This document shows positions 1-25,298 of a stretch of DNA of 25,298 nt, piece by piece. Position 1 is the stretch's first letter, and each line of letters opens with the position of its first letter. Under the pieces are notes generated by a model. That model was not told the DNA's origin. It did no database searches and was given only the letters and a program-made list of their open reading frames with translations. A program made the translations under genes and the position numbers. Source of the DNA: a virus. Location: positions 1 through 25,298 of IMG/VR virus record IMGVR_UViG_3300031608_000694. The stretch is one strand, 5' to 3'.

Positions 1-327
1 AATTGTCTTCTGTTGCTCTATGTATCGTTTAAGCTCTCCCATGTTCATTGAAAGGTTCTCATAGTCTGGGACGCTCATTGCAAAGTATACTAGACTACCA
101 CCATTTTCCTTTGCAAATTTAGCTTTAAACTCTTCAAAGTTTGCCTCAGTTACAGCATAAAACTGTAATGGATACATGGATAAACCTTTAGGGTGTCCTT
201 GTATTGGTATTTGTTTCTCTATAAATTTTGTCTGTATTTCTACCTGATTTGGTATAAGACTACAACCACTACTAATTATCAGTAGCAGTGCTAGACTCGA
301 GATCCGCAAGAATCTTTGCTGTTCCAC
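1..327 (-). CDS. o-spanin-like outer-membrane lipoprotein (3' end cut by window)
   Basis: This gene runs off the left edge, leaving 109 codons. It starts at a GTG (327-325) placed 7 bases after a strong AGGAGG ribosome site. The N-terminus is a short charged stretch followed by a hydrophobic run ending in SSGC (Cys about residue 22), a lipoprotein signal. The mature part is polar. It begins inside the upstream gene (56-base overlap, different frame), and that gene encodes a single-pass membrane protein with a coiled coil. This is the Rz/Rz1-type arrangement in which an inner-membrane spanin and an outer-membrane lipoprotein join to fuse the two membranes at lysis of a Gram-negative host. The call rests on architecture and position, not on sequence similarity. 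The mature part is longer than classical Rz1 proteins, so another phage lipoprotein is possible. Confidence 0.6.
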   Translation of the reverse strand, partial: MEQQRFLRISSLALLLIISSGCSLIPNQVEIQTKFIEKQIPIQGHPKGLSMYPLQFYAVTEANFEEFKAKFAKENGGSLVYFAMSVPDYENLSMNMGELKRYIEQQKTI

Positions 328-640
328 TATTCACCCTCCTTTCAATTAACCCAGGTTTTCTTAGGGTCAACATTGTTAAATCATGTTCTCTAAATTTCTT
401 AGCTAGATTATCACCATAAGCTTCTGATGCTTTTAGTTTTATACCTAACTCCTTTGTAAGCGCCTGATTTTTTTCAAAATCCTCAGCTAGCTTATCTATT
501 GTTTGCTGACTTGTTTGAGCTGCTATTGATAGTTTAGCATTGTTCTCGGTTAAAACAGTAAGTCTTTTCTCTGTCAACCAGTAGTAACCACCAAAAGCCA
601 TTGCCATTGCAAGTATAATACCGATTAATATCTTGCTCAT
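272..640 (-). CDS. i-spanin-like inner-membrane protein (Rz type)
   Basis: The protein has about 122 residues. One membrane segment (residues about 3-22, rich in Ile/Ala/Gly and ending GGYYWL) is followed by a long polar region rich in Lys, Glu, Gln and Ala that looks like coiled coil, then a basic C-terminus. I chose the ATG at 640 because it overlaps the previous stop as ATGA and sits after GGGAG; an in-frame ATG five codons upstream has no ribosome site. A single N-terminal anchor plus periplasmic coiled coil, with a lipoprotein gene starting inside it, is the known design of two-component spanins. It would act in the last step of host lysis. No endolysin or clear holin is visible next to it. 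Confidence 0.65.
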   Translation of the reverse strand: MSKILIGIILAMAMAFGGYYWLTEKRLTVLTENNAKLSIAAQTSQQTIDKLAEDFEKNQALTKELGIKLKASEAYGDNLAKKFREHDLTMLTLRKPGLIERRVNSGTAKILADLESSTATDN

Positions 641-903
641 TTGGGAGTCTCCCATGGCGAGGCTTCGTCGTACACCTGAGCTTCTAGTTTATCTATTCGT
701 TGAGCAAGTAATGGATAATCTGCTCTCCACTTTGCTTCCTTCTTGGCAATTTCTATATCGTATTTTTCTGATAAGTAGAACATAATGTTGTTTACTTTTA
801 CTTGGAACCAAGCACCAACTTTAGTGCTAAAGAACCACTTACTAAATGCGTTTCCAAATACTGCTGTTACACATGCTATAGCTAGTCTAGTTAATATTAA
901 CAA
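637..903 (-). CDS. Small membrane-associated protein of the lysis cluster
   Basis: The protein has 88 residues. It begins at a TTG (903-901) supported by AAGGAG seven bases upstream and overlapping the end of the previous gene. The N-terminal 30 residues are largely hydrophobic (LAIACVTAVFGNAF, then KWFF) and could be one membrane segment. The rest is amphipathic with many charged residues and a predicted helical Glu/Lys-rich stretch. It is translationally coupled to the i-spanin through an ATGA overlap. A holin role is conceivable from position, but one weak segment is little support. I do not recognise a family. Confidence 0.6.
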   Translation of the reverse strand: MLILTRLAIACVTAVFGNAFSKWFFSTKVGAWFQVKVNNIMFYLSEKYDIEIAKKEAKWRADYPLLAQRIDKLEAQVYDEASPWETPK

Positions 904-1532
904 TTCCCTGCTCCTTCTGTTAGAAATGTAGCAAAATCCATCATGCCCCTCTCCTCCTTTTGAAGATTCATACCTTCTCGGGTGGCCTTAAATAAATTCT
1001 TAGCATGATCGTCATTATGATTAACATGTAATCCTGCCTTAAATGACTTGTAATCATTGTTACTGGCATGGCTTCTCATTTTAGTGCCACTAATACCAGC
1101 TACACCTTCTGCATCAGGGTCTCTCTGTCCTGCTGATAAGATGTTTATTTTCTTATAGTTGTATTCTTTTCCATTGTACTTATGAGCCAATGCTTTAAAT
1201 TGTTTTACCCTATCACTACCTACAACCATTGTTGCGTGTGTATGTCCTTCTTGGTGGAACTTTTTAAGTTGTGCTAAGAAGTGTGGGTGTTCTTTTGTTG
1301 AGTGTTCAAAGTTTACATCTGGGTGTACACTCTTTAGGAAGTCTTTTTTATGTTCGTGGTGTAAAGGATTAGATTTCTTATCCTGTGAATGACTTACAAT
1401 AACTGCATGGTTAGCACCAATTGAATCTGCATGAGATTTTACTTTATCTATTACCTTAGAATGTCCAGCAGTTGGAGGGTTCATTCTACCATATGAGAAT
1501 ACTATATGTTTATCGTTATTTTCTGTTGTCAT
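897..1532 (-). CDS. Nucleotidyltransferase, cytidylyltransferase/NMNAT-like fold, His-rich
   Basis: The protein has 211 residues. GRMNPPTAGH (15-24) matches the (H/T)xGH nucleotide-binding motif of the cytidylyltransferase/NMN-adenylyltransferase superfamily, and GISGTKMR (about 146-153) matches its second signature, (I)SxTxxR. VVGSDRV (about 103-109) fits the central beta-strand signature. These enzymes transfer a nucleoside monophosphate to a small phosphorylated acceptor; the acceptor here cannot be told. The protein is rich in His and Lys. The C-terminus ends with an FATFLTE segment (200-206) resembling T4 head-protein cleavage sites. The gene overlaps the preceding ligase-like gene by 17 bases and has no clear ribosome site, so translation is probably coupled. 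Confidence 0.75.
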   Translation of the reverse strand: MTTENNDKHIVFSYGRMNPPTAGHSKVIDKVKSHADSIGANHAVIVSHSQDKKSNPLHHEHKKDFLKSVHPDVNFEHSTKEHPHFLAQLKKFHQEGHTHATMVVGSDRVKQFKALAHKYNGKEYNYKKINILSAGQRDPDAEGVAGISGTKMRSHASNNDYKSFKAGLHVNHNDDHAKNLFKATREGMNLQKEERGMMDFATFLTEGAGNC

Positions 1533-2691
1533 TTTTATTAAAGTTTAGCGCACTAAACTCCTTCCTGTCTACGAATTTTGATGGTCTGCCACCTCTTATG
1601 GCTACAAACCCTTCTGGTTTAACTTTCTGTCCGTCTACTTCATGCCCCCATTCTGACTTCTGAGACATTGTTTTTGTAATAACGTCTTTAGCTGCCTGTA
1701 AGTGTTTGTGCATACCCATTGGTCCTGTGAAGTGGTCCTTATTCTTATTTATATGTCCCATAGTATTATCCATGGTAGTTTGGTGTCTGGCTTTAGCTTG
1801 ATCTGTCTTAACGCCATCTATCTTCTTCTGATGGCTCTTAGCGTGATGTGCTACAAACCCCTCATGCGAGTGTTCTTCACCTGTCCGTACTGTATGATTA
1901 ATGTAAGTCTTCATTGCCACAGCGTGTTTCTGGACTGTCTCATGATGTTCTTTAGGGGTATTTTTGAAGTGTGCTACAGCCTGTTCCAAGTGATGGTCTA
2001 CTTGCTTACGATCTTCTAAGCTATACCTGTGGCTAGTAACATCGTGGTTAGCACTCATAAGGTGCACATCTTTGTGCTTTGTGAACGTCTTAGCGTCAAT
2101 AGCGCCGTGTTTAGCTTTCATATCCGCTATAGTCTTACCCTCATACTCCGTGTGTATCGCTAACCCTAGCTTAGCTCTCTTAGCTGCTTTACCGTGTTCT
2201 GAGTCTGCTGGGGCGTGATATGTTATTAACTGTGGTGTAAAGTCTACCCTGTTGTTCTTCTTATCGTGGTTCACATCGCCCGCGTGCATGATGTCCGCTT
2301 GGTACACACCATTTGGCTTTATCTTGTGAGCGTGATCTAAGGCACCCTTGAGCTTACTTACTAAGCCAGGTGCATGTCCATGATTCTTATCTATATCCTC
2401 ATGGGTGTGATTAATCTTTGGTGTTTTGTTGAATGCTGACTTGGATGCTACAAAGAACTTGCCGTTCTCTGGGTGTTTCCCAAATACAACAGCTGGACTG
2501 CCATCGTACTTAATAGTTGTATCTGTTTGAGATTTCCCTTTACCTTGTAAGTCGTTGTGGACATCATTTATAGTATGGAATGCGTGTCCAAAACCTTTAT
2601 GTCCAGCATGGATAACGTGGTCCTCAACATGCTCTAGATGTTTGAGTTTATCCTCTTCTTTGTCTTCTTTTAAAAATTCAGTAAATCTCAT
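1516..2691 (-). CDS. His-rich ligase-fold (covalent nucleotidyltransferase-like) protein with capsid-targeting-like N-terminus
   Basis: The protein has 391 residues and is exceptionally rich in His and Lys. KYDGSP (61-66) fits motif I (KxDG) of ATP-dependent DNA/RNA ligases and capping enzymes, in which the Lys becomes AMP- or GMP-linked. YQADIMHAG (130-138) fits the motif III region, PEGFVAIR (359-366) fits motif IV (EGxV), and SKFVDRKEF (371-379) may be motif V. The N-terminus MRFTEFLKE resembles the T4 capsid-targeting sequence (internal protein III starts MKTYQEFIAE), which the prohead protease cuts after (L/I)xE. A perfect late promoter lies 6 bases before the ATG and there is no ribosome site. 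I infer a head-packaged RNA/DNA ligase-like protein. The substrate is unknown and activity is unproven. Confidence 0.7.
   Translation of the reverse strand: MRFTEFLKEDKEEDKLKHLEHVEDHVIHAGHKGFGHAFHTINDVHNDLQGKGKSQTDTTIKYDGSPAVVFGKHPENGKFFVASKSAFNKTPKINHTHEDIDKNHGHAPGLVSKLKGALDHAHKIKPNGVYQADIMHAGDVNHDKKNNRVDFTPQLITYHAPADSEHGKAAKRAKLGLAIHTEYEGKTIADMKAKHGAIDAKTFTKHKDVHLMSANHDVTSHRYSLEDRKQVDHHLEQAVAHFKNTPKEHHETVQKHAVAMKTYINHTVRTGEEHSHEGFVAHHAKSHQKKIDGVKTDQAKARHQTTMDNTMGHINKNKDHFTGPMGMHKHLQAAKDVITKTMSQKSEWGHEVDGQKVKPEGFVAIRGGRPSKFVDRKEFSALNFNKNDNRK
1746..1753 (-). promoter_or_regulatory. Possible internal T4-type late promoter
   Basis: A perfect TATAAATA on the minus strand inside the ligase-like coding region. 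It lies about 215 bases upstream of the nucleotidyltransferase start and could give late expression of that gene and the lysis genes. It may be chance within A+T-rich coding sequence. Confidence 0.3.
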
Positions 2692-2696
2692 GTTAG

Positions 2697-2704
2697 TATT
2701 TATA
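2697..2704 (-). promoter_or_regulatory. T4-type late promoter, ligase-like gene
   Basis: A perfect TATAAATA. With T4 spacing, transcription would start at or within a base or two of the ATG (2691), giving an almost leaderless mRNA. The glycosyltransferase stop codon lies inside the promoter. Confidence 0.6.
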
Positions 2705-3476
2705 ATAATTTTATAAAGGGAAAGTCTAATCTTTTACTTTTCGTCCCTTTTAATTTCATAACCTCCTCTACGGGTAATGGCACAGCAAATTCTGTTTCTG
2801 AATAATATAATGTCTTATCAATATTCCTATCCACAACACCTTTCCTGCCTATTCTATTTAAACATACGATATTACCTGAATGTCTTTCTGAGACATCTGG
2901 TAACTCTTTTATTCTTTCTATAAACTCTCTGTCTCCCCAATGATGTCCTGTAAAGGACTCATCATAACCACCAGCTTCCCAATACAAATCCTTATTTATT
3001 ATAAAGGAGTTCATATGTCCTGGATAAGTTAATATCTCTTGTTTATGTTTCAGCCAACAATCATGCTGATAAAACGATCTAGGATTGTAGACCTTTGTCA
3101 TCAGTCTTCCTGCTGTTTCTGTAGCAATTTGCATGTCTATATCAAAGAATGCTATTGTATCTGTTAAAGCGTATTTTGCTATTAAGTTTCTACATCCATG
3201 AGAATTGAAACCTAAGTTTTCAGTTACTTTCCATAGTTGTAATGAAGGACCATAATCAGGTAAGTCCCAGTCTTTTAATATATCTAAAGCTGGTATTTGT
3301 TCTGAGCCGTCGTCTACTAAGAATATATCTATTAGTGAAGGCCACTCTCGCCATATAGGTAGCAGGTTAGCTAACTGCTTGTCGTCCTCAAAATAAGTAT
3401 ACCCTATTGTAAGTCTAGGCTTCTTCTGTCTTGAGCTTTGTAACGTCTGTTGCTGGGAAGTCAATATCGTCTCCAT
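2700..3476 (-). CDS. Family 2-type glycosyltransferase
   Basis: The protein has up to 258 residues. VDDGS (54-58) is the nucleotide-sugar-binding motif at the end of a Rossmann-like strand, FDIDM (111-115) is the DxD-type metal site, and GGYDE (169-173) with GHHWGDREF (177-185) fits the acceptor/catalytic-base region of GT-A glycosyltransferases (GT2 or galactosyltransferase-like). It would add a sugar from a nucleotide-sugar donor to an unknown acceptor such as host surface polysaccharide, virion protein or DNA. The start is uncertain: the ATG at 3476 lies 62 bases inside the previous gene, while an in-frame TTG at 3464 follows GGAG with a 6-base gap. The TagD-like enzyme gene lies a few hundred bases upstream. 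Confidence 0.8.
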   Translation of the reverse strand: METILTSQQQTLQSSRQKKPRLTIGYTYFEDDKQLANLLPIWREWPSLIDIFLVDDGSEQIPALDILKDWDLPDYGPSLQLWKVTENLGFNSHGCRNLIAKYALTDTIAFFDIDMQIATETAGRLMTKVYNPRSFYQHDCWLKHKQEILTYPGHMNSFIINKDLYWEAGGYDESFTGHHWGDREFIERIKELPDVSERHSGNIVCLNRIGRKGVVDRNIDKTLYYSETEFAVPLPVEEVMKLKGTKSKRLDFPFIKLL

Positions 3477-3747
3477 ATTTTAGCTGGAAATTCTCATTAT
3501 GTGTTAATGAGTCTTTGATGTAAACTTCATATCCTGAGAACACTTCAATAACCTGTTCAGACATCTTGCCTTCTAATGTGTGCTGGAAACCGTCTACCAT
3601 TCTACCAATCTCTGATAGAGTAGGCTCTCCCTGGCAATAACCAATTATATACTCGTTACTTCCAATTGGTTGCCACATAGGGAATTCTTTTGAGACGCCC
3701 TTCGCCTCCCACACTCTAGTGGTAGCTACTACTTTCAGATCTTGCAT
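3415..3747 (-). CDS. Unknown small protein
   Basis: The protein has 110 residues, with ATG after GGAG at a 7-base gap, a good ribosome site. It shows mixed alpha/beta character with several aromatic residues, no membrane segment and no metal or nucleotide motif. Its first 33 bases overlap the preceding small gene and its last 62 overlap the glycosyltransferase. I do not recognise a family. Confidence 0.6.
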   Translation of the reverse strand: MQDLKVVATTRVWEAKGVSKEFPMWQPIGSNEYIIGYCQGEPTLSEIGRMVDGFQHTLEGKMSEQVIEVFSGYEVYIKDSLTHNENFQLKYGDDIDFPATDVTKLKTEEA

Positions 3748-3910
3748 TGTATAACTCCAAATTATTTTCTACTTTACTTATATCTATATCATTTTTAGAA
3801 GCGATATCCTGTGCAGTAAATTTCCAGTAAGCTCTGAACTCACCATGTACTGCTCGTTTCTCTGCGTTAAGGCAGTTAACCACTCTACGAATTGCTGTCG
3901 TTTTTTTCAT
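3716..3910 (-). CDS. Unknown small basic protein
   Basis: The protein has 64 residues and is basic at the N-terminus (MKKTTAIRRVV). The start follows GAGG at a 9-base gap. It overlaps the end of the cytidylyltransferase by 26 bases and the next gene by 32, which fits the tight packing here. A middle stretch (FTAQDIASKNDIDISKVENNL) could form a helix-turn-helix-like unit, but this is weak. The function is unknown. Confidence 0.55.
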   Translation of the reverse strand: MKKTTAIRRVVNCLNAEKRAVHGEFRAYWKFTAQDIASKNDIDISKVENNLELYNARSESSSYH

Positions 3911-4409
3911 TATCTATTTCCTCGGGTTTAGCTTGGTAAGTCGGCATCGCGTCTTTGTAAGCTGTTAATTGATCTGTCTGGCTGGTAAATATTCTTTGTC
4001 TAAGAGATGTACTACTGAATGAGTGATCTCTTACATTGTAGAATAATTCTATTCCACGATCTAAACATATCTGCTTAGCCGTAAAATCTATATCTCTATA
4101 TTCTGTTCCGAGAATCCTTACATTTAAAGGGAGGGTGAGGAACAAGTCCTCTAATTCTGATTCTGTAGAGTACATAACTATCTCATCAACATACTTTACA
4201 GCAGCTAATTGTATTTGTCTCTCTACTATACTTTGTATTGGTTTGCTCTTAGATTCTCTATCATAAGTTGGATCTACTTGCAGCGCTGCTATCAGGTAAT
4301 CACAATGTCTTTTGGCCTCCTCCAGCATAACCACATGTCCAGCATGTAATAAATCGAAGGTACTACAGGTAATTCCTATCTTGCCACAGTCTTTGTAATC
4401 TAGCCTCAT
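3885..4409 (-). CDS. Glycerol-3-phosphate cytidylyltransferase-like enzyme (TagD type)
   Basis: The protein has 174 residues. TFDLLHAGHVVML (17-29) contains the HxGH motif that binds the CTP/ATP phosphates. KPIQSIVERQIQLAAVKYVDEI fits the conserved ERxxxxxxxxYVDxV region of TagD/HldE-type cytidylyltransferases, and HSFSSTSLRQRI fits the C-terminal (S/T)STxxR motif. Known members make CDP-glycerol, CDP-ethanolamine or ADP-heptose; substrate choice cannot be read here. A polar tail of about 30 residues follows the domain. The ATG overlaps the stop of the small upstream gene as ATGA and follows GGAG. The glycosyltransferase lies downstream in the same operon, so a shared role in a glyco- or polyol-phosphate modification is possible. 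Confidence 0.8.
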   Translation of the reverse strand: MRLDYKDCGKIGITCSTFDLLHAGHVVMLEEAKRHCDYLIAALQVDPTYDRESKSKPIQSIVERQIQLAAVKYVDEIVMYSTESELEDLFLTLPLNVRILGTEYRDIDFTAKQICLDRGIELFYNVRDHSFSSTSLRQRIFTSQTDQLTAYKDAMPTYQAKPEEIDNEKNDSNS

Positions 4410-4534
4410 ATTTCTATCTCCACCGCTTGCACATTTTTAGAATTTGTTCTAACAAGTTCATAATCCGCATCGCCCAAATAACATAACAAAAGGAGAAGTA
4501 GATTGCTTAAAATATGTTTCCACTTTTTCCACAA
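4406..4534 (-). CDS. Very small membrane or secreted peptide
   Basis: The ORF has 42 codons and begins at TTG (4534-4532), the first possible start after an in-frame stop. It has a basic N-terminus, a hydrophobic run LLLLLLCYLG (residues 12-21, possibly a signal or lipoprotein segment), then a polar tail with DADYELVRTNSKNVQAVEIE. Its TGA overlaps the next ATG as ATGA, the commonest junction in this window, and it fills an otherwise empty 183-base gap. The start is weak: no ribosome site at ideal distance, and the nearest GGGAG lies about 16 bases upstream. An alternative 27-codon ORF in another frame begins at an ATG that does have GGGAG at 8 bases. Confidence 0.45.
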   Translation of the reverse strand: MWKKWKHILSNLLLLLLCYLGDADYELVRTNSKNVQAVEIEI

Positions 4535-4592
4535 ACCACATTATATATACTCCCAACATACTATTAACACAAAATCAACACAATTCAATTGT

Positions 4593-5078
4593 CTATCCCA
4601 ATAATTCAATTCGCCACTCGTCAACAACATCAATAACATAAGCTAAGAAATCATCTTCAAAGTCTACATCATCAAACCCTTTTTTAAACCAACCGCCAGA
4701 CTCTTCTCTCATTTTCTCGTTAACATACACACCGGCAAAGTTTAAGAACTCATCCTCATACGTCATGCTAAGTTTAACATTTATATCAAATGTTCTTAAG
4801 TGTTCCAACAAGTTTTCTAAAAACTTATGAGGGGATATCCAAGCAGACTTTATTTCTACTTCTGTTCCCATGAACTTAGTAAGCTCTGCTGTCCTAGGTC
4901 CTATCCATTCGTCCATGAAGTGTGTGTCTACTATCTCCTCATTTGTAGGGAAGAAAGTACAATAAGCTATATCAACCTCATTGAATACTTCTAGTTCTGT
5001 GAATACTCTTAAAAATGCTGCCTCAGCTTCTGAGTTACTTGTTTCTATTTGTATAGTTGAATATACATTATTTGCCAT
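4593..5078 (-). CDS. Unknown acidic protein, possibly ferredoxin-fold (Api92-like)
   Basis: The protein has 161 residues and is strongly acidic. The start follows GGGAG at a 7-base gap. The N-terminus MANNVYSTIQIE followed by alternating helix and strand, and an SAWISPHKF then YEDEFLNFAG-type ending, resemble small phage proteins of the Api92/YubB ferredoxin-like type. That is from memory of the family pattern and is not certain. There is no catalytic motif. It overlaps the upstream gene by 11 bases. Confidence 0.65.
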   Translation of the reverse strand: MANNVYSTIQIETSNSEAEAAFLRVFTELEVFNEVDIAYCTFFPTNEEIVDTHFMDEWIGPRTAELTKFMGTEVEIKSAWISPHKFLENLLEHLRTFDINVKLSMTYEDEFLNFAGVYVNEKMREESGGWFKKGFDDVDFEDDFLAYVIDVVDEWRIELLG

Positions 5079-5295
5079 GCTTTTGCTCCCTTTGTCTAAC
5101 GAATGTTTTTGCTGTGTCTACAGCTAGGTGCCAACCACCTACATATTCCGTAAAAACTAAATCGTCTTTACTGAAAAATTCTACTTTGTACAGGTCTGTG
5201 TCTTTAAACGGTTTTACTTCTGCACGGAAAAATTCGTTACCAAAGGTAGCTTCTAACTCTTGTATTTTATTCAACGGGGTATCTATCCCCTGCAA
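5068..5295 (-). CDS. Unknown small protein
   Basis: The protein has up to 75 residues. The longest form begins at TTG (5295); a second in-frame TTG at 5274 lies right at the end of the upstream gene and about 12 bases after AGGGG, so the true protein may be 7 residues shorter. It shows a beta-rich centre (DLYKVEFFSKDDLVFTEYVGGWH) and a basic helical C-terminus. It overlaps both neighbours. No family recognised. Confidence 0.5.
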   Translation of the reverse strand: MQGIDTPLNKIQELEATFGNEFFRAEVKPFKDTDLYKVEFFSKDDLVFTEYVGGWHLAVDTAKTFVRQREQKHGK

Positions 5296-5506
5296 AATTG
5301 AGTTGCCTACTGCTGAGAATGTCTAACTTCTCTTGGTTGTTTGCTATAATTTCTATTTGAGTATCTATTGATTGAATTATGTCTGGATGCTCACCTATTC
5401 CCATAGGGTTTTGTAAGTATACTCTGACATTAGCTTTGGCTGCTGCTATGTTGCCTCTGTATAGTTGTTCTAATCCGTCTATTAAATCTTTACTCAAATC
5501 TGTCAT
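5267..5506 (-). CDS. Unknown small, mostly helical protein
   Basis: The protein has 79 residues, with ATG after AAGGAAA at a short gap. The sequence is rich in Leu, Ile, Asp, Glu and Gln and reads as two or three helices without membrane segment or metal site. It is the first protein gene after the tRNA and overlaps the next gene by up to 29 bases. The function is unknown. Confidence 0.6.
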   Translation of the reverse strand: MTDLSKDLIDGLEQLYRGNIAAAKANVRVYLQNPMGIGEHPDIIQSIDTQIEIIANNQEKLDILSSRQLNFAGDRYPVE

Positions 5507-5520
5507 GTTGTTTCCTTATA

Positions 5521-5697
5521 TTATCTGGAGCTTGAGATAGGAGTCGAACCTACGACCTGAGGTTTACAAAACCCCTGCTCTACCAACTGAGCTACCCAAG
5601 CGAAACTAGTAGGCCTTTTTGTTTTCTCAGTCCCTGAGTTGAGACAAGTACCTGAAGTACTAGTTTGTGCCATGGTCTCAATTTGTTCTAATTTCAT
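5521..5697 (-). other. Doubtful open frame running through the tRNA
   Basis: The frame starts ATG at 5697 and stays open for 58 codons to a TAA just past the tRNA 3' end. The second half is only the tRNA read as protein. The first 32 codons are rich in Ser and Thr (MKLEQIETMAQTSTSGTCL) and look plausible as protein, but there is no ribosome site near the ATG and the stretch is full of short inverted repeats (GAGAC/GTCTC, AGTAC/GTACT, CTCAG/CTGAG). It is either a leader peptide whose 3' part became a tRNA or simply an open structured leader. Confidence 0.2.
5526..5601 (-). tRNA. tRNA-Thr, anticodon UGU
   Basis: The sequence folds as a full 76-base cloverleaf. The acceptor stem is GCTTGGG/CTCAAGC (one G-U), the D-arm TAGCTCAGTTGGTAGAGC, the anticodon stem GGGGT/ACCTC with loop TTTGTAA (anticodon TGT), and the T-arm contains GTTCGACT. 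The CCA end is encoded. It would read ACA and other ACN threonine codons, which are common in this A+T-rich genome. Phage tRNAs are thought to match phage codon use or replace cleaved host tRNAs. It lies alone, downstream of a structured segment with a late promoter. Confidence 0.95.
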
Positions 5698-5739
5698 ACT
5701 ATACTTAACTTATGTGGGTTATTGTTCCCACTCTCCTTT

Positions 5740-5747
5740 TATTTATA
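5740..5747 (-). promoter_or_regulatory. T4-type late promoter, tRNA leader
   Basis: A perfect TATAAATA. The predicted start near 5734 would give a transcript with about 130 bases of leader before tRNA-Thr and the small genes beyond. Confidence 0.5.
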
Positions 5748-5790
5748 GTTGGCCTTTTGATCTCGGACGACCTCGGTGTACCAAACCTCT

Positions 5791-5840
5791 TAAAAAGTTT
5801 GGGGAACAAAAGCCAGGATCACCAGCATTCTGTTCCCCAA
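5791..5840 (-). terminator. Candidate rho-independent terminator
   Basis: A perfect 10-bp stem, TTGGGGAACA/TGTTCCCCAA (5831-5840 with 5799-5808), encloses a loop of about 22 bases and is followed on the minus strand by ACTTTTT. It lies directly after the stop of the winged-helix-like gene. The loop is long for a terminator, so efficiency is uncertain. Confidence 0.5.
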
Positions 5841-5847
5841 GGTGGTT

Positions 5848-6099
5848 CTAGCTGAAGCTAATACCAGCTGCGTGTGCCGCTGCTACCATTGCTCTGCTAG
5901 GAGTACCAAGACGGTAAGTAGGGTTACCTACTGTGTTGGTATTTGTGTAGATAGAATATCCTTTAGATCTCAAAACATTGATCTTTGCAGGTAGTCTATT
6001 TACTTTGAGTTTGTGTGTTGCCACAGCGTTACTCAACGCTTTGCCTTGATTCAAAAAGTTTAACACTTTTTGCTCTTGGCTCACTTTACGATTAGCCAT
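5848..6099 (-). CDS. Small winged-helix-like DNA-binding protein
   Basis: The protein has 83 residues, with ATG after GGAG at a 6-base gap and the start next to the previous stop (TAAATG). Residues about 5-50 read as a winged helix-turn-helix: helix (VSQEQKVLNFLNQG), helix (ALSNAVATHKL), recognition helix (RLPAKINVLRSKG), then a strand-turn-strand wing (YSIYTNT...TYRLG). The tail is Ala-rich. This type is frequent in marine T4-like phages and may be a transcription regulator, but the target is unknown. A terminator-like hairpin follows it. Confidence 0.7.
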   Translation of the reverse strand: MANRKVSQEQKVLNFLNQGKALSNAVATHKLKVNRLPAKINVLRSKGYSIYTNTNTVGNPTYRLGTPSRAMVAAAHAAGISFS

Positions 6100-6459
6100 T
6101 TAGCTCTCCATATTATTGTTGGCAGAATTGCCAGTTTTAGCACCTTCGTTCACAGTCACAGTAGCTGATACAGTATTACCTGTTACTACCGTTCTTGTGG
6201 ACTTGGGTACATTCCGATACACAACCTTTTGTAACGCATCTCTTACATCAAAGTTGGACTTAATGTCTTCCCTTTGGAGCAAGTAATTAGATGCATCCTT
6301 CTTGGTCATGGCTTCCGGCAGCTCAGCGAACCACGTATCGTCGTTCCCTTTTGCCGTAAGTTTCTTAATGCGGGATACCATATCATTTCCGAATCTAGCC
6401 TTTGTTTGACCTTTTTCAGTTACGCTATAGCCTGCATAGTTAAATAGTTGTTCTGTCAT
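6100..6459 (-). CDS. Unknown protein after an early promoter
   Basis: The protein has 119 residues, ATG after AAGG. The first 90 residues look globular (FNYAGYSVTEKGQTKARFG, WFAELPEAMTKKDASNYLL), and the last 30 are low-complexity Thr/Val/Asn/Ser. It is the first gene after the early promoter at 6500-6528 and is co-transcribed with the winged-helix-like protein, so both are probably made early. No family recognised. Confidence 0.65.
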   Translation of the reverse strand: MTEQLFNYAGYSVTEKGQTKARFGNDMVSRIKKLTAKGNDDTWFAELPEAMTKKDASNYLLQREDIKSNFDVRDALQKVVYRNVPKSTRTVVTGNTVSATVTVNEGAKTGNSANNNMES

Positions 6460-6499
6460 TTTATCACCTTTATTTACATTTTCTCATTTACAAGTACAC

Positions 6500-6528
6500 A
6501 TTATAGACTCTTTTAAACCAAGAGTCAA
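6500..6528 (-). promoter_or_regulatory. Early sigma-70-like promoter
   Basis: TTGACT (6523-6528), a 17-base spacer and TATAAT (6500-6505), about 40 bases before the gene at 6459. The spacer carries GGT and AGAG at the same positions as three other promoters in the window. Confidence 0.8.
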
Positions 6529-6552
6529 CCTTTTTGTGGACCAAAAGCACTA

Positions 6553-7062
6553 TTAAGCTGCTTTTAATACACGACTAATTAAACGCTCCTTCCTATAACT
6601 GATACCTTTCAAGTAACAGTACATTCCAGGGTCCATATCTGCGTCTTCAGCAGCCATGTCCCATTTAAGAGCTGTCTGGATATTCCCAGCGCCTATTGAA
6701 ACTAAATGTCTAAGATGAGCTCTCCATGCTATGGTAGCTCTCTGTTCCCATTTTTGCTCACGCTCTTGAGTCTCATTGGAAGCTTTAATATAGTACTCAA
6801 GCTCTTTCTCAAGCTCTGCAACAGACATTCCCATCCAATCAAACCTAGCTCTAAAGCCGTTTGCATCTTTGGACACATCTGAAATCGCACCATAAAGTTC
6901 CCACTTAATCGCGTCTTCAATAGTATAAACACCGGATTCATTATACCATGCCACATCGTTAAACTCTGGACTTCTGCCATATTCAGCCATATCATGAGCC
7001 TTTTTAGCCTCACAAAATGCTTCTAATGTTACGAAATCTTGTAGTGTTGGTTGCTGTGTCAT
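6553..7062 (-). CDS. Unknown protein after an early promoter
   Basis: The protein has 169 residues, ATG after AAGGG at a 10-base gap. It is rich in Trp, Glu and Ala and reads as mainly helical, with a long charged helix around MSVAELEKELEYYIKASNET. No membrane segment, Cys pair or catalytic motif is visible. It has its own early promoter (7096-7124), so it is probably an early host-takeover or regulatory protein. Similar unnamed proteins occur in phages and proteobacteria, as far as I recall. No function assigned. Confidence 0.7.
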   Translation of the reverse strand: MTQQPTLQDFVTLEAFCEAKKAHDMAEYGRSPEFNDVAWYNESGVYTIEDAIKWELYGAISDVSKDANGFRARFDWMGMSVAELEKELEYYIKASNETQEREQKWEQRATIAWRAHLRHLVSIGAGNIQTALKWDMAAEDADMDPGMYCYLKGISYRKERLISRVLKAA

Positions 7063-7086
7063 AATCTTTATACCCTTTTATTTAAT

Positions 7087-7154
7087 TATACCGTTATTAT
7101 GCACTCTTGAGGACCATAAGTCAAGCACTTTCTGCTATTCTTTTGAAATCTTTT
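7087..7154 (-). repeat. Promoter repeat, copy 1
   Basis: This segment shares three blocks, in order, with 25179-25246: a 21-base block spanning the -10 region (7087-7107), TAAGTCAAGCA over the -35, and an 18-base A-rich (minus strand) block upstream (7137-7154). The last looks like an UP element. Confidence 0.75.
7096..7124 (-). promoter_or_regulatory. Early sigma-70-like promoter
   Basis: TTGACT (7119-7124), a 17-base spacer with GGT and AGAG, and CATAAT (7096-7101). A second TATAAT lies 9 bases further on. It drives the gene starting at 7062. Confidence 0.8.
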
Positions 7155-7173
7155 CCAGTGTCAAATCAAGCGG

Positions 7174-7833
7174 TTAGGCGTAATGTAAATATGTTTGTAG
7201 GTTATATTTGGTTCCTTCGTCGGGCATGTTCTCAATTATAGGGTATTCCCACGTTGGTGGGTATACTACTACCCTTCCTTTGATGGATTCAACACCTACA
7301 CCCTGCCGAGGGAAATTAGTCATTTTCTCGTTATCTTCGAGGAAGAATAGGAATCCTATCGCTCTGATGGCGCTTTCATGATTGACTACATCAATATGTG
7401 GTTGGATTTCATGTTCTTCTGTAGAATCGTACTTTCTGATCTTTAATGATTCCAGTCCTTTATGAGCAATCATATTAGGGAGATTCAAATCCTGTAAGTA
7501 ATGCTCATATAGTGTCATAATGTGATCTTTCAAGTCATTATGTACTTCCTCACCGTCGTGGTACTTACTGTAAGCATATTGGATACAGTGGTTACCAGCG
7601 TCTTCTTCGTTTATCGTATCCCACTTTTCTTTATTTAGGTTGAAGACTTCTATCAAGTCATCACAAAATTTAGGATCTAATGCGCCATCATATATTCTGA
7701 TAGCACCTATTTGTTTAGCTTTTAATTCGTTTTCAAGAAGTAAAGAGTTCTCCATCAGTTTGATGTTCTTCTCTTCTGCTGTCATTTTTGGAGCTTCTAC
7801 TGCCCCAGTTTCAATTCCGTTGGTGTCTTCCAT
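7174..7833 (-). CDS. 2-oxoglutarate/Fe(II) oxygenase-like protein with altered metal site
   Basis: The protein has 219 residues, ATG after AGGAG at a 10-base gap. IRIYDGALDPKFCDDLIEVF opens the domain. PHID (145-148) supplies the HxD iron pair, and AIGFLFFLED, GRVVVYPPTWEYP and GTKYNLQTYLHY fit the rest of the prolyl-4-hydroxylase-like jelly roll. In relatives the segment after WEYP carries the third iron ligand (YPHRG-type His); here it reads YPIIEN, and the 2OG-binding Arg is Lys (about 209). It may be a divergent or inactive enzyme. Family members hydroxylate protein or nucleic-acid targets; the target here is unknown. The start overlaps the upstream gene by 37 bases. Confidence 0.75.
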   Translation of the reverse strand: MEDTNGIETGAVEAPKMTAEEKNIKLMENSLLLENELKAKQIGAIRIYDGALDPKFCDDLIEVFNLNKEKWDTINEEDAGNHCIQYAYSKYHDGEEVHNDLKDHIMTLYEHYLQDLNLPNMIAHKGLESLKIRKYDSTEEHEIQPHIDVVNHESAIRAIGFLFFLEDNEKMTNFPRQGVGVESIKGRVVVYPPTWEYPIIENMPDEGTKYNLQTYLHYA

Positions 7834-8030
7834 ACTAACTTTACTCCTCTTCGTGTTAATTCGTTTATAAACTTGCCTTTGTGTTTAGGCTTCCCTTCAT
7901 TAATCGCTTTGATTAATTCTTCAGTTGATGTTTGCCCCACATAGTAGTGCTTTATTCTTGTTCTTTTAGTAGGTCTTCCGTCTGGACCTTTAATGTATTC
8001 TTTGTGGCTTGGTTTAAATTTTGGGGGCAT
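7797..8030 (-). CDS. Unknown small basic protein
   Basis: The protein has 77 residues from the ATG at 8030, chosen because AGGAGAG lies just before it; the frame extends further upstream without a ribosome site. It is very basic, with PPKFKPSHKEYIKGPDGRP at the start and RTRIKHYYVGQTSTEELIKAINEG in the middle. The basic N-terminus suggests nucleic-acid or ribosome contact, but no family is recognised. Its last 37 bases overlap the 2OG oxygenase-like gene. Confidence 0.6.
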   Translation of the reverse strand: MPPKFKPSHKEYIKGPDGRPTKRTRIKHYYVGQTSTEELIKAINEGKPKHKGKFINELTRRGVKLVWKTPTELKLGQ

Positions 8031-8049
8031 TCTCTCTCCTGTTATATAA

Positions 8050-8382
8050 TTATTTTCCTTTTGTGTATGCTTGTGAACCAAAGAAGGCTGCTACAATACC
8101 TGCAACGGCTACAAAATATGTAGGTGCCATTGATCCTAGTGTTGCTTGTGCCTCGCTTAGTCCCGCTAAACTAGCAGTAACTACGGCGAATGGATATAGT
8201 AATAGTCCGCCTAAAGCAAACCACGTCATCTTCCTCTGTGCGTCTCGCATCGCATCTGCGTCTTCGAGTTCTTTTCTCTTGAACTCTAGAAACATCTCTT
8301 CTTCTCTTTTGGATACCTTACCGTCACCATTTGTATCTGCTGGGTGAACATGTTTCGATACCTCTTTTACTTCCTCAGTCAT
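8050..8382 (-). CDS. EF-hand membrane protein
   Basis: The protein has 110 residues. DTNGDGKVSKRE (16-27) is a complete EF-hand calcium loop with D, N, D, S and E at the binding positions. A charged helix follows (EEEMFLEFKRKELEDADAMR), then two membrane segments (about 53-72 and 85-102) and a short basic tail. The topology suggests a calcium-sensing or calcium-tethered membrane hairpin. Such proteins recur in marine T4-like phages without known function; a holin-like role is possible. The start overlaps the previous stop (ATGACTGA), and a late promoter lies about 70 bases upstream. Confidence 0.8.
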   Translation of the reverse strand: MTEEVKEVSKHVHPADTNGDGKVSKREEEMFLEFKRKELEDADAMRDAQRKMTWFALGGLLLYPFAVVTASLAGLSEAQATLGSMAPTYFVAVAGIVAAFFGSQAYTKGK

Positions 8383-9130
8383 GTGTAAATAACTCCGTGT
8401 AATTTTTATTCTTGCCTTTAGACTTTAGTAATTGGTTTACTAATTCATTATTATTTATACTTGTCTTTAAAGTAGCAAAAGGGATATAGCCAAGTCTTAG
8501 TGAGGGATCTCCCCTTTCTGGAAGTCCCAACCTGTCTTGTAGTTTTTGTCTAACTGTTTCTGCTTTATCCTCAAATCTTGTTACTTGATCTTGAGGCAAA
8601 GTATCACCTAGCCAACACATAAATCCAGGACGTGCAAACTCCTGGGGCTGGTATTGTTCTTCAGCAATATCTAAATCATTAGAGAAAACGATCTCTGCAA
8701 AATGTTTGCCTACATGTGAATAATTAATATACAATGTTCCAAAGTCTCTATTTAACGTGAACTCAGGATAATCATCTTTACCTATTACCATTTGAGCATT
8801 AGGGTCTCCAAACATGTATCCCCATCTTGGAGGATAACCATTAGTTATTAGCTCATGATAGTGAATAAGATTGTTAAGCCTGCTGTGGTCCTCTGATGGC
8901 TCCCTATATGAAGCGAATATTTCGTGTAGCTCATTCATACCTTTTGTCGTATCCATTTTCAACATGAACGCCAGCTTGTCTATTTCATCTTTTACTTGGG
9001 TTTCTGTTTCACCCATGAAATAGAATTCCTTTGAGGTATTTTCGTTAGTACCAAAGAAAGCAGCGAACCTTTGAGCTACTGGGGTGTCAAGGACTTCCCA
9101 CTCTATGTCGTTAAAATTTAAAGTCTTCAT
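8375..9130 (-). CDS. Unknown conserved-type phage protein
   Basis: The protein has 251 residues from the ATG at 9130 (MKTLNFNDIEWEV); the frame extends to a GTG at 9151 without a better ribosome site. It is acidic and globular with many aromatics (YPPRWGYMFGD, FARPGFMCWLGD), no membrane segment and no recognisable catalytic motif. It overlaps the end of the helicase gene by 20 bases and the EF-hand gene by 8, so it belongs to the helicase transcript. No function assigned. Confidence 0.75.
   Translation of the reverse strand: MKTLNFNDIEWEVLDTPVAQRFAAFFGTNENTSKEFYFMGETETQVKDEIDKLAFMLKMDTTKGMNELHEIFASYREPSEDHSRLNNLIHYHELITNGYPPRWGYMFGDPNAQMVIGKDDYPEFTLNRDFGTLYINYSHVGKHFAEIVFSNDLDIAEEQYQPQEFARPGFMCWLGDTLPQDQVTRFEDKAETVRQKLQDRLGLPERGDPSLRLGYIPFATLKTSINNNELVNQLLKSKGKNKNYTELFTHD
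8452..8459 (-). promoter_or_regulatory. T4-type late promoter, EF-hand gene
   Basis: A perfect TATAAATA followed by ATAAT, inside the end of the upstream gene and about 70 bases before the EF-hand membrane protein start. The extended form TATAAATAAT is shared with the promoters at 16398 and 21486. Confidence 0.5.
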
Positions 9131-10487
9131 ACTTTTTTTCCGTTTTTCCACGATCGAATACAGGAATGTCTATATTCGCATCAGTAAGTTGTTGTTGTGC
9201 AGACTCATCAAGGTCGTATAGTTTCATTCTAGCTCTATCAACACCTATCATAAATCGTTTGTTTCTTGTAGGATCAGCATATCTGTTTTTCAACTGTTTA
9301 ATCATAAACTGCCCCATTTGTTCTAGTTCTTCTGTACTAATAATAGCAAACATTAAGTCTGCTGTAGCAGGAAGACCAAAACTCTCAGAAGTATCTGTTA
9401 ATGAGACATCACTATTATCGTAACCACCTCTTGTTGTTTGTGTAGCACTTACAATAGGAACGTCTTGTTCAACAGCCAACCCTCTAAGCTCTTCTGCTAT
9501 ACTCTTAATAACTGTATAAGAGTTAGCGCTACTCCCAGGCCTAAATCGACTACTAGAACATATATTCAAATAGTCAATGAATATAATGTCTGGGAAGAAA
9601 CTTCTTTTTAATTTCAGTTCATTTATTAAAGATTTAAAATGTCCACTATGTGCAGATGCTGTAGGGTATTCCTTAATAATAAGTCTACCTTCTATCTTAT
9701 CATTAATCTTTTTAATCCTATCATCATACATTGCCTTAGATAAATCTTTTAACTCTCCAATAGGCATGTTCATTAAGTTAGCGTCTATACGTTCAGCAAT
9801 TCTTTCTTCGGACATTTCTAGTGTTATATAGAGTACATTTTTACCCTTAGAGATTGCTGCCGACGCCATATGACACATAAACAGGGACTTACCAACACCA
9901 GTGCCTGCTAGTGCTATGTTTAAAGTTTTATTGCTTAAACCGCCTTCTGTTATTCTATTAAACATATCTAGATCAAACTCTACCTTTTCTTCTAACCTAT
10001 GATAGAAGTCATATCGTTTCTCAGCATCTTCAATAAAATCATGTCCAATGTTCGTATCAAATCCTACAGCCAATGCCTCAGACAAAATACTAGGCAAAGC
10101 ATCTGTAGATTTGTCTTTATCTTTACCATCTATAATTTGTATAGATTCCATTACTCCTAAATACAGAGCTTTATCCTTACAGAATTTTTCAGTCTCGTCT
10201 ATTAGCCAATCCCTGTTAACCTCATCACCATTTAAAGTGTTAATAAGTTCTAAGCATTGTTCATGACTGGATTCATTTAAAGTAGTATCCTCATTAACAG
10301 CCAATAGTATTGCTTGTTTGCTAGGAGGATTGTTATACTTTTCTACAAAGTCATGTATAATCTTAAATACCTTCTGATCTTCATACTGCATGAAGTATTC
10401 AGGCTTTAGAAAAGGAATAACCTTACGAACATACTGATCGTCCTTAACTAAATTTTCTAGGATTACTTGTTCAATTCTGTTCTTCAA
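9111..10487 (-). CDS. 41: Replicative DNA helicase, T4 gp41 / DnaB type
   Basis: The protein has 458 residues, close to T4 gp41. An N-terminal helical domain (1-about 150) precedes a RecA-like motor: Walker A GTGVGKS (195-201), LYITLEMSEERIAERIDANL (the H1a region typical of DnaB), Walker B DIIFIDYLNI (300-309), ATQTTR sensor, and a C-terminal MKLYDLD strand region. It is the hexameric 5'-3' helicase that unwinds the fork and works with primase. The start is TTG (10487-10485), the first codon after an in-frame stop, coupled to the zinc-ribbon gene it overlaps and preceded by AAGG at 9 bases. It lies directly after uvsX, as in T4. Confidence 0.93.
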   Translation of the reverse strand: MKNRIEQVILENLVKDDQYVRKVIPFLKPEYFMQYEDQKVFKIIHDFVEKYNNPPSKQAILLAVNEDTTLNESSHEQCLELINTLNGDEVNRDWLIDETEKFCKDKALYLGVMESIQIIDGKDKDKSTDALPSILSEALAVGFDTNIGHDFIEDAEKRYDFYHRLEEKVEFDLDMFNRITEGGLSNKTLNIALAGTGVGKSLFMCHMASAAISKGKNVLYITLEMSEERIAERIDANLMNMPIGELKDLSKAMYDDRIKKINDKIEGRLIIKEYPTASAHSGHFKSLINELKLKRSFFPDIIFIDYLNICSSSRFRPGSSANSYTVIKSIAEELRGLAVEQDVPIVSATQTTRGGYDNSDVSLTDTSESFGLPATADLMFAIISTEELEQMGQFMIKQLKNRYADPTRNKRFMIGVDRARMKLYDLDESAQQQLTDANIDIPVFDRGKTEKKYEDFKF

Positions 10488-10647
10488 TTTTTATTACCTT
10501 GCTATATTCATTATATACATCTTTAACACATGTCTCGCATATATAAAGATCCTGTTCTTCGGTGTGGAAACAGTAGGACTTATCATTCTTGCCTAACTCT
10601 TTCTCACACTTATCACACTTTATCGTATTCTTGTTGAATATCTTCAT
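10471..10647 (-). CDS. Small zinc-ribbon-like protein
   Basis: The ORF has 58 codons, in the gap between uvsX and helicase. CDKC (11-14) and CETC (37-40) are two CxxC knuckles about 22 residues apart, with an extra Cys and His (YCFH) between, the layout of a treble-clef or zinc-ribbon fold. The ATG follows a very strong GGAGG at a 9-base gap and overlaps the end of uvsX; its stop overlaps the helicase start. It may bind single-stranded DNA or replication proteins, but nothing beyond zinc binding is suggested by the sequence. Confidence 0.8.
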   Translation of the reverse strand: MKIFNKNTIKCDKCEKELGKNDKSYCFHTEEQDLYICETCVKDVYNEYSKVIKIEEQN

Positions 10648-11683
10648 CTGATACTTCCTCCGCCATCATCTCTACAGAGCCAATTGTATATCTTGCCTTA
10701 ACCCACTCTGAGAATCTCGTGTCTGATAGTATCGGAAGCCAAAAGTCTTTACCTAGATCTTTTAATCTAAATTTAACGTCTGCTACTTCTCCTGTGTCAG
10801 GATCTATTTTCTGATACCAACCATTACTAGGTTTAATTACAAAGCCTCCTTCCATAGCCATGTCTAATAGACCAGACCATTTGCTTATGCCGTTCTCCCA
10901 TGTAACATCAACAACAATTTTAGACTTCTCTCTAACAAACCTAGACTTTTCTACGTTAATTACAAAATCATATCCTGTAACCTCTGTGCCTGTTTTTTGT
11001 TGTCGTCTACCAATAATAAAAATGTTATCTGCTGAGTAATATATTCCTGTGCCACCACTAACAACATCTTTAGGAAACAATCCTATTTCTTTGTATGTGT
11101 GGTTAACAACAATTGCTGGGATATCTTTAATAGTCAGGTGAGGAGTTACCATTCTAAATAAGGATTTCATTTGTTTAGCTCTTGTCATGTCAGCTACGGA
11201 TTTACCTTCTAACGCATCTTCTACTTCTTTCTTAGAAGCTAAGTTACCAACCGAGTCAACAACAATCATTAGATGGTCTTCTCTTTCAACACCATTTAAC
11301 TGTTGCATTATATCATGTTTCAACTGTTCTATATCTGAGATAGGTGTATGTAATATTTTCTTAGTATCAATATCAAATGTCTCAAAATAAGATTGAGGAG
11401 CTCCAAACTCTGAGTCGTAAAACAATACCACTCCATCTTCATATTTGTCCTGGAACGCTTTAATTAACAACATAGCAAATGCTGTCTTAAAATGTTTACT
11501 AGGACCTGCAAATACTGTAAGTCCAGGTGTTAGTCCACCATCTAATCTCCCACTCAATGCAACATTAACTGCTGGTACTGAGGTTTGTATTAGATCCTTT
11601 TCTCCAAAGAATTTACTCTCTGTTAGAATAGCTGTTTCTTTAATTGTAGAATTCTTCTGCAATCGCTCTGTTAAATTACCCAT
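10613..11683 (-). CDS. uvsX: UvsX recombinase, RecA-like
   Basis: The protein has 356 residues from the second of two tandem ATGs, chosen because AAGGAG lies 7 bases before it and only 2 to 4 bases before the first. Walker A is GPSKHFKT (the T4 UvsX form, about 60-67), Walker B LMIVVDSVGNL follows about 80 residues later, and GGTGIYYSADNIFII fits the L2 region. The C-terminus is acidic, as in RecA/UvsX. It coats single-stranded DNA and catalyses strand exchange in recombination-dependent replication and repair. It overlaps the upstream dehydrogenase-like gene by 8 bases. Confidence 0.95.
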   Translation of the reverse strand: MGNLTERLQKNSTIKETAILTESKFFGEKDLIQTSVPAVNVALSGRLDGGLTPGLTVFAGPSKHFKTAFAMLLIKAFQDKYEDGVVLFYDSEFGAPQSYFETFDIDTKKILHTPISDIEQLKHDIMQQLNGVEREDHLMIVVDSVGNLASKKEVEDALEGKSVADMTRAKQMKSLFRMVTPHLTIKDIPAIVVNHTYKEIGLFPKDVVSGGTGIYYSADNIFIIGRRQQKTGTEVTGYDFVINVEKSRFVREKSKIVVDVTWENGISKWSGLLDMAMEGGFVIKPSNGWYQKIDPDTGEVADVKFRLKDLGKDFWLPILSDTRFSEWVKARYTIGSVEMMAEEVSDEDIQQEYDKV

Positions 11684-12434
11684 CATCTCTCCTTCTTTTG
11701 TTAGCCTCTACGGCTGTGTTCATTATATTATGTAAATTATAGCATAGGCTAGAAGCATGAGTCAAGTCCTTTGGTAAACAAGTACCACCAAAACCTTCCT
11801 TATTATCTGGACCAGGAACAGCCCAATGTGTTCCCCCTAAATTTACGTCAGATTCTAAAAATACTCTTAGTACATTATAATCCATTTCTAGGAAACTATC
11901 ACACATTTCCTTAAAGTCATTTGCCAATGCAACTTTCATTGCTAGTGCAGCGTTTCGTGCCATTTTCATCATAGATGCTTCTTGAGGGCGAACAATAAAA
12001 ATTTCCTTAGGTGAACTAGTATTCTTAATCCACTCATTAAATAAGTTAACTTCACTGCTACCTACTACAATTGGCAAGTCCATATCATCTACGTCCTCTT
12101 GCCAATGTCTTTCTCTCAAAAACTCTGGCATTACGATTGCTCCATTTTCTCTTGCATACTTTAAACATTGATCTGGACCTATTGTACTTCTTATAATAAT
12201 TTGTACGTCTCTAGGTATTTCTGCGATCACACTATCTATAATACTAATGTCTAATCTGCCATCATTTAGGTTAGTAGGAACACATATAAAGGCAAAATCA
12301 ATATCTTTCCAGTCTTTAATAACTTTGTCTTGAAATTTATCATGTATCTGTATTACTGAGTCTTTGGTATATTTGTTTAAAAAATATTCCGTAGCTTTTC
12401 CTACAAATCCATAACCTACTATGGCTACATTCAT
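11676..12434 (-). CDS. UDP-glucose/GDP-mannose dehydrogenase-like protein, short form
   Basis: The protein has 252 residues. The N-terminal NAD-binding Rossmann fold has GYGFVG (7-12), then FICVPTN, RSTIGP (82-87), the catalytic-region MPEFLRE (102-108), a helix with the usual Lys (MMKMARNAALAMKVALANDF) and the thiol motif GFGGTCLPKDL (214-224, Cys 219, Lys 222). Full enzymes have 390-450 residues; the C-terminal UDP-sugar domain is missing, although the gene ends naturally in an operon overlap. It may oxidise a nucleotide sugar with a different acceptor site or need a partner. It lies between DNA polymerase and uvsX. Confidence 0.8.
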   Translation of the reverse strand: MNVAIVGYGFVGKATEYFLNKYTKDSVIQIHDKFQDKVIKDWKDIDFAFICVPTNLNDGRLDISIIDSVIAEIPRDVQIIIRSTIGPDQCLKYARENGAIVMPEFLRERHWQEDVDDMDLPIVVGSSEVNLFNEWIKNTSSPKEIFIVRPQEASMMKMARNAALAMKVALANDFKEMCDSFLEMDYNVLRVFLESDVNLGGTHWAVPGPDNKEGFGGTCLPKDLTHASSLCYNLHNIMNTAVEANKRRRDDG

Positions 12435-12580
12435 ACCATTTCCTCTACAACACCAAGTGTCTCAGCTAGTATTAATAATCCACCTGCCATTGGCAAGTCT
12501 CCTAACATAAGATAACATCCTGCGATAATTCTAATACCGCTCTTAATCATACTTACTATAAAATGTCCGTCTATGTTCAT
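12431..12580 (-). CDS. Small membrane protein
   Basis: The protein has 49 residues from the ATG at 12580, which overlaps the polymerase stop as ATGA. Its own stop overlaps the next start the same way, a strong sign that it is real. The sequence is hydrophobic almost throughout, with two possible membrane helices (about 7-22 and 27-42: IKSGIRIIAGCYLML and MAGGLLILAETLGVV) separated by a short turn. The function is unknown. Confidence 0.7.
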   Translation of the reverse strand: MNIDGHFIVSMIKSGIRIIAGCYLMLGDLPMAGGLLILAETLGVVEEMV

Positions 12581-15072
12581 GAAAATAAATCCTCTAATGT
12601 TGCTTGAGGCTCTGTATTCCACCCCAAAGGTTGTAAAATGTTTTCCAAAGGATCTGTAAATGCCTTCTGGAATATTAAGTCGTAGTCTACATATTTGTTT
12701 AAGTCAAACTCTTTAGGGAGCTTACCGATAAAAGCTATTGTATTTTCATGTAGACTGTTAGGTTCTTTTAAATACAAAAATTTAATTTTATCGCCGTCTT
12801 GTATCATCTCATACTTTCGTTTAAGATCATGTTTCTTCATCAAGTCATTATATAGTAAAGAACCTCGAACGTGAATAGGAGTTCCTTTAGTGTATATGTG
12901 AGATGTAGACTTGTATTTTTCTAAGTTGTTACAGCCTCGAGGAAACGCTATTTCCTCAGGAGTCTTAGACATAAAGTCTGTTCTAGCATTAAGTATAAAA
13001 CCTTGTAAGTGTTCTTCATCACTTGTAAGAATAAGACGGACTGCCTCCTTTAAACTATCTCGGATAGGAGCAGGGGTCGAGGATCGTACAATTTCTAAAC
13101 CCATAACCTTTAACTTAGGTTCCTGGAGTCTCAATCCTTCATCATCTAATACGTTTAAGGCGTATCTTTTCTTAGCCACAAATATACCTTTGTCTGCTAT
13201 AACCTCACGTTTAAAGTCTATCTTATGTTCAAAGGCGTTAGTATAGTTGCCTAGCTTTGTCATTGCCTGAGCAATAGCTGGTTCTATTTTGTCTGTAGCA
13301 ATTTTATCTAACAAACCAACAATCTTATCTCTGTCTTTATCTGGGAAGAAGTTTTCTACCATTGTCTGGCATGTAACATAACAAGAATCTGTATCACTAT
13401 AAAAGGAATACATCTCATTTTCTGTACCACATACTTTGTTCATGTAACTGTCCAGAGCCTTAGCAGTATCACGGATAATTAATTGTCCTGACATTGTAAT
13501 GCCTTCTGCAATTCTATCATCATAGAATCTAAAGTACTGGTTAGCCATGGCGCCATATAAACTGTTTAATTGAATCTTACGAGCCATCTGGAAGTTATTG
13601 TATTTACTAATCTCATTCTTGTGATGTAGGGCACCAGTCTCCTGGAAGTCTTTTTGTGCCTTCTGCATAAGTTTCTTATACTTAACTCTATCATTAAAAA
13701 ACTTTTGTACTATCTCAGGAAAGTGTCCTTTAGCATCTCTCGTATAACAAGAGCCATTGCCTGCCATTGCGTAGTTCTTTTCTTTAAGTTTATCTAACTG
13801 GTATCTGTCAAGTTGATCGTCCACACTAACATCATATTGGAATCCTGGAACAATAGTCTCAGGACTCATATTGTACTGCATAAGAATAGAAGGATACAGA
13901 CTTGTAGCATCGAAACTAGCCACCCAATCATATTTGCCAGGAACAGGTTCTTGTACAAAGGCACCCTCAATTTGAGAATCCTTTCTACCTCCGCCTTGTC
14001 CTATAACAATCTTCTTATTCCATAGATGATTATACATCAAACTATCCCAAGTTCTAACAGCTGAGAACACATCACCAAAGTTACACTTAGCATCGTATGC
14101 CATTGTAATAGCTAGTTCAATAAGTTTCATCTTATCCTCTAACTCATCAACAAGAACTGTATCAATAATATTATATTCTACAAACCTGTTCCAGTCATTG
14201 TCATAGAACTCTTTAAACGTGTCATAACCAGATTCTAATTTTTTATGTCCTAGTTCTGTCTGTGTAATAAAGTCTAATTTATATGACTCTCGGGTAACAT
14301 AAGTAAACTTCTTATATAAGTCTAGATAGTCTAACTGTGCAACACCTGTAATTTCATACGCTGTCATCTCACGGTTAGCAAATCTAATAGGACGTTTATT
14401 AACTAATCCAAAAGGAGACAATCTTTTGTGTACTCCTTCACCTAGGATTTTTTCTATCCTACCTATCATATAAGGGATATCAAACAGATTAGAGTTCCAA
14501 CCTGTAATAATATCAGGACAGTTTTGTTCCCACCAACTAACAAAGTTTTCTAATAGGATTTCTTCAGTAGCACAAGCCACATAATCCACATCAAATTTAT
14601 TTGTTTCTTTAGAGGGTGTGAACTCCCCTAAGCCGAATGTTGTTATCTTCTTGGTGTTGTTATTTTGAAGCGTGATAACTAACACTTTCTCGGCTGGGGA
14701 GTCCACGTTTGGAAATCCACCTTCTGTTGTTGTTTCAATATCAATAGAGTAGATAGCCAACTTGGAAGCATTCCATTTTATATCAGTAGGAAACTTTTCC
14801 GTGATATACTGGTATGCGTAATAGTTTTGTCCAAATATTGGAAAATTGGATACGTCTTTATATCTTTCAAAGAAGCGAGTCGCCTCTTTATTTGTTTCAA
14901 ACTGTATAGGAGCTACGGGTTCGCCGTATATACTTTTATAGTCTGTGGGTTTGTCTGTTTTAACAAAGAGCGTAGGTCTAAAGTCGTGCTTTTCGACATA
15001 CCTCTCACCGTTTCTAACACCACGTACAAGGACCTTATCCCCGTAATGTCTCGCATAAGTATAAAAATTCAT
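12577..15072 (-). CDS. 43: DNA polymerase, family B, T4 gp43 type
   Basis: The protein has 831 residues, somewhat shorter than T4 gp43 (898). Proofreading exonuclease: Exo I YSIDIETT with Asp 111 and Glu 113, almost the T4 numbering, then ITGWNSNLFDIPY (Exo II) and YNIIDTVLVDEL (Exo III). Polymerase: motif A DATSLYPSIL, motif B KIQLNSLYGAMANQ, motif C YSDTDS. The C-terminus ends in LEDLFS, the kind of short hydrophobic tail by which B-family phage polymerases hold the sliding clamp. It has its own early promoter 28 bases upstream. No intein or split is seen. Confidence 0.97.
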   Translation of the reverse strand: MNFYTYARHYGDKVLVRGVRNGERYVEKHDFRPTLFVKTDKPTDYKSIYGEPVAPIQFETNKEATRFFERYKDVSNFPIFGQNYYAYQYITEKFPTDIKWNASKLAIYSIDIETTTEGGFPNVDSPAEKVLVITLQNNNTKKITTFGLGEFTPSKETNKFDVDYVACATEEILLENFVSWWEQNCPDIITGWNSNLFDIPYMIGRIEKILGEGVHKRLSPFGLVNKRPIRFANREMTAYEITGVAQLDYLDLYKKFTYVTRESYKLDFITQTELGHKKLESGYDTFKEFYDNDWNRFVEYNIIDTVLVDELEDKMKLIELAITMAYDAKCNFGDVFSAVRTWDSLMYNHLWNKKIVIGQGGGRKDSQIEGAFVQEPVPGKYDWVASFDATSLYPSILMQYNMSPETIVPGFQYDVSVDDQLDRYQLDKLKEKNYAMAGNGSCYTRDAKGHFPEIVQKFFNDRVKYKKLMQKAQKDFQETGALHHKNEISKYNNFQMARKIQLNSLYGAMANQYFRFYDDRIAEGITMSGQLIIRDTAKALDSYMNKVCGTENEMYSFYSDTDSCYVTCQTMVENFFPDKDRDKIVGLLDKIATDKIEPAIAQAMTKLGNYTNAFEHKIDFKREVIADKGIFVAKKRYALNVLDDEGLRLQEPKLKVMGLEIVRSSTPAPIRDSLKEAVRLILTSDEEHLQGFILNARTDFMSKTPEEIAFPRGCNNLEKYKSTSHIYTKGTPIHVRGSLLYNDLMKKHDLKRKYEMIQDGDKIKFLYLKEPNSLHENTIAFIGKLPKEFDLNKYVDYDLIFQKAFTDPLENILQPLGWNTEPQATLEDLFS

Positions 15073-15099
15073 AACAACACCTTAAACATAATATAACAC

Positions 15100-15128
15100 A
15101 TTATAGGCTCTTTGGAACCTACTGTAAA
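15100..15128 (-). promoter_or_regulatory. Early sigma-70-like promoter, DNA polymerase
   Basis: TTTACA (15123-15128), a 17-base spacer with GGTTCC and AGAG, and TATAAT (15100-15105), just upstream of gene 43. Confidence 0.75.
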
Positions 15129-15131
15129 GAA

Positions 15132-15536
15132 CTACTCGTCAAAAAAGGTACGGTTAGTCAAATGTTCATCTTCAATGTCGTCCTTGGACTGTCCGTGATA
15201 CGCCACTGCTAAATGTAGTGCTATCATCTCTTCGTTGATGTTGACTTTGTCTTCTCCATCTAACACAAAAAATTCACCAAGTATCCTACCGTATTTTCCT
15301 TTTGAATCAAGCCTTGTTCCGAGTATAGCTCCTTTGGACAATCTTGCTTTAAGATGTGCCCCCGCCATTTTTCCGAATCTTTTCTCAACGAGGTCACGGG
15401 TTCTACTTTCCGGGGTGTCGATGCCGTATAGCCTAACTCTTTGTTTTTTGAGCCACACACCGAAGCCCAAGTCGATATCCACATCTACTGTATCTCCGTC
15501 TACTACTTTTACAATTTTTACTCTATATTCGTACAT
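15132..15536 (-). CDS. Thermonuclease (SNase-like) nuclease
   Basis: The protein has 134 residues, about one SNase domain without signal peptide. VVDGDTVDVDID gives the calcium-binding Asp region, and RVRLYGIDTPESR supplies Arg 35, Asp 40, Thr 41 and Glu 43 at exactly the numbering of staphylococcal nuclease. KYGRIL (81-86) gives the second catalytic Arg (84, the counterpart of Arg 87). All catalytic residues are thus present. Such enzymes cut DNA or RNA with calcium; this one would act in the cytoplasm, perhaps on host nucleic acid. The start overlaps the previous stop (TAATG). It lies just upstream of the polymerase promoter. Confidence 0.88.
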   Translation of the reverse strand: MYEYRVKIVKVVDGDTVDVDIDLGFGVWLKKQRVRLYGIDTPESRTRDLVEKRFGKMAGAHLKARLSKGAILGTRLDSKGKYGRILGEFFVLDGEDKVNINEEMIALHLAVAYHGQSKDDIEDEHLTNRTFFDE

Positions 15537-15883
15537 TATTTTCCTTTAGATTCGTTTAGAACCTTTTTAGCGATGAAAGTATCAGGCTTGATGATTGCTG
15601 AAGGATTAAATTTATCATTATAAGCCGACAATATCTCCTCACCTGGATCATATACTGAAACCACATGTTGAGGAAAGATAGGTACTGCGTGATCTTTACT
15701 GAACGGAGCGTAAGGAGCAAGTCCAACTCCAAAATCCGTATCGCTTCCTGGTTTAGGCATCATCATAATTATAGCCGGTTTCTGTATTAACAAAAACCCC
15801 TCTTTTCCATCAACTTCGGTAGACGATACGTCTCCCATTAAATCTTCGCCTGTTGCAAGCTTTACTATTTGAATATTTGACAT
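15536..15883 (-). CDS. Unknown small beta-rich protein
   Basis: The protein has 115 residues, ATG after AAGGAG-type sites. It opens MSNIQIVKLATGEDLMGDV, followed by beta strands (EGFLLIQKPAIIMMMP, GVGLAPYAPFS), and ends with a helical, basic tail. The early TGEDLMGDV with alternating strands resembles an Sm-like small barrel, a fold often found in uncharacterised marine-phage proteins; I hold this only loosely. It is coupled to the nuclease by TAATG and follows the Hsp20 gene. Confidence 0.65.
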   Translation of the reverse strand: MSNIQIVKLATGEDLMGDVSSTEVDGKEGFLLIQKPAIIMMMPKPGSDTDFGVGLAPYAPFSKDHAVPIFPQHVVSVYDPGEEILSAYNDKFNPSAIIKPDTFIAKKVLNESKGK

Positions 15884-15901
15884 ACTCCTTATCTCCTTTT
15901 A

Positions 15902-16339
15902 TTATTTAATTTTAATAGACTGAGGTTTCTTATCTTCTGGAATTACATTTACCAGTGAGATGAGTAACACTCCGTCCTTCAATTCAGAACCTGACACCTT
16001 AACAGTATCTGCTAAAGTCCATGTTCTTGTGAAATTACGTTCTGCAATTCCTTTATGTAAGTACTCCCTTTCAGATGTACAATTTTGTATTCCCTTGACG
16101 ATTAGATTACCGTCTTCCACACTAATATCAAGTTCAGCCTTTGAGAAGCCTGCAAGAGCAATTTGAATTTCATAATTCTCATCGTCTATTTTCCTAATAT
16201 TATAAGGTGGGAAATTAGACTCGGGTTTGTGGAATCCTTGAACTGCGTCAAAGACTCTATCAAATCCAATGAGTCTGCTTTCTATTTGTGGGAATGCTGA
16301 AACGAAATCGTTCCAATTTGTCGTGTTTATGCTTACCAT
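15902..16339 (-). CDS. hsp20: Hsp20 small heat-shock protein
   Basis: The protein has 145 residues. The alpha-crystallin domain begins about residue 45 (PPYNIRKIDDENYEIQIALA) with GFSKAELDISVEDGNLIVKG and RNFTRTWTLADTVKVSGSEL; DGVLLISL is the conserved dimer-edge strand. It ends SIKIK, the I-x-I-type tail used for oligomer assembly. These ATP-independent chaperones hold unfolding proteins and are common in marine T4-like phages, perhaps assisting capsid assembly or stress survival. The start has AGGAG at a 6-base gap, and a late promoter lies about 60 bases upstream. Confidence 0.93.
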   Translation of the reverse strand: MVSINTTNWNDFVSAFPQIESRLIGFDRVFDAVQGFHKPESNFPPYNIRKIDDENYEIQIALAGFSKAELDISVEDGNLIVKGIQNCTSEREYLHKGIAERNFTRTWTLADTVKVSGSELKDGVLLISLVNVIPEDKKPQSIKIK

Positions 16340-16396
16340 GTATTTCTCCTAATGTTTAGCAAGATTAAAATATGATACCCTAACGGCGTATCACTA

Positions 16397-17728
16397 TTAT
16401 TTATAAGAGTTTTTACTGAAATCATCAATTAATTTAACACCATCACTACCAAACGAATTAATAAAACTTGTATTGCGTCGTTTATCATGTTCTTTTACAA
16501 AAGTTATAAAGTCTGTTCTATGTCTTTGTAGTGATTCACCTGTGAATCTATTGTTCTTAATCCACTCTACTGTTCGTCTATATTTAGCAACTTCACCTTG
16601 CGAAAACTGAGGATATGTTTCCATCAGCTTTAAACTTTTCTCCATAATACTTATAAGCCAGTCAGGGCTATTTTGTGCTGAAAGGTGTTCTGGCGCTGTC
16701 ATGTGGGGAGAGTCCCAATGTATTCTACCAGGATATTGTAATTTTAATTCTGCCACTTTGTAAATCAATTCTTCTATGTTAGGTATTGATAATAAATTAT
16801 ATGTAATCATCAATCCTACATCTATTCCACTCATCAAAACTTTGTGTAGGTTATCTTCAAAATGACTTATCTCTAATCCATGTCTTATATACTCTGCTTG
16901 TTTACCCCAAGTATCAATACTGACATATAACTTTGTATTAGGTATATCTTTTACTAGTTCAATATACTTGGCCACCCTTGCCTTACTAACCATGAGATTA
17001 GAATTACAATGAAATGTAAGACCGTCTTTAGGGTTATCTTTTACATATTGCAGTAACTTGTATGTATTCTTATCTAGTAAAGGCTCACCACCTGTAACTC
17101 TAAGCACAAATAAATGCTTATATGCCTCTGGAAACCAACTCCAGAACTTTTTAACAAAGGGAGAGTTCTCAATTTGAGAAGCGTGTTCTGAATTGTAGTC
17201 TTTGGATAGTTTGTATGGTCCGTGCTTGTCTATTTCCTTTTCCCATGTAGTACTGAATGTAGGTCCACAATAAGAACATGCCATTTGACATTTATTTGTA
17301 AATGATAACTCTAAGTACTTAGGATAAACTGGTGTTAGGCCAGAGCTTGTGGCTTTGGCTATTATGTTTGGATCGTGTTTAAAGAATTGGACGGCTAGTG
17401 TTTGCCTATCTGATATTTGATCTATGTCTTCTACTTGCCAACAATAAGAGCACTCGTCTGGTCTTCCACCATCCAACATTGTAGCCCTCTGTTCTATCTT
17501 ATGAGGCGTATTATGTAAATCTGAATTTAATGGAATTTGATGTGTTGGACAATGATAACAGGAATGATTGATGCCAGAGCCTAAGTGCATTTCTTGGTGA
17601 TACCATTTTAATACACAAAAACCAGGCCCTACTTTGTCCTGCTCTTCCTTGATCTTATTTAAATAATATAGATCGGACTTATTTAATTTTCTTTCCAATA
17701 TTGTACTTAGGAACCAATTCCCATTCAC
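16397..17728 (-). CDS. Radical SAM enzyme, phage 'twitch'-type
   Basis: The protein has 443 residues. LSFTNKCQMACSYCGP (141-156) is the CxxxCxxC [4Fe-4S] cluster site (Cys 147, 151, 154), and RVTGGEPLLDK (210-220) contains the GGEP SAM-binding motif. HCNSNLM and YVSIDTWG are further barrel strands. Two extra pairs, CYHC (57-60) and CSYCW (93-97), precede the core and could hold an additional cluster. The enzyme makes a 5'-deoxyadenosyl radical; substrate unknown, perhaps peptide or nucleotide. The longest start is GTG at 17728, which overlaps regA by 50 bases; a TTG ten codons in is possible. Similar genes are common in marine T4-like phages. Confidence 0.88.
   Translation of the reverse strand: MNGNWFLSTILERKLNKSDLYYLNKIKEEQDKVGPGFCVLKWYHQEMHLGSGINHSCYHCPTHQIPLNSDLHNTPHKIEQRATMLDGGRPDECSYCWQVEDIDQISDRQTLAVQFFKHDPNIIAKATSSGLTPVYPKYLELSFTNKCQMACSYCGPTFSTTWEKEIDKHGPYKLSKDYNSEHASQIENSPFVKKFWSWFPEAYKHLFVLRVTGGEPLLDKNTYKLLQYVKDNPKDGLTFHCNSNLMVSKARVAKYIELVKDIPNTKLYVSIDTWGKQAEYIRHGLEISHFEDNLHKVLMSGIDVGLMITYNLLSIPNIEELIYKVAELKLQYPGRIHWDSPHMTAPEHLSAQNSPDWLISIMEKSLKLMETYPQFSQGEVAKYRRTVEWIKNNRFTGESLQRHRTDFITFVKEHDKRRNTSFINSFGSDGVKLIDDFSKNSYK
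16398..16405 (-). promoter_or_regulatory. T4-type late promoter, Hsp20
   Basis: A perfect TATAAATA in the extended form TATAAATAATAGTG, identical over 14 bases to the one before gp45. A small inverted repeat TGATAC/GTATCA lies between it and the Hsp20 start. Confidence 0.7.
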
Positions 17729-18098
17729 TCTTCTCTTTGAAAGATATAATTTTTATCTGACTAAGAGGGGAACCTTCTCCTACCTCTCCTACTATTAATA
17801 CTAATCCCCAATCGGATAGTAATTTTGCAATAGTGTTTCGTCTTTGTAAATCATTGTCTTGAAAGTCTGCCTCTTTGCCATCTAGTGCAAAAAGTTCCTT
17901 GAAATGTGTTATGAAGTACCTGCCTTTCTTATGTAGAATATGGCAAGATTGGTAAAGAACCTGTTCTTTCTTTGAAGCAACGCCTATTCTTGATAGCGTC
18001 TCTCTTACTTTTAGGAAATCCTCTGGGTCCTTTAACGTGACTTCTAATGGGCTATAGCCTGGGTAGTCAATATTAAAGTAATTCTCTTGATCACTCAT
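17679..18098 (-). CDS. regA: RegA translational repressor
   Basis: The protein has 139 residues. From residue 18 it closely follows T4 RegA: LEVTLKDPEDFLKVRETL, then VLYQSCHILHKKGRYFITHF, QRRNTIAKLLSDWGLVLIV and a KYNIG tail. An N-terminal extension of about 16 residues is not in T4. RegA binds the start regions of phage early mRNAs (in T4 including genes 44, 45 and its own) and blocks translation. Its place right after gp45, gp44 and gp62 is the T4 order. A late promoter precedes it, so it can also be expressed late. Confidence 0.93.
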   Translation of the reverse strand: MSDQENYFNIDYPGYSPLEVTLKDPEDFLKVRETLSRIGVASKKEQVLYQSCHILHKKGRYFITHFKELFALDGKEADFQDNDLQRRNTIAKLLSDWGLVLIVGEVGEGSPLSQIKIISFKEKSEWELVPKYNIGKKIK

Positions 18099-18138
18099 CT
18101 CAATACCTTGTGTGTTATAATTATTAAGTTAACCCAAT

Positions 18139-18146
18139 ATTTATAA
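18139..18146 (-). promoter_or_regulatory. T4-type late promoter, regA
   Basis: A perfect TATAAATA overlapping the gp62 stop codon, about 41 bases before the regA start. Confidence 0.55.
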
Positions 18147-18602
18147 CTTTCCGCCTTTAGATGTATTCAAGTGTATCTTAATGAGATCTATCTGTGTTTG
18201 GGATAGTAATAGTAAAGCTTCTTTAGCTTTCATAAAACTATATCCAAAGAACTGTTGAATTATCTCAATATTTTCTTCTTCAGTCTTAACCCACTTATTA
18301 TAACGCTTTGCCTTTCTTACCACAGACTTTAAAAAGTCATATTGTAATTTATTATCTAGATGAGGCCTAGCGTTCATTTCGTTACCTGCAATAACCGTGT
18401 CTTTTCCAAATCCCATGGCACGATTTACAATAAACGGATTGTATTGTCTTTCTGTTGTTTCGTCGACTATAAGGTTTTCTTTTGTGTAGTTAATACTGTT
18501 AGCAAAATCGAAGGGAGATATTTTTTTAAGTTTTATATTAAACTCACTCTCATCTACTTCTTCTACAGGTTTTCCGAAACCTTCTAGTATTGAATCACTC
18601 AT
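18141..18602 (-). CDS. 62: Clamp loader small subunit, gp62 type
   Basis: The protein has 153 residues, shorter than T4 gp62 (187). The region SPFDFANSINYTKENLIVDE, then QYNPFIVNRAMGF, matches the diagnostic core of gp62, and the rest is a helical bundle (EIIQQFFGYSFMKAKEALLLLS). With four gp44 subunits it opens the gp45 ring and places it on primer-template DNA. Its ATG overlaps the preceding small gene as TAATG. The position between gp44 and regA is as in T4, with two small genes inserted. Confidence 0.88.
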   Translation of the reverse strand: MSDSILEGFGKPVEEVDESEFNIKLKKISPFDFANSINYTKENLIVDETTERQYNPFIVNRAMGFGKDTVIAGNEMNARPHLDNKLQYDFLKSVVRKAKRYNKWVKTEEENIEIIQQFFGYSFMKAKEALLLLSQTQIDLIKIHLNTSKGGKL

Positions 18603-18769
18603 TAGAAATGCCTTATTACTCCTGCCACAATAAAGAAGCAGGTTATGAAATTAACTAGTACTACCACAGTTCTCATTAATGCAACTGCGTCAGCGTCTTT
18701 GCTGTTATCTGATGCTTTGTCACCTAGTGACTTTGCCCACAATCTCCAGATCTTACCTAATGTCAACAT
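18602..18769 (-). CDS. Small single-pass membrane protein between gp44 and gp62
   Basis: The ORF has 55 codons. A basic N-terminus (LGKIWRLWAKSLGDKA) and a polar Asp-rich linker lead to one membrane segment (about 34-51: TVVVLVNFITCFFIVAGV) and a short basic end (IRHF). Its stop and the gp62 start share an A (TAATG), and its start overlaps the ribbon-helix-helix gene by 17 bases. The same type of small protein occurs next to the clamp loader genes in cyanophages, as far as I recall. The function is unknown; it might tether replication proteins to the membrane. Confidence 0.75.
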   Translation of the reverse strand: MLTLGKIWRLWAKSLGDKASDNSKDADAVALMRTVVVLVNFITCFFIVAGVIRHF

Positions 18770-18917
18770 TTTTAAGCATCCTGTAACTCTCCAACAATAG
18801 TTCAGTAACAGTTACGCCCCTCTCTTTAGCTTCCTCAATGATCTCTTGTTTTACCTGAGAAGGAACTCTAATATCAATTCGAGCGTCTGCTGTTTTGGAT
18901 TTGTTATAGTCTCTCAT
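18753..18917 (-). CDS. Ribbon-helix-helix (CopG/Arc-like) DNA-binding protein
   Basis: The ORF has 54 codons. The order is a basic start, beta strand DARIDIRVPS (11-20), helix VKQEIIEEAKERG, turn, and helix TVTELLLESYRML, which is the ribbon-helix-helix fold. Such proteins bind DNA as dimers with the strand in the major groove and are usually repressors. The ATG overlaps the gp44 stop as TAATG. Its place within the replication operon suggests self-regulation of that operon or control of host genes; a palindrome overlapping the gp45 promoter is one possible target. Confidence 0.8.
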   Translation of the reverse strand: MRDYNKSKTADARIDIRVPSQVKQEIIEEAKERGVTVTELLLESYRMLKNVDIR

Positions 18918-19855
18918 TATTTGAACTCCACATTAGCCATTATTTCTGTTAAACAGGCCGTAATATTAATCTCTTGGTCTGCTACAAAAGCCGCTTTGTA
19001 CTGATAATCTGCTATTAACAATACTACCTGAGGTATAGACTTTATCTCAGGAAGCAGTATATCGTATATCTGTCTAAATATCCCTTGAGGGTCTGTATCC
19101 ACATTGTTGGCTACCCATTGTCTCATCTTCTTCCAGTCCTTCTCTCTAAGGCTCTCTAAGAGCTGCTTAGCGTTTATTTCCTGGAAGTTACTTAGTATAC
19201 CCTCATCTATAACACCACTCACAGAGTACCTTTGGAGCTCATTTAGCACCCTTCTGTAGTCTGGAAAATGCTTCATTAGGAGCTCAGCGAGTACTTTCTC
19301 GTTGTATTGTACGCCTTCTGTATCAAGTATATACTTCATCCTTTCCATAAACTTAGAGGCTAAAGCAGGGCGGTCTGAGGGGTTAATCTTGAAGTCTATT
19401 ACCGTAGTTCTACTGTGCAACGGGTCTATTAGCCTATTGGCATAGTTACATGTAAACACAAACCTACAGTTCTCAGAGAACGTCTCTATGAACCCTCTAA
19501 GGGCTGGTTGTACACTTTCCCTGTTCATGTAGTCTGCTTCATCGAGTATCACGACCTTAGTCTTACCCTCAAATGAAACGGCACTAGCAAATGACCTAAT
19601 CTTAGTTCTGAGGGTATCTATTTGCCTACCTTCATCACTACCATTAATAACTATATAGTCACATCCTAAAGATTCACATAAAGCACGAGCTAGGGTTGTC
19701 TTCCCTGTACCTGCTGTTCCACTCAATAGTAAGTTAGGCACTTCGCCCTTCTTAATAAAAGCTTCAAATTGCTTTTTCACATCTTCAGGGAGAACACATT
19801 CATCCACTGTGCGTGGACGATACTTCTCGACCCATAAAAATTGTCCTGGTTCCAT
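18917..19855 (-). CDS. 44: Clamp loader large subunit, gp44 AAA+ ATPase
   Basis: The protein has 312 residues (T4 gp44 has 319). WVEKYRPRTVDECVLPEDVK is the standard clamp-loader opening. Walker A GTAGTGKT (46-53), Walker B VVILDEAD (101-108), sensor 1 FTCNYANRL, and HSRTTVIDF, where clamp loaders usually have the SRC arginine finger (Cys replaced by Thr, as in other phage gp44 proteins). The C-terminal collar helices follow. ATP binding drives opening of the gp45 ring. AGGAG precedes the start, and the leader contains a long stem-loop. Confidence 0.95.
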   Translation of the reverse strand: MEPGQFLWVEKYRPRTVDECVLPEDVKKQFEAFIKKGEVPNLLLSGTAGTGKTTLARALCESLGCDYIVINGSDEGRQIDTLRTKIRSFASAVSFEGKTKVVILDEADYMNRESVQPALRGFIETFSENCRFVFTCNYANRLIDPLHSRTTVIDFKINPSDRPALASKFMERMKYILDTEGVQYNEKVLAELLMKHFPDYRRVLNELQRYSVSGVIDEGILSNFQEINAKQLLESLREKDWKKMRQWVANNVDTDPQGIFRQIYDILLPEIKSIPQVVLLIADYQYKAAFVADQEINITACLTEIMANVEFK

Positions 19856-19881
19856 ACTAACTCCTAATCATAATATAACTT

Positions 19882-19918
19882 TGTGGCGAACTATTTTTAG
19901 TCCAAAATACCGGCCACA
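19882..19918. other. Stem-loop in the gp44 leader
   Basis: An outer stem TGTGGC/GCCACA and inner stem TATTTT/AAAATA with a 6-base loop, separated by a small internal loop. On the plus strand it is followed by TTTTTT, so it looks like a terminator for antisense transcription. On the minus strand it lies in the gp44 leader and may be a translational or processing element. Confidence 0.45.
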
Positions 19919-19938
19919 TTTTTTGAGGGTAAAAAGGT

Positions 19939-20535
19939 CTACGAGAACTGCTCTTTAATATCAGTCGTATCTGAGAGTTCTAACTCTATGTGTCTACCTT
20001 TACCTTCACTCCAACCAAATGCTTTAACATTATCTAAAACAAATTCAGGGGCACTCACCTCGTAAGGATCGCCGTCTGCATTGTCTTGATATCCGTCTTC
20101 AACAAATTCTTGTACTACTTGGCCATCATCTACGATCGCTGCGTACCTCCAAGATCTAATACCAAAACCTATGTTGTCTTTTCGGACATCCATACCCATT
20201 TTAATAGTAAACTCTGCTGAACCATCTGGAATCACTTTAACATTTACAAGACCCTGACTCATAACCCATTCATTAACAACGAATGTATCATTAACCGTGA
20301 TGCAATAAATGTCATCTATACCTGCTTGTCTGAAATCATCATATAAGACTTCGTATCCAGGCAATTGCTGTGTAGAACATGTAGGAGTATAAGCTCCTGG
20401 TAATCCAAATATTACTACTTTCTTACCATCGAATAATTGTTCTTTATCCATCTGTACAAATTCATGTGTGCCGTCCGTAAGCATTACTCTTTTTGTAATA
20501 CTAAACGTAGGGATAACAGGTGTCAAACTACTCAT
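19939..20535 (-). CDS. Peroxiredoxin, Prx5/AhpE-like
   Basis: The protein has 198 residues. VVIFGLPGAYTPTCSTQQLPGYE (40-62) contains the PGAxTPTCS active site with peroxidatic Cys 53; a second Cys lies near 79. DIYCITVNDTFVVNEWV and GFGIRSWRYAAIVDDGQV complete the thioredoxin fold of the Prx5 group. It reduces peroxides using thiol donors. There is no fused glutaredoxin domain, although the C-terminal 40 residues extend past the core. It lies between gp45 and gp44, so it is made with the replication machine, presumably to limit oxidative damage during infection. It overlaps its neighbour as ATGA. Confidence 0.92.
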   Translation of the reverse strand: MSSLTPVIPTFSITKRVMLTDGTHEFVQMDKEQLFDGKKVVIFGLPGAYTPTCSTQQLPGYEVLYDDFRQAGIDDIYCITVNDTFVVNEWVMSQGLVNVKVIPDGSAEFTIKMGMDVRKDNIGFGIRSWRYAAIVDDGQVVQEFVEDGYQDNADGDPYEVSAPEFVLDNVKAFGWSEGKGRHIELELSDTTDIKEQFS

Positions 20536-20708
20536 TCATCGTCTCCAGCAAAAGGATCTAGTTCACCCTTCATTACTTTTCTAACTAAATTAATAGCAGG
20601 ATTAGGTCTAGTGAAAATGTACTCTACAGTCTCACCTTCACGGTTTATTTCTACTACCCAACCATTCTGTGCTTCACGGATAGTTACTTCAAGTTTATTC
20701 TCATCCAT
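20532..20708 (-). CDS. Small acidic protein after gp45
   Basis: The ORF has 58 codons. It opens MDENKLEVTIREAQNGWVVE and reads as a three-strand sheet followed by a helix and an acidic tail (DPFAGDDE). Its ATG lies inside the gp45 end (8-base overlap) after GGAG, and its stop overlaps the peroxiredoxin start as ATGA. The ORF has no membrane segment or metal motif. The acidic tail could contact the clamp or mimic DNA, but this is a guess; the family is unknown. Confidence 0.75.
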   Translation of the reverse strand: MDENKLEVTIREAQNGWVVEINREGETVEYIFTRPNPAINLVRKVMKGELDPFAGDDE

Positions 20709-21375
20709 TTGCTGGCTCTCCTACTACTGAAGAACGTTCTAGTGCTAGCCAATACTTAGTATCACCTTTGCTACTTTCTAAGAACATAAACTTCTTTTGA
20801 GAAAGGATAACTGTATATCCTCCAGGGATAACCTTGAAGTTTTCAACAGCTAGTCTAGCGTCAAACTTAACTTCGGTTGTACCTATAACCTGCCTAAAGG
20901 AATTAGACTTAGGTGTACTAGGGTCGCCTACTTTCATTATAACTTCACTACCGTCACCAACAATGCTTAACATAGGAGCTGCTGTAATAGCTGCTGCCTT
21001 CATTATCATGTCAATGTCATCTTTAGTTAAGTCGAATTGAAAAAAGTTATCTACTTCAATACTCTTATCAGGAGCGCTAACAATAATGTTAGGGTCTGCA
21101 TAATAGTATTCAAAAACAGAAGTGCCTTTTGTAACCTTGAGACTTTCATCACCAAAGTTTACGTCTGTATCTTCCATTAAAGTTAAGAGAGGAAGCAAGC
21201 CATTTAAATCATAGATTGCAAATTCTCTGGGGAAACTTTCTGTAATTTCTGCACGGGCAAAGATATTTTTGCCTGTTGAAATAGTAGAAAGGGTACTACC
21301 TTCTCGAACTAAGATGTTCGTGTTAATAGTAGCGAAGTTCTTGAGTGTGTCAAGAGTGTCTTTGCTTAGTTTCAT
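20701..21375 (-). CDS. 45: Sliding clamp, gp45
   Basis: The protein has 224 residues, close to T4 gp45 (228). The start MKLSKDTLDTLKNFATIN is nearly that of T4; the ATG at 21375 follows GGAG at 6 bases, whereas the in-frame ATG 12 bases earlier overlaps that site. Conserved pieces include EFAIYDLNGLL and the C-terminal PGGYTVILSQKKFMFLE. The trimeric ring tethers the polymerase and in T4 is also the mobile activator of late transcription. It carries both an early and a late promoter upstream. Confidence 0.95.
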   Translation of the reverse strand: MKLSKDTLDTLKNFATINTNILVREGSTLSTISTGKNIFARAEITESFPREFAIYDLNGLLPLLTLMEDTDVNFGDESLKVTKGTSVFEYYYADPNIIVSAPDKSIEVDNFFQFDLTKDDIDMIMKAAAITAAPMLSIVGDGSEVIMKVGDPSTPKSNSFRQVIGTTEVKFDARLAVENFKVIPGGYTVILSQKKFMFLESSKGDTKYWLALERSSVVGEPANG

Positions 21376-21402
21376 AATATACTCCATATTTGTATTTACT
21401 AT

Positions 21403-21417
21403 ATCGTATTATACGAT
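21403..21417. promoter_or_regulatory. Palindrome over the gp45 -10 box (candidate operator)
   Basis: On the minus strand ATCGTAT-A-ATACGAT, a perfect 7-bp inverted repeat with one central base, covers the whole TATAAT. A dimeric repressor there would block polymerase. Confidence 0.45.
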
Positions 21418-21436
21418 CTATTATAGTATAAGTCAA
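21408..21436 (-). promoter_or_regulatory. Early sigma-70-like promoter, replication operon
   Basis: TTGACT (21431-21436), a 17-base spacer and a consensus TATAAT (21408-21413), about 33 bases before the gp45 start. The spacer lacks the GGT/AGAG pattern of the other four. Confidence 0.85.
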
Positions 21437-21485
21437 TGTATTGTAGGACCAAACGATGTAATCTTTTGTTCTAACTATACACTAT

Positions 21486-21493
21486 TATTTATA
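21486..21493 (-). promoter_or_regulatory. T4-type late promoter, gp45
   Basis: A perfect TATAAATA in the 14-base form TATAAATAATAGTG, also found before Hsp20. It lies about 110 bases upstream of the gp45 start, beyond the early promoter. Confidence 0.65.
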
Positions 21494-21499
21494 CACACA

Positions 21500-21519
21500 T
21501 TCCTTAATTTACGAAGGAA
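21500..21519 (-). terminator. Weak hairpin after the SGNH-like gene
   Basis: A 6-bp inverted repeat TTCCTT/AAGGAA with an 8-base loop lies 17 bases after the stop codon. There is no T-run, so termination is doubtful. Confidence 0.25.
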
Positions 21520-21535
21520 AGGTTACCTTACGGGG

Positions 21536-22519
21536 CTATAACCTCTTTACATGAAGCCAGAACTTGTGCATAATTTTGCGGGCTAACTGCTCATGCTGTT
21601 CTATACCAGCGTGAAATAAGTCTCTGCCTACTTCATCTAGTTCAACACCCTTTGCGGGATTGCATGTTGTCATAGGAATAACTATTGTATCCCTTACCTC
21701 GTCTCGTCTTTCCTCATAGGACATAGAACTATTGAAATGTCCTACTGATAAACCTGGTCCGTTTGCGAATGTTAATATGTCCTGCGGGCTAGTAATGTTA
21801 TCCTGGCCTTGTAAGTAGTTAAGAGGCGTGATATCACTCTGGAGTCCTGTGTATATCCAAGTTAAAGGTACTTGTAATAACTCACATAAATCTATTACGT
21901 TTTTATAAAACAGCCGATGCTGGCCTTCAGGAATGCTAGCTTCTTCAAAGGCTCTATGGAAGGTGAATTCTTTACCAGCTGCTGGCATCATAGATCCAGC
22001 GTAATCAATGTTAATGATTTTGTTATTTTCTGATAACGCAAATGTTCCTGTAGGGTTCTCTACAAGATGCAATATTATTTTTGAGGGAGGGTTAACCCAT
22101 CTTTTAGATAGTTCTAATAGGTTATTACATATAAACTCTGGCCTGTCTCCAAAGATGCTCATATTGTATTGGGGTATGTCTGTATATTTCTCTAGAAGAT
22201 TAGGAACTATTTTGTCTGTAGGAATGCCTGGTCCTAATCCGAAACAGGCCGACTCAAACAACCACCACTCTTTGTTGCTACTTACTTCCTCGATCTCTTT
22301 ATTATTTCTGAAACCTAAAGAGTCAAAAGTGTAATCTATTTCTTCTAGTTCTCGAGGGTGTAGTTTTTGTGCATGATCAACCCATTGCTTTGATTCGTGT
22401 AGCATATATTTGTAAGGTACATTAGGCTCTACATCAAATGATATAAGGCCATGATAACCTAACTTTAATTTTCTTACAGGGGCGTCACGTTCTGATGGTG
22501 AATCGTATTGTTCATTCAT
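21536..22519 (-). CDS. SGNH-hydrolase-like protein
   Basis: The protein has 327 residues from the ATG at 22519, which overlaps the crotonase-like stop; an earlier in-frame ATG lies 27 bases inside that gene. FDSLGFRN (65-72) is typical of phage SGNH/GDSL-like proteins, and FESACFGLGPGIP (88-100) takes the place of the block-I GDSxxxGxG segment. The last block, GRDLFHAGIEQHEQLA, has the D-x-x-H pair. Where block I normally has the Ser nucleophile the alignment by eye gives Cys 92, so activity is uncertain. Relatives remove acyl or acetyl groups from lipids or polysaccharides. Confidence 0.65.
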   Translation of the reverse strand: MNEQYDSPSERDAPVRKLKLGYHGLISFDVEPNVPYKYMLHESKQWVDHAQKLHPRELEEIDYTFDSLGFRNNKEIEEVSSNKEWWLFESACFGLGPGIPTDKIVPNLLEKYTDIPQYNMSIFGDRPEFICNNLLELSKRWVNPPSKIILHLVENPTGTFALSENNKIINIDYAGSMMPAAGKEFTFHRAFEEASIPEGQHRLFYKNVIDLCELLQVPLTWIYTGLQSDITPLNYLQGQDNITSPQDILTFANGPGLSVGHFNSSMSYEERRDEVRDTIVIPMTTCNPAKGVELDEVGRDLFHAGIEQHEQLARKIMHKFWLHVKRL

Positions 22520-23270
22520 TTTTAAATTCAGGTTCTCTTTTCTCAAGGAAAGCTGTAACGCCTTCCTCTATGTCTTTAGAGTCTAGGCATAAGTCCTTAG
22601 CCCACAATGCAAAGTCAATGGCTTCGTCTTTATGTGAGTTGACTGTATGCCACACTGCTCCCTTTGTTCCTCTTAGAGCAATGGGTGCTATTGTATTGGC
22701 AATTTTATGAGCGTATGCTAATGCTTGTTCTTCTGCATCGCCATCACACACCTTAGTACAGAGTCCTACTTTATCTAACCACTCTACATCATGTATGTCG
22801 CCCATCATAAATTCCATTGTTCTATTGTGGCCAATTCTTTGAGCGAATTTAACTTGCATTGTGACTGCGTTGAATCCTAGTTTAACTTCTGGGCATGCTA
22901 TCTTTAGCCGCTTATCTGCGAATACAAAATCACTACCTAGCATAAGCCCTACGCCCTCGCCAATGCAGAAACCTTTTATAGCAGATACAATAGGCTTGGG
23001 TGTAACCATATCAATATCTGTTATTATGTTTCCCCACCCTGCTTTTAGTCCTTCAATAATATTCTGAAGCTCGAAGCCTCCTGTGAAGTTCCTATCATTT
23101 CCTGACTTGATAAGCAAAACCCTAGAGTCATCCTCACGGAATTCTACTAGGGCATCGTTGTAGCCTTGATAAAAAGGCCTGTCTATTAAATTGAGTGGTC
23201 CAACACCATTGATGGTTAGGACGGCGACATGGTTGTCAAGTTCGTACGTTATTCTTTCACCAAAATTCAT
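22512..23270 (-). CDS. Enoyl-CoA hydratase/isomerase-like (crotonase) protein
   Basis: The protein has 252 residues, full length for a single crotonase domain. NFTGGFELQ (61-69) is the first oxyanion-hole segment, and AIKGFCIGEGVGLMLGSDFVFAD (97-119) the second, followed by CPEVKLGFNAV, AQRIGHNRTMEFMMGD and the C-terminal SKDIEEGVTAFLEKREPEF. Of the two acid residues of classical hydratases, Glu 128 (PE) is present, but the other (Glu in GGGCE) is Gly 108. The family handles CoA thioesters (hydration, isomerisation, hydrolysis, decarboxylation), so a function other than beta-oxidation hydration is likely. AGGA precedes the start. It is tightly packed with phage genes. Confidence 0.88.
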   Translation of the reverse strand: MNFGERITYELDNHVAVLTINGVGPLNLIDRPFYQGYNDALVEFREDDSRVLLIKSGNDRNFTGGFELQNIIEGLKAGWGNIITDIDMVTPKPIVSAIKGFCIGEGVGLMLGSDFVFADKRLKIACPEVKLGFNAVTMQVKFAQRIGHNRTMEFMMGDIHDVEWLDKVGLCTKVCDGDAEEQALAYAHKIANTIAPIALRGTKGAVWHTVNSHKDEAIDFALWAKDLCLDSKDIEEGVTAFLEKREPEFKNE

Positions 23271-23287
23271 AATGTAATCCTACTGTT

Positions 23288-23614
23288 CTAGAAGTTAGCT
23301 ATGCTATCCCCATCTGAATCTGTAATAACACATGTACAACCAGCTGCAACGGCTGCGTCCTTCCAACTTGTTTTGACACTAGCTTCATCTGCTAATGCGT
23401 CGACTTCTGCTTTCGCTGTGTTGTAAGTTGCTTTGTCTGCTGATGTTAATGTAACTGTTGTAACCAAACCGTCTTGTACATAAGCCTTAACGACTCCTGC
23501 ATCTGTATAGATGGTATCACTAGCTGCTTTGTTAGTACCAGAAAAGTCTGAGATCAAAGGCAAGGCTGTGCCTGCGTCGGGTTGTGTTAATACCATTGTT
23601 ACTGTATAAGCCAT
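23288..23614 (-). CDS. Unknown late-expressed protein
   Basis: The protein has 108 residues, ATG after GGAG at an 8-base gap, with a perfect late promoter 35 bases upstream. It is rich in Thr, Ala, Asp and Val and lacks Arg, a composition typical of virion or tail-fibre accessory proteins. AYTVTMVLTQPDAGTALPLI begins with beta strands, a helical stretch lies in the middle (ADKATYNTAKAEVDALADEA), and the end has GCTCVITDSDGDSI with two Cys and an acidic loop. I infer a structural role from the promoter and composition only. Confidence 0.65.
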   Translation of the reverse strand: MAYTVTMVLTQPDAGTALPLISDFSGTNKAASDTIYTDAGVVKAYVQDGLVTTVTLTSADKATYNTAKAEVDALADEASVKTSWKDAAVAAGCTCVITDSDGDSIANF

Positions 23615-23648
23615 TTACTATTCTCCAAATTAGTTTGTTCGTGTCTTA

Positions 23649-23656
23649 TATTTATA
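23649..23656 (-). promoter_or_regulatory. T4-type late promoter
   Basis: A perfect TATAAATA, 35 bases before the Thr/Ala-rich gene starting at 23614 and just past the stop of the DUF3310-like gene. Confidence 0.65.
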
Positions 23657-23661
23657 AGAAT

Positions 23662-23970
23662 TTAATCGTCTAAATAATGTTTTACTGAATTTTTATCGTG
23701 TTCTGAGAGTGCTATTATACCGTAGTGTAACACCTTCAATAGATCTTTTCTATGGTCCTCTTGTGAACCTTTTTTGCCGTATCGTTGTGCATACTTTAGG
23801 ATGTTTCCAATTGTAAATCCTATTCCATGTCCACAATCACTAATGAATTCTGTAGATTGAAATTTGTTTCTGCTATAATGCCCTAAGTAAGTGGCGTCGA
23901 TATACGATTGGAGCTCTGTAATCAGAGCCCCTTCGTCGAACTTATAGTCTGGTGTCTTAACTTTCGCCAT
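23662..23970 (-). CDS. DUF3310-like phage protein
   Basis: The protein has 102 residues. GFTIGNILKYAQRYGKKG (51-68) and DLLKVLHYGIIAL (76-88) form the GFxxGNxxKYxxRxxxK ... DLxKAxxY pattern of the DUF3310 family, found in many phages and often called a nucleotide-kinase-like or SaV-like protein without proof. The start overlaps the ATPase stop by 14 bases with GGAG 10 bases before it. The usual N-terminal H-Y core is represented only loosely by HYSR. The biochemical role is unknown. Confidence 0.8.
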   Translation of the reverse strand: MAKVKTPDYKFDEGALITELQSYIDATYLGHYSRNKFQSTEFISDCGHGIGFTIGNILKYAQRYGKKGSQEDHRKDLLKVLHYGIIALSEHDKNSVKHYLDD

Positions 23971-25141
23971 CGCTATGTATCTCCTGTTCTGTTTCCAAAT
24001 CCACTTCAGCTAACTCTACTGAAGGGTCTACCTTGGCGTACAAATCTATGAACGCCTCTTTGGTGTCTTCATCGAACCTGTTAACACATAGTTGAACAGC
24101 CTTTTGCTTGTCTTTAAACACCGCAAATGCGTTAACAATGTGCTCCAGTCTACGAGTACTAATTAACTCGTCGATGGCACCTTCGTAATATGTCTTACGA
24201 ATTACATCACTCCAAGTAACAAGGTGTGTCGCGAAGTCTTCATCAACATTGTTGACTCTTTCCATCTTCTTGATCACTATCTTTTTCTCGGTAGCCATTG
24301 TAGGGTACTCCTGTTCGACTGTGATCGCAAACCTTTCGAGGAATGCTTCGTCGAGTATGTTGGCAGATATAAATTTGCCATCATCTGAACCTCGACCCTT
24401 AGTATTGGCGGTTGCCACTAAGTTAAATCCAGGAACAGGAGTTACGGTTTCGCCTGTCTTCTTGTTGAAATAGGGCTTCCCCTCAAGGATGGCTTGTAAG
24501 CACATCAACTTGTTTGAACCCCTATCGACTTCATCAAGAATGAGAACAGCGCCCCGCTTCATCGCGGTGAGGACGGGCCCTTCTCGGTAGACGACGTTAC
24601 CGTCAACTAAAGTATTACCACCGATCAAATCGTCCTCATCGGTTTCAATACTGATATTTACTCTTATCGCTTCACGCTTTAAGTTAGCACACACCTGTTC
24701 AACCATTGTAGTCTTACCATTGCCACTTAGGCCTGATATGAATATTGGGTAGAACATGCTAGTACTAAGAACTGTTTTCAAGTCCTTGTAAAAACCAAAT
24801 GGTATGAAAGTAGCATCCTTATTTGGAATAAGATTGTCTACTTCTACAGCTAGTTTAGCTTGAACAAGAGTCCTAGGAGCCTGGGTTTCTACCACGGCCA
24901 TTGGAACTTGCTGGGGCTGTGCAATGGGCTGTGCCTCTGCAACGCTACCACCAAACATGCTGGTTAAATTATAAATCCCTCTGTCAATTTTGACTTCAGG
25001 CTTTCCGTTCACTAACCATGCTGGGAAACCAAGTCCTATGGACGTGGCTACTTCGATGATTTGTTTACGGGTAAAAACTCCTGTGCCATTGTCCTGGCTC
25101 TGGAGTGTGTTTATTAAGTTTTCTCTATCAATTGCTTTCAT
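23957..25141 (-). CDS. CobS/MoxR-like AAA+ ATPase
   Basis: The protein has 394 residues. The N-terminal 60 residues look like a small helical DNA-binding-type domain (FTRKQIIEVATSIGLGFPAWL), followed by a Pro/Gln/Ala-rich linker (about 68-90). The AAA+ core has Walker A GLSGNGKT (137-144), ETDEDDLIGG (CobS/MoxR-type insert), Walker B VLILDEVD (199-206), sensor 1 LVATANT and an arginine-finger region ending LDEAFLERF. CobS inserts cobalt into corrin rings, but phage copies are found without CobT/CobN; a MoxR-style protein-remodelling role is equally likely. It is first in its operon, driven by the early promoter at 25188-25216. Confidence 0.85.
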   Translation of the reverse strand: MKAIDRENLINTLQSQDNGTGVFTRKQIIEVATSIGLGFPAWLVNGKPEVKIDRGIYNLTSMFGGSVAEAQPIAQPQQVPMAVVETQAPRTLVQAKLAVEVDNLIPNKDATFIPFGFYKDLKTVLSTSMFYPIFISGLSGNGKTTMVEQVCANLKREAIRVNISIETDEDDLIGGNTLVDGNVVYREGPVLTAMKRGAVLILDEVDRGSNKLMCLQAILEGKPYFNKKTGETVTPVPGFNLVATANTKGRGSDDGKFISANILDEAFLERFAITVEQEYPTMATEKKIVIKKMERVNNVDEDFATHLVTWSDVIRKTYYEGAIDELISTRRLEHIVNAFAVFKDKQKAVQLCVNRFDEDTKEAFIDLYAKVDPSVELAEVDLETEQEIHSDGES

Positions 25142-25178
25142 TTTATAGTCCTCACTAATTTATGTTGTTTCTTCATTT

Positions 25179-25246
25179 TATACCGTTATTATGCACTCTA
25201 TGGAACCTTAAGTCAAGCATTCTTTTGAATTCTTTTGAAATCTTTT
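25179..25246 (-). repeat. Promoter repeat, copy 2
   Basis: This copy shares with 7087-7154 a 21-base block at the -10 region (25179-25199), the -35 block and the A-rich upstream block (25229-25246). The upstream part contains an extra tandem copy of ATTCTTTTGA (plus-strand sense). Confidence 0.75.
25188..25216 (-). promoter_or_regulatory. Early sigma-70-like promoter, CobS/MoxR operon
   Basis: TTGACT (25211-25216), a 17-base spacer with GGTTCC and AGAG, and CATAAT (25188-25193). A-rich upstream sequence suggests an UP element. Confidence 0.8.
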
Positions 25247-25271
25247 TAGGGTCTATGGCAGGGGCTAATCT

Positions 25272-25293
25272 AGGGTATGCCTTAGTATACCCT
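25272..25293. other. Short hairpin at the right edge
   Basis: A 7-bp inverted repeat AGGGTAT/ATACCCT with an 8-base loop. No T-run follows on the minus strand before the window ends; it could be part of a terminator of a gene outside the window. Confidence 0.25.
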
Positions 25294-25298
25294 TGGGT

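Follow-up and report, generated by a model that had tools for sequence, protein, structure and literature searches.

The window, a stretch of 25,298 nucleotides of DNA from a marine T4-like phage (IMG/VR record IMGVR_UViG_3300031608_000694, positions 1 to 25,298), carries on its minus strand a gene for a DUF6267 protein and, overlapping it by 17 bp, a gene for a HIGH-type nucleotidyltransferase-like protein, referred to here as the partner. The features of this locus are as follows.

2697-2704, minus strand: T4-type late promoter TATAAATA, exactly 5 nt before the DUF6267 ATG
1516-2691, minus strand: DUF6267 protein of 391 amino acids, putative covalent nucleotidyltransferase resembling the ligase superfamily (from Pfam, PHROG 455, motifs, and AlphaFold2)
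2665-2691, minus strand: residues 1 to 9, MRFTEFLKE, predicted capsid-targeting sequence (CTS) of the DUF6267 protein (from conservation, the T4 CTS rules in PMC9026906, and virion enzymes of relatives)
2500-2511, minus strand: motif I, K61-Y-D-G64, with Lys61 as candidate nucleotidyl acceptor (K, D, and G in 159/159 relatives)
1603-1614, minus strand: motif IV, E360-G-F-V363 (E and G in 157/157, V in 154/157)
1564-1578, minus strand: motif V, K372-F-V-D-R376 (K in 156/156, R in 155/155)
897-1532, minus strand: partner, HIGH-superfamily cytidylyl/NMN-adenylyltransferase-like protein of the T4-GC 190 family (PF01467, E = 4.4e-5; phrog_3041 and the C-terminal part of phrog_455)
900-944, minus strand: CTS-like segment at the partner C terminus, MMDFATFLTEGAGNC, with SD-like AAGGAGGAGAGGGGC before it (from clade conservation)

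Two genes downstream of the cytidylyltransferase-like partner lies an Rz-like spanin (272-655, minus strand; phrog_739, E = 3.7e-11). Upstream of DUF6267, on the same strand, are a glycosyltransferase-2-like gene (2700-3476) and an RfaE/HldE-like cytidylyltransferase gene (3885-4409), whose products are possibly surface-sugar enzymes. In phage HTVC008M (L080, 7619-8281), a Zeta-toxin/AAA_33-like P-loop kinase (MIPFILKEG...) is encoded between DUF6267 and the cytidyltransferase.

The initial annotation had placed the DUF6267 gene under a late promoter, and this holds: TATAAATA occupies positions 2704 to 2697 on the minus strand, and its 5-nt spacing to the ATG is conserved in the clade (L003, L006, L011, L017, and L020). 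By the geometry of T4 late promoters, the DUF6267 transcript would start at or beside the ATG. In the sister genome G001 (L095-L103), 7 of the 47 copies of TATAAATA lie exactly 5 nt before an ATG, other spacings hold 0 to 3, and no SD is visible. From this pattern, some late mRNAs, that of DUF6267 among them, seem to form a leaderless class.

The protein is a full-length member of DUF6267 (PF19782, E = 2.3e-93, 314 bits against a curated cut-off of 27, profile positions 2 to 374 of 376) and also matches the N-terminal half of PHROG 455 (E = 2e-79). Relatives of this family, named T4-GC 71 in annotated cyanophages, are encoded in at least 464 phage records, and our literature search found no paper on it. 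Unlike the window protein, most family members from isolated cyanophages are without a head-targeting N terminus. Its composition (11.0% His, 13.0% Lys, pI 9.3) bears out the high histidine content that had been called extreme, but this is common to the relatives (median 7.2%, up to 14%) and is therefore not peculiar to the window protein; that the histidines condense DNA or bind metal finds no support beyond composition. In the old S-PM2 record (NC_006820; L081) DUF6267 is split into two annotated genes, the second annotated as a cytidyltransferase; in LN828717 the S-PM2 match is in one piece, and BFVD holds a 591-aa S-PM2 fusion.

To describe conservation within the family, we used two alignments, of 36 and 160 relatives, and counted ungapped sequences only. 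KxDG and EGxV are present at residues 61 to 64 and 360 to 363, as originally reported, and K61, D63, G64, K84, and Q131 are kept in 159/159 relatives. The full set of invariant positions comprises H18, H21, E23, K61, D63, G64, K84, Q131, N265, K335, E360, G361, K372, and R376, and the catalytic residues stay the same throughout some 160 relatives, whose identity falls as low as 24 to 30%. Motifs I (KxDG), Ia, III, IV (EGxV), and V, including the motif V lysine, follow one another in the order of the covalent nucleotidyltransferase superfamily. Family-wide conservation, which the initial annotation had proposed to look for at Lys61, Glu360, and the N-terminal FxxFLxE, thus applies to the two catalytic residues whenever they are ungapped, but not to the N terminus.

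The AlphaFold2 model of the 391-aa protein, built from the 36-sequence alignment, is confident (pLDDT 87.4, pTM 0.85), as is that of a compact 300-aa relative (pLDDT 93.7, pTM 0.87). In the predicted secondary structure, motif I ends a strand and is followed by a second one, a helix precedes the strand that holds motif III, and motifs IV and V occupy adjacent C-terminal strands, which is how these motifs are placed in the ligase superfamily. The long protein carries a large helical insertion between motifs IIIa and IV. In Foldseek searches against the PDB it gave weak matches, among them Trl1, REL1, and LigA, and it matches a phage RNA ligase at E = 0.013. For the compact relative, archaeal DNA ligases, an NHEJ ligase, T4 Rnl2, a tRNA ligase, capping enzymes, and LigA adenylation domains lead, and superfamily members make up most of the top 27 matches; each is weak, the best having E = 0.053, a probability of 0.72, and a TM score of about 0.26, and Foldseek returned no PDB match at E = 0.001 or better for the DUF6267 models. 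Because the list is so consistent and the motifs are invariant, membership in the superfamily is likely, and from model and sequence combined we are rather confident that DUF6267 is a covalent nucleotidyltransferase.

Sequence profiles give no link to known ligase families. When 52 members were scanned against Pfam, DUF6267 itself was the only meaningful match; the RNA ligase families of Pfam (PF09414 and others) were not matched, profile search reached no PDB ligase chain, and neither a Ia domain nor a LigA profile was found in Pfam and NCBIfam. Moreover, OB domain and motif VI are absent, as the chain ends about 20 residues past motif V, which disfavors a classical DNA ligase or capping enzyme. 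T4 RNA ligase 2 and archaeal ATP-dependent DNA ligases, the best PDB fold matches, though weak ones, share with DUF6267 the KxDG motif, a motif III-like QxD, EGxV, and the motif V lysine, in this order; DUF6267 differs from them in having no OB or known C-terminal domain, in its helical insertion, and in lacking sequence-profile similarity. Of the earlier ligase-fold claim, the invariant motif residues and a predicted fold consistent with the superfamily stand, while "RNA/DNA ligase" is not established, given the individually weak structural matches and the missing OB domain. The best reading of sequence and model is that DUF6267 forms a new branch, lacking the OB domain, of the covalent nucleotidyltransferase (ligase/capping-enzyme) superfamily and is predicted to be enzymatically competent. 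Polynucleotide end joining is a tentative choice for its reaction, to which we give somewhat less than an even chance; NAD-linked chemistry with the partner and nucleotidylation of another substrate are the alternatives.

The first nine residues, MRFTEFLKE, fit the pattern M-x(1-4)-[FY]-x-x-[FY]-[IL]-x-E in the register of the T4 signal MKTYQEFIAE, to which the initial annotation had likened them. The related pattern M-x(1-4)-F-x-x-[FY]-[LI]-x-E, usually spanning exactly ten residues, starts 93 of 114 long DUF6267 relatives, compared with 0.26 expected when the first 40 residues are shuffled; its four fixed columns have an entropy of 0 to 0.46 bit and the columns between them 2.7 to 3.1 bits. 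Conservation and shuffling thus rule out a chance likeness to the T4 CTS. Three related genomes, with 524 predicted genes between them, have the motif in only three genes (0.76 expected), two of which are DUF6267. A family-wide CTS is likewise ruled out: none of the 46 short relatives matches strictly, and the cyanophage ones checked have no CTS. HTVC008M was rejected as an example, as it has degenerate N termini only (MYNDLLVED and MKTLKELLRKK).

The predicted signal lies outside the folded domain, in a flexible tail: residues 1 to 7 are predicted to be disordered (pLDDT below 50), and the fold begins at about residue 20. For packaging of the T4 protein IPIII, its ten N-terminal residues are enough; positions 4 and 7 of the CTS serve targeting, positions 8 and 10 processing. 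The T4 protease gp21 trims Alt at either terminus, and the T4 internal proteins are basic (PMC9026906). A gp21-type prohead protease (Peptidase_S77, E = 1.6e-41) is encoded in G001, the window itself being a 25-kb fragment without head genes. With T4 IPI-III and Alt, of which Alt is also a head-packaged enzyme, DUF6267 shares the N-terminal M-x-x-[YF]-x-x-F-[IL]-x-E, a T4-like phage with gp21, and late expression; in contrast, its mature part is unrelated, its signal is one residue shorter, and its packaging and cleavage are predictions. Cleavage is uncertain, since the P1' residue is Asp in the window protein and mostly acidic in the family.

The initial annotation missed the partner, for which no PDB relative was found and which, of the two proteins, is the one directly detected in virions of relatives. 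The association of the two genes is close: DUF6267 and the partner form one polypeptide with a single N-terminal CTS in L131, L187, L189, L197, L198, L209, L223, L233, and L237. Where the genes are split, the CTS may be on DUF6267 (window clade, L022, L025, L029, L032, and Stenotrophomonas phage DLP6, with MMKFTQFLAE), on the partner (S-SM1, S-SZBM1, S-CREM2, S-SCSM1, P-RSM6, S-CRM01, and L034-L053), on both (L030 and C48C1), or on neither (P-HM2 and Syn1). In the window clade, the partner carries a similar segment at its C terminus (FATFLTE, FKTFLTE, FQTFLKE, FSNFLTE, or FKRFLL[TS]E), with an SD-like AAGGAGG before MMDFATFLTE. Given the trimming of T4 Alt at either terminus, this segment could be a C-terminal propeptide; alternatively, the SD-like sequence would allow a separately translated short peptide, so that the segment could instead be an internally started small CTS protein. 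In sister partners (L011, G001:139811), either an 81-aa basic domain (KGVAKYNRRTGGN...) or a Cys-containing basic one (CWDGYK...) comes after the C-terminal FxTFL[TK]E.

Published virion proteomes allowed us to compare the motif with actual virion content, albeit in phages whose DUF6267 has no CTS. In S-CREM2 (virion proteome in PMC10665884), all five annotated proteins with the CTS motif, two of them of unknown function (ORF13 and ORF136), are virion proteins (hypergeometric P = 6e-4, or 4e-5 with 24 structural proteins left out).

S-CREM2 (OR473000.1) virion SAM hydrolase: MKDFDSFLEE
S-CREM2 virion ORF13: MKDLHSFLTE
S-CREM2 virion APH/ChoK kinase: MKRFDAFLTE
S-CREM2 virion ORF136: MQTFSMFFSE
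S-CREM2 virion cytidylyltransferase: MKNFSSFLTE

These observations concern ORFs 6, 12, 13, 14, 136, and 154 of OR473000.1 (L125 and L128), which encode non-structural virion proteins; the virion Cas9 has an internal RFASFMAEA at residues 18 to 26. The cytidylyltransferase/NMNAT encoded next to DUF6267 has been reported in virions of S-SM1 (PMC3037559), S-SZBM1 (PMC9146016), S-CREM2 (PMC10665884), and S-SCSM1 (PMC9602691), and in all four of these cyanophages it starts with a CTS-type N terminus (MKKFSAFLNEA, MRFRQFIIEA, MKNFSSFLTEA, and MKSFLQFLKEA, respectively). This T4-GC 190 enzyme thus has the same N-terminal signal as the window DUF6267 and a neighboring or fused gene; it differs in its HIGH/Rossmann fold, and the window-clade partner is without the N-terminal signal. 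A virion kinase of S-CRM01 is cited in PMC10665884, and the S-CRM01 kinase gene examined here starts with MISFDQFLSE. Conversely, the CTS-less DUF6267 proteins of S-SZBM1 (MAKNTHLEHLED, gene 81477-82670) and S-CREM2 (gp87) do not appear in the respective virion tables, and SSCSM1_257 is not tagged as a virion protein in S-SCSM1. The small motif-bearing proteins gp084 and gp085 of S-SZBM1 and SSCSM1_30 were not detected or tagged in virions, which shows that the motif predicts virion content imperfectly, and the authors of the proteomes could not exclude co-purified contaminants (including PMC9602691). A small segment after the CTS (GYGxYADPxGNVTHxSxDGKLV / GFGYWADKNTGKITHRS) is shared by S-CREM2 ORF14 (L128), the S-SM1 cytidyltransferase (L248), and the S-CRM01 kinase (L160), as if a cassette had been swapped between unrelated virion enzymes. 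Apart from a brief citation in a review on T4, our literature search yielded no paper that connects cyanophages with capsid targeting. These proteomes strengthen the reading of the N terminus as a CTS and make it a candidate general cargo signal of Kyanoviridae; from sequence and by analogy to T4, we are rather confident that the CTS directs DUF6267 into the head in the window phage.

An alternative is that DUF6267 is a ligase-superfamily enzyme that acts unpackaged in the late-infected cell, its FxxFLxE helix docking the partner or another phage protein. Many CTS-less DUF6267 proteins still keep every catalytic residue, in line with such a role, and the similar segment at the partner C terminus in the window clade is what a pairing motif might look like. 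Yet the same N terminus is found on unrelated virion enzymes (SAM hydrolase, kinase, and cytidylyltransferase), with 5/5 in the S-CREM2 virion, and one would not expect a SAM hydrolase to carry a motif for docking this partner; in addition, residues 1 to 7 are predicted to be disordered. We therefore regard this alternative as unlikely.

Slightly less probable still is an NAD-linked cargo, in which the partner, as an NMNAT, makes NAD+ and DUF6267 adenylylates with it (or returns NMN), thereby resisting NAD+-depleting defenses or feeding NAD+-dependent joining. The partner does hold the GRxNPP..GH and ISGTKMR signatures of HIGH adenylyltransferases, its relative is annotated as NMNAT in S-SCSM1, the invariant H18-x-x-H21-x-E23 of DUF6267 precedes motif I, at the place that the NMN-binding Ia domain takes in LigA, and NAD+ salvage genes are known from phages (PMC9503650). 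On the other hand, no match to Ia-domain, NadV, or NadR profiles was found, the partner matches PF01467 weakly and has no PDB relative, and the connection of HxxHxE to NMN binding is a suggestion only. A catalytically dead internal head protein that keeps the ligase fold for structure or DNA binding would fit the basic, His/Lys-rich composition (pI 9.3) that recalls the basic T4 internal proteins, but is very improbable given that none of the superfamily catalytic residues varies across the roughly 160 relatives, including CTS-less ones not found in virions.

Taken together, DUF6267 is probably a member of a covalent nucleotidyltransferase family that would be loaded into the head by a T4-type CTS. 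This reading is supported by the invariance of the motifs, the confident model with the motifs in the right order, the conservation of the CTS, the partnership and fusion of the two genes, and the presence of the partner in virions of relatives. The protein would be a late product, its promoter lying immediately before the start codon, and its first 9 to 10 residues would recruit it to the prohead core, where gp21 probably removes the signal after Glu9. By analogy to T4, the cleaved protein would then stay in the head with the DNA, enter the cell at infection, and may act before phage gene expression. There, Lys61 would take up AMP or another NMP and transfer it to the 5' end of a polynucleotide; the most likely purpose would be to seal or modify broken DNA or RNA, with the neighboring HIGH-type enzyme taking part.

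More broadly, it is conceivable, though we hold this view tentatively, that Kyanoviridae and related T4-like phages use the CTS as a general label for injected enzymes (SAM hydrolase, kinases, perhaps Cas9, and NMNAT-like proteins), and that DUF6267 and its HIGH partner are a two-enzyme nucleotidyl-transfer or repair module delivered in this way, with DUF6267 as a ligase-superfamily family not described before. Several cyanophage proteomes have found metabolic enzymes in purified particles without distinguishing cargo from contamination, and a CTS-like signal offers a direct test of this distinction, by which the cargo of abundant marine and freshwater phages could be predicted from their sequences alone. 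DUF6267, present in hundreds of phage genomes, is also assigned to a catalytic superfamily as a likely member, and some phages may arrive with a ligase-like enzyme in hand.
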